From: Arcobacter vandammei
Lineage (GTDB): Bacteria; Campylobacterota; Campylobacteria; Campylobacterales; Arcobacteraceae
Length of the DNA: 64,000 bases
Assembly (NCBI RefSeq): GCF_016106035.1
Contig: NZ_JADKPZ010000013.1
Coordinates: 1 to 64,000 of the forward strand
Direction of reading: 5' to 3'
Numbering within the stretch: the first letter of the stretch is position 1; each line of letters starts with the position of its first letter. This document shows, piece by piece, positions 1 through 64,000 of the stretch. Below the pieces are notes generated by a model that saw only the letters and a program-made list of their open reading frames with translations, ran no database searches and was not told the origin of the DNA. The translations under genes and the position numbers were made by a program.

Positions 1-110
1 TGGTCAAAGAGAAGTGGAAATACCCAGCCCCATTCCGAACCTGGTAGTCAAGCACTTCATCGCCGATAATACTGCAGGGTCCCCCTGTGGAAACGTAGGT
101 CACTGCCAGC
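1..110 (+). rRNA. rrf: 5S ribosomal RNA, 5' end cut off
   Basis: The conserved 5S core is visible: the CCCATTCCGAAC block near positions 29-40, the following loop, and a 3' GCCAG near 105-109 that would pair with a CTGGC-like 5' end lying outside the window. Only about the first ten bases are missing. A strong terminator follows directly, so this is the end of an rRNA operon on the plus strand. The exact 3' end is uncertain by a few bases. Confidence 0.93.
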
Positions 111-126
111 TCTTAGAGTTTTTACA

Positions 127-178
127 AAGCCTTTCAGAACATACTTCATCTAAGTATGCTTTGGAAGGCTTTTTTTTT
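127..178 (+). terminator. Rho-independent terminator of the rRNA operon
   Basis: An outer stem AAGCCTT / AAGGCTT encloses an inner perfect stem CATACTT (140-146) / AAGTATG (152-158), followed by an uninterrupted run of T. Its place just after the 5S gene fits rRNA operon termination. Confidence 0.88.
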
Positions 179-279
179 GCATTTTTTTTAAACTCTTGTT
201 TACTTATTGCATTTGGTTTTTTACTGATACATTCTTTTTAGACTTTTATTTATTTTATATTTTTATATGAGCAAGTAAG

Positions 280-297
280 CAGGGACTAAAGTCCCTG
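280..297. repeat. Hairpin repeat, copy 1 (upstream of flagellin)
   Basis: CAGGGACT, AA, AGTCCCTG forms a perfect 8-bp stem with a two-base loop and is followed by TTC. A near-identical copy lies just downstream of the flagellin gene (1374-1395). There is no T-run on either side, so it is not an obvious terminator. Confidence 0.7.
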
Positions 298-474
298 TTC
301 CGAAAATATATTGAAATTAATACAATCTTTAAATATTTAATCTAATTTTAAGAAATGTTTTGTAATAATTCTCTTATAAAAACAATTTAGGGTTAGATGT
401 AATCCGAAGAGTTAGATAAATTTTAACTCTATGCTTGGGATTTAAAAAGAACAAGAAAGTTTTTGGAAGTGATG

Positions 475-480
475 TATAAT
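475..480 (+). promoter_or_regulatory. Probable -10 box of the flagellin promoter
   Basis: A perfect TATAAT sits 31 bases before the flagellin ATG, and an AAGGA ribosome binding site lies at 501-505. I see no clear -35 box and no GG-N10-GC sigma-54 pattern. Published Arcobacter genomes are reported to lack the sigma-28 and sigma-54 flagellar cascades, which fits a housekeeping-type promoter. Confidence 0.5.
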
Positions 481-511
481 CACAATGTGTCATATATAAA
501 AAGGATTTATT

Positions 512-1360
512 ATGAGAATTAATACAAACATTTCATCTTTAACAGCTCAAGAAGCTGCACAAAATACAACAAAAAGTATAACAAGTTCGTTAGAAAAGTT
601 AAGTACAGGATTAAAAATCAATAAAGCTTCTGATGATGCTTCTGGTTTAGCAATTGCAGATAAATTAAGAACTCAAGCTACATCTATTAATCAAGGTATT
701 GCAAATGGTAATTCAGCTGTTGCATTGTTACAAATTGCTGATAAATCTATGGGTGAACAATCAAATATTCTTGATACAATTAAAGCTAAATTAATTCAAG
801 CAAATACTGATACAACATCTCAAGATGGTAGAAATGCGATTGCAAAAGATGTTAATAAGCTTTTAACTCAGTTAGATAACATTGCTTCTCAAACTAACTA
901 TAATGGTACATATCTTTTACAAACATCTGCAACTGGTATGGGTTCAAAATCAGCTTTAAGCTTTCAAATAGGAGAGTCTCAAAAAGATAAAATTGATACA
1001 TCAGCAATTCAAGCAAATACTTGTGGATATTCTCTTGGTACTCTAAAAACAAATTCTGGTGCAGCAACATTTACAAGAGCCCATGCTACTGCTGGGCAAA
1101 CAGCTATTAATAGTGCTATTACTAAATTAAATGATTATAGAGGTAATATAGGTTCGACTCAAAACCAAGTAGAATCAGCTGTAAGAAACCTTATGACACA
1201 AGCAACAAATGTTAAAGCTGCTGAGTCTATTATCAGAGATGTTGATTATGCTCAGGAAAGTGCAAACTTCAATAAACAAAATATTATTGCTCAAGCTGGA
1301 TCTTATGCTATAAGTCAAGCGAATGCAGTACAACAAAATGTTTCAAGACTACTTCAATAG
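512..1360 (+). CDS. fla: Flagellin
   Basis: This 282-residue protein is the filament subunit exported by the flagellar type III system. The N-terminal D0/D1 signature (MRINTNISSL start, then LSTGLKINKASDDASGLAIAD) and the C-terminal D0 helix ending NVSRLLQ are both intact. The central variable part is very short, as usual for Arcobacter flagellins and shorter than in Campylobacter. The start has an AAGGA site seven bases upstream. The middle region carries many Ser/Thr residues, the usual attachment sites for pseudaminic acid. A single Cys at about residue 171 is unusual for a flagellin. The gene stands alone, between two copies of a hairpin repeat, and faces a Maf gene. Whether it corresponds to flaA or flaB cannot be told here. 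Confidence 0.95.
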   Translation: MRINTNISSLTAQEAAQNTTKSITSSLEKLSTGLKINKASDDASGLAIADKLRTQATSINQGIANGNSAVALLQIADKSMGEQSNILDTIKAKLIQANTDTTSQDGRNAIAKDVNKLLTQLDNIASQTNYNGTYLLQTSATGMGSKSALSFQIGESQKDKIDTSAIQANTCGYSLGTLKTNSGAATFTRAHATAGQTAINSAITKLNDYRGNIGSTQNQVESAVRNLMTQATNVKAAESIIRDVDYAQESANFNKQNIIAQAGSYAISQANAVQQNVSRLLQ

Positions 1361-1373
1361 TTTTTTAGGAAAC

Positions 1374-1395
1374 AACAGGGGCTAAAGTCCCTGTT
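1374..1395. repeat. Hairpin repeat, copy 2 (downstream of flagellin)
   Basis: AACAGGGGCT, AA, AGTCCCTGTT forms a 10-bp stem with one G-T pair, then C. It matches the hairpin at 280-297 at all but one position of the shared 18-base core, including the trailing TTC, so the two copies bracket the flagellin gene. Confidence 0.7.
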
Positions 1396-1413
1396 CAAAA
1401 AGTTCTCTTTTAT

Positions 1414-1443
1414 AAAGGAAGGCTCTTTGAGTCTTCCTTTTTT
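1414..1443 (+). terminator. Terminator between flagellin and the Maf gene
   Basis: AAAGGAAG plus CTC pair with GAG plus CTTCCTTT around a TTT loop, then a short T-run. It lies between convergent genes and touches the stop codon of the minus-strand Maf gene, so it may serve both directions. Confidence 0.8.
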
Positions 1444-3490
1444 ATTTTACTAATCTTTCTAAACAATATACATAGTCATTTAGTATTTGAGAAATTTGTC
1501 TTATAAAAATTTCTTTTATTTTATTTATCTTTTTCTTTTCTTCTTTTATCTTAGTATCATTAAAATAGTATGTAAAATATGGTATATACAATGAATAGTA
1601 TTCAAAAATTATTTGGTAAAACATTAAAAAGTTATTTTCAAATATTTGAATAGGAATTTCTATAATTTTTTCGTAAAATTCTTTGTAATTTAAAAAATCA
1701 TTTGAATATATATCATCTAAAATAGTATTAATTTTTGTATTTAAGAAAGAGATTTCTATTTTTAATTTTTCGATTGAATCTTTATCTAGTCCTTTCATTG
1801 AATAGTTTTTTAAATACACCCTTAAATTTAATAATTTATTTATATCTTTGTATTTATCAATATTTATTAAATCTACTTTTATAGGAATTGTTCCATTGAA
1901 ATATGAACCATGAGCAGATATATTAAAAATATTTAAGTTTGTATTACTAGATTTACTTATTGCTATTGCCTTTTCAACCTCTTTTAATGATATATAAAAT
2001 AAAGGAGTAGTAAAAACTTCATTTTTGAGATTACCTTTAACTTTAATTAAATTATCCTTTAATGTAAATGTTTCTCTTGTTTCAGATTTACTAAGATCAA
2101 ATTTTGATAGACCTGAATTAGCACTTTTAAAATGGCTTTCTCCAGTATCCTGATTTACTGCTAAATCTAATCCTATAATATAGATTTCTGATGGGTTGAA
2201 TTGTAGAATTAAATTTAGAGTAAATTCACCTATTGAGTATCCCCCAAAAGAGATATTATCTTTATAAAATGGAATATAGGGTTCATATAAGAAAAGGCTT
2301 TCTTGTGAAAATTTCTTTAATATCTTTTCATTTGTTAGTATAGATGCAAGAATAACAGTATTTTTATTGATTTTAGATACACTATTATCACTAAATTGTA
2401 ATACTTCTAATAACTCTTGTTCATCCAAAGTGGCTATAGCATCTAGTCTTATTCCTTCATTAATAAGCTTTTCATATGCTGAGCCTATTGTAATAATATA
2501 AAACTTGTTTTGATTTCTTTTAATCCATTCTAAATTATCATCTAGAGAAGGTCCTGCTGCTATATATAAAATTGGGTGGTTTTTAAATATATCACAAGTA
2601 TTTTTTATTTGGTTAAATTGTAATATATTGTACTTAGGGATGTATTTAGTAGATCTATTAATAAATATATAATTCCTTCTATTATAATCATATAGTAAAG
2701 AAGAAAGCCCCTGTTTTATAGATAAAATTTTATCTATATACTGTTCTACATTTATACTAGTTGTAGAAAATTTTAGCATATAATTATCAAACTTGGAAAT
2801 ATTTAAAAATGTTTCAATACGTTTTTCTTCATCTAATGTATTATCCATTATTGAGAAAATCATACCTTTTTTTGCTAAGATTGTATAATCTACTGTAAAA
2901 AGTGAAAGTCTAAATATCTCTAAATTCCTTTCTAGCACTAAATATGAAGATGCATTTATTTTTTCTGCAATTCTTGGAATATGCCTACCTAACAATGTTC
3001 CTATAAATATAAATTTATCTATTCTTTTAAAGGTTTTTTTATCATTGTATATAGTCTTTAAGTAAGATGTATATTCTGATATATCTGAATAAGTCATGTT
3101 ATTTAATTCCTCAAGACTATTTAAATGAAATTTATTTGATCTATCATAATTTATTTTTTTATTTATATAAAATTGTTCGGGAAAGTCTATAATAGCTTGC
3201 TTACTATCAAACTCAACTTTCCTTACTAGATCATCATTTTTCTTTTTTGGTTTCCTATCATATAAATATTTATCATTTACAATATCATATATATCGAAAT
3301 CACCATCTTCCATTATAAAATCCAGAGCATATTTTTCTTTGTAAGTACCGTTTTCTATCATTCTTGAGAGTTCATCAACTCTATGATAGAGTTCGTTGTC
3401 ATACTCACTTAAAAAAGCTAAGTTTGCTAGAAATGTAGTTGTAAGTGCATTTTGTAGTTGGATTTGTGCTTGTTCTTTTGTTTGTGTCAT
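1442..3490 (-). CDS. maf: Maf-type motility accessory factor (DUF115)
   Basis: This 682-residue protein belongs to the Maf/DUF115 family, which in Campylobacterota and Aeromonas is needed to put pseudaminic-type sugars on flagellin in the cytoplasm. The mark is the core near residues 305-360, with the AAGPSLDDN motif, TIGSAYEKL and a DAIATLDEQ stretch, followed by a GxDLAVNQDTGESHF segment. The long N-terminal region with ERNLEIFR is also typical. It lies convergent to the flagellin and close to a full pse gene set, which supports the glycosyltransfer role. The donor sugar is inferred from the neighbours. Confidence 0.9.
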   Translation of the reverse strand: MTQTKEQAQIQLQNALTTTFLANLAFLSEYDNELYHRVDELSRMIENGTYKEKYALDFIMEDGDFDIYDIVNDKYLYDRKPKKKNDDLVRKVEFDSKQAIIDFPEQFYINKKINYDRSNKFHLNSLEELNNMTYSDISEYTSYLKTIYNDKKTFKRIDKFIFIGTLLGRHIPRIAEKINASSYLVLERNLEIFRLSLFTVDYTILAKKGMIFSIMDNTLDEEKRIETFLNISKFDNYMLKFSTTSINVEQYIDKILSIKQGLSSLLYDYNRRNYIFINRSTKYIPKYNILQFNQIKNTCDIFKNHPILYIAAGPSLDDNLEWIKRNQNKFYIITIGSAYEKLINEGIRLDAIATLDEQELLEVLQFSDNSVSKINKNTVILASILTNEKILKKFSQESLFLYEPYIPFYKDNISFGGYSIGEFTLNLILQFNPSEIYIIGLDLAVNQDTGESHFKSANSGLSKFDLSKSETRETFTLKDNLIKVKGNLKNEVFTTPLFYISLKEVEKAIAISKSSNTNLNIFNISAHGSYFNGTIPIKVDLINIDKYKDINKLLNLRVYLKNYSMKGLDKDSIEKLKIEISFLNTKINTILDDIYSNDFLNYKEFYEKIIEIPIQIFENNFLMFYQIIFEYYSLYIPYFTYYFNDTKIKEEKKKINKIKEIFIRQISQILNDYVYCLERLVK

Positions 3491-3500
3491 TTTTTGCCTT

Positions 3501-4538
3501 TTATATGTTTTCTAATAAAGTTTCTAGTTTCTTACTTATCTCTTTTGTAGTCGGAAGTAAATTTTTATACTCTTTTGGTAGAGTTTCTGTTAGTTTATAT
3601 GTTGCAACACCTATTGGTTGATTACTATCTTTTAAAGCATATTCGACTGTTGTTCGTTTTTTGTCTTTACAAATAATTATCCCAATAGATGGATTTTCAT
3701 CTTCTAGTTTTACTTTATCATTTAATGCTGATAGATAAAAATTCATTTTCCCTGCATATTCTGGTTTGAATTTCCCAATTTTTAGTTCTATTGCAATAAG
3801 TGATTTAAGTCGTCTATGATATAAAAGTAAATCTATAAAATACTCTTCATCATCTATTTCTAAGCGATATTGATTTCCTACAAAGGTAAAATCTGTCCCC
3901 ATTTGAGCCAAAAACTCTCGTACACTGTTTATAAGTCCTAGTTCTAGCTCTTTTTCATCATATTTTTCGCTTAGACTTAAAAAGTCAAAATTATACTCAT
4001 CTTTTACAGCTAAAACTGCTTGGTTTTTATATTTTTCTACAATAGTATTGTCAAAATTTGTTTGATTTAAAAGGAATTTTTCATAAGATTGGTTTTCGAT
4101 TTGGTTTATTAAAACATCTTTTGTCATACCAAATTTTATAGTTGTTTTAATATAAAATTCTCTTTCAAGATTGTCTTTACATTTTTGGAAAATAATTACA
4201 TTTTTTGTCCAACTAATTTCTCCAACCAGTGGTTGGAGTTTTTCATTTTGATAATACTCAAGATAAAATTGTCGCATATTCCAAAGGTTTTGCATACTAA
4301 AACCTTTTATTCCTATAAACTCTTTTTGCAGTTCATTTGAAAGATTTTGAACCACTGATTTTCCCCAGCCAAATTTTTCTTGCTTTTCTACAATATCTTT
4401 TCCAATCTCCCAATATAGGTTTATAAGCTCTTTATTTACTGCTTTTAAAGCTTCATATTGAGAAGATAAAATCTTAGTTTTTATCTCTTTTACAAAGTTT
4501 GTGAAGTCATTTTCTAAAATAGTTATATCTTTCTTCAA
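3501..4538 (-). CDS. YhcG-like PDDEXK nuclease family protein (DUF1016)
   Basis: The protein shows the DUF1016/YhcG pattern: an N-terminal helical part with ALKAVNKELINLYWEIGK and FGWGKSVVQNLSNELQ, then a PDDEXK-type nuclease domain with YFIDLLLYHRRLKSLIAIELKIGKFKPEYAGKM cut here to its key residues D, E and K in the FIDLLLYHR and AIELKIG segments. The family is linked to DNA processing and to restriction or accessory regions, but its exact role is not settled. I place the start at a TTG (4538) with an AAGG site eight bases before it, because the protein then begins like other family members. A longer frame from a GTG at 4631 has no visible ribosome binding site. Confidence 0.82.
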   Translation of the reverse strand: MKKDITILENDFTNFVKEIKTKILSSQYEALKAVNKELINLYWEIGKDIVEKQEKFGWGKSVVQNLSNELQKEFIGIKGFSMQNLWNMRQFYLEYYQNEKLQPLVGEISWTKNVIIFQKCKDNLEREFYIKTTIKFGMTKDVLINQIENQSYEKFLLNQTNFDNTIVEKYKNQAVLAVKDEYNFDFLSLSEKYDEKELELGLINSVREFLAQMGTDFTFVGNQYRLEIDDEEYFIDLLLYHRRLKSLIAIELKIGKFKPEYAGKMNFYLSALNDKVKLEDENPSIGIIICKDKKRTTVEYALKDSNQPIGVATYKLTETLPKEYKNLLPTTKEISKKLETLLENI

Positions 4539-4643
4539 TATTGACACCTTTTTATTGTAACTTATATTACAGTAATCCACATTACTATAAAATAGTTTAC
4601 TCTTTCCTTCTAATTTTCTTAAATCTATCACTAAAATTTGTTT

Positions 4644-5158
4644 TTATAATAAATACTCTTTTACCCATTTTGGAATAGTATCAACTTTCATATCTACTTG
4701 CGAACCATTTGTGATTTCACATATCCAAGTTTTTTTGATAATTCTAAAAGCTCTACTTTATCATAAGAACTCATAACAGTTTCAAAAGTAAATGATTTTC
4801 TAGCTTCTAGTAGTTTTTTTCTTATAAAATCAGCACAAACAGAAGCAAAATATGAGTTTACTTGTATATCTGAAAAAATTAATTTATCATCACTATATTT
4901 TAAAAATTTTGCTTCAACTTCCAAACTGACAGATTTTAAAAGTGTAGAGTTGTGAAGAAAGTCTAAAACTTCATCTTTTGAAGTTTTTATTTGGTAGTGA
5001 TTAAAATCTATAAAATCGAACTCTTTTATATATTTTTCTATCTCATCTGGATTTATATAAACTCCTAAAAGTTCTTTATTTATGACATCTTTTATAGTGC
5101 TTTTTCCACTTCCATTTGGTCCAGCAAACATTCTTAGTCGTTGTATTTCTAAATTCAT
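4644..5158 (-). pseudogene. Zeta-type toxin ATPase, damaged by an internal deletion
   Basis: The N-terminal part is a P-loop kinase of the zeta toxin type, with GPNGSGKST at residues 13-21, an INPDEIEKY segment and FTFETVMSS. In frame, the product stops at 4694 after 154 residues, right after KKLGY. In the next reading frame, 4644-4718 encodes a typical family C-terminus (EITNG, VDTIPKWVKEYLL, stop). Family members usually have several tens of residues between these parts, including the conserved Arg/His-rich middle. I infer a deletion with a frame change that removed this middle, so the toxin is probably inactive. The start overlaps the stop of the upstream antitoxin-like gene by 4 bases. 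Confidence 0.78.
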
Positions 5159-5373
5159 ATATTAAATACTTTTTTATCTACTTTTACAGCAGGATTTATA
5201 TCTTTTATAAATTTTTTTGTACCATCTGGAAATATCTCATAGATTTTGTCTTCTATAACTTTTGTAACACTAAGCCCAGCACTTAAAGTATCTAAATATG
5301 CTTTTTTTACAGCACTATTTGCAAGTTCTGGAATATGGCTTTCCAAAAAATCTAACTCTTTTTGTGTTTTCAT
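5155..5373 (-). CDS. Small antitoxin-like protein paired with the zeta-type gene
   Basis: This 72-residue protein has an N-terminal helical part (KELDFLESHIPELANSAVKKAYLDTL) and a C-terminal part in which positions around EIFPDGTKKFIK resemble a tail that would contact a kinase toxin. It has a good AGGAG site and overlaps the following zeta-type gene by 4 bases, the common antitoxin-first layout. The antitoxin role comes from this context and general resemblance, not from a diagnostic motif. If the toxin is dead, this may be an orphan antitoxin. Confidence 0.6.
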   Translation of the reverse strand: MKTQKELDFLESHIPELANSAVKKAYLDTLSAGLSVTKVIEDKIYEIFPDGTKKFIKDINPAVKVDKKVFNI

Positions 5374-5468
5374 ACGATACTCCTTTTTGGTGTTTTTTAT
5401 TTGCTTTGGAGTTTGATTATAGCGAAAATATATATTTTAAACTATTATAAATATTCACTATTTATAGT

Positions 5469-6407
5469 TTAATTTAAAAAAATCTTTTTTATCTTTCTTT
5501 TTTCCTTCATTATTCTTTTTTCTATATATTTAATATTTGTATTGTTATTTTTATTGTGTTTATTTTTTTTATTACTCTTTTTGTTGTCCTTTCTCTTTTC
5601 TCTTTTTTCCTTTTCTTTTTTTTCCTTTTCTTTTTTTTCCTTTTCCAAATTTAAAATCTCTTCACCCACAATAAAACCAAACATATCAACCACTTTCGCA
5701 GATGAATATTTATTAGGTATCTTATTAACATTTAAACAAACATATTTTCTTGGCTTTATTTCTGTAAATTCCATTTTATAGAAACTCTTTGTATAGATAT
5801 TTGTATTATCTACACAACTATTATTGTGTTCGTAAAAACATCTTATTTTTTCCAAACACTCTTTTAATTTTTCTTTCGTTATTTTAGAAGAATTAGTATT
5901 ATTAAAACTATTTTTATATAAAATATCGAATGTTTTCACAAAATTTGTATCAAAAGCAGGAATACATGCAAATACACCTAGCATAATTTTAGTAATTAAT
6001 GTTGAATAATTCTTATTTTTACTAGCATTTCCTAATATTTTTTCAATATCATAATATATTTTTATAATATCTTCAATTTTTTTATCATCTATATTTTTAT
6101 AATTTCCTAATTCCCAATATTCTGGATTGATTTGTTTTCTTTCAATAATATATTCTATTATTTGTAGATAATACTTAAGACTTTTTTCCAATAAGAAACT
6201 AGAACCCCTTAGCATTCCCCAACTAGCAAGATAAAACCCCAAGACTAAACAAGATTTTTCTTTATCTTGTGCTAACTCATCTGCTGAACTATTTTTAAAA
6301 TAATTATAGCAGTAATCAAAAGAAGCATATCTATCTTCTTCTTCCTTATTTTTATCCTTAAATTTCTTAATTATATTATTAAAATATATCTCTTTTCTAG
6401 TTGGCAT
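5469..6407 (-). CDS. Unknown protein with Lys/Glu-rich C-terminus
   Basis: I do not recognise this 312-residue protein. The first 235 residues look like a compact, mostly helical domain (SCLVLGFYLASWGMLRGSSFLLEKSL, LITKIMLGVFACIPAFDTNF). It contains apolar stretches but no clear signal peptide or membrane span. The last 70 residues are almost only Lys, Glu, Arg and Asn, encoded by a purine-rich strand with three 15-base tandem repeats. The start has an AAGGAA site. It is the last gene of the surface-sugar island in transcription order, 30 bases after the PseH fusion, and may be co-transcribed. Any link to the sugars is untested. Confidence 0.65.
   Translation of the reverse strand: MPTRKEIYFNNIIKKFKDKNKEEEDRYASFDYCYNYFKNSSADELAQDKEKSCLVLGFYLASWGMLRGSSFLLEKSLKYYLQIIEYIIERKQINPEYWELGNYKNIDDKKIEDIIKIYYDIEKILGNASKNKNYSTLITKIMLGVFACIPAFDTNFVKTFDILYKNSFNNTNSSKITKEKLKECLEKIRCFYEHNNSCVDNTNIYTKSFYKMEFTEIKPRKYVCLNVNKIPNKYSSAKVVDMFGFIVGEEILNLEKEKKEKEKKEKEKREKRKDNKKSNKKNKHNKNNNTNIKYIEKRIMKEKRKIKKIFLN
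5601..5645. repeat. Three 15-bp tandem repeats in the Lys/Glu-rich tail
   Basis: The unit TTTTTTTTCCTTTTC occurs twice exactly (5616-5630, 5631-5645) and once with one change (5601-5615). On the coding strand each unit adds five residues of the EKEKK type, so copy number can change without breaking the frame. Confidence 0.75.
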
Positions 6408-6436
6408 ATTGTATTCCTTTTATATTATATGTATTA

Positions 6437-7537
6437 TTAAGAATTTAACTCCATACAAATCACTTTTTTATCATTTACAAATTTTTCACCAACTTCTATA
6501 AAGTTATAATGTTTATATAGATTATAAGCTTTTTCATTTTCAAAAAAAACTTCTGCAAAAATCTTTTTTACTTTTAGTATATCAAATGAAAAGTTTATAA
6601 TGGTTTCTAATAATATTTTGCCATAGCCTTTTAGATTTGGGTTTGCATATATTCCCATTTCTAAACTTTCATTTTCTTTGATATTGTTAAAATCTATAAC
6701 TCCTATAAACTTATCGTCTTTCTTTACCAAAAAATATAGTTTATTTTTACTATTTTTTAAATTTTCTATAAATTTTAGATGATTTCCTAAACTTATATTA
6801 TCTTGAGTGTACATATATTTTTTGATATTTGGGCAATTTCTCCACTCTAAAATCATCTTTTTTTCATCCAAAGATAGATTGATAAAATTAAGAAGAGTTG
6901 TCCCCCCCCCATTTGTAAGTTCGATTTTTAGAACATATCTATAACCATCAATTTCAAAATATGCTGGATAGTTTTCGTTGTCCACAATTCTCAAAAGATT
7001 AAATTGTTCTTTTATACTTTTGTTAATATCTAATTTACTATCTTTTTCACTTCTTTTTGGATAAAAACTCTCTTGCCCAATTTGTGGTTTTGGAATTTTG
7101 TATTTATCATAATTTTCTACAAAATCCAAACACATATCAATAGTAAAATTAGCTTGTTTATCTCTTAGTTCTTCATTTAGTTCATAGCCAGTTAGTTTTA
7201 AAATCTTTTGCATATAAATTTCGCCACTATCAACACCTTCATCAACTTCAAACATAGAAAAAGGAATTTTGTTTTTTTCTTCCAAAATTTGCCAAAACAT
7301 AGGCGACCAACCTTTACCTTGTGGTAATTCACTTGCATGTATCACTATATTGTGATTGTGTTTTGATAAATACTCTTTTGAGATGATTTTATGATAGCTT
7401 AAAATAAAAACAATATCGTAATTTTCTAAAATATCTTCGTGATTAAAATATAATTTTGAAAAAGCAAGTTTTTTGTTTAAAATTTTTGCATAAGGTATAA
7501 ACCACTGATTTGGAGATGTTAAGATAGCTATTTTCAT
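6437..7537 (-). CDS. pseH: Formyltransferase-PseH acetyltransferase fusion
   Basis: This 366-residue frame joins two enzymes. Residues 1 to about 205 are a sugar formyltransferase domain, with an HASELPQGKG catalytic region and a GVDSGEI loop. Residues from about 213 are a GNAT domain that closely follows Campylobacter PseH, which acetylates the 4-amino group of the UDP-altrosamine intermediate in pseudaminic acid synthesis (LEWRNCPNIKKYM, IGVIDFNNI, NPNLKGYGKILLETI). The joint is a run of nine Gs encoding Gly210-212. PseH is normally a separate protein of under 200 residues, so the fusion is unusual. The start overlaps the stop of the ORF6N gene by 1 base. The PseH assignment is firm; the formyl acceptor is unknown. 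Confidence 0.87.
   Translation of the reverse strand: MKIAILTSPNQWFIPYAKILNKKLAFSKLYFNHEDILENYDIVFILSYHKIISKEYLSKHNHNIVIHASELPQGKGWSPMFWQILEEKNKIPFSMFEVDEGVDSGEIYMQKILKLTGYELNEELRDKQANFTIDMCLDFVENYDKYKIPKPQIGQESFYPKRSEKDSKLDINKSIKEQFNLLRIVDNENYPAYFEIDGYRYVLKIELTNGGGTTLLNFINLSLDEKKMILEWRNCPNIKKYMYTQDNISLGNHLKFIENLKNSKNKLYFLVKKDDKFIGVIDFNNIKENESLEMGIYANPNLKGYGKILLETIINFSFDILKVKKIFAEVFFENEKAYNLYKHYNFIEVGEKFVNDKKVICMELNS
6902..6910. repeat. Nine-base poly-C/poly-G tract inside the PseH fusion
   Basis: Nine C on the plus strand (nine G in the coding strand) lie at the domain joint of the gene at 6437-7537. It is the longest G/C run I noticed in this AT-rich window. Poly-G tracts of this size are classic slipped-strand phase-variation sites in surface-sugar genes of Campylobacterota. 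Confidence 0.9.
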
Positions 7538-8469
7538 TATTTCAATCTTCCTATCATATCAAAACTATTTATATCCATTTTTGATACAGCAAACCATTTT
7601 TTACCCAAATCCTTTAAACTAGCTCCAAAGTGATAAACTTCTATATCATCGATTATTAAAAATCTATCGTGAGATAAATCAAACTTTTTTAGTTCAATTT
7701 TTGGATATTGTGAGTTGTATTTTTTTAAATCTAGTTCTAACTCTTTTGAGATATTTTTTGTATAAATAATAGCTTCTATATTTTCATCTTTCTTTGTGAA
7801 AAGTAAAAAAGTGCTTTCATCTATGTAGTTATCGATTAATTTTATAGATTTTTTTGCACTTTTTATAATATCGCTTACAAAAATATAGGCATCAAATATT
7901 TGCCCATCATAAAATATATGATATTTTTTTGTAGTAGTTTTGTCTTCTATGGCTTTAAAAATTTGATTGAATTTTTCATCTGATTCTATTTTGTATTTGA
8001 GATGTTTCTCCTCAATGGTTTCAAGTCTTGCGAAAATCGAGCTATTTTGAGATAAAAATTTTCTCATATTTACAAAAGAGTCGATTATTTTTATGCTTAC
8101 TTCTACTGCTATTTGGCTTTTTAAAACGGCACTTAGCATTGATACACCTTGCTCTGTAAAAGCATAGGGCAAATATCTTCTTCCACCATGTTCTGGTATG
8201 GAACTTAAGGTCACAAATTGTGACCTTAAAGAACTATTCAAACTTGAGGTCGCAATTTGCGACCTCAAGTTTTCATATTCATCAGCAGTTAATTGAAACC
8301 TAAATTTTTCTGGAAATCTCTCTATATTTCTTTTTACTTGTTCATTTAATCTTTTTGATTCTACTTTGTACAATTTTGCCAAATCTTCATCTAACATTAC
8401 TTGTACTCCACGAATTGTGTAGATTTTGTCATCTATTCTTTGATTATCTATCAAGCTTAATTCATTCAT
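7537..8469 (-). CDS. ORF6N-domain protein with PLD-like C-terminal half
   Basis: Residues 10-125 form an ORF6N domain, a DNA-binding module best known from phage antirepressors and Rha/KilA-N relatives (IYTIRGVQVMLDEDLAKLY, LNEQVKRNIERFPEKFRFQL, LPYAFTEQGVSML). A middle coiled segment follows. The C-terminal 120 residues (ISDIIKSAKKSIKLIDNYID-like stretch, HDRFLIIDD) look like a phospholipase-D-type fold with the HDR motif, possibly without full catalytic residues. It overlaps pseI by 4 bases at its start and the PseH fusion by 1 base at its end, so it is translationally linked to sugar genes although its own family has no sugar role. It may be a regulator or a cargo gene. Residues 67-89 are encoded by two palindromes. 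Confidence 0.85.
   Translation of the reverse strand: MNELSLIDNQRIDDKIYTIRGVQVMLDEDLAKLYKVESKRLNEQVKRNIERFPEKFRFQLTADEYENLRSQIATSSLNSSLRSQFVTLSSIPEHGGRRYLPYAFTEQGVSMLSAVLKSQIAVEVSIKIIDSFVNMRKFLSQNSSIFARLETIEEKHLKYKIESDEKFNQIFKAIEDKTTTKKYHIFYDGQIFDAYIFVSDIIKSAKKSIKLIDNYIDESTFLLFTKKDENIEAIIYTKNISKELELDLKKYNSQYPKIELKKFDLSHDRFLIIDDIEVYHFGASLKDLGKKWFAVSKMDINSFDMIGRLK
8205..8229. repeat. 25-bp palindrome in ORF6N gene, copy A
   Basis: A perfect 12-bp inverted repeat (half-site TTAAGGTCACAA) with one central base lies inside the coding frame. It encodes part of an LRSQFVTL peptide. Confidence 0.85.
8241..8271. repeat. 31-bp palindrome in ORF6N gene, copy B
   Basis: A perfect 15-bp inverted repeat (half-site AACTTGAGGTCGCAA) with one central base lies 11 bases from copy A. 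It is a diverged version of the same unit and encodes an LRSQIATS peptide. Confidence 0.85.
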
Positions 8470-9494
8470 TGCATATCCAATCTATCTGCAAATTTATAAT
8501 CTTTTTTAGCAGTTTTTCCTAAAATATCTTTTAGGTATTTTGGATGAAGACCATAAAAAGGGCGAACACTTCTTACATTTTCTTCACTAAAAACTTCTCC
8601 AGCTTTTATATCTTTTGTTACATACAAACTTCTTGCAAATCTTCTTTGTTTTTTTCGCTTTTCATTTAGACTGTAATCAACCTTACCTAGCAGTTTTTCA
8701 GCATCTCTTACAGCTTTTATCATATCAGCAAACTCTTGTTTATCCAAAGAAAATCCACTATCAGCTCCACCTATACTTTTATCTAATATAAAGTGCTTTT
8801 CTATAACTTTTGCACCTAATGTTACAGCTACAACAGGTGCAATATGCCCCATAGTATGATCAGAAAATCCAACTTCTACTCCAAAAGTCTCTTTCATATT
8901 TGCTATTGTTTTTAGGTTTGCTTCTTCTAGCTTTGCTGGATACTCACTTGTACATTTAAGCAAGATTATATCGTGGTTTCCTACACTTCTACAAATATCT
9001 ACAACATCTTGAATTTCATCAATAGTTGCAACTCCTGTGCTTATGATAATAGGTTTTTGCTTACTTGCTATGTATCGTACAAGCTCATAATCCGTTATCT
9101 CAAAAGAGGCGATTTTATAAGCACTTGGGTTTAAAGTTTCCAAAAAATCAACTGCACTTTTATCAAAAGGAGAGGAAAAAATATCAATATCCAAACTTCT
9201 TGCATAATCAAAAAGTTCCTTGTGCCACTCCCAAGGTGTGTAAGCTTCTTCGTAAAGTTCATAAAGATTTTTTCCGTCCCAAAGTGTGCCACCATCTATC
9301 ATAAAATCAGGATTTTTGCTATTTAGTGTGATAGTATCTGCTCTATAAGTTTGCAGTTTTATAGCATTTGCTCCAATTTCTTTGGCGGCCTTTATCGTTT
9401 GTTTTGCTACTTCTAAACTTCCGTTGTGGTTTGCACTAAGCTCTGCGATTATAAATGTGCCATCTTTTTGTAAATCAAAATTTCCTATTTTCAT
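8466..9494 (-). CDS. pseI: Pseudaminic acid synthase PseI
   Basis: This enzyme condenses 2,4-diacetamido-2,4,6-trideoxy-L-altrose with phosphoenolpyruvate to give pseudaminic acid. The 342 residues contain the NeuB-type TIM barrel (FIIAELSANHNGSLEVAK, GANAIKLQTY, IFSSPFDKSAVDFLE, GFSDHT) and a C-terminal antifreeze-like SAF domain (RSLYVTKDIKAGEVFSEENVR). The length is normal for PseI. A strong AGGAG site precedes the ATG. It lies 16 bases after pseG and overlaps the following ORF6N gene by 4 bases. The PseI rather than NeuB identity rests on the neighbouring pse genes and overall similarity. Confidence 0.93.
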   Translation of the reverse strand: MKIGNFDLQKDGTFIIAELSANHNGSLEVAKQTIKAAKEIGANAIKLQTYRADTITLNSKNPDFMIDGGTLWDGKNLYELYEEAYTPWEWHKELFDYARSLDIDIFSSPFDKSAVDFLETLNPSAYKIASFEITDYELVRYIASKQKPIIISTGVATIDEIQDVVDICRSVGNHDIILLKCTSEYPAKLEEANLKTIANMKETFGVEVGFSDHTMGHIAPVVAVTLGAKVIEKHFILDKSIGGADSGFSLDKQEFADMIKAVRDAEKLLGKVDYSLNEKRKKQRRFARSLYVTKDIKAGEVFSEENVRSVRPFYGLHPKYLKDILGKTAKKDYKFADRLDMQ

Positions 9495-9510
9495 AATATT
9501 CTCCTTTTAA

Positions 9511-10467
9511 CTAATCAAATTTTTTGATTAGTTGTTTTATATATTTTTCCAACTCTTTTTTATCAAACTTTTTAAGTGCAAAATAGCCATTTTTTGCTAG
9601 ATATTCATACATCTCTTTTTGATTTTTTGCTGTTTTTATAGCAATCATTGGCAAGTCTAAAAAATAAGCTTCATTTGTTGTAACACTAGGAGTTATTATA
9701 GCAAAATTGCTTTGGTTCATAAGTTTTGCAATATTTCTTGAATTTATTTGCAAATTTATCCACTCTTTATTTTCGCAATACTCTTTTAGTTTTTCCAAAT
9801 TTTTATTTGCATTTGTTGTTACTAGATTTACTTTTATATTTTTTTTGTATTGTTTTAAAACTTTTAATATTTTTATATTTAGATTTTTATTATCAGCTCC
9901 TCCCATTGCTAAAAAAACAGTTGTTAGTAGTTGATGGTTAGTGATTGGTGATTTTTTTATTTCTATAAATTCATCTCTAAGAAGAGTATATTTAGCCCCA
10001 CATCTTAATTCACAAGATTCTGGAACTAGATTTTTATACTTTTTTTCACTTGCATAGATATTATGATTTAGTAAAATATCGCAATAATGCTTTTCATATG
10101 TATCATCTAAAACAAAGATTTTTAGGCTTGGGTTCTCTTCTTTTAATTTTTTTTCAAAATCATAATCAATATCGTAGTTATCGATTACTATCATATCAAT
10201 ATTTAGTTTTTTTATAAGGCTATTTAACTCTTCAAAATCACTACTTTTTAAAATCTCTACTCTATATCCAGCCTCTTTAATCTCTTTATTTATATTTCCT
10301 TGTAAATCTTGTGTGGCAAAGATAATCTTATTTTTAGATGGGGCTCTTGTGCTTTGCACTCTCTTTGAGAAAGTCCCATTTCCTAAATCTTTTGCTAAAA
10401 CTAAATCTCTTTTTATATGCCCTGTTCCAATAATACTTGAAGAGTCTGCTCTTATTAAAATATTCAT
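9511..10467 (-). CDS. pseG: PseG, UDP-sugar hydrolase of pseudaminic acid synthesis
   Basis: PseG removes UDP from UDP-2,4-diacetamido-2,4,6-trideoxy-L-altropyranose. The N-terminus (LIRADSSSIIGTGHIKRDLVLA) carries the conserved GHIKRD motif with the catalytic His. The later part shows the GT-B-like nucleotide-binding elements (FLAMGGADNKNLNIK, TPSVTTNEAYFLDLPMIAI). The length of 318 is longer than Campylobacter PseG by more than an insertion at residues 29-45, which has no counterpart in the family and is encoded by a palindromic segment. AGGA precedes the ATG. It lies between the glycosyltransferase gene and pseI. Activity of the inserted form is likely but not shown. Confidence 0.9.
   Translation of the reverse strand: MNILIRADSSSIIGTGHIKRDLVLAKDLGNGTFSKRVQSTRAPSKNKIIFATQDLQGNINKEIKEAGYRVEILKSSDFEELNSLIKKLNIDMIVIDNYDIDYDFEKKLKEENPSLKIFVLDDTYEKHYCDILLNHNIYASEKKYKNLVPESCELRCGAKYTLLRDEFIEIKKSPITNHQLLTTVFLAMGGADNKNLNIKILKVLKQYKKNIKVNLVTTNANKNLEKLKEYCENKEWINLQINSRNIAKLMNQSNFAIITPSVTTNEAYFLDLPMIAIKTAKNQKEMYEYLAKNGYFALKKFDKKELEKYIKQLIKKFD
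10340..10377. repeat. Three-way palindromic segment inside pseG
   Basis: An outer stem (GGGGC 10340-10344 with GTCCC 10373-10377, one G-T pair) encloses two small hairpins: GTGC-TTT-GCAC (10349-10359) and CTC-TTT-GAG (10361-10369). It coincides with residues 29-45 of PseG that other PseG proteins lack, so it looks like an in-frame inserted element. Confidence 0.65.
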
Positions 10468-10473
10468 TTTTTC

Positions 10474-11895
10474 CTAGATATCTATAATTTCTTTTATCAT
10501 ACTTTCAAATAAACTTTGAGAGTTTGATATTATCTCTTCATTCATACTATCTATTTTTAATCTGAAATCTTTATTTGTAATATATTGTTCTATAAAATCT
10601 GTAATCCCATCAAAAGAATAAATATTATATTTATTTTCCAAACAACTATAAACATCACCATAAGGCAAAGTCATTACTGGGATATTGGCTTTTAATGCCA
10701 TAATAGAACTTTGTCCTCCGCCTTGTCTTTTTGGATTTAAATAAAAATCTATATTTTCAATAAAATATTCTTCTAAATTATTAATATATCCTATAAATTC
10801 AATATTTTCTAATAATCCTTTTGGAATTATCGAATCAAAAACTTTTCCATCTAAAATACCAATTATTTTATACCTAATATTTGGAAGTTTTTTTAATGAT
10901 TTATCTAGGAATTTAAAGAATTCCTTATCTAAATCAAATTCTAATCTATTTCCTACTATAGCAATATTTAAGATGTCATTTATTGTTTTTTTACTTTTTT
11001 GCTTTTCTTCACCTTTAGTATCTTTTGTAAAATTTGAATTTGAAAATATTATTTTCTGCTTTTCATTAAATATATTTTTAATAATAATATCTCTGGAATT
11101 TGCAACACAATATGCAGCATTATTAAATTCTATAGTTATTACAGCAGTAGGTATAGATATTTTATTATTAGATTTTATAAAATCAAAATGAATATTTGAA
11201 TGACCTATAGAAATAAATTTATCACTTACTGTAAACTTCTGGTGATTAACAAATTCTAAATATAAAGATTCCGTTAGATATCCACCAAATTTTATAAATG
11301 TAATGTCATTGGTATTATACACATGATTATCTTCCACTTCTAATCTATTACTAAAATACTGTTCATTTTGTAATTCTACGGGATAAGGAAAATTATATGT
11401 AGGAGTAACAACAACAATAATTGTTTTAAAATATTTTCGTAAACTTGCATGTATTTTTTCCAAAATAATAGATGGGGCATGATTTGAATTAGGAAAATAT
11501 AAGTTTATATAAATATATAATCTTTCATTCTTTTCTCCTCCTTGAATACAATCTAAATATCCAATATTTTCTATGCTTTCTATTAAAAGACTTCTATATA
11601 GTTTTTTATGGATATTTATAGCTTCATCATAGTCACTAAACTTATTAAAAGCAATTTGTGAATTTAATTTATAATAACAAGAGTATCTATCTTCGATTCT
11701 TTCTTCTTTATTTAATATATATTCAGCATAATCATATACAGTTAATTCTCTTTTTAAGCTATTAATACAAATATTAGGAAAATTTAGAATATAGTTTTGC
11801 TTCAAAATCTCAATCCAAGACTCAAATAACTCATTATTCTTACCTTGTTTGGCTAATTCTCTTAATAAATTTTTTAACTCTTCAATTTGATTCAT
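10474..11895 (-). CDS. Probable glycosyltransferase (GT-B, family-1/4-like C-terminus)
   Basis: The C-terminal 200 residues follow a GT-B donor-binding domain: NIAIVGNRLEFD, RYKIIGILDGK, NIEFIGYINNLEEYFIENIDFYLNP, then GGGQSSIMALKANIPVMTLPYGD, where the small-residue run and the conserved E/S-x7 region bind the nucleotide sugar. The N-terminal 270 residues are not recognised. No membrane span is seen, so it should act in the cytoplasm. It sits between the 4-amino-sugar aminotransferase and pseG, with gaps of 1 and 6 bases, and is the only clear glycosyltransferase in the island. I infer that it uses the sugar made by the neighbouring acyl module or modifies flagellin, but neither donor nor acceptor can be read from the sequence. 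Confidence 0.75.
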   Translation of the reverse strand: MNQIEELKNLLRELAKQGKNNELFESWIEILKQNYILNFPNICINSLKRELTVYDYAEYILNKEERIEDRYSCYYKLNSQIAFNKFSDYDEAINIHKKLYRSLLIESIENIGYLDCIQGGEKNERLYIYINLYFPNSNHAPSIILEKIHASLRKYFKTIIVVVTPTYNFPYPVELQNEQYFSNRLEVEDNHVYNTNDITFIKFGGYLTESLYLEFVNHQKFTVSDKFISIGHSNIHFDFIKSNNKISIPTAVITIEFNNAAYCVANSRDIIIKNIFNEKQKIIFSNSNFTKDTKGEEKQKSKKTINDILNIAIVGNRLEFDLDKEFFKFLDKSLKKLPNIRYKIIGILDGKVFDSIIPKGLLENIEFIGYINNLEEYFIENIDFYLNPKRQGGGQSSIMALKANIPVMTLPYGDVYSCLENKYNIYSFDGITDFIEQYITNKDFRLKIDSMNEEIISNSQSLFESMIKEIIDI

Positions 11896-11896
11896 A

Positions 11897-13027
11897 TTAT
11901 TCCTTGTAATCTATTAGATTTTGTATAATTTTATTTATATATTGCTCTTTCAGCCCATAATACATAGGCAATCGTATCAATCTTTCACTCTCTTTTGTAG
12001 TATATATATCTTTTCCACTAAATCTTCCAAATTTTAATCCAGCAGGTGCAGAATGTAAAGGTATATAGTGAAATATTGCATTTATCCCAGCATTTTTTAA
12101 GTGCTCTAGCAAAGCTGTTCTTTGCTCTAAATTTTTTACTTTGATATAAAACATATGAGCATTTTGAATACACTCTTTTGGAATTTTAGGAAGTTCAATA
12201 TAGCCTTCATCTTCTATCTCTTTTAAACCGTCAAAATATTTTTGCCAAGTTGAAAGCCTATCTTGATTTATCTCTTCTGCTTTTTCCAAATTTCCCCAAA
12301 GATAAGCAGCACTAATATCATTTAGTAAATAGCTACTTCCTATATCAACCCAAGAGTATTTGTCTATCATTCCACGGAAAAATAGGCTTCTATTTGTACC
12401 CTTTTCTCTTATAATTTCAGCTCTTTGGATAAATTCTTCATCATTTATCAAAAGTAGCCCACCCTCTCCACCACTTGTATAGTTTTTTGTTTCATGAAAA
12501 GAAAAGGCACCAAAATGCCCAATAGTACCTAAAGCTTTACCTTTGTAGGTACTCATCATACCTTGAGCTGCATCTTCTACTACAAAAAGATTATGCTTTT
12601 TTGCAATTTCCATGATTTTATCCATATCACAAGCAACTCCAGCATAATGTACTGGCACTATTGCCTTTGTTTTTGGTGTAATTGCCTCTTCTATTTTTTT
12701 CTCATCTATATTCATAGTATCTGGACGAATATCAACAAAAACTATCTTTGCACCTCTTAGAGCGAAAGCATTTGCTGTGCTTACAAAAGTATAGCTAGGC
12801 ATTATAATCTCATCATCTTTTTCTATATCTAGTAAAATTGCAGCCATTTCAAGTGCTGCGGTACAAGATGGTGTAAGAAATGCTTTTTTACAAGGTAAGT
12901 TTTTCTCAAACCATTCGTGGCACTTTTTTCCAAAAATTCCATCTCCTGAGATTTTGCTATTTCTCATAGATTCTAATACATATTTATCTTCATTACCCGT
13001 ATATGGTGGTTTATTAAATGGTATCAT
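11897..13027 (-). CDS. RffA/WecE-type 4-keto-6-deoxyhexose aminotransferase
   Basis: This 376-residue PLP enzyme of the DegT/DnrJ/EryC1 family matches the RffA (WecE) branch, which turns dTDP-4-keto-6-deoxyglucose into a 4-amino-4,6-dideoxyhexose. It shows FLTPSCTAALEMAA, EIIMPSYTFVSTANAF, VVEDAAQG and SFHETKNYTSGGEGG, with Lys181 as the PLP lysine, and an IFHYIPLHSAPAG C-terminal segment. The enzymes that would supply dTDP-4-keto-6-deoxyglucose (RmlA, RmlB) are not in this window. It is 20 bases after the GNAT gene and 1 base before the glycosyltransferase gene. It could also accept a UDP sugar. Confidence 0.85.
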   Translation of the reverse strand: MIPFNKPPYTGNEDKYVLESMRNSKISGDGIFGKKCHEWFEKNLPCKKAFLTPSCTAALEMAAILLDIEKDDEIIMPSYTFVSTANAFALRGAKIVFVDIRPDTMNIDEKKIEEAITPKTKAIVPVHYAGVACDMDKIMEIAKKHNLFVVEDAAQGMMSTYKGKALGTIGHFGAFSFHETKNYTSGGEGGLLLINDEEFIQRAEIIREKGTNRSLFFRGMIDKYSWVDIGSSYLLNDISAAYLWGNLEKAEEINQDRLSTWQKYFDGLKEIEDEGYIELPKIPKECIQNAHMFYIKVKNLEQRTALLEHLKNAGINAIFHYIPLHSAPAGLKFGRFSGKDIYTTKESERLIRLPMYYGLKEQYINKIIQNLIDYKE

Positions 13028-13047
13028 CTTTACCTCTACAAATCATT

Positions 13048-13572
13048 TTAATTTTTTATAAGAATCTCTATAGTATTTTTAGCTTCTGTCCAATCATTTT
13101 CAACCAAATAGTATGTTCTTAGTAAGCCATCAATCTCATCTGTTGGTTTAAAACCTAGTGATTTATTGTATCTTATTGCTCTTTTATTATCTTCCATAAT
13201 TTGTGCTTTGAACTTCTCAAGTTTCAATGTATCAAATACAAAGTTTATTACTAAATAAGATGCGAATAAAGGGTAGATACTACTTAGATATTTATCATCA
13301 TATATAAATATCCCTCCTTCTGCTATTTTTTGGCTATAGTCAATATTTTTGACATCTACCATTCCTATATCTGTATTTTCTATATTTATAATAAAAAAAT
13401 AGTTGTTGTCATTGTTTATTTTTTCAAACCATTTTTTTTGCATTTCTTGTGTTATATAATCACGAAAAGACATATATTGAGATATTTTTGGGTCATTTCT
13501 CCAGTTTCTTATCATTTCAATATCTTTTTCTTCTACTCTTCTTAAAAGTATATTATCCTGTTTCAAAATCAA
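13048..13572 (-). CDS. GNAT family N-acyltransferase
   Basis: This 174-residue protein has a RimJ/PseH-like GNAT fold (ILLRRVEEKDIEMIRNWRNDPKISQYM, then IENTDIGMVDVKNI, and a C-terminal MEDNKRAIRYNKSLGF motif). It is a second GNAT enzyme besides PseH. Its start overlaps the stop of the ketoreductase gene by 4 bases and it precedes the aminotransferase gene. I infer that it moves an acyl group made on the dedicated carrier protein, or an acetyl group from CoA, to the 4-amino sugar. Whether the donor is acyl-ACP or acyl-CoA cannot be told. Confidence 0.78.
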   Translation of the reverse strand: MILKQDNILLRRVEEKDIEMIRNWRNDPKISQYMSFRDYITQEMQKKWFEKINNDNNYFFIINIENTDIGMVDVKNIDYSQKIAEGGIFIYDDKYLSSIYPLFASYLVINFVFDTLKLEKFKAQIMEDNKRAIRYNKSLGFKPTDEIDGLLRTYYLVENDWTEAKNTIEILIKN

Positions 13573-14324
13573 AGTAAAGTTCTCCCCCCATCAATTACAA
13601 TATTTTGTCCTGTAATCCATCTTGAATTATTAGAGATTAAAAAAGTAACCAAATTTGCTACATCTTCAGGCTCTCCAAGTCCCAAAGGATACATAGTCTC
13701 TAACTCATTTAAAAATTCTGGACTATAGATATCTTGATGTTGTAGTGCTAAATTCGTTTCAATATGTCCTGGTAAAACACTATTTACTCTAATACTTCTA
13801 TTTGATACTTCCACTGCTAATGTTCTTACCAATGAATTAATAGCTCCTTTTGAAGTTGCATATGAAATTGTTCCTTTCGCTCCTAAAATAGAACTAATAG
13901 AAGAAATATATACTATAGATGAATTTTCTAAAGAGTTTCTTTTATCTACAAAACCTTTTGTTATCATAAGTAGGGATTTAAAATTAACATTATAAAGGCT
14001 ATCAATACTATCTATATCTAAACTTTTTATCGGTAACAGCTCTAGTTTTCCAGCAGCATAAACCAAACCACTTAATTTTCCATATTTTTTTACAATTTCA
14101 GAAACTAAACTAGGTAAGTCATCTATATCTAAAGATAAATCTCTTGATATATATGTAAAATTATCTTTATAGCTCATTTCTTCTTTTACTAATTTAAGTT
14201 TATCTTCACTTCTTGCAATTCCTATAACATTTGCCCCTAAAGAGTTAAGCAATAGGCAAATAGCTTTACCTATACCATCTGAAGCACCAGTTACTAAGAT
14301 ATTTTCACCATTAAATTTTATCAT
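13569..14324 (-). CDS. SDR ketoreductase, FabG-like
   Basis: This 251-residue short-chain dehydrogenase has the TGASDGIG cofactor motif (12-19), an AAG motif near 90-92, catalytic Ser near 141-143, Tyr155 and Lys159 (YATSKG), and IDGGRTLL at the end. Given its overlap with the KAS III and GNAT genes, I infer that it reduces a 3-oxoacyl-ACP to a 3-hydroxyacyl-ACP. It could instead reduce a keto sugar. A run of six Gs near the stop codes for IDGG and is too short to call a phase switch. Confidence 0.82.
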   Translation of the reverse strand: MIKFNGENILVTGASDGIGKAICLLLNSLGANVIGIARSEDKLKLVKEEMSYKDNFTYISRDLSLDIDDLPSLVSEIVKKYGKLSGLVYAAGKLELLPIKSLDIDSIDSLYNVNFKSLLMITKGFVDKRNSLENSSIVYISSISSILGAKGTISYATSKGAINSLVRTLAVEVSNRSIRVNSVLPGHIETNLALQHQDIYSPEFLNELETMYPLGLGEPEDVANLVTFLISNNSRWITGQNIVIDGGRTLL

Positions 14325-15369
14325 TTCTTAACTCCTCAAAAACAGTGTGATTAAAAGTTGTATTTTCCAAATCAACTATTGCTGTTCCCATTGACATTCC
14401 AACACCGAAACCTATTAGCATATTGTATTTTGAGTTTGGTTTAAAATCAGTTAGTAGCAGAGGAATAGAAGTACAAGATGTATTTCCAAATTTTTCTATA
14501 TTTATTGGAGTTTTTTCATCAACTCCGATTTTTGAAGATAAAAACTCTATCATAAATTTATTTGCTTGATGAAAATAGTATCCATCTATTTGCTCTTTTG
14601 GTATTTTTGTATATTCTAAAGTCTCTTCGATAATATTTGGAACATTATCTACAGTAAAACTAAATACTTTTGCACCATTCATATATAAACAATTTTTAGA
14701 GTTTATATTTCCATCTTCATCTTCAAACTCTTCAAAAGATTTCAAAGTTACTTTATTTCTTAGTCCACTATCTTCAACTATAATATTCTCAAACTCTCTT
14801 CCATCTGTTTTTAACACAAATGGTGTTTCACTTGAATTTATATCGTATTCAATAGCAGTACAGCTAACAGCATCACCAAATAGAAATACACTAGATTTAT
14901 TTTTCGGGTGAATTAAAGTGCTAGAAGCATCTCCTACAAAAAGCAAGACTCTTTTTATATCTCCATTTGAGGCAGATATATTTGACATTGCATTAAAAAG
15001 CCCATAAACATATCCACTACACCCCATAGAAATATCATAAGCAAAAGCTTCGCTACTTAATCCCAAAGTTCCTTGTAAAATACAAGATGTTGCAGGAAGT
15101 CTATATTCAGGAGTTTGTGTTACAACTATAACTCCATCTATTGAATTTTTATCCCAATTTAAACTTTTGATTGTATTTATTCCTATTTGAGTGTACATTT
15201 CCAAAAAAGATTGATTATCTTCTAGTACATATCGTTGCACTACGCCTGTATTTTTGATAACTTTCTTTTTTAGTTTTTCATCAAAATCTAAATCAATATT
15301 TTTTACTATTTTTGATGGAACCATTGTTTCTATATGTTTTATTTTACAGTTTTTAATTTTTAGTTTCAT
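14311..15369 (-). CDS. KAS III (FabH-like) ketoacyl synthase, first copy
   Basis: This 352-residue enzyme has the complete FabH triad: Cys117 (MGCSGYVYGL), His267 (HQANKFM) and Asn296 (FGNTSCTSIP), plus the C-terminal GFGVGMSMG loop. FabH enzymes join an acyl-CoA to malonyl-ACP. An extension of about 30 residues beyond the usual end overlaps the ketoreductase gene by 14 bases. It lies next to a second FabH-like gene and an ACP gene, so it most likely serves a special acyl chain and not general fatty acid synthesis. It is only moderately similar to its neighbour copy. Confidence 0.87.
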   Translation of the reverse strand: MKLKIKNCKIKHIETMVPSKIVKNIDLDFDEKLKKKVIKNTGVVQRYVLEDNQSFLEMYTQIGINTIKSLNWDKNSIDGVIVVTQTPEYRLPATSCILQGTLGLSSEAFAYDISMGCSGYVYGLFNAMSNISASNGDIKRVLLFVGDASSTLIHPKNKSSVFLFGDAVSCTAIEYDINSSETPFVLKTDGREFENIIVEDSGLRNKVTLKSFEEFEDEDGNINSKNCLYMNGAKVFSFTVDNVPNIIEETLEYTKIPKEQIDGYYFHQANKFMIEFLSSKIGVDEKTPINIEKFGNTSCTSIPLLLTDFKPNSKYNMLIGFGVGMSMGTAIVDLENTTFNHTVFEELRNDKI

Positions 15370-15381
15370 ATATCTTTTCCT

Positions 15382-16338
15382 TTAGTACTCAATTATAGTT
15401 GCTCCCCAAGAGTAACCAACACCAAAACCTATAAGAAGCAATTTATCGCCTTTTTTTAATACTTGTTTTTCATTTAAGTTATTTATTAATAAAGGAATAG
15501 TTGAAGACACTGTATTTCCACTGTTTTCTATAAATTTAGGGAATTTTTCTTCTGGTATTTCTAGTTTCTCCCTTAAATGTTCTAGCATAAAATCATTTGC
15601 TTGATGAAATAAGAAATAATCTATCTCTTCAAATTTTAAGTTATTTTTTTCTAAAACTGCTTTTATTGAATTTGGTATTGTTTCAATAGTAAAATTAAAT
15701 ATTTCACTTCCATTCATAAATAATTTATTTTCAAATCCTTCAAGAGTGAGTTTTTCTTTTGATAATCCACTATTGTTTACACATAAGCTACAAGAACCAT
15801 TTCCATCTGTACCAAAAATAAACTCTCCAAATTTGCTAATTTCTTCTTTTGAAAGTAATGTAGCTGTTGCTCCATCTCCAAAAATAGTTTTATTTGCTCT
15901 ATCTTGGTTGTCTATATATTTTGTATATGTATCTGTTGTTACAAGTAATACTTTTGTTGCTAAATTTGTATTTATAAAAGCTTTTGCTAAAGATAATCCA
16001 TAGATATATCCACTACAACCTTGATTGTATTCTAAACTTGGAATATTGTTTGGTAAATTTAGTCTTTTATGCAATATGCTTACATTATTTGGTAGATTAT
16101 AGTCTGGACTTTGTGTACAGTACAGAATATAATCAACTTCATTTTTATCAATATTGTATTTTGAAAACAAATCATTACAAGCACTGTAGGCTAAATCCAA
16201 GGCTGTTTCATTTTTTGATGCAACATGTCTTTGTTTTATTCCAGTTTTGGCAAATATCTTTTTTGCACTCCAGCCTAAGTACTCCAAATCTTCATTTGAA
16301 AGTACTTTTTTTGGAAGGAAAGTTCCTATTTTAAACAT
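15382..16338 (-). CDS. KAS III (FabH-like) ketoacyl synthase, second copy
   Basis: This 318-residue protein is of normal FabH length and also keeps the full triad: Cys108 (NQGCSGYIYGL), His245 (HQANDFM) and Asn275 (SGNTVSSTIP). It begins FKIGTFLPKKVLSNEDL as in FabH. It is 2 bases after the ACP gene and 12 before the other KAS III. Two active-looking copies side by side suggest two condensation steps, two substrates, or a heterodimer. I cannot decide between them from sequence. Confidence 0.87.
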   Translation of the reverse strand: MFKIGTFLPKKVLSNEDLEYLGWSAKKIFAKTGIKQRHVASKNETALDLAYSACNDLFSKYNIDKNEVDYILYCTQSPDYNLPNNVSILHKRLNLPNNIPSLEYNQGCSGYIYGLSLAKAFINTNLATKVLLVTTDTYTKYIDNQDRANKTIFGDGATATLLSKEEISKFGEFIFGTDGNGSCSLCVNNSGLSKEKLTLEGFENKLFMNGSEIFNFTIETIPNSIKAVLEKNNLKFEEIDYFLFHQANDFMLEHLREKLEIPEEKFPKFIENSGNTVSSTIPLLINNLNEKQVLKKGDKLLLIGFGVGYSWGATIIEY

Positions 16339-16340
16339 CT

Positions 16341-16562
16341 TTATAAACTTGCTTGATTTAATATATCATTTGCAGTTTTAAAACTTTTAATTGTATCAAT
16401 ATCTAATTTTTTACTCAATTTTTTATCAAAAAGTGCGATTAATGCTAGATAACTCATAGAATCCCAATCTTCGTAATGTGTTAAATTTTCTTCTAAATCT
16501 AACTCTCCCTCTTCAAGCATTAGAATATCTTCTAAACTCTCAATTAACTCTTCTTTTGTCAT
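16341..16562 (-). CDS. Acyl carrier protein, dedicated to the sugar island
   Basis: This 73-residue acidic protein has the carrier fold pattern and the phosphopantetheine site Ser35 in WDSMSYLAL, in place of the DSL seen in housekeeping ACP. It differs enough from AcpP to be a special carrier. It has a strong AGGAG site and is the first gene of the run ACP, KAS III, KAS III, ketoreductase, GNAT, aminotransferase. The gap upstream suggests its own promoter. Confidence 0.85.
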   Translation of the reverse strand: MTKEELIESLEDILMLEEGELDLEENLTHYEDWDSMSYLALIALFDKKLSKKLDIDTIKSFKTANDILNQASL

Positions 16563-16857
16563 TTTATACTCCTTTTATAATTTATAACATTTCATTTCCT
16601 TCTCACTTAAAAATTATTTTTTATGTAAAAATCTTATTAGAGATAATATAATCATAATCACTATAAAAAAGGGCTTTTAAGTATTAAAAATTCTATCAAA
16701 ACCTCTATAAGCAATATATTAAAATCAGATATTACTATCTATAAAAAGAGGTACAAACTTGACTTATATTTTATATTATAAAATAATTATAGGTATAAAA
16801 AGACATATAATAATTATACAATTTAAATAAAGATTTAATACTAATAATATATTTTAT
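16563..16857. other. AT-rich gap in the sugar island
   Basis: No gene is supported in these 295 bases. On the minus strand there is a TATATT-like box around 16645-16650 that could drive the acyl module, and no convincing terminator after pseF. The gap separates pseB-pseC-ORF6N-pseF from the acyl module and could mark the edge of an inserted gene block. Confidence 0.5.
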
Positions 16858-17556
16858 CTAAATCATCGTTAGCTTAATAGCTTCATACATTATCTCCGCT
16901 CTAGTCCAATCTTCAAGTGTATCAATATCTTGTACCAGATATCTAGGTAAGATTATAGGAATGCTATCTGCTCCAAACATTATCTCATCTGATTTTATAT
17001 TTAAATTTGTCCAATAAAACTGCCCAGCATCTTGGAAAGCTTCTTCTAAATCTTGGCTTCTTTTTGAAAAGTTTTCTTTCCAAAACATCTCACATCGTTC
17101 ATCTTTTGTAATCTTAAAAGTTCTTTGAATAGGAAATGGCATAGAAGTACAAGAAAAAGCATTTTTAGCATTTGAATTTTTTAATTTTGTAAAGCCCTCT
17201 ATTAAATATTTTTCACTCAAAAATGGTGCAGTTGCATAAATAGTACAAATAAAATCTATTTTCTCACCCTTATTTAGTAAAAATTCAATTGTATGCTCCA
17301 CAACAGCACCTGTTCCTGTGAAATCATCGCTTAGCTCTTTTGGTCGAATAAATGGCACAATTGCACCAAATTTTTGTGCAATTTTTGCTATCTCTTCATC
17401 ATCTGTTGAAACTATAACCTCATCAAAAAGCTTTGATTTTAAGGCAGTTTCAATACTATAAGAAATTAGTGGTTTTCCATAAAAATCTTTTATATTTTTT
17501 CGTGGTATTCTTTTGCTTCCACCCCTTGCTGGAATTATTGCTATACATTTAGACAT
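16858..17556 (-). CDS. pseF: Pseudaminic acid cytidylyltransferase PseF
   Basis: PseF activates pseudaminic acid with CTP to CMP-pseudaminic acid, the donor for flagellin glycosylation. The N-terminal CTP-binding motif IPARGGSKRIPRKNIKDF, the EVIVSTDDEEIA segment and the YATAPFLS region are those of the CMP-sialate synthetase family. I choose the ATG at 17556 because AAAAGG lies seven bases before it. A longer frame from 17574 has no ribosome binding site, and its first codons contain that AAAAGG. It follows an ORF6N gene closely and is the last gene before the AT-rich gap. Confidence 0.93.
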   Translation of the reverse strand: MSKCIAIIPARGGSKRIPRKNIKDFYGKPLISYSIETALKSKLFDEVIVSTDDEEIAKIAQKFGAIVPFIRPKELSDDFTGTGAVVEHTIEFLLNKGEKIDFICTIYATAPFLSEKYLIEGFTKLKNSNAKNAFSCTSMPFPIQRTFKITKDERCEMFWKENFSKRSQDLEEAFQDAGQFYWTNLNIKSDEIMFGADSIPIILPRYLVQDIDTLEDWTRAEIMYEAIKLTMI

Positions 17557-17581
17557 TTTAAACCTTTTCTTCATAATTTAG

Positions 17582-18154
17582 CTATTTTTTAATCTTTTTT
17601 ATACTTCTACTAACTTTTGCAAAACCTAGATTAAACTCAAATTTTGTGGTAGTTTCTACCACTTCGCCATCTTCAGAGTTTGCTAAAATCTCATCCTCTA
17701 TTTCGATGATCTCTTCTAAAATTTTGTTTGATTTTTCTGCTAAATCTCTTTGTGTTTTTTCATCTTCTGTTCTCATAATAGAGTTTATATTTCTTGAAAG
17801 CTCTTTTATTTTTGCAAAAGTTTCTATGATTTTTATAGTTGTTTGGGTTGCTATTTTACTTTTTATAATCGTTGCCAACATATAAAGTCCTTTTTCTGTG
17901 AAGACTTTTGGCAAGTGCGGTGAATACTTGATTGCAGAGAGGTGGTCAAAATTTTTTACCACCTCCATTTTTTCTTCTTCACTTAGCTCAATTATATATC
18001 CTTTTGGAAATTTATCAGGATTATTTGATACGGCTTGATTTATCTCTTTTGTAGTTACCCCATAAAGCTGTGCCACATCTCTATCAACTAAAACATACTT
18101 ATCTTGATATTTAATCAATCTATTTTCTAACTCTTCAAACTTTATAATTTCCAT
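17582..18154 (-). CDS. ORF6N-domain protein, second copy
   Basis: Residues 8-120 form an ORF6N DNA-binding domain (YVLVDRDVAQLYGVTTKEINQAVSNNPDKFPKG, FTEKGLYMLATII), followed by a coiled segment of about 50 residues. It is shorter than the copy at 7537-8469 and lacks the PLD-like half and the palindromic insert, so the two are distant relatives and not a recent duplication. It lies between pseC and pseF with gaps of 18 and 25 bases, so it should be co-transcribed with pse genes. Confidence 0.83.
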   Translation of the reverse strand: MEIIKFEELENRLIKYQDKYVLVDRDVAQLYGVTTKEINQAVSNNPDKFPKGYIIELSEEEKMEVVKNFDHLSAIKYSPHLPKVFTEKGLYMLATIIKSKIATQTTIKIIETFAKIKELSRNINSIMRTEDEKTQRDLAEKSNKILEEIIEIEDEILANSEDGEVVETTTKFEFNLGFAKVSRSIKKIKK

Positions 18155-18172
18155 TTATTTTCTCCTAAAATT

Positions 18173-20313
<2,141 letters not shown>

Positions 20314-20369
20314 TTATTTATAGATAATATTAAATATTAAATATATCTTTTATTTTAACATATTATATG

Positions 20370-20375
20370 TATAAT
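20370..20375 (+). promoter_or_regulatory. Probable -10 box for the small gene at 20405
   Basis: A perfect TATAAT lies 30 bases before the ATG, followed by AAGGG at a good distance. The same spacer should also hold the minus-strand pseB promoter. Confidence 0.5.
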
Positions 20376-20404
20376 AAAACAAATATATTTTTTTAAGGGT
20401 ATTT

Positions 20405-20614
20405 ATGCAAAAGACGATTCCAGATAACATATTAAAAATACAAAAGAAACTTGCAACTTTTGAAAAAGATTCAAGAAATTACAAAAAATATACAAAAATT
20501 TTGGCAAATCATATAAAAACTCACACTATGAAAAAGAGGGTGAACTCACATATTAAGACTATAGAGACTATAGAAAATATCCGAAAAAACGGTATTGAAA
20601 CTATTTTAAAATAA
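20405..20614 (+). CDS. Small basic protein, unknown
   Basis: This 69-residue, Lys-rich, probably all-helical protein (IPDNILKIQKKLATFEKDSRNYKKYTKILA) belongs to no family I recognise. It is probably real because it has a TATAAT box, an AAGGG site six bases before the ATG, and its own hairpin terminator. It lies between the sugar island and recA. Confidence 0.6.
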   Translation: MQKTIPDNILKIQKKLATFEKDSRNYKKYTKILANHIKTHTMKKRVNSHIKTIETIENIRKNGIETILK

Positions 20615-20640
20615 AAAATATTGCAAAATGCAATATTTTT
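20614..20640 (+). terminator. Terminator after the small gene
   Basis: A 12-bp perfect stem, AAAAATATTGCA with TGCAATATTTTT, around an AAA loop, ends in T. It overlaps the last base of the stop codon. Confidence 0.75.
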
Positions 20641-20710
20641 AACTAGTTTCAAAAAATTCTGCTAAGATTTCAAAATAAAATAAGAATTAAGAAAAAGATG
20701 AGGTAAAACT

Positions 20711-21760
20711 ATGGATGAAAATCAAAAAAAATCACTTGAACTTGCTATAAAACAAATTGATAAAGCCTTTGGAAAAGGAACACTAATAAGACTTGGAGAC
20801 AAAGAGGTAATTCCAACAGAAGCAATTAGCACTGGTTCTTTAGGACTTGATTTGGCTCTTGGTGTTGGAGGTATTCCAAAAGGAAGAGTAATTGAGATTT
20901 ATGGACCAGAAAGTTCTGGAAAAACTACTTTAACTTTACATGCTATTGCCGAAGCTCAAAAAGCTGGTGGAGTTTGTGCTTTTATTGATGCTGAACATGC
21001 TCTTGATGTAAAATATGCAAAAGATATCGGTGTTGATACAGATAATTTACTTGTTTCTCAACCAGATTTTGGGGAACAAGCTTTAGAAATACTTGAAACA
21101 GTTATAAGAAGTGGAGCAGTTGATTTAGTTGTAGTGGATAGTGTAGCAGCTTTAACTCCAAAAGTAGAGATAGATGGAGATATGGATGACCAACAAGTTG
21201 GAGTTCAAGCAAGGCTTATGAGTAAGGCTCTAAGAAAAGTAACTGGGCTTTTAAGTAAGATGAACTGTACAGTTATATTTATCAACCAAATAAGAATGAA
21301 AATAGGAATGACTGGATATGGAAGCCCAGAGACAACAACTGGTGGAAATGCACTTAAATTCTACTCATCTGTAAGACTTGATATTAGAAGAATTGCAACA
21401 CTTAAACAAGGTGAAAACTCAATAGGAAATAGAGTAAAAGTAAAAGTTGTAAAAAACAAAGTTGCAGCTCCATTTAAACAAGCTGAGTTTGATATTATGT
21501 TTGGGGAAGGTATTTCAAAAACTGGTGAGATAGTTGATTATGGTGTGAAACTTGATATTATTGATAAAGCTGGTTCTTGGTTTAGCTATGGAGATACAAA
21601 AATTGGTCAAGGTAGAGAAAATGTTAAAGTATTTTTAAAAGATAATCCAACTATTGCAAAAGAGATAGAAGATAAGATTTTAAACTCTATGGGTGTAAAT
21701 GATGCTATTATAACTGGTGGAAGTGATGATAGTGATGAAACTTCTGAACTTGATGATTAA
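20711..21760 (+). CDS. recA: Recombinase RecA
   Basis: RecA forms filaments on single-stranded DNA for strand exchange and the SOS response. The 349-residue protein shows all core parts: the N-terminal helix ([18 protein letters not shown]), the Walker A motif GPESSGKTT near residue 66, VVVDSVAAL, the L1/L2 loops and the INQIRMKIG segment. The acidic C-terminus ([12 protein letters not shown]) is normal. GAGGT precedes the ATG. It is a single gene between terminators. No LexA-type box was seen, as expected for Campylobacterota. Confidence 0.98.
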
Positions 21761-21780
21761 TCTTTAATCTTATAAATATA

Positions 21781-21812
21781 AATTGGTTGAGAACTTTTCT
21801 CATACCAATTTT
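21781..21812 (+). terminator. Probable recA terminator
   Basis: AATTGGT plus TGAGAA pair with TTCTCA plus ACCAATT with one unpaired base, followed by TTTTC. The T-run is short. Confidence 0.5.
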
Positions 21813-21876
21813 CTCAAAGTAAACTACATAAAGTTAAATTTATTTTTATAAAAGCAAACAACAAATTTTTTTTAGC

Positions 21877-21882
21877 TATAAT
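21877..21882 (+). promoter_or_regulatory. Probable -10 box of the eno operon
   Basis: TATAAT follows a T-rich tract, the usual Campylobacterota pattern without a -35 box, 31 bases before the GTG start of eno. Confidence 0.55.
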
Positions 21883-21912
21883 CTTAAGAAATTACAAATT
21901 TAGGAGACCTAA

Positions 21913-23189
<1,277 letters not shown>

Positions 23190-23190
<1 letters not shown>

Positions 23191-23432
23191 TGAAGAAGAA
23201 AAAAAGTGGTTTTGGGATTTTTGTGCTAATAGCGGTTTTATCGCTATTAGCAACATTGTATTTTTCATACTATGTAACAAATGTTCTTTTTGGAGATAAC
23301 TCTTTGCAAGTTTATAACTCTTTGAAGTTTAAAAAAGAGTATCTTGAAAATGAGATTTCAAGATTGCAAAAAGATAATGCCTATTTACAAAAAGAGTATT
23401 TTGAACTAAAAAATTTGGAGCCAGAAGAATGA
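23190..23432 (+). CDS. FtsB/DivIC-like septum protein
   Basis: This 80-residue protein has a short basic start, one membrane span (about 10-32) and a coiled coil (about 42-75) with LENEISRLQKDNAYLQKEYFELKNL, the pattern of FtsB/DivIC. The place after eno is also the place of ftsB in many proteobacteria. It should act at the division site with FtsL and FtsQ partners. It overlaps the next gene by 4 bases. Confidence 0.75.
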
Positions 23433-24130
23433 GAACTCTACTATTATCTACAACATTAGTGGCTTTTTTGAGCCTATCTTTACAAGCTAGAGAGAACCCT
23501 TTTATTTTATATGAAGATAAGACAGGAAAGGTTGTTACAACATCTGTAAAATCTAAAAGTGTAACAGATTTAGAAGAGGAGCAATTTATAAGAGATTATC
23601 AAAATAAGCTAAATCCTCCTACAACACAAGTACAAGAGCAAAAAGTACCAGTACAAACACAAGAGAAAACTTACTCAAAAAAAGAGGTTGATTCTTTGAT
23701 GTTAAAAACAAAGTATGAAGCCGAACAAAAGGCTAAGTCTTTGGTTAAAAAAGAGTTAAATAAAGCACCAGAACAAGTGGTTTATGTAAAACCTAGAACA
23801 GATGTTTTAAATGATGAAACTCTTACATCAAAAAACATTCTTCCATTTGTAAAAGTTGATTACAATGATAATAAGCTTTTTATTAGCACTGAAGATATAG
23901 TGTTTAAAAAGTTTTCTATAAATCAAGAGAATAAACTTGTAATTGATTTCAAAGGCAAAAGAAATTTTAGTGGTGCTAAACATACTTTAAGTTCTAGTAA
24001 TTTTAAAGCTATTTCAACTGGTAACCACTCAGATAATGGTTTTTATAGAATAGTTGTAGAACTTAGTTCAAAACCAAGTAACTATAATTTTGATTATACA
24101 GATTCTATTGTATCTATAAGTAAAAAATAA
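23429..24130 (+). CDS. AMIN-domain exported protein
   Basis: This 233-residue protein starts with a signal peptide (LLLSTTLVAFLSLSLQA, cut near residue 20). A charged, Gln-rich linker follows, and an AMIN domain makes up the last 100 residues (ILPFVKVDYNDNKLFIS, LVIDFKGKR, FYRIVVELS). AMIN domains bind peptidoglycan and place amidases or secretins. There is no catalytic domain, so it is probably a periplasmic cell-wall-binding partner. Its linkage to the FtsB-like gene suggests a cell-division role, which is inference. Confidence 0.78.
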   Translation: MRTLLLSTTLVAFLSLSLQARENPFILYEDKTGKVVTTSVKSKSVTDLEEEQFIRDYQNKLNPPTTQVQEQKVPVQTQEKTYSKKEVDSLMLKTKYEAEQKAKSLVKKELNKAPEQVVYVKPRTDVLNDETLTSKNILPFVKVDYNDNKLFISTEDIVFKKFSINQENKLVIDFKGKRNFSGAKHTLSSSNFKAISTGNHSDNGFYRIVVELSSKPSNYNFDYTDSIVSISKK

Positions 24131-24149
24131 AAGAGAAAATCTCTTTTAT
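24127..24149. terminator. Two-way terminator between AMIN gene and bioB
   Basis: ATAAAAGAGA pairs with TCTCTTTTAT around AAA, with A- and T-runs on the two sides. It can end transcripts from both convergent genes. Confidence 0.75.
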
Positions 24150-24998
24150 TTATTGATGACAAGCAAAAGCTATCTCATATCCTAAAGCTGTAACAGCTTT
24201 TATATCATCTTCCGCACTAGCACCACCAGTTGTTAAATAATCTCCAACAACAATAGCATTTGCTCCATGTTTAAATACATCATATTGATTTTTACCAAAC
24301 ATTAACTCTCTTCCTCCAGCAATCATTAACATTTGATTTGGAAGATAAGATCTAGTTAATTCAATAAGTTTAAAAGCTTCATCTTTTGATAAAGGATTTT
24401 TAACTATTGGTAGAGCATCATTTGGATGGAAGAAATTAATAGGTACTGACATTGGTTCAAGACTAGCTATTGATTCAAGCATAGAGATTCTATTTTCTTG
24501 AGTTTCACCCAAACCAAAAATACCTCCTGTACAAAGATGTAATCCAGCTTTTTTTGCATCTAAACAAGTGTTATATCTATCATCCCAAGAGTGAGTTGTA
24601 CAAATCGTATTATAAAATTCTCTTGCTGTTTCCAAATTGTGATTATAGTTTTCAACACCATGTTTTCTTAACTCTTTTAATTGTTCAAAAGTAGCTAATC
24701 CATTACAGGCAATTAGTGAAATATCTGGAACCGCTTTATGCACAGCATCAGCAGCACGACATACATAATCTAATCTTTTATCATCAAGCCCAGTTCCAGC
24801 TGTTACTAAACAAAACCCAACAGCTTTATTTGCTCTTGCTTTTTTTGCCTCTTCTACGATTTGTTCTATCTCTTTTCTTCTATATCTTTCAATATCTGCT
24901 TTATACTTTACACTTTGTGTACAAAATTTGCAATCTTCATTACAAGTTCCACTTTCAATATTTGATATTGCACATAAATATATTTGATTATTGCTCAT
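24150..24998 (-). CDS. bioB: Biotin synthase
   Basis: BioB is a radical SAM enzyme that inserts sulfur into dethiobiotin. The CxxxCxxC cluster motif is Cys19, Cys23, Cys26 (CNEDCKFC). Other family parts include YNHNLETAREFY, CTGGIFGLGET and PINFFHPNDALP. At 282 residues it is shorter than E. coli BioB, as is common in Campylobacterota. Its start overlaps the upstream phosphoesterase gene by 11 bases. Confidence 0.93.
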   Translation of the reverse strand: MSNNQIYLCAISNIESGTCNEDCKFCTQSVKYKADIERYRRKEIEQIVEEAKKARANKAVGFCLVTAGTGLDDKRLDYVCRAADAVHKAVPDISLIACNGLATFEQLKELRKHGVENYNHNLETAREFYNTICTTHSWDDRYNTCLDAKKAGLHLCTGGIFGLGETQENRISMLESIASLEPMSVPINFFHPNDALPIVKNPLSKDEAFKLIELTRSYLPNQMLMIAGGRELMFGKNQYDVFKHGANAIVVGDYLTTGGASAEDDIKAVTALGYEIAFACHQ

Positions 24999-25500
24999 AT
25001 TTAAACTCTTCTTTCATAAAATTATTTTCATTTGTATTTCTAAAATATCGCGTGATTATATACTCATTTTGATTAATCTCTAGTTTCACACAAGAAATTA
25101 TTGGCTCTTCTCTTGCACATACTTCTCCAGGGTTTAAGAAAAGTGTTTTGTTTACATATTGACAATAAAACTCATGAGTATGACCAAAAATTATAATTTT
25201 TGTATCAGGGTTTAGATGATAAGGAAGGTGCATTAATTTAAAGCTTATATCTTCTATTTTAAAGTAGTAAGGTTCTTTTTTTATATTATATTCATTTGAT
25301 AAATCTATTAATGAGTAATCGTTATTTCCAAATACTTTTATAGTTTTGAGATTAGAATTTTTTAAAATATCCAAAGCCTCTTTAGAGCAAAAATCTCCAG
25401 CATGGATTAAGTATTCACAATTTTCATCTTTTAAAAGAGATATACACTCTAAAAGATAGTCAAGTTTATGATGACTATCTGAAACAATTGCTATTTTCAT
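24988..25500 (-). CDS. YfcE-like metallophosphoesterase
   Basis: This 170-residue protein of the YfcE/MJ0936 family has the metal motifs IVSDSHHKLD, HAGDF, FGNND and FGHTHEFY in order. Such enzymes cleave phosphodiesters with Mn. The cellular substrate is not known from sequence. It starts right after the topA stop, so it is co-transcribed with topA and bioB. Confidence 0.85.
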   Translation of the reverse strand: MKIAIVSDSHHKLDYLLECISLLKDENCEYLIHAGDFCSKEALDILKNSNLKTIKVFGNNDYSLIDLSNEYNIKKEPYYFKIEDISFKLMHLPYHLNPDTKIIIFGHTHEFYCQYVNKTLFLNPGEVCAREEPIISCVKLEINQNEYIITRYFRNTNENNFMKEEFKYEQ

Positions 25501-27840
25501 CTACTCTTTTTTTGCCTTTGTAGTTTTTTTAGCCGTTGTTTCTTTTTTAGTTGTAGCCGTTTTTCTTGCAGGTTTTTTAGTAGTTTTACTATCTTTTTCA
25601 ATAATCTCTAAACACTCTTCTAAACTTAACTCTTCAGCAATTTTTCCTTTAGGAATTTTGTAGTTTTTTCTACCTTGTTTTATATAAGCACCGTAAGCAC
25701 CATTTAGAATTTGTATTTTTTCTTTTTCAAAATCTTTGATTAAAGCTTTACTTTTTGCCTCATCTATTTCACTTATAATCTCTCTTGCTCTTTGCTCATC
25801 AACAGTATATGGATCATCTGTTTTTAAAGAGTAATATTTTGTTTTTACTTGTAGATATGGTCCAAATCTTCCGATATTTGCTTTTATCTCTTCGTTATTT
25901 AAAGTTACTCCTACAACTCTTGGAAGTGTAAATAAAAATAGGGCTTCATCCAAAGTTATTGTATCCATATTTAGATTTTCAGGAATTGCTACAAATTTTG
26001 GTTTCTCTTCATCATCTTTTGTTCCAATTTGAACAAACGGTCCAAATCTTCCAACTCTAGCACTTACAGGTTTTCCACTTTTTGGGTCAATTCCTAGCTC
26101 TCTTTGTTGAACATAATCAGATTTACTAATATTCTCTTCTTTATCTTTTATAGTATTCTTGAAATCTCCATAAAAGTTTTTCATCACATCAACCCAAGCT
26201 TTTTTACCATCTGCAATATCATCAAATTGTTCTTCAATTTTTGCTGTAAAGCCCAAATCTATGATATTTGAGAAGTGGTCAGTTAAAAAACTATTTACAA
26301 TTTCACCTGTTGGTGTTGGAATTAGTTTTTTATCTTCTGTTTTACTTACATATTCTCTTGCTTGAATTGTTGAAATTGTTGGAGCATAAGTTGATGGTCT
26401 TCCAATTCCTTCACTTTCAAGTTTTTTAACTAGACTTGCTTCAGTGTATCTTGCTGGTGGTTTTGTAAAATGTTGCTCACTTAAAATATTTTCCAAATCT
26501 AAAACAGTTCCTATTTTGATATTTGGTAAGATTTTTTCACTACTTTCTAGTAGCTCTTCAGGATTATCACTTCCTTCAGTATATGCTTTCATAAAACCAG
26601 CAAAAATAATTCTTTGACCTTTTGTTTGAAACTCAAACTCTTTTTTTGCTCCAGCTTCTATTTTATATGTTGTATTTGCTATTTTTGCAGCTGCCATTTG
26701 AGTTGCGATTGTTCTTTTCCAAATAAGGCTATAAAGTTTATATTGTGCATTGTCTAAATACTCTTTTACCATTGAAGGTTTTAGACTCATATCAACAGGA
26801 CGAATTGCTTCGTGGGCTTCTTGAGCCCCTTTTGCAGTTGATTTAAAAGCTCTTGGTTTTGCTAGGGCATAATCTTTTCCATACTCTTCTTCAATAACCT
26901 TTTTAGCTGCACTTGTTGCAACAGTTGAAAGATTTAAAGAGTCTGTTCTCATATATGTTATTAAACCACCTGTGTGATTTGGAATATTTGCTGTATTTCC
27001 CTCATAAAGTTGTTGGGCTATCATCATAGTTTGTGCAACACTAAGTCCTATTTTTCTACTTGCTTCTTGTTGCAGTGTTGAAGTTGTAAATGGAGGTGCA
27101 GGGTTTCTTGTGCTATCTTTTTCTTCAATATCAATAAGTGTAAAATTTCCACCATTTAAAGAAGCTTCAATCTCTCTTGCTTCTTGCTCATTTTTCACTT
27201 TGATATTTTTGCCAGATTTTTTAGCTAACTCACTTTGAAGCTCTGGATTTAAGAAATTTGCTTTTATTTTCCAAAACTCTTCAGGAACAAAGGCTCTAAT
27301 CTCATTTTCTCTTTCAACAATAATTCTTACAGCAACACTTTGAACTCTTCCAGCACTAAGTCCATATCTAACTTTTTTCCAAAGTAATGGAGAAAGCTCA
27401 TATCCAACAGCTCTATCAAGTATTCTTCTTGCTTGTTGAGCATCTACAAGATTTTGATCAACATCTCTTGGATTTTCTAATGCTTTTAAAATTGCATCTT
27501 TTGTAATTTCGTGAAAAACTATTCTTTTAATTGGGTTTTTTTCAATTTTAAGTGCAGGAATTAAGTGCCAAGCAATAGCTTCTCCCTCTCTATCCTCATC
27601 GGCCGCTAGGTAGATAGTAGTATCTTTTGTGATTTGTTTTTTTAGTTCAGCGATTACCTTTTTCTTATCTGTTGTTACTTGATAACTAGGTTTGAAGTTG
27701 TCTTCAGGGTCAAAACCTAAAGTTGATTTCGGTAAATCTCTTACATGCCCCATAGAAGCCATAACGGTAAAATCTTTTCCCAAGAATTTTGATATTGTTT
27801 TTGCTTTTGCTGGTGATTCCACTATTACTAAATTTTTCAC
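25501..27840 (-). CDS. topA: DNA topoisomerase I
   Basis: This 779-residue type IA topoisomerase relaxes negative supercoils. It has a TOPRIM domain (VESPAKAKTISKFLG, AADEDREGEAIAWHL), the SAGRVQSVA segment, the catalytic Tyr in GLITYMRTDS, and RYTEASLVKKLE. The C-terminal part holds topoisomerase repeats (ARVGRFGPFVQIG, IGRFGPYLQV) without the zinc Cys clusters of E. coli TopA, and ends in a Lys/Thr-rich tail. It starts with GTG (27840), with AAGG eight bases before it. Confidence 0.96.
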   Translation of the reverse strand: MKNLVIVESPAKAKTISKFLGKDFTVMASMGHVRDLPKSTLGFDPEDNFKPSYQVTTDKKKVIAELKKQITKDTTIYLAADEDREGEAIAWHLIPALKIEKNPIKRIVFHEITKDAILKALENPRDVDQNLVDAQQARRILDRAVGYELSPLLWKKVRYGLSAGRVQSVAVRIIVERENEIRAFVPEEFWKIKANFLNPELQSELAKKSGKNIKVKNEQEAREIEASLNGGNFTLIDIEEKDSTRNPAPPFTTSTLQQEASRKIGLSVAQTMMIAQQLYEGNTANIPNHTGGLITYMRTDSLNLSTVATSAAKKVIEEEYGKDYALAKPRAFKSTAKGAQEAHEAIRPVDMSLKPSMVKEYLDNAQYKLYSLIWKRTIATQMAAAKIANTTYKIEAGAKKEFEFQTKGQRIIFAGFMKAYTEGSDNPEELLESSEKILPNIKIGTVLDLENILSEQHFTKPPARYTEASLVKKLESEGIGRPSTYAPTISTIQAREYVSKTEDKKLIPTPTGEIVNSFLTDHFSNIIDLGFTAKIEEQFDDIADGKKAWVDVMKNFYGDFKNTIKDKEENISKSDYVQQRELGIDPKSGKPVSARVGRFGPFVQIGTKDDEEKPKFVAIPENLNMDTITLDEALFLFTLPRVVGVTLNNEEIKANIGRFGPYLQVKTKYYSLKTDDPYTVDEQRAREIISEIDEAKSKALIKDFEKEKIQILNGAYGAYIKQGRKNYKIPKGKIAEELSLEECLEIIEKDSKTTKKPARKTATTKKETTAKKTTKAKKE

Positions 27841-27925
27841 TTAAACTGCCTTCATATTTTCTAAAAGTTTGCATTTTATCATAAAAAATGTAAGGTCTTC
27901 TTAATGAGTAGTTAAATTTTATTTT

Positions 27926-28738
27926 TTACTCAAAAATTATAATCTCAGTTTCAAGCTCTATCCCAAACTCTTCTTTTACTTTTTGTTTTGCAAGGTTTAT
28001 TAAACTAATTGCTTCCTCAAAAGTTCCATCTCCATGATTTACCAAAAAGTTTGCATGAGTGCTTGAAAACTCCATATCTCCAATTCTGTGTCCTTTTAAT
28101 CCAACAGCTTCTATAAGTCGTCCAGCAAAATCGTTTTTTGGATTTTTAAAACAGCTTCCAGCACTAGCCATTTGCGGTTGATTATCTCTCATTTTTACAA
28201 ATTCATTTTGTTTTTCTTTGCTAAAACCTAGTTCTTTATGAAAAACTACTTCATAAACAATAGTATCAATTTTGGTTTCTCTATATGAAAAATCTATATC
28301 TTTTTTAAGTATATAGCCATCTTTTGTTTTAATTGAGTGAATATAGTTAAAAACTTCCCACTCTTTTAGCCCTGCATTCATTTTTACTAAACCACCCAAA
28401 TTTCCAGGTAATTTTGCCAAAAACTCTAAATTTGCAATATTATTTTTTCTAGTGTATGTTAGAAGTTTTCCACTACTTGTAGCACATCCAACATAGATTA
28501 AACTGTTTTTTTCTTCTATATAATCAAAATTTTCACCCAAAATGGCAAACTTTTTTTTACAATTTGGTGAAATTAGCAAATTATTTGCTCGTCCTATTAT
28601 TTGAAAATCTTGGTACTCGTTCTCTTTTTCTATCTCATTTATTACTAAAACTTCAAAAGTTCCACCAATATGAATTGAAGAATATCTTTTGAAGTCTATT
28701 GTTTTTGTTTCGTTTTTCATATTACTTTTTTGGCTCAT
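27926..28738 (-). CDS. murB: UDP-N-acetylenolpyruvoylglucosamine reductase
   Basis: MurB reduces UDP-GlcNAc-enolpyruvate to UDP-MurNAc with FAD and NADPH, in peptidoglycan precursor synthesis. The 270 residues show the FAD domain (IIGRANNLLI, LAKLPGNLGG, KMNAG) and the active-site stretch SAGSCFKNP with AVGLKGHRIGDMEFSSTHANFLVN. The form is the short epsilon type. Its ATG overlaps the stop of mqnD by 4 bases. Confidence 0.93.
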   Translation of the reverse strand: MSQKSNMKNETKTIDFKRYSSIHIGGTFEVLVINEIEKENEYQDFQIIGRANNLLISPNCKKKFAILGENFDYIEEKNSLIYVGCATSSGKLLTYTRKNNIANLEFLAKLPGNLGGLVKMNAGLKEWEVFNYIHSIKTKDGYILKKDIDFSYRETKIDTIVYEVVFHKELGFSKEKQNEFVKMRDNQPQMASAGSCFKNPKNDFAGRLIEAVGLKGHRIGDMEFSSTHANFLVNHGDGTFEEAISLINLAKQKVKEEFGIELETEIIIFE

Positions 28739-29619
28739 CTACTTCTTAGTTCTTCATACTCACTTGGGATTAAAAAATCTTCAGATTTGATAAGATTTTG
28801 ATAAAAACCATGTTTATATCCTAGTTCAAAAAGTTTATCTATTGCTTTATATTGAATAGGGCTTAAAAGTACTGAATTATCATTTGCATAAAGGTCTAAA
28901 TATTTATCTAAAGTTTTTGCATCTACTCTTATAAGTCCTTTTTCTAGTAACATTGGAGCTAGAGTTTTTCTGTTTTTATTTGCAACTTCAACAGCTTTTA
29001 TAAGTGCATTTTCATATTTTATAGCATCATGAAGTGGAATAGAACGACGAAGACACATTCCACCAAGTGGTAGGGGTAAATCTTCATTTTCAGTGACAGT
29101 TAGCTCTTTCCAAATATCCCAAAGCTCAATTTCTACTTCTAGTTCATCGTTGTAAGTTAAAATTGACTCATGAATTAAAACCCCAGCATCAACCGTTCCA
29201 TCAAGTACCGCTTTTTCAATATCTAAAAAGTTCATATATGTAATTCTTGCATCTGGATAATATATTTTAAAAAGTAGGGCATTTGTTGTAAACTCTCCAC
29301 TAAGAGCTACTTTGAAGTTTCTTTTTAGGCTAGTTCCTTTTTTCTTAATTAGTTTTGGACCATATCCTTCCCCAAAAGAAACAGCCGTTTTAAGTAGGGC
29401 ATAATCATCTTTTACAAATGGATAAAGAGCAAAAGAGATTGCACAAATATCGTAAGTTCCTTTTAAAGTTGCTTGATTTAAAGTCTCTATATCATCTGCA
29501 ATATTGCTAAAATTTGCACCATCAATATCTATCCAACCAAACTTTATAGCATAATACATAAAAATATCATCAGCATCTGGTGAGTGAGCTACACTTATAT
29601 CTTTTATTATTTTTGTCAA
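28735..29619 (-). CDS. mqnD: MqnD-like menaquinone biosynthesis enzyme
   Basis: MqnD acts in the futalosine route to menaquinone and makes 1,4-dihydroxy-6-naphthoate. The family start SVAHSPDADDIFMYYAI, the FSNIADDIETLNQ segment, VALSGEFTTNALLF and the LPLPLGGMCLRR stretch are present. I place the start at a TTG (29619) with AAGGAA seven bases before it. A longer frame from an ATG at 29685 would begin inside the rpsU terminator and add 22 residues without family match. Confidence 0.85.
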   Translation of the reverse strand: MTKIIKDISVAHSPDADDIFMYYAIKFGWIDIDGANFSNIADDIETLNQATLKGTYDICAISFALYPFVKDDYALLKTAVSFGEGYGPKLIKKKGTSLKRNFKVALSGEFTTNALLFKIYYPDARITYMNFLDIEKAVLDGTVDAGVLIHESILTYNDELEVEIELWDIWKELTVTENEDLPLPLGGMCLRRSIPLHDAIKYENALIKAVEVANKNRKTLAPMLLEKGLIRVDAKTLDKYLDLYANDNSVLLSPIQYKAIDKLFELGYKHGFYQNLIKSEDFLIPSEYEELRSR

Positions 29620-29672
29620 TTTTATTCCTTTAAAATTCTTAGGGAAGATTGTATCAAGATTGGCTTTAAAAT

Positions 29673-29705
29673 AAAAAAAGCCCAAACCAAAAGGTCTGGG
29701 CTTTT
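29673..29705 (-). terminator. rpsU terminator
   Basis: Read on the minus strand, AAAAGCCCAGACC pairs with GGTTTGGGCTTTT (one mismatch) around TTTT, and a T-run follows. It lies 20 bases after the rpsU stop. Confidence 0.85.
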
Positions 29706-29725
29706 CTGTTTGGAAATAACAAATC

Positions 29726-29938
29726 TTATAATCTTGACTCGTATCTTCTTAACATATATAGTTTTTTCAACATTTTTTTTCTAGCAGAAATTTTTTGCTT
29801 TTTTCTGATTTCAGTCATTGGTTCAAAATATCTTCTAGCTCTTGCTTCAGTAACGATTAGGTTTCTGTCGCATTGTTTTTTAAATCTTCTATACGCTTCG
29901 TCAAACGATTCGTTATCTTTAACTTTAATGCCTGGCAC
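29726..29938 (-). CDS. rpsU: 30S ribosomal protein S21
   Basis: This small basic protein matches bS21 of Campylobacterota over its length ([21 protein letters not shown], ending [15 protein letters not shown]). I place the start at the GTG before CCA-GGC (29938), giving 70 residues, because GAGGG lies nine bases before it and relatives begin MPGIKV. A longer frame from a GTG at 29947 would have no spacing from that site. A TATAAT lies upstream and a terminator downstream, so it is a single-gene unit. Confidence 0.94.
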
Positions 29939-29974
29939 TAAAATCACCCTCTTTCTTTTAAAATTTAGGCTCGG

Positions 29975-29980
29975 ATTATA
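29975..29980 (-). promoter_or_regulatory. Probable -10 box of rpsU
   Basis: On the minus strand TATAAT lies 36 bases before the GTG start of rpsU. Confidence 0.5.
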
Positions 29981-30052
29981 TTTAAAATATTCTTAATATC
30001 TATTTAACCTATCTTTTTATAGAATAAAATATAAATTTTATAAGGATAAACT

Positions 30053-30523
30053 TTGAATTTAACTCATCTTGATGATAATAATAGACCAAAAATGGTAGAT
30101 GTTTCAGATAAAAATGATACAAAAAGAGTGGCTATTGCAAGTGGAAAAATAACTATGAGTAAAGAGGCTTATATTGCAATTATGGAAAATAGTGTTAAAA
30201 AAGGACCAGTTTTGCAAACTGCTGTAATTGCAGCAATTATGGGAACTAAAAAGACAAGCGAATTAATTCCTATGTGCCATCCTTTGCTTTTAACAGGAAT
30301 AAATTGTGATATAGAAGAGAATGAAAAAGAGTGCAGTTTTAAACTCTTTGTAACAGCAAAATTAAATGGTCAAACAGGTGTTGAAATGGAAGCTCTAACT
30401 GGTGTTAGTATAGGACTTCTTACAATTTATGATATGGTAAAAGCTATTGATAAATCAATGGTAATTTCAGATATTCAGCTTGAAGAAAAAAGCGGTGGTA
30501 AAAGTGGAGATTTTAAAAGATGA
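30053..30523 (+). CDS. moaC: Cyclic pyranopterin monophosphate synthase
   Basis: MoaC forms cyclic pyranopterin monophosphate in molybdenum cofactor synthesis. The 156 residues hold the family motifs [42 protein letters not shown] and the C-terminal [10 protein letters not shown]. It starts with TTG, with AAGGA six bases before. Its end overlaps the next gene by 4 bases. Confidence 0.95.
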
Positions 30524-30783
30524 TAGATTTAAGTGATAAAAAACTGGAGCTAAATTACCCTTGTTCTTGGGAGTACAAACTTGTAGTTTTGGAAAGTTGT
30601 AATGTTAAAAAATGTGTAAAAGAGATTATTTTTGACAGAGAACATAGTATAAATGCTTCAAAAACAAGTGCAAAAGGCAAATTTAAAAGTTATAATCTAA
30701 AACTTTTGGTACACAATGATGATGATAGAACAGAACTTTTTAGACTTTTGGGAGAGCATAAAGAGATAAAAATGGTGTTGTAA
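30520..30783 (+). CDS. DUF493/YbeD-like protein
   Basis: This 87-residue protein matches the DUF493 (YbeD, HP0495) fold, with [27 protein letters not shown] and [15 protein letters not shown]. Members are ACT-like small proteins thought to be regulatory, with no firm function. It overlaps moaC by 4 bases. Confidence 0.8.
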
Positions 30784-30788
30784 ATTGT

Positions 30789-30821
30789 ATTATGTTTTTT
30801 ACATTATGTAAAAAACATAAT
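30789..30821. terminator. Long hairpin between convergent genes
   Basis: A perfect 16-bp inverted repeat, ATTATGTTTTTTACAT with its complement, around a single T. It lies between the ends of the DUF493 gene and the AbiEii gene and probably stops both, although the T-run lies inside the stem and not after it. Confidence 0.55.
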
Positions 30822-30851
30822 GGCTAAATCTTTACTATTTTAATCCTAGCA

Positions 30852-31727
30852 TTATGCAAATTTAACCATAGATACAATAGTTTTAAAGAATTCGTTGCTC
30901 CAAAGTTCCAACTCTCTTTGATCATAAATAAATCTACTTACATCATCTTTTGCCATAGATATATCTAAGCTTTCTATTCTTTTATTTAATAATTCCATTA
31001 TAGAATTCTGTGAAAAATCTTTAATTTCATTATCAAAAGCTTTACAGCTTTGTTTTAATCTAGCTTCAAGATGAGTTATATTTACTTTATAATCATTTCT
31101 TACATACCAAACTAAATCGTACCAATCTCTTCCTTTTGGTCTTGTTCCCCAAGCTCTACACAAAATCGCATGTATTTTTCCTGCAAAAAGTGAAGATATT
31201 TTCATAGTTTTTATCTGAAATGCAATTGGAACTAAATGTAATTTTTCTTCAACCTCAAAATCAAGTGGTGGATTTGTATCTACTTCAAATTTTATTTTTA
31301 GCTGTTTTGTAGGTGGATATTTTGCAACAATATCTTTTGGAGCATTTATTGAGATTAGCTGTTGTAAGGTATTTGTTTTTAAAAATGCTGATTGTATATC
31401 GCTATTCGTCTTTATTTTTGTATCTATTGAACATTCAAAACCATAGTTATTTAATGTAGTTAAAATAGTTTTTTCATATTTTGATAAGTCAAAAGAGCTA
31501 TCAGGTTTTAACAAAGAAAAATCTAAATCTTCCGAAAATCTAGGAAGTTTATAAAGTATTCTTAGAGCTGTACCACCATAAAAAGTGGCATATTTAAAAA
31601 AACCAGCTTCATAAAGAGCATATAAAACTATCTCTTGTAAAATCTCTCTTAGAGCATCAAAAGGCTCATCTTTGCTTAAATCATATCTATTTAACATAGC
31701 TTCAATATGTGGATGAAGATTAGCCAT
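30852..31727 (-). CDS. AbiEii-type nucleotidyltransferase toxin
   Basis: The 291-residue protein shows the AbiEii/AbiGii nucleotidyltransferase motifs: FYGGTALRI near residue 50, FSEDLDFSL near 65, KISSLFAGKIHAILCRAWG and KGRDWYDLVWY. Such toxins of type IV systems block growth, in related cases by adding nucleotides to tRNA, and can stop phage infection. It overlaps the antitoxin gene by 8 bases. No damage is seen. Confidence 0.9.
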   Translation of the reverse strand: MANLHPHIEAMLNRYDLSKDEPFDALREILQEIVLYALYEAGFFKYATFYGGTALRILYKLPRFSEDLDFSLLKPDSSFDLSKYEKTILTTLNNYGFECSIDTKIKTNSDIQSAFLKTNTLQQLISINAPKDIVAKYPPTKQLKIKFEVDTNPPLDFEVEEKLHLVPIAFQIKTMKISSLFAGKIHAILCRAWGTRPKGRDWYDLVWYVRNDYKVNITHLEARLKQSCKAFDNEIKDFSQNSIMELLNKRIESLDISMAKDDVSRFIYDQRELELWSNEFFKTIVSMVKFA

Positions 31728-32367
31728 TTTGTATCCTTTTTAATATTTTTGCAACATTTAATAAAACTTTAGAACCATAAGCCATAGATATATGCCAAAA
31801 TAGTTTACTATCTAGTTTTAAAAGCTCATCGTAATCAACTCTTAAATCCTCTTCTAAATACGCTAAAATCTCATCTTCTTTTAGATTTTTAGCTCTTTTA
31901 TCTATATAGATTTTATCACAAAGTGCTTTTTCTACTGTTGCTATAAAATGCCCACCATCTTGATTGTTGTATTTCCAATCTATTCCCAAAGAGTAAGCTT
32001 TTAAAGGTATTTTTTTATAAGAGAAATTTCCTAAAGTTGTAGAGTATTCAACAGATTTTGAAGAAGTAGCCGAAGTAATAGTATATACTCTTTCAGGAAT
32101 TAATCCATAGTAAGATAAAGCATACTCAAAAGATACATAAGATGGCTTTTGCAATATATTTGCTAGTGAAATATAGTTTAATTTACTATTTCTATATTTT
32201 TCACTAAATGCATAAATACCTCTTTTAAGAGCTATTAAATCTCCAATTTCTACCATATAGTTTATTTTTTGGAGTGGTTGTTTGTACTTTTTCTGAAGCA
32301 CACTTTTAAGAATATTTGTTGTTGTAATATTTTGATTTATCTCTTTTTTTATATCTATTGTATTCAT
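31720..32367 (-). CDS. AbiEi-type antitoxin
   Basis: This 215-residue protein has an N-terminal winged-helix part (VLQKKYKQPLQKINYMVEIGDLIALKRGIYAF), as in AbiEi transcriptional antitoxins, and a C-terminal part with FEYALSYYGLIPE and VEKALCDKIY. AbiEi proteins repress their own promoter by binding inverted repeats and counter the toxin. An inverted repeat (32397-32457) lies just upstream. Confidence 0.83.
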   Translation of the reverse strand: MNTIDIKKEINQNITTTNILKSVLQKKYKQPLQKINYMVEIGDLIALKRGIYAFSEKYRNSKLNYISLANILQKPSYVSFEYALSYYGLIPERVYTITSATSSKSVEYSTTLGNFSYKKIPLKAYSLGIDWKYNNQDGGHFIATVEKALCDKIYIDKRAKNLKEDEILAYLEEDLRVDYDELLKLDSKLFWHISMAYGSKVLLNVAKILKRIQNG

Positions 32368-32396
32368 TTTGTGATTTTAATAATATTTAGTTTTAA

Positions 32397-32457
32397 TTAA
32401 GCTTATAAAATATAGATAATACGAAATATTCATATTTAAGTGTTATTTATAGCTTAA
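32397..32457. promoter_or_regulatory. Inverted repeat upstream of the AbiE pair
   Basis: TTAAGCTTATAAA (32397-32409) and TTTATAGCTTAA (32446-32457) are complementary with one bulged base, 30-90 bases before the AbiEi start. AbiEi proteins are known to bind inverted repeats in their own promoter, so this is a candidate operator. Confidence 0.35.
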
Positions 32458-32505
32458 TTTATTCTTTATAAATAGATTTGTATGATTTCTTAAATATTAT
32501 ACATA

Positions 32506-32548
32506 TAAAAAAGGCTAAGGATAAAATATTTTTTACTAATTATTTTAA
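32506..32548. repeat. Direct repeat left of the ParE-type module
   Basis: The segment starts TAAAAAAGGCTAAGGATAAA and is about 43 bases long. A second copy with a few changes lies at 33094-33137, directly after the toxin gene. Confidence 0.7.
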
Positions 32549-32566
32549 AGTTGCTTATAGTTAAAG

Positions 32567-32584
32567 TGTATTAATATTAATACA
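32567..32584. promoter_or_regulatory. 18-bp palindrome before the ParE-type module
   Basis: TGTATTAATATTAATACA is a perfect palindrome 30 bases before the antitoxin start, a likely promoter/operator site for self-control of the module. Confidence 0.45.
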
Positions 32585-32613
32585 TTATTAAATTTAGTGT
32601 AAAGGATTGAAAA

Positions 32614-32817
32614 ATGGGAGTAAATGAAATTTTAGACGAAACTACAAAATTAAGCCCTAGTGAAAAATATTTGATTGTAGAAAATTTAATAGAAGATTTA
32701 AACCAAATAGATAAAAATATCGAAAAACTTTGGATAGATGAGAGTGAAAAAAGGCTAAATCTTTATAAGAAAGGCGAACTTGAAACTGTCTCTTTTGAAG
32801 AAGCTTTTGAGTTATGA
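32614..32817 (+). CDS. Addiction-module antitoxin (TIGR02574-like)
   Basis: This 67-residue acidic protein fits the addiction module component family, which pairs with RelE/ParE toxins: an N-terminal LSPSEKYLIVENLIEDL helix, an LWIDESEKRLNLYKKGELETVSFEEAF tail. It has AAAGGA before the ATG and overlaps the toxin gene by 4 bases. It contains no clear DNA-binding domain. Confidence 0.85.
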   Translation: MGVNEILDETTKLSPSEKYLIVENLIEDLNQIDKNIEKLWIDESEKRLNLYKKGELETVSFEEAFEL

Positions 32818-33092
32818 AAATTGAGATTTCAAAACCTGCTTGGTTTGAAATATTAGAAGCACAAGATTATTATAACTTACAAAAAGATGGCTTAGGAAAT
32901 ATTTTTAAATATGAAGTAAAAAAAACTTTTGTGAGTATTGAGAAATTTCCAAACCTTTATCCAAATATCACAAAAAATATAAAACGGTGTTTACTCTATA
33001 AATTTCCATATACTGTTTTTTACTCTTTGATTGAAAATGAAAAAATCCTAATTTTATCAGTGGCACATCAGAAAAAGAAGCCTAGATATTAA
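32814..33092 (+). CDS. RelE/ParE family toxin
   Basis: This 92-residue protein has the ParE-like pattern: AWFEILEAQDYYNLQ at the start, FVSIEKFPNLYPNI, RCLLYKFPYTVFYSLIENEKILILSVAHQKKKPRY at the end, the last part being the typical strand plus basic tail. ParE-type toxins act on gyrase and RelE types on ribosome-bound mRNA. Which one applies here is not clear. Confidence 0.88.
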   Translation: MKIEISKPAWFEILEAQDYYNLQKDGLGNIFKYEVKKTFVSIEKFPNLYPNITKNIKRCLLYKFPYTVFYSLIENEKILILSVAHQKKKPRY

Positions 33093-33093
33093 T

Positions 33094-33137
33094 TAAAAAA
33101 GGCTAAAGATAAAATATTTTTTAGAAATTATTTAAAA
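33094..33137. repeat. Direct repeat right of the ParE-type module
   Basis: It starts TAAAAAAGGCTAAAGATAAA and matches the copy at 32506-32548 at about 40 of 44 positions. The two copies frame the toxin-antitoxin pair exactly. Confidence 0.7.
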
Positions 33138-33172
33138 TATGAGTAAATATTTATGATAGATAAATGTAGGTA

Positions 33173-33194
33173 TTCCCAATTTGGAAATTGGGAA
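33173..33194. repeat. Hairpin downstream of the ParE-type module
   Basis: TTCCCAATTT, GG, AAATTGGGAA is a perfect 10-bp stem with a two-base loop, between convergent genes. There is no T-run after it, so a terminator role is unsure. Confidence 0.55.
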
Positions 33195-33207
33195 CAAAAG
33201 AAGCTTT

Positions 33208-33729
33208 TTATTCTATTTTTTTATCTAAATCTACTATTTGCTTATATGTAATATCCCATTTCAGATATTTTTTATCTTTGCTTAAAATAACTTTTGCTTT
33301 TCCACTAGGACAACAATTTGCATCATTTTTTAGAAGATAATGTTCTATAACTTCTAATTTATTATCAACTTTTTTAAAGTCGCTAAGCCCTTTTGCAGAA
33401 AAAACAGGCTCTATATTGACATAAAATTTTTTGGAGAAATCAGGTCTAAAAATTTCGCTTATATAATTTGCAGATGTTCCTGAACCACCATCACACCCAA
33501 TATCTCCAAACCATACAGCATAGTAATACTCTGTTTCGAATATATCTTTACCCAAATATATTATGTCTTCTGGTTTATAAATTTCTCTTTTATCTTCAAA
33601 GCTTGTACCACAAGCTATTGAAGTTGCATAATTTTTTAAAACTTTAAAAATTTCTTTTTTATCTTCTTCTAAATTTGAAGAAAATGCTATATTTACCAAC
33701 AAAGATATTGATATTAAAATTTTAATCAT
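33208..33729 (-). CDS. Unknown exported protein
   Basis: This 173-residue protein begins with a signal peptide (IKILISISLLVNIAFSS). The mature part has several Cys residues (IACGTSF, DIGCDGGSG, NDANCCPSGKAKVIL) that could form disulfides in the periplasm. I do not recognise the family. It is the last gene of a five-gene minus-strand run and overlaps the gene before it by 8 bases. Confidence 0.65.
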   Translation of the reverse strand: MIKILISISLLVNIAFSSNLEEDKKEIFKVLKNYATSIACGTSFEDKREIYKPEDIIYLGKDIFETEYYYAVWFGDIGCDGGSGTSANYISEIFRPDFSKKFYVNIEPVFSAKGLSDFKKVDNKLEVIEHYLLKNDANCCPSGKAKVILSKDKKYLKWDITYKQIVDLDKKIE

Positions 33730-34039
33730 TCATACTTCCTTGTATAAGTTTGTTTATTTCATTGTCTAATTCAATAATTGAATAATTTTTATATTTTTCG
33801 TAAATCATTTTACTATTATTAGATGCATTTGAATGTCTATTTATTCCAGCTATTGATTTATAATTACAAATTTTTGCACTAATACTTCCAGTTGATAAAG
33901 TTTTTGTTTCTTTTGATAATTCTTTACAAAACTTACTTTGTAAACCTCTAGGAAAATCTTTTTCAAATAATATTCTAAATATTTTATATACTTGAAGTTC
34001 AGTTATATTATTCCAACCAGATGCAAATCTATATGACAT
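33722..34039 (-). CDS. Small protein resembling the N-terminal domain of HNH-linked proteins
   Basis: This 105-residue protein has a pattern I know from the N-terminal domain of some HNH endonucleases and accessory-island proteins: a helix with YKIFRILFEKDFPRG, then GSISAKICNYKSIAGINRHSNASNNSKMIYEKY, which resembles the S-x-x-K-L-x-N-F-x-x-L-D and N-A-S parts. The nuclease domain itself is absent. A DNA-binding role is possible but is inference. It lies between a small membrane protein and an exported protein. Confidence 0.55.
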   Translation of the reverse strand: MSYRFASGWNNITELQVYKIFRILFEKDFPRGLQSKFCKELSKETKTLSTGSISAKICNYKSIAGINRHSNASNNSKMIYEKYKNYSIIELDNEINKLIQGSMND

Positions 34040-34063
34040 TTTATTTATATCATTTCGTAAAAT

Positions 34064-34420
34064 TTAATTTCCTTTGTTAAGCTTTGATTTAATTATCTCA
34101 AGTTCAAATTCAATTCTTTCTTTAAACTTATCATTTTCTATAAGATATTTATTTGTTTCATTCGCATTCAATAAAATTCTATCTTCAAGTGTTTGAGTAT
34201 TATACTCAACTAGATTTTCAATAAATGCACCATAAAGATTATTGGGAAATAGTGCTATTTGTATTAAAGTAATTATTACAAGAATATCAAACCATTCTGG
34301 TTTATAAAAATATGAAAATATAATACTTGCAACTAATAGAAGTCTTATAAAATACAATACTAATAAAGTTGTTCTACTCGAACTAATTAAGTCTTCTCTA
34401 ATAGATTTATTTAATTGCAT
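34064..34420 (-). CDS. Small membrane protein, unknown
   Basis: This 118-residue protein has two apolar spans (about 19-39 and 44-62), flanked by basic residues, and a charged, helical C-terminus (NANETNKYLIENDKFKERIEFELEIIKSKLNKGN). The family is not recognised. It starts 9 bases after the preceding small gene in the same run. Confidence 0.6.
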   Translation of the reverse strand: MQLNKSIREDLISSSRTTLLVLYFIRLLLVASIIFSYFYKPEWFDILVIITLIQIALFPNNLYGAFIENLVEYNTQTLEDRILLNANETNKYLIENDKFKERIEFELEIIKSKLNKGN

Positions 34421-34429
34421 TTTTAACTC

Positions 34430-34654
34430 CTAATATTGACAATAATTTTGTCCAAAATATATTTGGTAATATTTTGCACTCGTTCCAAACCCAACTTTAT
34501 AAGTTCCAATATAGCCATATTCATATCCAAATTGTCCCCAATCAAATTTTTCTAAATTTGCATAAGCACCACCAATCATATAAGCATTTGCAGATGAACA
34601 AAGAGTTAAAATAAATATACTCAAAATTAAAAGTATATGTTTTGTTTTTTTCAT
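34430..34654 (-). CDS. Small exported protein, unknown
   Basis: This 74-residue protein has a clear signal peptide (HILLILSIFILTLCSSANA) and a mature part of about 50 residues rich in Tyr and Gly (GYEYGYIGTYKVGFGTSAKYYQIYFG) with one Cys near the end. No family is recognised. AGGAAAAT precedes the ATG. Confidence 0.58.
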   Translation of the reverse strand: MKKTKHILLILSIFILTLCSSANAYMIGGAYANLEKFDWGQFGYEYGYIGTYKVGFGTSAKYYQIYFGQNYCQY

Positions 34655-34670
34655 TTTATTTTCCTCGTAT

Positions 34671-35297
34671 TTAATTTATTAAACTTGATTTTTTTGATGG
34701 TACTGGAAATGGAAATAACCACCACCTAGAATAAGCAGTTTTTGCTAATTCGTTATATTCATTTGCCAAATCATTATGTTTATCTATTTTTTTATTATAT
34801 ATTTTAAAAATTGTGTCATAGCTAGTTATATTTTTATTATAAGTATCTACCATTTTATTATATTGACTTTGATTGTAAGTTAAAGATATTTTTCTATTTA
34901 TTTCTTTATTTTCGTACTCTAAATTTCTTAGATTAGCTTCCATTGAGTTTATCTCTTTTTTCATAGAATTCAAATCACTTTCCATTGTTTCACATTGTAA
35001 AATATTATCTCTTTGATTAAATTCTTGTACACCATATATTATTCCATTTAAAACTAAATAGACAATAAAAATAGAAAGAATAGTAAAAAAAATATTATTA
35101 CTTTCATTTTGCCTTTTTATCAAATATCCTTGAGTTTCTATGGTATTAATAATATTTATAATAGTTTGTTCTTCAAAATTATAAGTATGAACAAATTTAT
35201 CTACAATTTCTTTTTTAGGGATGCCATTTTTTAAATCATATATAACAGCTTTTTCTATTTCATAAAGTATCTCAATTTCTTTCTCATTTTTATTCAT
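34671..35297 (-). CDS. Membrane protein with coiled coil, unknown
   Basis: This 208-residue protein has a cytoplasmic N-terminal part of about 65 residues that looks like a small helical or winged-helix unit (NGIPKKEIVDKFVHTYNFEEQTIINIINTIETQGY), one membrane span (about 70-90) and a long coiled coil (about 100-190), ending in a Trp/Pro-rich piece (YSRWWLFPFPVP). It is the first gene of the five-gene run, divergent from a small XRE regulator. The role is unknown. Confidence 0.6.
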   Translation of the reverse strand: MNKNEKEIEILYEIEKAVIYDLKNGIPKKEIVDKFVHTYNFEEQTIINIINTIETQGYLIKRQNESNNIFFTILSIFIVYLVLNGIIYGVQEFNQRDNILQCETMESDLNSMKKEINSMEANLRNLEYENKEINRKISLTYNQSQYNKMVDTYNKNITSYDTIFKIYNKKIDKHNDLANEYNELAKTAYSRWWLFPFPVPSKKSSLIN

Positions 35298-35354
35298 AAC
35301 AAATTTACTATTTCCTTGTATTTTAAGAAAAAGAAATGACTAATTCTTATATTT

Positions 35355-35372
35355 AAAGTCCAATTGGACTTT
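35355..35372. promoter_or_regulatory. 18-bp palindrome before the XRE gene
   Basis: AAAGTCCAATTGGACTTT is a perfect palindrome in the spacer between the XRE gene (59 bases before its start) and the divergent five-gene run. It is a good candidate operator for the XRE protein. Confidence 0.5.
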
Positions 35373-35430
35373 GATTGAAAACTCTACAAAAAGTAAGCTT
35401 AATAAAATATAAAGTCTTATAGGGAGTTTT

Positions 35431-35682
35431 GTGGAAAATTTTGAAAAAGATGAGATTGATGAGTTATATAAAATAATAGGTAAAAATGTAAAAAGAATTA
35501 GAGAAGAAAAAGGAAAAAGTCAGTTAGATTTAGCTTTATCAATAGGACATTCATCAGCTGGTTTTGTTGGTAAAGCGGAGATTTGTATTCATAGTAAACA
35601 TTTCAACATAGAGCATTTATATAAAATTTCAAAGATTTTAGAAGTTGAGATGTGCGAATTTATAAAACCTATGAAAGAATAA
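35431..35682 (+). CDS. Small XRE-family regulator
   Basis: This 83-residue protein is nearly only a Cro/CI-type helix-turn-helix (KNVKRIREEKGKSQLDLALSIGHSSAGFVGKAE, then HFNIEHLYKISKILEVEMCEFI). It starts with GTG, with AGGGAG just upstream. A paralogue of the same length lies at 56452-56703. Its likely target is the palindrome in the divergent spacer, so it may control the five-gene run. Confidence 0.85.
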   Translation: MENFEKDEIDELYKIIGKNVKRIREEKGKSQLDLALSIGHSSAGFVGKAEICIHSKHFNIEHLYKISKILEVEMCEFIKPMKE

Positions 35683-35746
35683 AAGAATTAAATTTTTTTT
35701 AAATGGTATAATCAAAAGCAATTTTAAATCAAAGGATTAATCATAT

Positions 35747-36232
35747 TTATAAACCATACTCGTTTTTTAGTTTTTTGGTAATTTCTAAAATAGATTTAGC
35801 ATACAAATAACCTGTGTCGCTTCTATATGAAAAACCAGTATTGTAGCTTGACCAGATTTTTATCCAATTATCTTTATGTACTTTTCGCCAATACTCTAAT
35901 TCTATAATTGCATTTGCTGTTGCAAAACCAACATCATTCATAAGTTTTAGAGCAAAATATTTTCTATTTTGTGGAGTATCTTCCACATATTGTCTGCTTA
36001 AAACAGTTTTTATATTTGATTGAAAAAGTCCAAAATCATTGCTTTTAAAGTTTGCCATATTTTTGCCAACACTTGACTCTTTTATGGCAATTGCCATTAA
36101 AGAATATTTCATAATTTGCTCATCTGTTAGGGATTTAATCTTATTTAAAATCACTAAATCTGTTTTTGTAAGTCCCAAAGAGTTTGAAAAAAGCAAATTT
36201 GAGAATATCAAAAACAGAATTAATTTTTTCAT
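35747..36232 (-). CDS. Lytic transglycosylase-like exported protein
   Basis: This 161-residue protein starts with a signal peptide (KLILFLIFSNLLFSNS). It shows a lysozyme-like pattern: AIAIKESSVGK with the possible catalytic Glu, SNDFGLFQSNI, and IWSSYNTGFSY near the end. This suits a small peptidoglycan transglycosylase in the periplasm. Its start overlaps the nuoN stop by one base, so it is the last gene of the nuo transcript, which is not a usual place for it. Confidence 0.7.
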   Translation of the reverse strand: MKKLILFLIFSNLLFSNSLGLTKTDLVILNKIKSLTDEQIMKYSLMAIAIKESSVGKNMANFKSNDFGLFQSNIKTVLSRQYVEDTPQNRKYFALKLMNDVGFATANAIIELEYWRKVHKDNWIKIWSSYNTGFSYRSDTGYLYAKSILEITKKLKNEYGL

Positions 36233-37731
36233 TAAAAACCTGTATCTTTTAAGTAGTATTCTATTAGAGTTAAAAGTGGTTCAACCAACAAAATTGAAAC
36301 AATAGAAAGAACTACAACAAGTGCAATAATCGACCTTGTTGTATTTGTTGCATTGCTCATAAACTCTTTTTTTGTGAACTCATCTGGGTCTTTTAAAAAC
36401 ATTGCTCCAACTGGTCTTAAGTAGTAAAAAGCAGCAATTACAGAGTTTATCACAATAATAATGGCTAATGCCAACTCATTTGCATTTACTGCACTTCCTA
36501 TTAGTTGCATTTTTGCCCAAAACAGTGAAAATGGCGGAAGTCCTGCAAGAGAAAACAAAAACATTCCTAAAATAATAGCAGTCGCAGGAGATACTTTTAC
36601 AAACCCACTAAAATGCTTAAAATGATATGGAGAGGTATAGTCTGTATAACCTTTTCCTCTATTTATCCAAAGCATTCCAAAAGCACCCATATTTGTAATT
36701 GCAAAAAGTATCCAATATAAAAAAAGTGTAACTGCTGCTTGATGAGTTGCTATTACCAAAGTAGCCATTGCCATTCCTGTATTTGCAATAGATGAGTAAG
36801 CAAGCATTCTTTTTACATCTGTTTGATGAAGAGCTATTAAGTTTGGAATAGTCATTGTAAGAACAACTGTAGTATAAAGCAAAATATGAATAATTTTATC
36901 ATCAACTTGAATAAATATCTCAAAAAATCTCAAAGCTACAATAAAAACAGCCATTTTAGGAACAACAGATAAAAACCCAGCCATAACAGAAGTTGAACCT
37001 TGATAAACATCAGGAACCCAAATATGAAAAGGGAAAAGAGATAGTTTAAATCCTAAAGATACAAGCATAAAACAAAATGCACTTAAAACTAAAATATAGT
37101 TTGAAAAGTTCTCTTTACTTAAAAAGTTTTCTTGAGTTAGAACTGTTGCGATGCTATCTAATTCAAGACTTCCTGTAACTGCATATAAAAGCATACAAGC
37201 AAATACAAAACAAGCACCACCAATTGCTCCCATTGTAAAATATTTTAAACTAGCTTCTAAACTAGCCATTTTATTGTGCATGGCAATTAGTACATAAAGT
37301 GCTAAAGATGAACTTTCCAAAGCGATAAAGATTAAAATCAAAGAATCACTACTAACCATAAATTGAAAAGATGCGATTATAAATAGATATAGTGCAAAAT
37401 ATTCAGCCATTCTATACTCTTGAAATCTAAGTTTTGACATAGCAAAAAATATAAATATAATTGCAGATAAAATAATAATTATTTGAGATAAAATCGCTAC
37501 TCCATCAAGAAGTATTAAATCAAACATTCCTCTTTCTTGACCATTAAAAGCAATAAGGGTAAAAAGGTCAAAAACCAAAAATAGAACAACCAAAAAAACA
37601 TATAGAGATTTATCTAAATTTTTATTAAAAATATCTGTTAGAATAATACTCAAAGCTCCAATTATAGCTATTGACATAGGAGCAATTGAGCTTAAATTTA
37701 AAGATTCTAAACTAATATTAATTTCATTCAT
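36232..37731 (-). CDS. nuoN: NADH-quinone oxidoreductase subunit N
   Basis: A 499-residue proton-pumping membrane subunit of Complex I with about 14 spans. The antiporter-like core is clear (ALESSSLALYVLIAMH, EASLKYFTMGAIGGACF, LGFKLSLFPFHIWVPDVYQG, HQTDVKRMLAYSSIANTGM), including the key Lys and Glu residues in membrane helices. It overlaps nuoM by 8 bases. Confidence 0.95.
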   Translation of the reverse strand: MNEINISLESLNLSSIAPMSIAIIGALSIILTDIFNKNLDKSLYVFLVVLFLVFDLFTLIAFNGQERGMFDLILLDGVAILSQIIIILSAIIFIFFAMSKLRFQEYRMAEYFALYLFIIASFQFMVSSDSLILIFIALESSSLALYVLIAMHNKMASLEASLKYFTMGAIGGACFVFACMLLYAVTGSLELDSIATVLTQENFLSKENFSNYILVLSAFCFMLVSLGFKLSLFPFHIWVPDVYQGSTSVMAGFLSVVPKMAVFIVALRFFEIFIQVDDKIIHILLYTTVVLTMTIPNLIALHQTDVKRMLAYSSIANTGMAMATLVIATHQAAVTLFLYWILFAITNMGAFGMLWINRGKGYTDYTSPYHFKHFSGFVKVSPATAIILGMFLFSLAGLPPFSLFWAKMQLIGSAVNANELALAIIIVINSVIAAFYYLRPVGAMFLKDPDEFTKKEFMSNATNTTRSIIALVVVLSIVSILLVEPLLTLIEYYLKDTGF

Positions 37732-39253
37732 TACTAGCTCCTTTTATAGAGTTTAGCTCATTTAATTTATCTTTTGTTTCAATTTTTATGGCTTTGCTTT
37801 CCATAATTTGAAGGTGATTTATAACTGAAACATTTAATGGCTCTAAAATTATTTTTGGATAAATTCCTAAAAATAAGATTAAAATAACCAAAGAACCCAA
37901 GGCAACTAACTCTCTTCCATAAACATCTTTTATATTCATATTTATCTTTTTTAATCTTCCAAAAAAAGTTTGTCTATACATATTTAACATATAAATTGCA
38001 CTTAAAACTATAGTTAGAACAGCAATTGATGCTAAAAGTGGTGAGTATTTGAAAAAGCCTAAAAGCGATAAAAACTCTCCAACAAATCCAACAGTTAAAG
38101 GAAGCCCAATTGATGCCATTAGGATTATTAGATAAAACATTGTAAAAAGTGGCATTTTTGAAGCTAATCCACCAAAGTTTTTTATAAGTTTTGTTCCTGT
38201 TTTATCATATAAAAGCCCAACACTCATAAATAAAGCTCCAGAAACAATTCCATGACCTATCATCAAAAATACAGCCCCTGATATTCCCTCAACATTTATG
38301 GCAAAAACTCCAATAGTTATAATTCCCATATGAGAGATTGAAGAGTAAGCAATTAGCTGTTTCATATCTTCTTGAGCATAAGCAATCATTGCTGTATAAA
38401 TTATTGCGATAATTCCTAAAGTTGCAAGTAAAGGAATAAAATATACACTAGCATCAGGAAAAAGCCCTAAAGAAAATCTTATAAATCCGTAAGTCTCCAT
38501 TTTTAGTAAAATTGCTGCTAAAACTATTGAACCAAGTGTTGGAGCTTGTCCATGAGCAAGTGGTAACCATGTATGAAAAGGAAACATTGGCATTTTTATA
38601 GCAAAACCAAAGAAAAATGCAAGAAATAGCCATATTTGAGTGCTAAAAGGAAGATTTATACTCATCCAATCATGTAAAGCAAAACTCCAAACACCACTTG
38701 TTTGATAATAGATATAACCAAAATATAGTATTCCTATAAGCATTATTAATGAACCAGCAAATGTATATAAAAAGAATTTAACTGCTGCATAAAGTCTTTT
38801 ATTATATCCCCAAAATCCAATAATATAGAACATTGGAATAATAGTAAGCTCCCAAAAAATGTAAAATAAGATTACATCTAAAGATACAAAAACACCAATC
38901 ATTGTCATCTCTAAAAGTAAAAGAGTAATTATTAAATTTTTTACATCTCTTTTTTCAGTTAAGGCAATAATTGCAATCATCGTCATAAATGTAATCATAA
39001 TTATTAAAAATAAAGAGATACCATCAATACCTATTAGGTAATTTATACCATAAGAGCTAATTATTGGGATATTTATCATAAATTGAATATCAGGGCTTGT
39101 TATATCGAAGTTATAGTATAAAATTACAGATAAAATAAATTCAACAAAAGTAACCACTATAGCAAAAGCTCTCATAGAATTTTTATCTACTAAAAATCCT
39201 AAAATAGCTGCAAGAGCTGGAAAAAATATAAGCATTGTTAAAATATGTTCCAT
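37724..39253 (-). CDS. nuoM: NADH-quinone oxidoreductase subunit M
   Basis: A 509-residue antiporter-like subunit. Conserved pieces are FWELTIIPMFYIIGFWG, FAIKMPMFPFHTWLPLAHGQAPT, EDMKQLIAYSSISHMG and a Gly/His region (MIGHGIVSGALF). It lies between nuoL (gap 9) and nuoN. Confidence 0.96.
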   Translation of the reverse strand: MEHILTMLIFFPALAAILGFLVDKNSMRAFAIVVTFVEFILSVILYYNFDITSPDIQFMINIPIISSYGINYLIGIDGISLFLIIMITFMTMIAIIALTEKRDVKNLIITLLLLEMTMIGVFVSLDVILFYIFWELTIIPMFYIIGFWGYNKRLYAAVKFFLYTFAGSLIMLIGILYFGYIYYQTSGVWSFALHDWMSINLPFSTQIWLFLAFFFGFAIKMPMFPFHTWLPLAHGQAPTLGSIVLAAILLKMETYGFIRFSLGLFPDASVYFIPLLATLGIIAIIYTAMIAYAQEDMKQLIAYSSISHMGIITIGVFAINVEGISGAVFLMIGHGIVSGALFMSVGLLYDKTGTKLIKNFGGLASKMPLFTMFYLIILMASIGLPLTVGFVGEFLSLLGFFKYSPLLASIAVLTIVLSAIYMLNMYRQTFFGRLKKINMNIKDVYGRELVALGSLVILILFLGIYPKIILEPLNVSVINHLQIMESKAIKIETKDKLNELNSIKGASNE

Positions 39254-39262
39254 AAAAAACCT

Positions 39263-41110
39263 TTAATATACTAATAAAACTATGATAAATAAAAGAGCTA
39301 TAAAAAGCCCAAGTACCATAAGTCTTAGTGATGTTGATAAATTCCCAGATTGAATTGGTCTAAATTTTGCTCCTAAAGTATAGGCACAAAGAGCTATTTT
39401 ATCTATTGTATTATCGATTAATTTTGTCTCAATATAGATATTTATAAATTTAGAAAATCTATAATATGGTTTTACTAAAAGCTCTTTATAAAGTTTTGGT
39501 ATATAGTACTCTTTTAGTAAGATTTTTTGTAAGAAACCAATCTTTTTATTTTCATTTGTATATTTTTTATATTTAAAAATTGCAAATAAAATACCAAAAA
39601 TTGATACAAAACTAGCCAGTAAAATCAAAATCCAAAGTGTCTCATAAGATAGATTCATTGTAAATGTTGGAAGAAGTTTTGTTGTAAACTCTTCAAAACT
39701 TTTCTCAAGAAAACCAGCTATTATAGATAAAATAACTAGTGGAATTATAGAGAAAATTGCTAGAGTTTTTGCATCGTGAACAGAACTATTATCTACATTA
39801 CTCTTTACAAAAAATACTTTCATAACAAGTCTAAAAGAGTAAAAAGCTGTTAAACAAGCTGTTATAAGCAAAGTTACATATAAAATTAAGTAATTTTGAG
39901 AATAAACACTCTCTAAAATTTTATCTTTTGAGAAAAAACCAGCAAATGGAAAAATTCCACTTAAAGCAAGAGATGAAATAATCATAATAAATGCAGTTAC
40001 TTTCATTTTAGGATATAAATCTCCCATTTTTCTAATATCTAAATTTCCATGTGTTCCGTGCATTACATTTGCAGCACCTAAAAATAGGGCTGATTTAAAG
40101 AAAGCATGAGTAAATAGATGAAATAGTGCAATATTATATGCACCAACTCCAGCGGCTGCGAACATATATCCTAATTGTGAAAGAGTTGAATAAGCAATAA
40201 TTCTTTTTAAATCATTATTTACCAAAGCCATAGAAGCTGCAAAAATTGCTACAAAAGCTCCAAGATAAGCAATAAGTTCGCCTAAAAATGGAACTTGTAT
40301 ATATATTTCATTACATCTAATAACTAAATAAACTCCAGCAGTAACCATCGTAGCTGCGTGAATTAAAGCTGAAACTGGAGTTGGTCCTTCCATAGCATTT
40401 GCCAACCAAGTATGAAGTGGAAATTGTGCTGATTTTCCCATAGCTCCTATAAATAAAAGAGTTCCTATTAAAAATATTGTGCTTTCTTCTAAAGATGAAA
40501 TTGTCTTAAAAACAATATCAAAATCCAAACTTCCTATATTCCAATATATTACAAACATAGCAATCATTAAGCCCATATCTCCAACTCTATTTACTATAAA
40601 AGCTTCATTTGATGCTTTTCCTGCTTTTTGTTTTTTATAGTAAAATCCAATCAAAAGATATGAGCAAAGTCCTACACCTTCCCAACCTATAAATAAAACT
40701 GCAAAATTATCAGCCAAAATTAAAACTAACATAGAGAATACAAAAAGTGATAAGAAGCTAAAAAATCTATTAAATCCTATATCATCTTCCATATACCAAA
40801 TTGAGTAAAAATGCACCATTGTTGAAACGAAAGTAACCACCAAAAGCATAATAATACTAATATGATCTAAAGAAAAAGAGAAGCCAAGATTTAAATTTCC
40901 TATATTTATCCAGTCAAATAGAAAGATTTGTAAAGATACATCATTTTCATAAATATAAGAAAATAGATAAAAACTACAAAGCATTGAGACAAAAATAAGT
41001 GTTGAATTAAAATATCCAATAAATTTTGCTGGTTTGAAAAAGGCAAATAATCCAGAAACCAAACTAGCAACTAAAGGGGAGAAAAGGGCAATATATAAAA
41101 ACTTTTCCAT
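39263..41110 (-). CDS. nuoL: NADH-quinone oxidoreductase subunit L
   Basis: A 615-residue antiporter-like subunit with the long C-terminal lateral-helix region. Family markers are FIGWEGVGLCSYLLIGFYY, QFPLHTWLANAMEGPTPVSALIHAATMVTAG, NDLKRIIAYSTLSQLGYM and HAFFKSALFL. It lies one base after nuoK. Confidence 0.97.
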   Translation of the reverse strand: MEKFLYIALFSPLVASLVSGLFAFFKPAKFIGYFNSTLIFVSMLCSFYLFSYIYENDVSLQIFLFDWINIGNLNLGFSFSLDHISIIMLLVVTFVSTMVHFYSIWYMEDDIGFNRFFSFLSLFVFSMLVLILADNFAVLFIGWEGVGLCSYLLIGFYYKKQKAGKASNEAFIVNRVGDMGLMIAMFVIYWNIGSLDFDIVFKTISSLEESTIFLIGTLLFIGAMGKSAQFPLHTWLANAMEGPTPVSALIHAATMVTAGVYLVIRCNEIYIQVPFLGELIAYLGAFVAIFAASMALVNNDLKRIIAYSTLSQLGYMFAAAGVGAYNIALFHLFTHAFFKSALFLGAANVMHGTHGNLDIRKMGDLYPKMKVTAFIMIISSLALSGIFPFAGFFSKDKILESVYSQNYLILYVTLLITACLTAFYSFRLVMKVFFVKSNVDNSSVHDAKTLAIFSIIPLVILSIIAGFLEKSFEEFTTKLLPTFTMNLSYETLWILILLASFVSIFGILFAIFKYKKYTNENKKIGFLQKILLKEYYIPKLYKELLVKPYYRFSKFINIYIETKLIDNTIDKIALCAYTLGAKFRPIQSGNLSTSLRLMVLGLFIALLFIIVLLVY

Positions 41111-41111
41111 T

Positions 41112-41411
41112 TTAACCTTTCATCTTTGCAATATCATCAAGATTTAAAGAGCCAGATTTTTTGTACCACAAAATCAAAAGTCCAAGCCCAATAGCAACTT
41201 CACTAGCAGCAACAGCGATTATAAAAAAGGCAAACATTTGACCGCCTAAATCATTGTAATATTTTGAAATAGCAACCAAACCAATATTTACAGCATTTAG
41301 CATAATTTCTGTTGCAAAAAATAGCATTAAAAGATTTTTTCTTCTAATTACTCCAAAAAGCCCAATAAAAAACAGAATGGCACTTAGGATTAAATAGTAG
41401 TTTAAACTCAT
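41112..41411 (-). CDS. nuoK: NADH-quinone oxidoreductase subunit K
   Basis: A 99-residue, three-span subunit (LSAILFFIGLFGVIRRKN, LMLFFATEIMLNAVNIGLV, AVAASEVAIGLGLLI) with the two conserved membrane Glu residues. It overlaps nuoJ by 4 bases. Confidence 0.96.
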   Translation of the reverse strand: MSLNYYLILSAILFFIGLFGVIRRKNLLMLFFATEIMLNAVNIGLVAISKYYNDLGGQMFAFFIIAVAASEVAIGLGLLILWYKKSGSLNLDDIAKMKG

Positions 41412-41989
41412 ACTTCACCCCTTTTTATTGCATCTTCATCTTTTAAAAGTTTATCGATTTGTTGTTCTTCTAGCTCTGAAAAAGATATATTCATCTTTTT
41501 ACTTGCTAATACAATTGCTCCAATCATAGCAATTAGAAGCATTAAAGCTGCCATTTCAAAAGGTAGAAGATATTTTGTAAACAGAACCATACCAACATTT
41601 ACACTATTTGAAACTTCATTGTTTATTGGGTTTTGAACTTCTATATTTTGTCCCAAAATTGGGGCTATTAAAATAATCACAATAATTAAAGCAATAACTC
41701 CTGATAGAAAAAAGCTTAATCTTGGATTTTTTATCTTTTCATCAACTTCACTCAAAGTATCAAAAAACATCATACCAAAGGCATAAAGTGCCATAACAGC
41801 ACCACTATAAACAACTATTTGAACAACTCCCAAAAACTCTGCATCAAGTAAGAAGAAAAATCCTGAGATAAAAATCATACCAGCAGCAAGGGAACTTAGA
41901 GCATATAAAGTGTTGCTTGTTGAAACTGTTATTAAAAACATTGATATTGTTAAAATCGAGAAAATTGTAAAGGCTACTATTTCAAACAT
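41408..41989 (-). CDS. nuoJ: NADH-quinone oxidoreductase subunit J
   Basis: A 193-residue subunit with five spans (LYALSSLAAGMIFISGFFFLLDAEFLGVVQIVVYSGAVMALY split here by its key EFLG and YSGAVM parts). The C-terminal soluble tail is short and charged. It follows nuoI by 8 bases. Confidence 0.93.
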   Translation of the reverse strand: MFEIVAFTIFSILTISMFLITVSTSNTLYALSSLAAGMIFISGFFFLLDAEFLGVVQIVVYSGAVMALYAFGMMFFDTLSEVDEKIKNPRLSFFLSGVIALIIVIILIAPILGQNIEVQNPINNEVSNSVNVGMVLFTKYLLPFEMAALMLLIAMIGAIVLASKKMNISFSELEEQQIDKLLKDEDAIKRGEV

Positions 41990-41997
41990 TTTTCATC

Positions 41998-42591
41998 CTA
42001 ATAAGATAGTGGAGTTTTTTTGATTTTTTTATTTGCATCATTTGAGATACTTCCAAAACCGTCATACTCTATTTGCCATTTTATACCACCTTTTGGAGTT
42101 AAAATATCCTCTTTGAGTGTAAAATGGGCTCTTTGTTCACTTGCATTTTCATATCTTTGACCGTGAATAATTGCCAACTCTGGACAAACTTCTGCACAAT
42201 ATCCACAAAAAATACATCTTCCCATATTTATTGTATATTCTAAAACCTCTTTTCTTGAAGTTTCATCTATTCTTGTATCCATTTTTATACAATTTGCAAT
42301 ACATATTTTTTCACAAAGCCCACAACCAATACATCTTTCATTTTCTGACTCTAAAAGTCTTAAGAGTTTATGAACTGCCCTATATCTTGGGCTTATAGGG
42401 AGTTTCTCTTTGGGATAGTGAACTGTTGCACTTTCGTTTTTAAATAGTGTTCTATAAAATATCCCCATAGTTATTTTAAGCCCAATAAGAAGTTCGCCTT
42501 TTAGTGACCTTTTTACAATTTGTTTGAAAATATCCCAATTTGAGTTAGGATAATCTTCTTCAAAAACTAATTTATAATCTTTTTCATTCAT
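41998..42591 (-). CDS. nuoI: NADH-quinone oxidoreductase subunit I
   Basis: A 197-residue ferredoxin-type subunit that holds two 4Fe-4S clusters (N6a/N6b). Both motifs are present: [11 protein letters not shown] and [13 protein letters not shown]. It stands 9 bases after nuoH. Confidence 0.96.
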
Positions 42592-42600
42592 CTTTTTTTC

Positions 42601-43590
42601 CTAAAACATCAGGACAAAGCCAGTAATTAAAATATTTAAAAATGCCAAAGGCATTAAAACTTTCCAACAAAGCCACATTAATTGGTCAGGTCTAATATGT
42701 GGCCAAGTAGCTCTTGTCCATAAAAACACAAAAATCAATAACATAACTTTTAAAATAATTGCAATTCCACCTGGAATAAACCAAATAGGGTTAAATCCAC
42801 CTAAGAAAATAAGAGCTATTAAAAATGAAATTGTATATAAATTTGCATATTCTCCTATAAAAAACATTCCCCATCTAAGTCCTGAATACTCTGTTGCATA
42901 TCCAGCAACAAGCTCTGCTTCGTGTTCTAATAAGTCAAAAGGTGTTCTATTTGTTTGAGCAAAACCAGAGATTAAAAAAAGCACAAAAGATAAAGGTTGA
43001 GAAAAAATAAGCCACGATAAAATACCGTCATTTTGGTAATTATTTATATCTATTAAAGATAAACTTCCTATCATCATCAAAGGAGAAATTAGTGCAAGTC
43101 CAGATACAACTTCATAAGATAGAAGCTGAATTGTTGTTCTTGCACCTCCAAGTAATGCCCATTTTGAAGCACTACTCATACCACCTAATAAAGCTCCATA
43201 ATGCCCAGCTGAAGATACAGCAAGTACAAATAAGAGTCCCACATTTATATCACTAATTATTGGTTTTACTGTGTAAGAAAATATTGTAAATTCTGGTAAA
43301 AAAGGAACAGCACTCATAGCAATAAATGCTGTACTAACAGTAATTAGTGGAGCTAACATAAAAATAGTTTTATTTGCATTTGCTGGAACAACATCTTCTT
43401 TTGTAAAGAGTTTTATTCCATCTGCTACAATTTGTAAAAGTCCAGCAGGTCCAACAAGGCTAGGTCCAACTCTTCGCTGAAAAAATGCTAAAATTTTTCT
43501 TTCAAGATATGTTGTAAATCCTGCAAGAAATCCAAAAACAGCAAGAATGATAAAAATTTTTATAATAGTTTCAATGATTATTGCTTCCAT
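42601..43590 (-). CDS. nuoH: NADH-quinone oxidoreductase subunit H
   Basis: A 329-residue membrane subunit that forms part of the quinone site. Markers are YLERKILAFFQRRVGPSLVGP, QIVADGIKLFTKED, NRTPFDLLEHEAELVAGYATEYSG and RATWPHIRPDQLM. It lies one base after nuoG. Confidence 0.97.
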   Translation of the reverse strand: MEAIIIETIIKIFIILAVFGFLAGFTTYLERKILAFFQRRVGPSLVGPAGLLQIVADGIKLFTKEDVVPANANKTIFMLAPLITVSTAFIAMSAVPFLPEFTIFSYTVKPIISDINVGLLFVLAVSSAGHYGALLGGMSSASKWALLGGARTTIQLLSYEVVSGLALISPLMMIGSLSLIDINNYQNDGILSWLIFSQPLSFVLFLISGFAQTNRTPFDLLEHEAELVAGYATEYSGLRWGMFFIGEYANLYTISFLIALIFLGGFNPIWFIPGGIAIILKVMLLIFVFLWTRATWPHIRPDQLMWLCWKVLMPLAFLNILITGFVLMF

Positions 43591-43591
43591 A

Positions 43592-45913
43592 TTAAACCAC
43601 TCTTATTTTTGCTATTTCATAAGAATTTTCTAAAAATAGCTCTTTGTTTTCGTTTTTCATAAATGTTGAAATATAAGGAATATTTCCATTTAATTGATAA
43701 TCTATATATGCATTTAAAATTAAAGTTTTATTTTTACTTGAAACTTCAACTTGATTTTTTATATCCAAAGTCATAAATTGCTCTTTTGAGAAAAATATTC
43801 CATCTTCTAAATTGTCTTTAAACTCTTTTGATACACTTGTAAACTCATTTACTTGATTTAATGGGTTTTTTCTATATATTATAAACTCATCATCATTTAT
43901 ATTTAAAGCTTCTATTTTTGGAAGAGTTATACTATTTTCTAAATTTACATTAAAAGTATTTAGTAAATATCCACGATTTTCAACACCGCTATTTAAAAAA
44001 CTATTTGGTAAATCATCGAAATCTTTTGCCATAAAACCAGCATTTACTGGAAGTTGTTTTGTATAGTTTATTGTATATTTTACATCTTTATTCAATAAAG
44101 CATTTGCAATATCATTTAAAGTATAGCCATTGTATTTTAAAGCAGCATTTGTAGGAACAACTTTTTTATTTAGATTTGTAAAAGTTCCTTCTTGCTCAAG
44201 TAGTGTTGGAATATCTAAATCTTTTTCTCCAAAAGATGCTATTGTGAAATCTGCAATTTCATTGTAGCCAATAGTAAAACCATCAACTTTTTCTTCTAAA
44301 TTACAAATCAAAGATACACCTAAAGAGTTTGTTTTTGGTGGGATTATTAAAACTTTGAAGTTTGTATATTTTGCTATTAAACCTATGATTTTTGCCAAAA
44401 AATCTCTATTTTTATGAGAAATAATATCTTCTCCAACCACCAAAGATAATTTAGTTTTATCTTTTGTAAAAGTATCAATAAGCTCTAAAAGTTTCTCATC
44501 TTGCTCTAATTTTTCAATTAAGAAGCTATCTTCAAAATCTATTAAGGACTTAAACTCTTCTGGAAGATTAATTGAGAATTTTTTTAGAATTAGTATAAAA
44601 ATATACTCTTCAAGATTTGGTTTATGATATATAAACTCTGTATTTCTTCCTTTTTTACCAATAAGTTCCAGATTTGTATCAATTAAAGGGTGGAAAAATA
44701 GGGCATTCGCTTTACTTATTTTTACACTATTATTTATTGTATTTTTCACACTAGGTGCATTTGTTTTTAAAAAACTTCCAATACTAAGTATAAATTCACT
44801 ATTTTTTATATCTTCAAGTGAAGCATTATATAAAGAGTTAGCACTTGTTTTTGAGTAATTCTCTAAAAACTCTTTATATAGTTTTGCTTCAGAGTTTACA
44901 AGTTTTGCACCTGTAAAATTTGCTATTTCTTGAAGAATAAAAGCCTCTTCATTTGTAATAAATGAGTTAAAAACTATATTTTTTGCCTTTTTTAAAGCTT
45001 CAATTGCTCTATCAAAAGCCAATTTATCTTTTATTGCATCTTTATTTTCATAATCAAAACAAAATCTAGCAGCCCCACAAAGGTCTTGAAAATGGAACTC
45101 ATTTGTAACTCTATAAACTTTTTTTCTCTTATTATCTATACTTGTTTGTTTAACTTCATAAGTAAGAAATGAACAATCACTATAAAATGGATTTGATGCT
45201 GGGATTTTCTCTAATTCCCAAGCATTTGAAGTGTATTGGAAATTATTACTAATCATAGCTCCAGTTGGACAAACAGCAATACACTCTCCACAACTTATAC
45301 AAGAGTCGCTATCGTGAGCAATTAAAGATTTGTTTAGTTTATTCCACATTGAGTAAGCATCTTTTGGCATACTCTCTTTTAGGCTTTTATCAAGCTCATC
45401 AGCACCTCTTTTTGTGGTACTTAAAGAGTTTGAACCAATAACATCACTACAAACAGTTACACATCTTTCGCAAACTATACATAAAGAAGGGTCATAATTC
45501 ATAACTCCCCATTTTTGTTTTGGTTTATGAGAATCTCTTATAGAGTAGTTTTGATTGATAACCTTCATATATAAAGTGTAATTTTGTAGTTCGCACTCTC
45601 CACTTTTATCACAAACTCCACATTGTAAAGGGTGATTTACACAATAAACTTGCATTATTGCATTTCGCTCTTTTTCAATATTTTCATTTGTTGTACTTAT
45701 TTGCATATTCTCTTTTACTTTGGCATTACAAGCATAAACTTGTTTCCCGTCGGCTTCAACTAGACAAAGCCTACAAGCAAGAGTTGGTGAACAAGAGTTT
45801 AAGTAACAAATAGCAGGAATAAAAATATTATTCCTTCTTGCTAGATTTAAAATTGTCTCATTTGGTTTTGCTGTAAACTCTTTGCCATTTATTGTAAGCT
45901 TTACTTCACTCAT
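43592..45913 (-). CDS. nuoG: NADH-quinone oxidoreductase subunit G
   Basis: A 773-residue iron-sulfur subunit. The N-terminus holds a 2Fe-2S domain (CYLNSCSPTLACRLC), a His/Cys cluster region (HPLQCGVCDKSGECELQ), and two 4Fe-4S sets (CIVCERCVTVC; CISCGECIAVCPTG). The later molybdopterin-like domain is weakly conserved and has no visible cofactor motif, which is normal in this lineage. The electron donor side is altered because NuoE and NuoF are not present as such. Confidence 0.94.
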   Translation of the reverse strand: MSEVKLTINGKEFTAKPNETILNLARRNNIFIPAICYLNSCSPTLACRLCLVEADGKQVYACNAKVKENMQISTTNENIEKERNAIMQVYCVNHPLQCGVCDKSGECELQNYTLYMKVINQNYSIRDSHKPKQKWGVMNYDPSLCIVCERCVTVCSDVIGSNSLSTTKRGADELDKSLKESMPKDAYSMWNKLNKSLIAHDSDSCISCGECIAVCPTGAMISNNFQYTSNAWELEKIPASNPFYSDCSFLTYEVKQTSIDNKRKKVYRVTNEFHFQDLCGAARFCFDYENKDAIKDKLAFDRAIEALKKAKNIVFNSFITNEEAFILQEIANFTGAKLVNSEAKLYKEFLENYSKTSANSLYNASLEDIKNSEFILSIGSFLKTNAPSVKNTINNSVKISKANALFFHPLIDTNLELIGKKGRNTEFIYHKPNLEEYIFILILKKFSINLPEEFKSLIDFEDSFLIEKLEQDEKLLELIDTFTKDKTKLSLVVGEDIISHKNRDFLAKIIGLIAKYTNFKVLIIPPKTNSLGVSLICNLEEKVDGFTIGYNEIADFTIASFGEKDLDIPTLLEQEGTFTNLNKKVVPTNAALKYNGYTLNDIANALLNKDVKYTINYTKQLPVNAGFMAKDFDDLPNSFLNSGVENRGYLLNTFNVNLENSITLPKIEALNINDDEFIIYRKNPLNQVNEFTSVSKEFKDNLEDGIFFSKEQFMTLDIKNQVEVSSKNKTLILNAYIDYQLNGNIPYISTFMKNENKELFLENSYEIAKIRVV

Positions 45914-46696
45914 CTATTCACTCTTTTCAATTTTTGCTAGTTTGTATCTATAATCATTTGATAAGTTATCAACACCTAAAAGAGCAATTGTTCCTAAAAG
46001 ATTAGAATCAAGTTTTACAACTCTTTTGTAGTTTTGATTTTTTGTAAAAATCTCAATGTGGTCACCATTTTTTACCTTTGCAATATTTAAAAAAGTTTGA
46101 CTAGCAATTAAATATTTTTCATCAGCCAAAATTTCATAAACAATAGTTCCATTAAAAGATTTTAAATTATCAACATCTTCTAAAACTTCATCTTTAAAAT
46201 GCTCAATTTTTTTCTCTAACTCTTCATCTAAAATAACAATAGATAAATCAGTAAATTTCTCTATTTTTCCTATAAGTCTTGCTATATTCTCAACTCTTTG
46301 ATGATTTTTTATATCATCTCCAATAATTAAAATTTTGTTATTTGCTTCAAATCCTAAATCACAAGCCTCCTCAAATTCCTCTTCTCCCACACTACATTCA
46401 GCAGATAAATAGCCAAAATCTAGCTCATTTAAATAAGCTTTTGTTTTGTTATCTAAATGGTCTGAAAAATTATTTAAAAGTAGGGCAAGAACAGCCTCTT
46501 CGCTTCCAGCTTCATATTTTATAAATTGATTATGGCTATTTCTTAAACTATTATTTGCAATTGGAAACATATATATAAAATTTATATTTTTTGCTTTATT
46601 TAAAACTATATTTTTTAACTCTTCATTTTCAAAAAAAGTTCCTATTGAAATTATAAAATCACTATTTTTTAACTCTTCAACTCTCTTCATTTTCAA
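45914..46696 (-). CDS. Non-canonical Complex I subunit in the NuoF position (Cj1574-like)
   Basis: This 260-residue protein replaces NuoF in the operon. It has no flavin- or NADH-binding motif and no 4Fe-4S Cys set. It has a NuoG-like weak similarity (DFIISIGTFFENEELKNIV, KILIIGDDIKNHQRVENIARLIG), so it looks like a degenerate piece of the NuoG molybdopterin-like domain. In C. jejuni the comparable gene Cj1574c replaces nuoF and flavodoxin is thought to feed electrons. The start overlaps the preceding gene by 20 bases. Confidence 0.8.
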   Translation of the reverse strand: MKMKRVEELKNSDFIISIGTFFENEELKNIVLNKAKNINFIYMFPIANNSLRNSHNQFIKYEAGSEEAVLALLLNNFSDHLDNKTKAYLNELDFGYLSAECSVGEEEFEEACDLGFEANNKILIIGDDIKNHQRVENIARLIGKIEKFTDLSIVILDEELEKKIEHFKDEVLEDVDNLKSFNGTIVYEILADEKYLIASQTFLNIAKVKNGDHIEIFTKNQNYKRVVKLDSNLLGTIALLGVDNLSNDYRYKLAKIEKSE

Positions 46697-46949
46697 TCTC
46701 CTCTTTTACTATTTTTATCTCTGGTTCTATATTTTTTACAACTATTGTCCAATCTGCTTCATTGAATTTTAGTGAATTCATAAGGGTAAATTTATTTTCA
46801 TAAATAAAATCTGCAACTTTTTGAATATGGGAAAAATCTCCTATTTCAAATAAAAAGATAAAAACTTCTTCTTTATTAGATTTTTTTAGAGTTTCCAACA
46901 TTTTTTCATAAAAATCATCTTTTAGATGTCTTAAATCTACTCTTATCAT
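46677..46949 (-). CDS. Non-canonical Complex I subunit in the NuoE position (Cj1575-like)
   Basis: This 90-residue acidic protein takes the place of NuoE. It lacks the four Cys of the NuoE 2Fe-2S cluster. It corresponds in place and size to Cj1575c. Its ATG overlaps the nuoD stop by 4 bases. It may form a docking part for a carrier other than NADH, which is inference. Confidence 0.78.
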
Positions 46950-48172
46950 CTATCTATCTCACCAAAAACTATATTTAAATTTCCAATTATGGTAACCACA
47001 TCAGCCAACTGGCAACCAATTAAAAGTTCTTCAAGTAAAGCTGTATGAAAAAAGCTAGGAGCTCTAGCTTTTAGCCTATATGGATACTGTGTCCCATCGC
47101 TTTTTATATAAAATCCAAGCTCTCCTTTTGGAGATTCAGTTGCCACATAAACTTCTCCAACAGGTGGACGAAGCCCTTGAGTAACCAGTACAAAATGTTG
47201 CATTAAAGAGTAGTTTTGAGTCATAACATCTTCTTTTGTAGGGCTTATATATCGTGGGTCATTTGTCATTAATTGACTTGTTGTTTCATAATATTTTGGA
47301 AAAACTTGCTCTATTATTTTTATTGACTCTTTCATCTCTTCTATACAAAGCCTATATCTTCCATAAGAATCACAAGTTTTTGAAATAGGAACTTCAAAAT
47401 CAAGTTCATTGTATATACTATAAGGCATCTCTTTTCTTAAATCCCATTTTATACCGCTTCCTCTTAGAGCAACACCAGAAACTGCAAATTCATAGGCTAA
47501 CTCTTCTGAAATCACTCCAACATTTTCGAGTCTCATTCTCCAAATTCTATTTTCATTTAGTAATTTTTCATAATTATCTATCTCTTTTTTGAGATTATTT
47601 AAAAATATTGTGCAGTTTTCTATCCAGTTTTTTGGTAAATCCAAAGGAACTCCACCAATTCTAATAGCACTATGAGTAAGTCTAGCACCACAATAATCTT
47701 CTATTAAATCAAGTGCATACTCTCTTTCTCTAAAGCAGTACAAAAACATAGACATAGCTCCAACATCAAGAGCATGAGTTGCCAACCAAAATAGATGTGA
47801 AACCACTCTATTTAATTCTAGTAAAATAACTCTAATGCACTCTGCTCGTCTTGGAATCTCTAAGCCTAAAAGCTCTTCAACAGCCTTTGCATAAGCATAG
47901 TTATTTGATGTTGCTGCTATATAATCCATTCTATCTGTTGTTGGTAAGAACTCATTGTAAATCATATTTTCGGCCATCTTTTCCATACCACGATGTAAAT
48001 ATCCAATCATAGGAGTAGATTTTATAACCTCTTCTCCTTGAAGTTCTAGCACAAGTCTTAGCTGACCGTGAGCAGATGGGTGCTGTGGTCCAAAATTTAC
48101 ACTCATTGTGTTATCTTCTCTTTGAAAGTGGATATTTTCAAAAAAAGGTTTAAGTCTATTAGGAGTTTGCAT
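46946..48172 (-). CDS. nuoD: NADH-quinone oxidoreductase subunit D
   Basis: A 408-residue subunit related to the large hydrogenase subunit. It has [56 protein letters not shown] and the C-terminal [37 protein letters not shown] region with its key Asp and Arg. It lies back to back with nuoC. Confidence 0.97.
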
Positions 48173-48963
48173 TATTTTCTCTTCTCCAAAGTTTTTGTTT
48201 TGTTTGGGTCTAATTTTGTTACAAGTTTTTGATTATCTTCTTGATATTTAATATCTGTATTTTGTGTTGTTTCTTCAAATCCAAAAGGAACTTCATGACC
48301 AAGCCTTGCAAATCTTGTAGTATCATATCTATCAATACTAGCACTATCCCTGATTTCAGGTCCTATAATATCTCTTGCATTTTTTCCAAAAATTTTATCA
48401 ACTTCATACCAAGCTGCTGCTTCATCTCCTTGAAGTGGATAAGATTTTTTAAGTGGGTGGTCATACCAATCATCTGGCATTAAAAGTCTTTTTAAATTTG
48501 GATGATTTATAAATTTAACTCCAAACATATCATAAGCTTCTCTTTCACTCCAGTTTGCACTTTTAAAAAGTTTTGTAACAGACTCTATATTTTCATCTTT
48601 TAAAATAGTAGTTTTTACTCTTACTCTTTTTCTTTTTTGTGTAGAAAGAAGCTCATAAAAAACCTCAAAAGAGTTTTTTTGTGCCAAATAATCAATACAA
48701 GATAGTTCAATTAGCATATTGTATTCAAGATTTTTTAGCTCTTTTAAAAGATTTGTAATTTCATTTTTATTTATCTCTAAAACTAAATGAGTGTGACAAA
48801 TATATGCTTTTTCTATTTTTGATACATTTTCTAAAATAGCTAAATCTTTTGCAAAAATAGTGTCGCTATCTACATCAAAAGTCTCTTGTGTTGGGCTTAC
48901 AAAAAATCTATCATTATAATAAGATTTTTTTTGTACATCACTTTTATTTCGATACTCTCTCAT
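48172..48963 (-). CDS. nuoC: NADH-quinone oxidoreductase subunit C
   Basis: A 263-residue 30-kDa-type subunit. The hallmark [29 protein letters not shown] is found near residues 137-165 (given here as [11 protein letters not shown] and [10 protein letters not shown]), followed by [11 protein letters not shown]. The C-terminal 70 residues are a lineage-specific extension. It overlaps nuoB by 4 bases. Confidence 0.95.
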
Positions 48964-49469
48964 ATTAATCTCTTATTTTTTATATTTCTAAAAATTGACT
49001 CTTTTCTTATCTTTTGTTGTAACATCATTAAAGCATACTGCAATGTTTCAGGTCGTGGGGCACATCCTGGAAGATAAATATCAACAGGAATAATTCTATC
49101 TGCTCCTTGAACTGTTGCATAAGTATTAAACATTCCACCAGTATTTGCACAAGAACCCATAGATATAACCCATTTAGGATCAGGCATTTGGTCATATAAT
49201 CTTCTTAAAAACTCAGCATGTTTTTTTGTTAGAGTTCCTGCAATTATTAAAACATCAGATTGCCTAGGACTTGCTCTAAAAATTGTTCCAAATCTATCAA
49301 AATCATATCTTGAACCACCAGTTGCCATCATCTCAATAGCACAACAAGCAAGTCCATAAGTCATTGGCCAAAGTGAGTTACTTCTTCCAAAATTAACTAT
49401 TTTATCAATAGTTGTTAATTTTATTGCAGCTCCACTATCTTGAAAATAGTTTATTTTATGCTGTGCCAC
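48960..49469 (-). CDS. nuoB: NADH-quinone oxidoreductase subunit B
   Basis: A 169-residue subunit that binds cluster N2. The Cys ligands lie in [21 protein letters not shown] and [10 protein letters not shown] place the start at a GTG (49469) with GGAG seven bases before it, which gives the N-terminus AQHKINYF as in Campylobacter NuoB. Longer frames would run 28 codons into nuoA without a match. It overlaps nuoA by 19 bases. Confidence 0.95.
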
Positions 49470-49840
49470 TCTAAAGCTCCTTTTTTCCATGCATATAAAA
49501 ATCCAATTGCTAAAATTAGTAAAAACATAAGCATCTCTATAAATCCAAACCAAGCTAAGGCTTTAAAATTTATTGCCCATGGAAACATAAAAATAATCTC
49601 AACATCAAAAAGAATAAATAAAAGTGCAACTAAATAAAATTGTGTTGAGATTTTATTTGGTTGTTTTGTAACTTCAACTCCACATTCATAAATTGTTGTT
49701 TTAAGTTTTTCAGTGTTTAGTCTTGCTATTTTTCTGCTTATAAATCTTGATGCTGCCAAAGATATACCAAAAATTGTAAAACTTAAAATAAACATCATAA
49801 AAGCACCAAAATATGGATGTGCAAAATCTATATGTGTCAT
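49451..49840 (-). CDS. nuoA: NADH-quinone oxidoreductase subunit A
   Basis: A 129-residue, three-span subunit. Conserved parts are [31 protein letters not shown] (here YECG and [14 protein letters not shown]), with the known Cys/Glu loop. AGGTAG precedes the ATG. It stands 9 bases after the AAA+ gene, so the nuo operon may be read from the promoter of that gene. Confidence 0.96.
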
Positions 49841-49849
49841 AATCTACCT

Positions 49850-51583
49850 CTAAAAAAATCCAACTTTGTTTTCACTATCAAACTGCCCTTTTTTCTCTTT
49901 ACTTATCTGTTCTTCAAAATCACTTAATTTAAAAATTGCATCTTCTAAAACGGCAAGTTTATAGGCAGTATTTTTTATAACTAGTTCTATTTGCCCACCT
50001 GTTAGTTCATATTTTGCAATTTTTTCTATATCAAAACCATCTTCTAAAGGTAAAGAACTAGGAAGAAGTTTTTTCCATAAAGCAACTCTTTGTTCAAAAT
50101 TTGGTTTTAAAAACTCAATTTTATAGTTAAATCTTCTTGAAAATGCTTTATCAAGATTTTCAAGCAAGTTTGTTGTAGCTATTAAAATCCCATCAAACTT
50201 CTCTATTTGTTCTAAAAATATATTTTGCATTTGATTATGCATTTTATCAGCACTACTTCCAGTTCCAGAGCTTCTTGAACTTAAAAACTGATCAGCTTCA
50301 TTTAGAAGAAGTACAGGTTCACTTTTTGTTTGCTCTTTTATCTCATTGTACTTATCAAAAATATTTCGTACATTTTTTTCGCTTTCGCCTATATACATAG
50401 ATAAAATTTTTGAACAATCAAAGCTTAAAACATCTTTTTTAAGAGATTTTGCAAGAGCAAGAGCAGTTAAAGTTTTTCCCGTTCCAGCAACTCCATAAAA
50501 AATTATTTTTGCATCAATTCCTCTTTTTTTATCTTTTATTCCCCAAAGTTTTAATCTATTTATTACATTTTTATCAACTTGTTTTAGAAGATTATCCAAG
50601 GTTTCTTTAGTTTTTGAAGCTAAAACAACATCATCTAAAGTTTTTGTAGTGCTAGTTAGCTCAAAAATATCTTGATCTTTTATTATGCTTTCTAGTTTGA
50701 TTTTTGCAACTGTTGAGCCTTTTTTTGTTGGATGAGAGATTTTATATAAAACTTCATCTGGAATATAAAAATTTCTATTTATTCCACCAAAAGGAGTTAA
50801 AACTTCATCATAATCTATTAAATTTTTTGAAATTAGAGTTGAACTCTCTTCTAGTAAACTTCTATATTTTATCTTTTCATAGTCATCATTTGAGATTAAA
50901 TCTATTAGATAGTTCATCTCTCTAAGTGTTCCATCTCCTCCACTATATTCTTCTTTTAAAAGAGCTAGAAATAGAGTTTGCTCTTGAATACTTAGATTAT
51001 TATCTTTAAAAAAGTCTTCTATCATAATTGGGTTTGTTGTAGCATTTAATCTATCTTTTATTCTATTTTCCAATAAAGCTTGTTTTGTCTTTAATCTATT
51101 AAAACTAGGACTATTTGCATCAAAATTTCTTTTTACAATATTTAGTTGTTGAGCTAAATCTATTTTTAAAAATTGGTCTTGTAAATACTCTAAGTGGTCA
51201 CCATAATTCTTAATTTCAGGCAAAATAAAATCACTACTACCACTTTCTAGCATTTTTAAATATGAGCTTGAAAGTGTTACATTTGAGTTGATTAACTCTA
51301 ATTTTGAAGCTTCATTTAATTTAACTTGGTCAAAAGATGCCTGTATTAACCAACCATATTCCAAAAGAGATTTTATAATATCAAGTTTTTCTAAATGCTC
51401 ATATTTTTCAACACTATAAAATTGCCCTAAAATATCAATTACATTTAAAATATCTCTTCCATTTATGTACTCTTTTGATAAGTATTGTAATATTCTTGCT
51501 TCATCAACTGTACATTTTAGTTGTTCATAAAACTTTGTTTTTTCTATGTTTTTTGCTTTTAAAAACTCAATTACTTCTAACAT
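49850..51583 (-). CDS. AAA+ ATPase preceding the nuo operon
   Basis: This 577-residue protein has an unrecognised helical N-terminal half and a classical AAA+ domain in the second half: Walker A GVAGTGKT (364-371), Walker B LLLNEAD (428-431, with Asn in place of the first Asp), a sensor-1 ATTN, and arginine-finger SRRF. Sensor 2 region GGQIELVI follows. It resembles remodelling ATPases of the FtsH/katanin type without a protease domain. GAGG precedes the ATG. It is the first gene in front of nuoA; a role in Complex I assembly is possible but rests only on position. Confidence 0.85.
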   Translation of the reverse strand: MLEVIEFLKAKNIEKTKFYEQLKCTVDEARILQYLSKEYINGRDILNVIDILGQFYSVEKYEHLEKLDIIKSLLEYGWLIQASFDQVKLNEASKLELINSNVTLSSSYLKMLESGSSDFILPEIKNYGDHLEYLQDQFLKIDLAQQLNIVKRNFDANSPSFNRLKTKQALLENRIKDRLNATTNPIMIEDFFKDNNLSIQEQTLFLALLKEEYSGGDGTLREMNYLIDLISNDDYEKIKYRSLLEESSTLISKNLIDYDEVLTPFGGINRNFYIPDEVLYKISHPTKKGSTVAKIKLESIIKDQDIFELTSTTKTLDDVVLASKTKETLDNLLKQVDKNVINRLKLWGIKDKKRGIDAKIIFYGVAGTGKTLTALALAKSLKKDVLSFDCSKILSMYIGESEKNVRNIFDKYNEIKEQTKSEPVLLLNEADQFLSSRSSGTGSSADKMHNQMQNIFLEQIEKFDGILIATTNLLENLDKAFSRRFNYKIEFLKPNFEQRVALWKKLLPSSLPLEDGFDIEKIAKYELTGGQIELVIKNTAYKLAVLEDAIFKLSDFEEQISKEKKGQFDSENKVGFF

Positions 51584-51701
51584 TTATCCTCAAAAATTTA
51601 TATTTATCTTTATATATTATCTTTTTATCTCTTAACTGCAAATGAATAAAAAAATGATAAAATAGTCTCCTTTCAAATAACTAAGAGATAAAAGAGGTAA
51701 A

Positions 51702-52310
51702 ATGACTAGAATTTTAAAACCACTAACCCTTGCTTTTATGCTACTTTTTTTAGGTGCTTGTTCTAATACAAAGATAATTGAAGCAGTTGGAAATGAGCAA
51801 GAAGTTGCAAATGAGTGTAGAAATCAAAACTTCAATGTGGAGCTTGATTGTTATGATTTAATTGCACATAAAAATAGTTTTGCACAACTAAGATTAGGAA
51901 TAAATGCAAAGTATAATGGTAATTTTGTAGAGGCTATAAATAGATATGAAATTGCAAAAAAACAGAAAAATTTTTATGCAAATGCTTTAATTGCTGATTT
52001 ATATATAAATGGTTTTGGTGTTGAAATGGATGAAAATAAAGCTATTTCACTTTTAAAAGATACAAGAAAATTAGACCCTATAGCAGCTTATAAGTTATCT
52101 CAATTTTATTTAAGAGATGGTGATATTAGTGATGCTATTGAACTTTTAGAATTTGCAGGAGAAAATGGTGTAAAAGATGCACAAAATCAGTTACAAATTT
52201 TATACTCAAACTCTCAATATATTGACCCAGATTTTGAAAAAACTACATATTGGCAATCAAAATTTAATGAAAACAATAAAGACTTTATAAAAGAAATTTA
52301 TGGAAGATAG
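51702..52310 (+). CDS. Sel1-like repeat lipoprotein, first of two
   Basis: This 202-residue protein has a lipoprotein signal with lipobox LGAC (Cys near 20). The mature part holds Sel1/TPR-like helices (FAQLRLGINAKYNGNFVEAINRYEIAKK, NALIADLYINGFGVEMDENKAISLL). It should be attached to a membrane facing the periplasm. It is one base before a paralogue of similar size and order. The partner proteins are unknown. Confidence 0.82.
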   Translation: MTRILKPLTLAFMLLFLGACSNTKIIEAVGNEQEVANECRNQNFNVELDCYDLIAHKNSFAQLRLGINAKYNGNFVEAINRYEIAKKQKNFYANALIADLYINGFGVEMDENKAISLLKDTRKLDPIAAYKLSQFYLRDGDISDAIELLEFAGENGVKDAQNQLQILYSNSQYIDPDFEKTTYWQSKFNENNKDFIKEIYGR

Positions 52311-52952
52311 ATGAAAAAACAGATTTTAATCTCGACAATATTGGCTTTTATTTTTAGTGCTTGTTCTATGAAAATGCCTGAAATGTTAAGCTTTGGCTCA
52401 AGTTCTAACTATGATGAGCCTTTAAAAGAGGCAAATATTTGCCAAAAATTAGAAAAAGATAATGAAAAATTAGCTTGTTATAGAAAAATAGAGAATACAA
52501 ACTCTTTTGCACAAATTAGATTAGGTACACATTATGCTGATAAAAAAGATTATGTGAATGCTTTAAAATATTTAAATATGGCAAAGAAAAATGAGAATAT
52601 TTATGCAAATTTACCAATATCATTTTTATATTATAAAGGTGATGGTGTAAATAAAGATATAAATAGATCCTTTGAACTTCTAAATGAAGCAAGTAGTGTA
52701 GATCCTGTTGCTGCTTATCAACTATCAAGATTTTATCTTCAAGGTATAAATACAAAAGTTGATGTAGAAAAAGGAATGGAACTTCTTCTTTTTTCAGGAG
52801 AAAAAGGTGTTAGACAAGCTCAAGATATGCTTGTAAATATCTATAAAACAGGTCTTTTTGATCAGCCAAAAGATGGTGTAAAATATAATTTTTGGTTAAA
52901 AAAGCTTAATGATAATATAGAAGATAATAACCATAAAATATATGTTTTGTAA
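52311..52952 (+). CDS. Sel1-like repeat lipoprotein, second of two
   Basis: This 213-residue protein is a paralogue of its neighbour: lipobox FSAC, then NSFAQIRLGTHYADKKDYVNALKYL, YKGDGVNKDINRSFELL and PVAAYQLSRFYLQG. The shared order of motifs (a short Cys-containing start, NSFAQ, then Sel1 units) shows an old tandem duplication. It begins directly after the stop of the first gene. Confidence 0.82.
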   Translation: MKKQILISTILAFIFSACSMKMPEMLSFGSSSNYDEPLKEANICQKLEKDNEKLACYRKIENTNSFAQIRLGTHYADKKDYVNALKYLNMAKKNENIYANLPISFLYYKGDGVNKDINRSFELLNEASSVDPVAAYQLSRFYLQGINTKVDVEKGMELLLFSGEKGVRQAQDMLVNIYKTGLFDQPKDGVKYNFWLKKLNDNIEDNNHKIYVL

Positions 52953-52994
52953 TTTTTAAATAAGGTCGCTAATTCTATTTAAAAAGAAACAAAG

Positions 52995-54626
52995 ATGAAA
53001 AATAATATTTTTTCTGGTCTAACTGTTGGAATAATAGCTTTGCCATTATCTATGGCATTAGCTATTGCAACAGGAGTTCCCCCACAACTAGGTCTTTATA
53101 CAGCAATCATTGCAGGTATTTTTGCAGCTATTTTTGGAAGTAGTAAGGTAAATATTTCTGGACCAACTGCTGCTTTTATAGTAATTTTAATCCCAATAGT
53201 TCAAGAGTTTGGAATAAGTGGTCTTCTTTTATGTGGGCTTATGTCAGGAGTCATATTAATCCTTGTAGGACTTTTGAAGCTTGGAAATTTAATAGAGCTA
53301 GTTCCATATCCAGTTACTGTTGGATTTACATCAGGAATTGCAGTTGTAATTGCAACTTTTCAAATAAAAGATTTTTTTGGACTTACAATAGAGAATTTTA
53401 GTGGATCTTATATTGATAAAATAGTGCTTCTTGCACAAAATTTTAATACTTTTAATATCTATGAATTTTTGACAGCTAGTGTTACTTTATTGATTCTTGT
53501 TTTTTGGAGAAAAACAAAAAGTAAAATTCCTTCTGCTTTAATTGCCTTAGGTCTTGTATCTTTATTTGTAGCATATTTTAACCACAAATTTGGATTAAAT
53601 ATCTCTACAATAAATTCTACATTTTCTTATGATATAAATGGAGTTAGTGGAAATGGAATTCCTCCTATTCCTTTACAATTTTCTTTGCCTTGGGAGTTTT
53701 TAAAACCCGAAGAGATAAATATTGATTTGTTTATAAAACTTCTACCACATGCAACAGCAATTGCAATTTTGGGTGCTTTAGAATCGCTATTATGTGCTGT
53801 TATTAGTGATGGAATGACTGGGAAAAAAACAGACCCAAATAAAGAGTTAATAGGGCAGGGAATTACAAATATATTAGTTCCATTTTTTGGAGGAATTCCT
53901 GCAACTGCTGCAATTGCAAGAACTGTTGCAAATATAAATTCTGGAGGAACTTCAAAACTTTCAAGTATAGTTCACTCTTTATTTATTTTGGTTTCAATTT
54001 TATTTATAGCTCCTATTATCTCATATTTACCAATGGCTGGATTATCGGCTCTTTTATTAATGGTTGCTTGGAATATGAGTGAGATTAAACACTTTGTAAA
54101 TATCTTGAAAACAGCACCAAGAGATGATATATATGTTTTACTTATTTGTTTTTCTTTAACTGTTTTAATAGATATGCAAGTTGCTGTTGCAGTTGGAATA
54201 GGTTTAGCTTCTATACTATTTATTAAACGAACTATTGATTTATACTCTATTGAGCTGGTTAGTGAAGATTTAAGTTTACATCCAAATCTACCACAAGATA
54301 TAATAATTTATGATATAAATGGACCTATGTTTTTTGGAGCTGCACAAAAAGCTATGAAAACTCTTTTGAACTCAAACGATAAAAGAGATATTATTATTTT
54401 AAATATGAAAAATGTTTCAATGATTGATATGACGGCTATGGTTGCTTTAAAATCAATAATAGATAGTTTTGAAGCAAAAAATAAGAAGCTAATTTTTTCA
54501 GGATTAAATCAAAGAGTATTAAAAAAACTTGAACGAGCAAAATTTGAATATGTTACAAGTTTTTCAAATATTAATGATTCAATAGAATATGCGAAACATT
54601 TAAAAAATATTTTACATAATAATTAA
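52995..54626 (+). CDS. SulP-family anion transporter
   Basis: This 543-residue protein has about 12-14 membrane spans and a C-terminal STAS domain (about 430-540). SulP markers are GIIALPLSMALAIATGVPPQLGLYTAIIAG (in parts), GPTAAFIVI, and ANIVSGG-type segment ARTVANINSGG. The STAS part has VSMIDMTAMVAL. SulP proteins carry sulfate, bicarbonate or carboxylates; which one applies cannot be told. It has a weak ribosome binding site. Confidence 0.88.
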   Translation: MKNNIFSGLTVGIIALPLSMALAIATGVPPQLGLYTAIIAGIFAAIFGSSKVNISGPTAAFIVILIPIVQEFGISGLLLCGLMSGVILILVGLLKLGNLIELVPYPVTVGFTSGIAVVIATFQIKDFFGLTIENFSGSYIDKIVLLAQNFNTFNIYEFLTASVTLLILVFWRKTKSKIPSALIALGLVSLFVAYFNHKFGLNISTINSTFSYDINGVSGNGIPPIPLQFSLPWEFLKPEEINIDLFIKLLPHATAIAILGALESLLCAVISDGMTGKKTDPNKELIGQGITNILVPFFGGIPATAAIARTVANINSGGTSKLSSIVHSLFILVSILFIAPIISYLPMAGLSALLLMVAWNMSEIKHFVNILKTAPRDDIYVLLICFSLTVLIDMQVAVAVGIGLASILFIKRTIDLYSIELVSEDLSLHPNLPQDIIIYDINGPMFFGAAQKAMKTLLNSNDKRDIIILNMKNVSMIDMTAMVALKSIIDSFEAKNKKLIFSGLNQRVLKKLERAKFEYVTSFSNINDSIEYAKHLKNILHNN

Positions 54627-54704
54627 AAAAATTTGTAAAATTAAATACAAATTAAGAAATATTATAAAATAATGATAATTTATATCAATAAATAGGATTT
54701 ATAA

Positions 54705-56102
54705 ATGGATTACAGAATAGAAAAAGATACAATGGGCGAAATTAAAGTACCTGTAAATAGATATTGGCAGGCACAAACAGAGAGAAGTTTGGAAAACTTT
54801 CCTATTGGTGATGAGAAAATGCCAAAAGAGGTAATTGAAGGTTTTGCATATTTAAAAAAGGCTTGTGCTATTGTAAATAACAAACTAAAAAGACTTGATG
54901 ATGTAAAAACAAAGGCAATTAGCCAAGCTTGTGATGAGATAATTGAAAGAAAACTTTGTGGTGAATTTCCTTTGGTTGTTTGGCAAACAGGTTCAGGAAC
55001 ACAATCAAATATGAATGTAAATGAGGTTGTATCTTCAAGAGCTAGTGAGATTTTGGGAGAAGATTTTAGAGTAAAAAAAGTTGTTCATCCAAATGATGAT
55101 GTAAACAAAGGTCAAAGTTCAAATGATACTTACCCAACTGCTATGAGAGTTGCTTTTGTACTTGATGTACAAAAAAGATTAATTCCAGCAATAAATGTTT
55201 TAAAAGCTACTTTAGAGAAAAAAGTAAAAGAGTTTGAAAATATTGTAAAAATAGGAAGAACTCACCTTCAAGATGCAACTCCTTTAACTTTAGGGCAAGA
55301 GTTTTCAGCTTATGTTGATATGCTTGATAAAGCCTTAGCACAAATTGATGATGCTATGAAATATATGGTTGAACTTGCAATTGGTGGAACTGCTGTTGGA
55401 ACTGGATTAAACTCTCATCCAGATTTTTCACCTATGGTTTGTGAAGTTTTAAATGATTTAACAAAAACAAAATATGCTTTTAAATCTCATCCAAATAAGT
55501 TTCATGCACTAACAGCACACGATGCAGAAGTTGTTTTAAGTGGAGTTTTAAATGCACTTGCTTCAAATTTAATGAAATTTGCAAATGATGTTAGATGGTT
55601 ATCAAGTGGTCCACGATGCGGAATAGGTGAACTAAATATCCCTGAAAATGAACCAGGAAGTTCAATAATGCCAGGAAAAGTAAACCCAACTCAAAGTGAA
55701 GCTATGACAATGGTTGCAGTGCAAGTTATGGGAAATCATACAACTATAAGTGTGGCTGCAAGTCAAGGAAACTTTGAATTAAATGTATTTAAACCTGTAA
55801 TTGCTCTAAATTTACTACAATCAATTAGACTTTTAAGTGATACTATGTTGGCATTTAATGATAATTGTGCAGTTGGAATTGAGCCAAATTTAGGAAATAT
55901 TGATAAATATTTAAAAGATTCACTAATGCTTGTAACGGCACTAAATCCATATATTGGATATGAAAAAGCAGCACTTATAGCAAAAACAGCACATAAAAAT
56001 GGTACAACATTAAAAGAAGAAGCAGTAAAACTTGGAATTTTAAGTGAAGCTGAATTTGACTCTTATGTTAAGCCTGAAAATATGATAAAACCTACTTTAT
56101 AA
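54705..56102 (+). CDS. fumC: Class II fumarate hydratase
   Basis: FumC interconverts fumarate and malate in the citric acid cycle without an iron-sulfur cluster. The 465 residues have [41 protein letters not shown] and the signature [17 protein letters not shown] with catalytic Ser. TAGGA precedes the ATG. A short dyad TGATA-N5-TATCA lies 18 bases before the start and could be a regulator site, but this is weak. Confidence 0.97.
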
Positions 56103-56114
56103 TTGGAATTGTGA

Positions 56115-56366
56115 TTGAAAGAGTTAGAAAAATATTTTTTAATAAATGAATTTGAAGATGGCTGGGGAATGGATAGTGATTTTATATGCCAAGAGCAACT
56201 TTTTGAGTATTGTGTAGAAGCACTTTTTATTCCTGAGGATAAAATTGATGAGCTAAATATGCTTGATGATGAACTTGAAATTGTATTAAAAGATTTGGAC
56301 TTTGAAGATGCCGATGAAGATTGGTATGTAAATCTTCAAAAGTGTTCAATTGAGAGTAAATTATAA
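56115..56366 (+). CDS. Small acidic protein, unknown
   Basis: This 83-residue protein is very acidic (LNMLDDELEIVLKDLDFEDADEDWYVNLQK). It starts with TTG with GGAA nearby and begins 12 bases after the fumC stop, so it is probably co-transcribed with fumC. I do not recognise a family. The codon use and unbroken frame speak for a real gene. Confidence 0.65.
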   Translation: MKELEKYFLINEFEDGWGMDSDFICQEQLFEYCVEALFIPEDKIDELNMLDDELEIVLKDLDFEDADEDWYVNLQKCSIESKL

Positions 56367-56397
56367 AGTCAAGTAATTTTACAATTGTAATATCTAG

Positions 56398-56421
56398 GAA
56401 CTAAGGCTTTGGCCTTAGTTC
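56398..56421. repeat. Hairpin after the small acidic gene
   Basis: GAACTAAGGC, TTTG, GCCTTAGTTC is a perfect 10-bp stem. It ends the fumC unit and faces the XRE gene. It is followed by an A-run, not a T-run, so it is an atypical terminator at best. Confidence 0.5.
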
Positions 56422-56451
56422 TAAAAAAATAAAAAAGAGAAGTTTGAAAAA

Positions 56452-56703
56452 CTACTCTTCAAAAAACTCTCTTATATCAATATCTAAAACCTTTGAAATT
56501 TTTGCAATATGAGTGATGTTAAAATGATGATTATTTTTCCTAATTTCAGCTCTACCTAAATAAGCACTACCATTTAAGCCAATCTCTAGCGATAACTGAA
56601 GCTGTGTTAAGCCTTTTTCTTCTATAAACTTTTTTACATTTTTTGAGACAATATCCAAAACTTCTTCACTATAAATGTCTAAATCTAAAACTACATTATT
56701 CAA
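56452..56703 (-). CDS. Small XRE-family regulator, paralogue
   Basis: This 83-residue protein matches the regulator at 35431-35682 along its length (KNVKKFIEEKGLTQLQLSLEIGLNGSAYLGRAE, HFNITHIAKISKVLDIDIREFF). I choose the TTG start at 56703, because AGGA lies eight bases before it and the length then equals the paralogue. A longer frame from an ATG at 56790 would read through an AT-rich palindrome. Confidence 0.82.
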   Translation of the reverse strand: MNNVVLDLDIYSEEVLDIVSKNVKKFIEEKGLTQLQLSLEIGLNGSAYLGRAEIRKNNHHFNITHIAKISKVLDIDIREFFEE

Positions 56704-56715
56704 TGATATTTTCCT

Positions 56716-56787
56716 AACGATATATATATCTAAGTTTTGGATAATATAATTTTTGCTAATATTTAGACAACGATATATATATATCGT
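56716..56787. promoter_or_regulatory. Double operator-like region between XRE and the 56818 gene
   Basis: ACGATATATATATATCGT (56770-56787) is a perfect 18-bp palindrome. A partial copy, AACGATATATATATC, lies at 56716-56730. Between them, on the minus strand, are TATATT/TATTAT boxes. The layout suits a self-repressing regulator that also controls the divergent gene at 56818. Confidence 0.5.
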
Positions 56788-56817
56788 CAAATATCTACCT
56801 TTAGTGATTACTACAAA

Positions 56818-57078
56818 ATGAAAAGTAAAATTAGTAGTGAAGATTATTTATACTTAATTGAAATAATAATTTCTACAAATAATCAAAGAAAATCAAGTGA
56901 AATATTTAATATCATAAGTAAAATGGTAGATAATAGATATATTAATTATGAAGAGTTTAAGAAAATAATTCTTGACAATAGTTATTTTGCACTAATTAAG
57001 AAGCATTTAGACCCAGATTTAATTGATTGTGAAGATTATGAAAATTGTAGAGAATTACTAGAAAATTATATAAAGTAG
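56818..57078 (+). CDS. Small unknown protein divergent from XRE
   Basis: This 86-residue protein appears helical (EDYLYLIEIIISTNNQRKSSEIFNIISKMVD, then KKIILDNSYFALIKKHLDPDLIDCEDYENCREL). No family is recognised and there is no clear ribosome binding site before the ATG. It lies 31 bases after the 18-bp palindrome and may be the target of the XRE regulator. Confidence 0.5.
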   Translation: MKSKISSEDYLYLIEIIISTNNQRKSSEIFNIISKMVDNRYINYEEFKKIILDNSYFALIKKHLDPDLIDCEDYENCRELLENYIK

Positions 57079-57097
57079 GCTCATAAAGAGCTACTTT
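57072..57097. terminator. Possible terminator between convergent genes
   Basis: AAAGTAG plus CTC pair with GAG plus CTACTTT with one bulge around ATAAA. It overlaps the stop of the small gene and lies just before the end of nfo. The T-run is poor on both sides. Confidence 0.4.
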
Positions 57098-57101
57098 AAA
57101 A

Positions 57102-57947
57102 TTATTTCTGAATAAAGCTATATAAAGTTTTTATCTCTTCTGCCCAAATACTCTCATCAATAGTCTCTAAAATAAGTGGAATATCATCCATTCTAGAATC
57201 ATTTGCTAAGAATTTAAAAGCATCCCACCCAATTTTTCCAACTCCCAAGCTATCATGTCTATCGACCCTGCTTCCTAAGTCTGGTTTTGAGTCATTTATA
57301 TGCATTCCACTTAAGTATTCAAAACCTACAATTTTTCCAAACTCATCCCAAGTTTTATCATAAGCTTCTTTTGTTCTTATATCATAACCAGCTGTAAACA
57401 TATGACAAGTATCAATACAAACACCAATTCTGCTTTTATCTTCAACTTTATCAATAATATAGGCTAAATGCTCAAATTTATATCCAAGATTACTTCCTTG
57501 ACCAGCTGTATTTTCAAGAACAAGTTTTACTCCACTTGTTTTTTCTATCACTTTATTTAAGGATTGAGCAATATTATCTAAACACTCATCAATACTTATT
57601 TTTCTCAAATGCGAACCTGGATGAAAATTTAGTCTATCAAGAGCTAAAATCTCGCATCTTTGAACTTCATCAATAAAACTAACTAAAGATTTTTCTCTAG
57701 CATCAGAGTCTGGATGCCCTAAATTTATTAAGTATGAATCGTGTGGCAAAATATGTTTTGCTTCGATTTTACTCTTTTCAAGGTTTTCAAACCACAAATC
57801 AATTGTTTTATTATCAAGTGCTTTTGCACTCCACTGTCTTTGATTTTTTGTAAATAGTGCAAAAGCTTTTGCACCAATCTCCATAGCATTTAAAGGGGCA
57901 TTAAAAACTCCACCACTAGCACTTACATGAGCTCCAAAATATTTCAT
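57102..57947 (-). CDS. nfo: Endonuclease IV
   Basis: Nfo cuts DNA at abasic sites with three Zn ions. The 281 residues begin [13 protein letters not shown] and hold the metal motifs [38 protein letters not shown] and LETID. I choose the ATG at 57947 because AGGA lies six bases before it and the family starts there. Longer frames from 57953 (ATG) or 57968 (TTG) add only a few residues. Confidence 0.95.
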
Positions 57948-57966
57948 CTTCATTCCTATTATTTTC

Positions 57967-58024
57967 AAAAAGTAACATATGTAAACACTATAAAATTTTT
58001 TTTTATAGATAATTGTTACTTTTT
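57967..58024. promoter_or_regulatory. Nested inverted repeats between divergent genes
   Basis: AAAAAGTAAC (57967-57976) pairs with GTTACTTTTT (58015-58024); inside lies a second dyad CTATAAAA / TTTTATAG (57988-58008). The site lies between nfo and the divergent flavoprotein gene and may hold one or both promoters. Confidence 0.35.
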
Positions 58025-58129
58025 ATCATATCCTAAAATAGCTAAGTATAGAATTGTCAAATATTATTCTGTCCAAATTAATACAAAAAGTTTGAACTAA
58101 AATTAAATCAAATAAAAGGTTTGTCTCAT

Positions 58130-59332
58130 ATGAAGAGAGTCGTTATAATCGGTGGTGGATATGCAGGAATTTATGCATTAGGTGAGTTAGTAAAAAATAA
58201 AAATATAAAAATTACTTTAATAGACAAACATACATATCATAATCTTCAGCCAGAGGTTTATGATTTAATAGCAAACAACTCAAATTTTGCTGATGTAACT
58301 ATTGATTTAACTACATTAATCAAAGGTTTTGATCACGAACATTTAGAGTTTAAAAACTTAAAAGTTAGAAAAATTGATCAAATAGCAAAAAAAATCTATA
58401 CAGAAGAGCAAGAAACTGTTGAATTTGACTATTTAATAGTTGCAGCTGGAACAAGAACATTTTTCCCACCTTCTATTCCAGGGCTTAATAATGCTGATGA
58501 TATTAAAAAACTTCATAGAGCAATTACATTTAAGCAAAGCTTTGAAAAACAGCTATTTGAAAAGGTAAGAGATGAAGCAAAAGAGTGTGAAGATACTCAT
58601 ATTGTTGTTGTTGGAGCTGGTTTATCTGGAGTTGAAATAGCAGCTGAGATGGCACACTATTCAAATAAATTTTTCAAAAGGGGAAAATTTTCATGTGATA
58701 ACTTGAAAATCTCTTTGATTAGTAGCTCTTCTTCTATTCTTCCAGGATTAAAACAAGATTTAATAAATATTTCTCAAAAAAGATTAAGAGATTTAGGAAT
58801 AAATGTAATAACAGGAATAAAGCTTCAAAAAGTTGAAGATGGTTTTTGTCATTTCTCAAATGGAACAAAAATTCAACACTCATTTGTTGTATTTACAGGA
58901 GGGGTTGAAGCCTCTACGATTTTAAGTGAAATTGATGATATAGAGAAAAATGCAAAAGGTCAAGTAATTGTAAATGAGTTTATGCAAACAACTACTTATG
59001 AAAATATTTTCGCTGTTGGAGATATTGCAGAAATTAGAAACAAAAAAGGTGAAATAATGCCTCCGAATGTTACTATTGCCAGAATTAGTGGTAAAAATGC
59101 AGGTATTAATCTTTTAAGACTAATGGATGGAAGACCTTTATTAAAATGCGACCCTAAATTAGATGGAATTTTAATAGCTCTTGGTGGGTCTTATGCTGCT
59201 GGTGATATTTATGGTCTTTTAACTGTAAAAGGAAGACTAGCTTATGAGATTAAAAAATATGTATTTAGCTCATATAGAAGACCTTTATTAAAACTTATTA
59301 AAAAAGGTTATGCAAAACTTAAAAGATTATAG
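58130..59332 (+). CDS. NDH-2-like FAD/NAD(P) oxidoreductase
   Basis: This 400-residue flavoprotein resembles type II NADH dehydrogenases: an N-terminal FAD motif (VIIGGGYAGIYALGEL), a second nucleotide fold (VVVGAGLSGVEIAAEMAH), and the FAD-binding FAVGDIAEI region. The C-terminal basic helix could bind the membrane. I choose the ATG at 58130, with AAAAGG ten bases before it. A frame from a TTG at 58121 has no spacing from that site. Because the nuo operon lacks NuoE/NuoF, an NDH-2 could be the true NADH entry point, which is inference. A sulfide:quinone-type role is less likely, since the Cys pattern is missing. Confidence 0.82.
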   Translation: MKRVVIIGGGYAGIYALGELVKNKNIKITLIDKHTYHNLQPEVYDLIANNSNFADVTIDLTTLIKGFDHEHLEFKNLKVRKIDQIAKKIYTEEQETVEFDYLIVAAGTRTFFPPSIPGLNNADDIKKLHRAITFKQSFEKQLFEKVRDEAKECEDTHIVVVGAGLSGVEIAAEMAHYSNKFFKRGKFSCDNLKISLISSSSSILPGLKQDLINISQKRLRDLGINVITGIKLQKVEDGFCHFSNGTKIQHSFVVFTGGVEASTILSEIDDIEKNAKGQVIVNEFMQTTTYENIFAVGDIAEIRNKKGEIMPPNVTIARISGKNAGINLLRLMDGRPLLKCDPKLDGILIALGGSYAAGDIYGLLTVKGRLAYEIKKYVFSSYRRPLLKLIKKGYAKLKRL

Positions 59333-59375
59333 AACTTTTTGATAATATACTTCAAGAATTTTATAAAGGTTGTTT

Positions 59376-60722
59376 TTGCACAAAAATAGATTTTCAAGAA
59401 TTGGTTATATTTTAGCAATTGCTGGAAGTGCCATAGGACTTGGTAATATTTGGAAATTTCCATATATTACAGGTGCAAATGGTGGTGGAGCTTTTGTTTT
59501 GGTCTTTTTACTTACAGTTTTTACTATTGGAATGTCTGTATTTATTGCTGAAATTATTTTAGGTAAAATAGCAAAAAAAGATGCAGTTAGTACTTTTGAA
59601 GAACTCTCTCCAAAAAATCGTAAATATTTTAAATATATTGGTTTCTCATTTCTTACAGGAATTATAATTATCTCATTTTATCCAGTTGTTATTGCTTGGA
59701 TTTTACACTATATTGGAGTATCCTTTAACTCTTTACCAGCAAGTGTAAATGAAGCAGAAAGCTATTTTCTGAACTATTCACAAAACAGTATATTATCGCA
59801 GATTTTTTATTTTACTCTTGTATTTCTTGCTATTGCTTATGTTATTTCAAAAGGTGTAAAAGATGGAATAGAAAGGTTAAACAATAGCTTAATTCCAGCA
59901 CTATTTTTGATATTTTTATTTATGCTTTTATACTCTTTTTCTCTTGATGGATTTGGAAAAGCTTTTCATTTTATGTTTTATCCAGATTTTGAGAATTTCA
60001 ATACAAACTCAATTTTAATAGCAGTTGGTCATGCTTTCTTTTGTCTATCTATTGGAATGAGTACTATTTTGACATATTCATCATCAATAAGTGAAGATAC
60101 TCATATTTTTAAAGCAGCTTTATTTGTTGTGATTATGGATGTAATAACAGCAATTGTAGCAGGGCTTATAATATTTTCTATCATCTTCACAGCAGATGCA
60201 AGTCCAGATAAAGGTGCAGGTTTGGTATTTATTACTCTTCCTGCTATTTTCTATGAGATGGGAAGTGCTGGAGTTGTTTTTGCTGTTTTCTTTTTTGTAG
60301 CTTTGGCATTTGCAGCTATTACATCAGCAGTTTCAATGATAGAACCAGCTGTAATGTATTTAATAGAAAGAAGGGGATTTTCTAGGAAAAAAGCTACAAC
60401 TACAATTTCTTTAATATCTTATATTTTGGGGATAATGGCAATTTTATCTATGTCAAATGATTTTAAAGAGCTTCTTACTTTTGGCAATAAAAATCTTTTT
60501 GATTGGTTTGATTTTATAACTTCAGCAATTTTAATGCCTCTTGGTGGAATTGCAATTTCCATATTTGTTGCTTTTATTATGGACAAAAATCTTGTAAGAA
60601 AAAATCTTGTGCCATATATGGGAGAGTTTTTATTTAAAGTTTGGTTGTTTATTCTAAGATATTTAACACCACTATTTATTTTGGCTTTGATGTTAAAAGA
60701 GTTAGGAGTTTTAGACTTCTAA
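59376..60722 (+). CDS. Sodium-dependent transporter, NSS family
   Basis: This 448-residue protein with about 11-12 spans belongs to the neurotransmitter:sodium symporter family, with the N-terminal signature GYILAIAGSAIGLGNIWKFPYITGANGGGAF (here GSAIGLGNIWKFPY). Such transporters take up amino acids or related compounds with Na. I choose the TTG at 59376, six bases after AAAGG; a TTG at 59370 directly touches that site. Its end overlaps a terminator. Confidence 0.88.
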   Translation: MHKNRFSRIGYILAIAGSAIGLGNIWKFPYITGANGGGAFVLVFLLTVFTIGMSVFIAEIILGKIAKKDAVSTFEELSPKNRKYFKYIGFSFLTGIIIISFYPVVIAWILHYIGVSFNSLPASVNEAESYFLNYSQNSILSQIFYFTLVFLAIAYVISKGVKDGIERLNNSLIPALFLIFLFMLLYSFSLDGFGKAFHFMFYPDFENFNTNSILIAVGHAFFCLSIGMSTILTYSSSISEDTHIFKAALFVVIMDVITAIVAGLIIFSIIFTADASPDKGAGLVFITLPAIFYEMGSAGVVFAVFFFVALAFAAITSAVSMIEPAVMYLIERRGFSRKKATTTISLISYILGIMAILSMSNDFKELLTFGNKNLFDWFDFITSAILMPLGGIAISIFVAFIMDKNLVRKNLVPYMGEFLFKVWLFILRYLTPLFILALMLKELGVLDF

Positions 60723-60731
60723 CTCTTTTTT
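60695..60731. terminator. Terminator after the NSS transporter
   Basis: AAAAGAGTTAGGAGT pairs with ACTTCTAACTCTTTT (one G-T pair) around TTTAG, then a T-run. It contains the stop codon of the transporter and reaches the end of the convergent gene. Confidence 0.8.
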
Positions 60732-61749
60732 ATTGAATAGTATTTAAAATATTTGGTCTATTGTTTTTTGTATATTGATTTAAAATAGAGTTGTTTTCAT
60801 TTATATTACTATTGTATTGCGAAGCACTATTTTTAAAATTTTCTAAAAGTTTTTTTAGTGGGTCTCTAACGGTTGCCAAAGATTGTTCTCTTATTTCATT
60901 ATGTTCCTCTTTTGACAAAGGGTATTCATAAAACATTTGAAAACTTGCAGTTTTGTGTAAGTTGTCGTAATAATCCAATCTATCTTCAAAAAAAGAAATT
61001 ATAGTTTCAAGAATAAAGTTTTGATAATCTATAGATTGTTTATAATTTATAGTTATATCACCAGTAAATGAAAATTTTATATCTTTAAAATCATCTGGAT
61101 TTTCCTCTTTTAGTTTTTCTAGTTTCAAAGCAAAAGCTTGAAACTTTTCCAAAAAACCATCTGTATCATTTGCTTTTTCGCATAAATCAGGATTTCCAGA
61201 CAACCATGCAATATCTCCAAATAAAGAGAACACTAAATCAAAAGGTGCTTCCCCTTCTAATTGATCAAGGGTCTCTATAAAAGCTTTTTTTAAAACTGGA
61301 TTATCTATTAGATGAAAACCATGATTTTTTGGATCAGGATAAGGCAAATCATATAATGTTGCAACTTTTTGTTTTCCATAGTCCAAAACTCCAGCATAAG
61401 CATATAATTCTGCTCTTTCAACTGCTTGGTCAAAGGATAAACCTTTATCCATCCATTTATATACAAAATTTTCAAAATCTTTTGCATCTTCAAAAGCATT
61501 ATCTTTTGTAGCCATTAGCCACTGGTATCGTCTTTCATTTTCGTGATAATATTGATCTTTAAATGTGTTTTCATAAAAATATTTTCCTCCATATTGACCT
61601 TTATGAATAGAGTTTTCGGGGAGGTATTCAAAATTGTCAAAATATTGGTTTTCTTTATTGCTTTTAATTTCATTTTTTATGCTTGGACTACTAGAACCTA
61701 TCCTTGATTCATCAATTCTAAAAATATCTGTGTTAATATTTTTTATCAT
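60730..61749 (-). CDS. Unknown soluble protein
   Basis: I do not recognise this 339-residue protein. It is acidic and rich in Asn, Tyr and Phe, with no signal peptide or membrane span. A recognisable-looking middle (KYFYENTFKDQYYHENERRYQWLMATKDNAF, LSFDQAVERAELYAYAGVLDYGKQ) is flanked by Ser/Asn-rich ends. AGGG lies nine bases before the ATG. It stands between a terminator and the HepT/MntA pair. Confidence 0.65.
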   Translation of the reverse strand: MIKNINTDIFRIDESRIGSSSPSIKNEIKSNKENQYFDNFEYLPENSIHKGQYGGKYFYENTFKDQYYHENERRYQWLMATKDNAFEDAKDFENFVYKWMDKGLSFDQAVERAELYAYAGVLDYGKQKVATLYDLPYPDPKNHGFHLIDNPVLKKAFIETLDQLEGEAPFDLVFSLFGDIAWLSGNPDLCEKANDTDGFLEKFQAFALKLEKLKEENPDDFKDIKFSFTGDITINYKQSIDYQNFILETIISFFEDRLDYYDNLHKTASFQMFYEYPLSKEEHNEIREQSLATVRDPLKKLLENFKNSASQYNSNINENNSILNQYTKNNRPNILNTIQ

Positions 61750-61760
61750 TTATTTAATCC

Positions 61761-62129
61761 CTAATTATTTTTATTAAAATGAATTATTGCATTATTGCAA
61801 TTTTCTTTAACTTTAGCTAATCCAAATCTAATTATCCACTCAATTATAGATAGATTAACTCCCTCATAATCGTGTGCAATATAAGTTCTTACATCATAAA
61901 GACCTCGTAAATCCTCTTTATCAAAGAAACTTAAAATCTCTTTCTCATCTTTTATTTTTAATTTATTAAATTGTTCTGCAATTGCAGTTAAATGCATTAA
62001 AATAGCAGGTCTATTTGTAATAATGTCGTTTAGTGCATTTGAAATTGAACCACAATTTATTATAATTTTTTCAATATATTCTATTTTTTCAAGCACTAAA
62101 TATATTTTTGAGATATTTTGATTATACAT
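61761..62129 (-). CDS. HepT-like toxin (HEPN domain)
   Basis: This 122-residue protein has the HEPN RNase signature R-x4-H-x-Y at Arg81, His86 and Tyr88 (RTYIAHDY) within an all-helical fold. HepT toxins cut RNA and are neutralised by MntA. It overlaps the upstream antitoxin gene by 8 bases, the usual order. Confidence 0.85.
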   Translation of the reverse strand: MYNQNISKIYLVLEKIEYIEKIIINCGSISNALNDIITNRPAILMHLTAIAEQFNKLKIKDEKEILSFFDKEDLRGLYDVRTYIAHDYEGVNLSIIEWIIRFGLAKVKENCNNAIIHFNKNN

Positions 62130-62433
62130 AAATTGTTTTGTCTATTATAAATTTTTTTGCAGTTTTACCCATATTTGAACTATCTGCTAAATCAACAGGT
62201 CTTCCAAAGAAAGAACTTATTTCATTTTTTATTTCATTTACTCTATTTATCGCATTAAAACCATATTTTGAAGCAAAAAGTGGTGTAGCTTCAACTAATA
62301 TATCTATATCACTATTCTTTGTGGCTTCATCTTTTGAGTAAGAACCAAAAAGACCTTTAATAATAAAACCCTCTTTGTTATAAACTTCTTTTAACTCTTT
62401 TAGTTTCAAAATAATTGAATTTTTATCAAGCAT
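62122..62433 (-). CDS. MntA-like nucleotidyltransferase antitoxin
   Basis: This 103-residue minimal nucleotidyltransferase has the G-S-x10-D-x-D motif (Gly30, Ser31, Asp42, Asp44) and a downstream PVDLAD segment with the third Asp. MntA antitoxins block HepT by adding AMP to the Tyr of its active site (type VII system). AAGGA precedes the ATG. Confidence 0.85.
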   Translation of the reverse strand: MLDKNSIILKLKELKEVYNKEGFIIKGLFGSYSKDEATKNSDIDILVEATPLFASKYGFNAINRVNEIKNEISSFFGRPVDLADSSNMGKTAKKFIIDKTIYV

Positions 62434-62473
62434 AGTAATCCTTTATGAAGATAATTAAAATTATAACATATAA

Positions 62474-62860
62474 TTAATCTCTAATTATTTTTATCAAAAT
62501 ACCATTTTCGCCATCTCTATGAATTATCTCTTTATCTTCTTTATCAAAAAGGTTTTTTAGAAAATTCTTTGGATAAGTGGAGCTTAGATTCTCTTTATTA
62601 AAAACTTCCATATCTTGACATTTAAAAGTGCTTTTACAAACCTTATTTTCATATATTTTCATATCCAAAATAGCAACACCAGCATTAAAAATTTGAACTT
62701 GTGTATAATCTTTGTATTTAAAAATAAAACCTTTATCGTGAAACTTCATATTAGGAGTTTTAAATAAAATTGTTGCACTATTTGAGCTTAATTGTGGCTC
62801 TTTTTGGCTACAACCAGTGATAAAAAATAAAATAATTGCTAAAAAAAGTAAATTTTTGAT
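62474..62860 (-). CDS. Small lipoprotein, apparent ATC start
   Basis: The longest frame with a standard start begins at an ATG at 62749 (91 residues). In the same frame, however, the reading goes on upstream into a typical lipoprotein signal (KNLLFLAIILFFITGCSQ, lipobox ITGC), with no ATG, GTG or TTG before an in-frame stop. AAGGA lies six bases before an ATC codon at 62860, at the ideal start place. I infer a 128-residue lipoprotein that either uses ATC or has a damaged start. The mature part (TQVQIFNAGVAILDMKIYEN, GENGILIKIIRD) is not recognised. Confidence 0.6.
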   Translation of the reverse strand: MKNLLFLAIILFFITGCSQKEPQLSSNSATILFKTPNMKFHDKGFIFKYKDYTQVQIFNAGVAILDMKIYENKVCKSTFKCQDMEVFNKENLSSTYPKNFLKNLFDKEDKEIIHRDGENGILIKIIRD

Positions 62861-62889
62861 AGTAAATCCTTTGTTTAAAAATTTTTAAC

Positions 62890-62895
62890 TATAAT
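62890..62895 (+). promoter_or_regulatory. Probable -10 box of queH
   Basis: TATAAT lies 31 bases before the ATG, with AAAAGG at 62915-62920. Confidence 0.5.
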
Positions 62896-62925
62896 TGTAC
62901 CTTATTTTATATTTAAAAGGTTTTT

Positions 62926-63999
62926 ATGTTAGTACATATTTGTTGTGCTGTTGATAGCCACTATTTTTTAGAAAAAATCCAAGAAGAGTATCCAGATGAG
63001 AAACTTGTAGGATATTTTTATGACCCCAATATTCACCCTTATAGTGAATATAGACTTAGATATTTAGATGTTGAATACTCTTGCAAAAAATTAGGTATTC
63101 CTTTAATTGAAGGCTCTTACAATCTGGAAGAGTGGTTAAAAAAAGTAAAAGGAATGGAGCATTTGCCTGAAAAAGGAGATAGATGTACAGTTTGTTATGA
63201 TGATAGGCTTGATAATAGTGTACAAAAAGCACTTGAATTAGGACATGATAAATTTACAACAACACTTCTAATCTCACCAAAAAAATCTCAAGAAAAGCTT
63301 GATATTATAGGAAATAATTTAGAGAAAAAAACAGGTGTGAAGTTTATTTTCAAAGATTATAGATCTGGAAATGGAATGGAACTTCAAGGAAAAAGAGTAA
63401 AAGAAAATAGCCTTTATAGACAAAACTATTGTGGTTGTCTGTTTGGGCTTACTTCTCAAAGAGAGAACCAAAAAAAACTTATGGATGAGATGTTTAATCC
63501 TATTTCAAATCAAATTCTGCCCGAATCAATAGAAGAAAGATTAGAGCTTTATAAAAAAAGAAACACTCTTGAAGAAGAGCAAAAAGAGTATAAAATCATC
63601 AAACAAAGATTTTTAAATTATAGACTTTTATCTGGAAAAATCGTACTTGAAAAAGAGGCAATTCCATCATATATTTTTGCTTATTCTACAATTTCAAGAA
63701 AAAAAATTGAAGCAAAAGTTGAGTATGAAAAAGATGGAATCTCTTATTTATCAAGAGATGAAGTTAAATTTATTTCAATAGAAACATTTAATAGTTTTGC
63801 AAAAACAGATTATAAAAGTGTAAAAGATTTAATCTATACACCACTAAAGTTTGAAGAAGAATTAAAAGTTAGAAACACTATTTTAAACTCAAGTTTTGAT
63901 TTATCAGCTTTAATTGTTCTTGATGAAATTACAGATAAAAAGTATGAAATTTTTATTGATAGTATTACTTATGAAGATGTAAGGGAGAGTTTGATTTGA
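62926..63999 (+). CDS. queH: Epoxyqueuosine reductase QueH (DUF208)
   Basis: QueH carries out the last step of queuosine tRNA modification in organisms without QueG. The 357-residue protein has the paired Cys of the family: Cys6-Cys7 (HICCAVD), Cys87 and Cys90 (RCTVCYDDR), and a YCGC motif, together with GYFYDPNIHPYSEYRLR. The N-terminal 215 residues cover the domain. The C-terminal 140 residues are an extension seen in some Campylobacterota relatives, with unknown role. The TGA stop falls at the last bases of the window, so the gene is complete. Confidence 0.9.
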   Translation: MLVHICCAVDSHYFLEKIQEEYPDEKLVGYFYDPNIHPYSEYRLRYLDVEYSCKKLGIPLIEGSYNLEEWLKKVKGMEHLPEKGDRCTVCYDDRLDNSVQKALELGHDKFTTTLLISPKKSQEKLDIIGNNLEKKTGVKFIFKDYRSGNGMELQGKRVKENSLYRQNYCGCLFGLTSQRENQKKLMDEMFNPISNQILPESIEERLELYKKRNTLEEEQKEYKIIKQRFLNYRLLSGKIVLEKEAIPSYIFAYSTISRKKIEAKVEYEKDGISYLSRDEVKFISIETFNSFAKTDYKSVKDLIYTPLKFEEELKVRNTILNSSFDLSALIVLDEITDKKYEIFIDSITYEDVRESLI

Positions 64000-64000
64000 A

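Follow-up and report, generated by a model that had tools for sequence, protein, structure and literature searches.

The ATC codon at positions 62,860–62,858 is very probably the true start of a real outer-membrane-type lipoprotein gene on the minus strand of the window, the 64,000-nucleotide stretch of Arcobacter vandammei DNA analysed here. Initiation at this codon is likely weak, discriminated against by IF3 and low in output, with the AUH class of codons (AUA, AUC or AUU) held by selection. The features of the locus are as follows.

62,474–62,860, minus strand: lipoprotein gene of 128 codons and a stop, probably distantly HP0838/FapH-like; the frame is open and has matches in 144 of the 150 relatives, and NCBIfam HP0838 hits it weakly (21.3 bits)
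62,858–62,860, minus strand: proposed start codon ATC; ATA, ATC or ATT at 58 orthologous loci and ATG in two clade members
62,867–62,872, minus strand: Shine-Dalgarno sequence AAAGGA, six bases 5' of the ATC; AAAGGA at 57 and AAAGGG at one of the 58 AUH loci
62,810–62,860, minus strand: predicted lipoprotein signal peptide with lipobox ITGC, its Cys being codon 17 (62,812–62,810); Cys invariant in a 48-sequence alignment
62,747–62,749, minus strand: internal ATG, codon 38; first standard start codon found mechanically, with purifying selection upstream of it
62,885–62,887, minus strand: in-frame TAA eight codons 5' of the ATC, read from the frame
62,926–63,999, plus strand: divergent QueH-family gene cut by the window end (PF02677, 205.5 bits)

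The frame between the stops at 62,887–62,885 and 62,476–62,474 comprises 136 open codons (62,884 to 62,474) and contains no ATG, GTG or TTG ahead of 62,749. The order at the locus is AAAGGA (62,872–62,867), TTTACT, ATC (62,860–62,858) and then KNLLFLAIILFFITGC; read down from 62,860, the minus strand gives ATC AAA AAT TTA and so on, encoding IKNLLFLAIILFFITGCSQKEP... with the lipobox ITGC. The preliminary description gave no strand, but its two main readings hold on the minus strand: a lipoprotein signal with ITGC lies in frame ahead of the first ATG, and a Shine-Dalgarno site precedes the ATC by six bases with no standard start in between. Its expectation that the gene is easily annotated as a truncated cytosolic protein was borne out as well, as a mechanical ORF caller yields a 91-residue protein from codon 38, and a start at this internal ATG would lose both the signal peptide and the lipobox. 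An N-terminus free of ATG, GTG and TTG with an AUH codon at Shine-Dalgarno distance, the mark of an infC-type noncanonical start, is thus found here. The divergent arrangement with queH is kept at 56 of the 58 AUH loci. On the other side, a MntA/HepT-like type VII toxin-antitoxin pair adjoins the gene at 61,761–62,433 (minus strand), with scores above the Pfam and below the NCBIfam cut-offs.

Conservation of the start codon and its leader

A search of the 150 relatives and the own genome extended the gene well beyond the window. Within the genus, 30 of 31 genomes have a match (the lone exception is 54% complete), and the comparison of sister genomes proposed in the preliminary description found an AUH codon at the start position in all 30 (AUA 17, AUC 10, AUU 3). 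A sequence error, with ATG in the sister strains, or a private mutation was therefore rejected, and many of these genomes are single-contig assemblies. Of the 88 matched family genomes, 55 carry AUH and 29 a standard codon (ATG 24, TTG 3, GTG 2), while three are ambiguous (L077, L082, L090) and one is masked and unreadable (L060). The start region was read at 133 loci in total (30 and 3 from two protein searches and 100 fetched by coordinate), which correspond to the 88 family genomes, window included, three further loci (L034–L036) and 42 order-level loci. A standard start candidate is present at all 42 order-level loci read; at L148 a contig end truncates the sequence. The 55 family genomes and L034–L036 make up the 58 AUH loci, which represent at most 57 genomes, as L036 and L047 apparently lie on the same contig and encode the same protein. 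The third base of the start at these loci is A in 31, T in 14 and C in 13. The AUH start thus appears to span several genera and is not a private oddity of one strain; its conservation looks like that of a maintained feature of the gene, not of a mutation or a sequencing error.

The AUH rows also largely group together in the protein tree, which has 92 rows, few columns and many weak forks. One group of 59 rows (SH-aLRT 91) consists of 57 AUH rows and two ATG rows (L031 and L039), so that the codon class is conserved across species in 57 of the 59 clade rows, and a single AUH row, L075, falls outside. The AU test did not reject a single AUH origin with L075 placed in the group (p 0.29); the value is 0.0575 when the two ATG rows are omitted. 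Parsimony on this tree requires three changes between AUH and standard codons and 15 among the three AUH codons.

The leader is highly constrained. Positions −12 to −8 read AAAGG at 58 of 58 AUH loci and position −7 is A at 57, giving the AAAGG-N6-ATH layout at every one of them, although these Shine-Dalgarno counts are partly by construction because AUH labels were assigned using the Shine-Dalgarno sequence; the clade total of 57 of 59 is independent of that labelling. The first two start bases are A and T at all 58 loci, whereas positions −4 to −1 vary freely, and the start mostly lies 16 codons before the lipobox Cys. In L031 and L039, ATG occupies exactly the AUH position with the same leader and spacing, so AUG is tolerated there. 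An in-frame standard codon occurs between the AUH codon and the Cys at 13 of the 58 loci, with a Shine-Dalgarno match of at most three bases. A structured leader hiding the start was rejected, as the window leader is no more stably folded than its shuffles (z 0.53). The promoter scan recovered about what chance would give (6 against 4.6 expected). At four other loci, L061, L064 and L067 of genus g14 and L157, a TTG start comes first; the next codon is ATT in L061 and L067 and ATA in L157, which suggests that AUH starts may derive from a start-Ile-Lys beginning after loss of its first codon.

The window was also scanned for further starts of this kind. Of its 64 frames of at least 100 codons retained by a greedy filter, two have their first standard start past codon 21: the lipoprotein gene and a 108-codon frame at 29,670 on the plus strand, which overlaps opposite-strand frames. 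Short frames on both strands at 29,670–29,996 are 96–99% identical to those of a relative, above most genes compared; scanning the window against Rfam and for tRNAs gave nothing at 29,670–29,996 and nothing elsewhere except a 5S rRNA at the left edge. A 134-kb stretch of the relative G002 holds counterparts for 45 window frames, and in 12 of them the alignment takes in codons that precede the first standard start of both copies. These are the lipoprotein frame (44 codons), four frames with an ATG 7–8 codons in, a short frame (29,992) that reaches a GTG after 13 codons, and six short frames whose coordinates place them on longer ones. In a 113-codon frame at 33,725–34,063 on the minus strand, an ATT right after a stop, the sole candidate start with Shine-Dalgarno support, is preceded at six bases by AAAGGA, with an ATG eight codons on; this frame has a partial match in one of the 150 relatives. 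The DNA pattern AAAGGA-N6-ATH-AAR-AA has three matches in the own genome against eight for the reversed pattern, so the bare pattern is no signal alone. Its two other matches were set aside, one lying in a 12-codon frame and one in the interior of a longer frame.

Alternative readings and selection on the codon

It is very improbable that the AUH codon is an internal Ile codon of a protein whose translation begins upstream by way of an unrecognised codon, a stop-codon bypass or a frameshift. The third base does alternate between A, C and U about as fast as in internal Ile codons, and the frame is open further 5' in some rows (55 codons in L033), but a stop codon lies immediately 5' of the AUH codon at four loci (L034, L035, L040, L041) and one codon ahead of it at five (L036, L047, L051, L065, L068), so no in-frame upstream start is possible there. 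The AAAGGA lies ahead of the AUH codon at the usual Shine-Dalgarno distance, and ATG takes the same position in two relatives, both of which argue against an upstream start. Moreover, at 46 of the 58 loci the 40 nt upstream are free of ATG, GTG and TTG in all three frames, and an out-of-frame start followed by a frameshift was rejected for this reason; the remaining 12 have a standard codon in some frame within that distance (ATG in L032, L038 and L066). Translation from the internal ATG, giving a cytosolic protein of 91 residues with the upstream part untranslated, has even less in its favour. Codon 38 is the first standard start, and an ORF caller limited to ATG, GTG and TTG would choose it. 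However, crude dN/dS across ten congeners is 0.07 over codons 17–37 (0.37 over codons 2–16 and 0.10 over codons 38–128), and the segment ahead of the internal ATG therefore appears to be translated and selected. The invariance of the lipobox Cys in the 48 aligned rows, the lack of an ATG at the codon 38 position in several orthologues, and the ATG, TTG or GTG starts 5' of the signal peptide in relatives outside the clade likewise stand against it. The least credible reading is that the start has decayed or been misread in a dying gene. The window genome is admittedly a 56-contig draft, but complete assemblies are among the 30 congeners that share the AUH codon, purifying selection is strong across the entire frame, and the gene is kept in 144 of the 150 relatives. 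Such a decayed or misread start is unlikely because A and T are kept at all 58 loci, the third base alone drifting. The preliminary description had left two choices, that ATC is used or that the start has mutated. As judged from the sequence comparisons, the former is strongly supported by AUH in all 30 matched congeners, the unchanged Shine-Dalgarno sequence and spacing, and AUG at the same place in L031 and L039; the latter is contradicted.

A more serious competitor, though still a doubtful one, accepts the AUH codon as the start but considers it neutral: the strong Shine-Dalgarno sequence would make any AUN codon adequate, and after AUG was lost once in an ancestor the codon would simply have drifted, without any regulatory role. 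The third-base rate at the start does resemble that of neutral columns, with 16 parsimony changes compared to 7–16 at six internal Ile columns and 10–21 at ten fourfold columns. A single origin not being rejected and the two reversions to AUG in L031 and L039 also agree with drift. Changes to G account for 1 of 16 third-base changes at the start and 29 of 154 at the fourfold columns (P about 0.17), so that the third-base test by itself gives no significant sign of AUG being actively excluded. On the other hand, the A and T of the start, the Shine-Dalgarno sequence and the exact spacing are frozen, and across many species the third base has almost never become G, the best choice there. The case for selection on AUH rests on AUG being normally favoured, and AUG is the usual start elsewhere in the window.

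Protein family and predicted fold

The lipoprotein is apparently a distant homologue of HP0838/FapH, the closest family with a name, but is not filed as a member of it. The window protein scores 21.3 bits against NCBIfam HP0838 (NF052372), short of the curated cut-off of 200 bits. The same profile matches 114 of the 150 relatives, none of them above 200 bits; nearly all matched relatives score 20–77 bits, and the best, the order-level relative G146, reaches 196.5 bits. By visual comparison, the profile falls at the query's positions in the 18 genus rows examined, and a genome search with the HP0838 profile gave no match in the own genome. Pfam and PDB sequence searches with the lipoprotein returned nothing. 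Like FapH of Helicobacter pylori, the window protein is a small lipoprotein with a signal peptide of this type and a lipobox Cys, but it is shorter, does not have the C-terminal insert carried by relatives outside the family, and is encoded next to queH, not flgP. Apart from the lipobox Cys, C75 and C81 are invariant across the 48 relatives and perhaps form a disulfide. According to the FapH study (PMC11756786), FapH forms an 18-fold outer-membrane ring at the flagellar motor and protects the outer-membrane barrier, as shown for H. pylori only. By analogy, one may guess at a flagellar role for the window lipoprotein.

The AlphaFold model of the window protein (mdb0756be06b4, pLDDT 81.9) is LolB-like. 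Foldseek placed LolB at ranks 1–3 (E 1.9e-3 to 2.8e-2), and the top five rows of VIA were LolB as well (Z 9.0 to 7.5, the first three being 9.0, 8.2 and 7.9). A second model, of L036, was poor (63.6) and found no LolB. Pfam LolB (PF03550) had no match in the own genome nor in the listed families of 48 members, and LolA is present in the own genome. Passages of two papers report LolB as unidentified in Campylobacterota (PMC12428200, PMC7240156). The predicted LolB-like fold of the lipoprotein is a lead only.

Initiation mechanism and comparison with known systems

From what is established about initiation, the strong Shine-Dalgarno sequence at fixed spacing would place the initiator tRNA (fMet, anticodon CAU) on the AUH codon, where the anticodon would pair properly with the first two bases and badly with the third. 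The third-base mismatch would make initiation weak and IF3-discriminated, and lipoprotein output would consequently be low and limited by translation. Selection would retain the AUH class while being indifferent among A, C and U at the third base, and low output of the lipoprotein may be what it holds. Each motor requires few copies of FapH, the flagellar ring protein to which this lipoprotein is distantly related. IF3 makes initiation complexes unstable unless the codon is ATG, GTG or TTG (PMC5472188), and in vitro, weak third-base pairs such as that of AUU with anticodon CAU yield less output as IF3 increases (PMC10158994).

More tentatively, the AUH codon might be a selected control device that reads out IF3 activity or initiation fidelity, tying an outer-membrane and possibly flagellar component to the state of the translation machinery, with infC itself carrying no AUH start. 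We regard this as possible, with the balance against it. The infC gene of the genus has an apparent conserved UUG start after a Shine-Dalgarno sequence in the loci of 19 of 19 genomes read by eye (e.g., L142), two of 30 loci being unparsed. Thus, the lipoprotein does not stand in a visible IF3 autoregulation circuit.

A conserved noncanonical start is of a known kind, and the lipoprotein gene is a new and broadly conserved case; our literature search found no report of such a start in Arcobacter or in this lipoprotein gene. The A. butzleri genome paper limited ORF prediction to ATG, GTG and TTG (PMC2147049), which fits the start being overlooked. Such rules can convert a lipoprotein into a truncated cytosolic protein family-wide. 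In the literature as covered here, few conserved noncanonical starts have had their biology tested, namely infC and sigR. The lipoprotein gene adds a third conserved start, in which all three AUH codons replace one another across dozens of species. It amounts to a natural experiment in start-codon selection, and it offers a sharp and cheap test of IF3-dependent control outside infC.

The AUU or AUC start of infC is decoded by the initiator tRNA with a third-base mismatch. The E. coli infC gene begins with ATT and that of Streptomyces with ATC; infC is autoregulated, being repressed by IF3 (PMC5472188). The lipoprotein gene resembles infC in an AUH class apparently under selection and a strong Shine-Dalgarno sequence, but the infC product is IF3 itself, which allows autoregulation, whereas the product here is a lipoprotein. 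In 34 Streptomyces, sigR starts with GTC (32) or GTT (2) and is IF3-repressed (PMC5472188). Its genus-wide noncanonical start, variable third base, conserved Shine-Dalgarno sequence and misannotation to standard codons parallel what we observe. In contrast, sigR uses another codon box, encodes a sigma factor and has, in that account, demonstrated IF3 repression, whereas the lipoprotein start extends over several genera, uses all three AUH codons and would involve IF3 by analogy.
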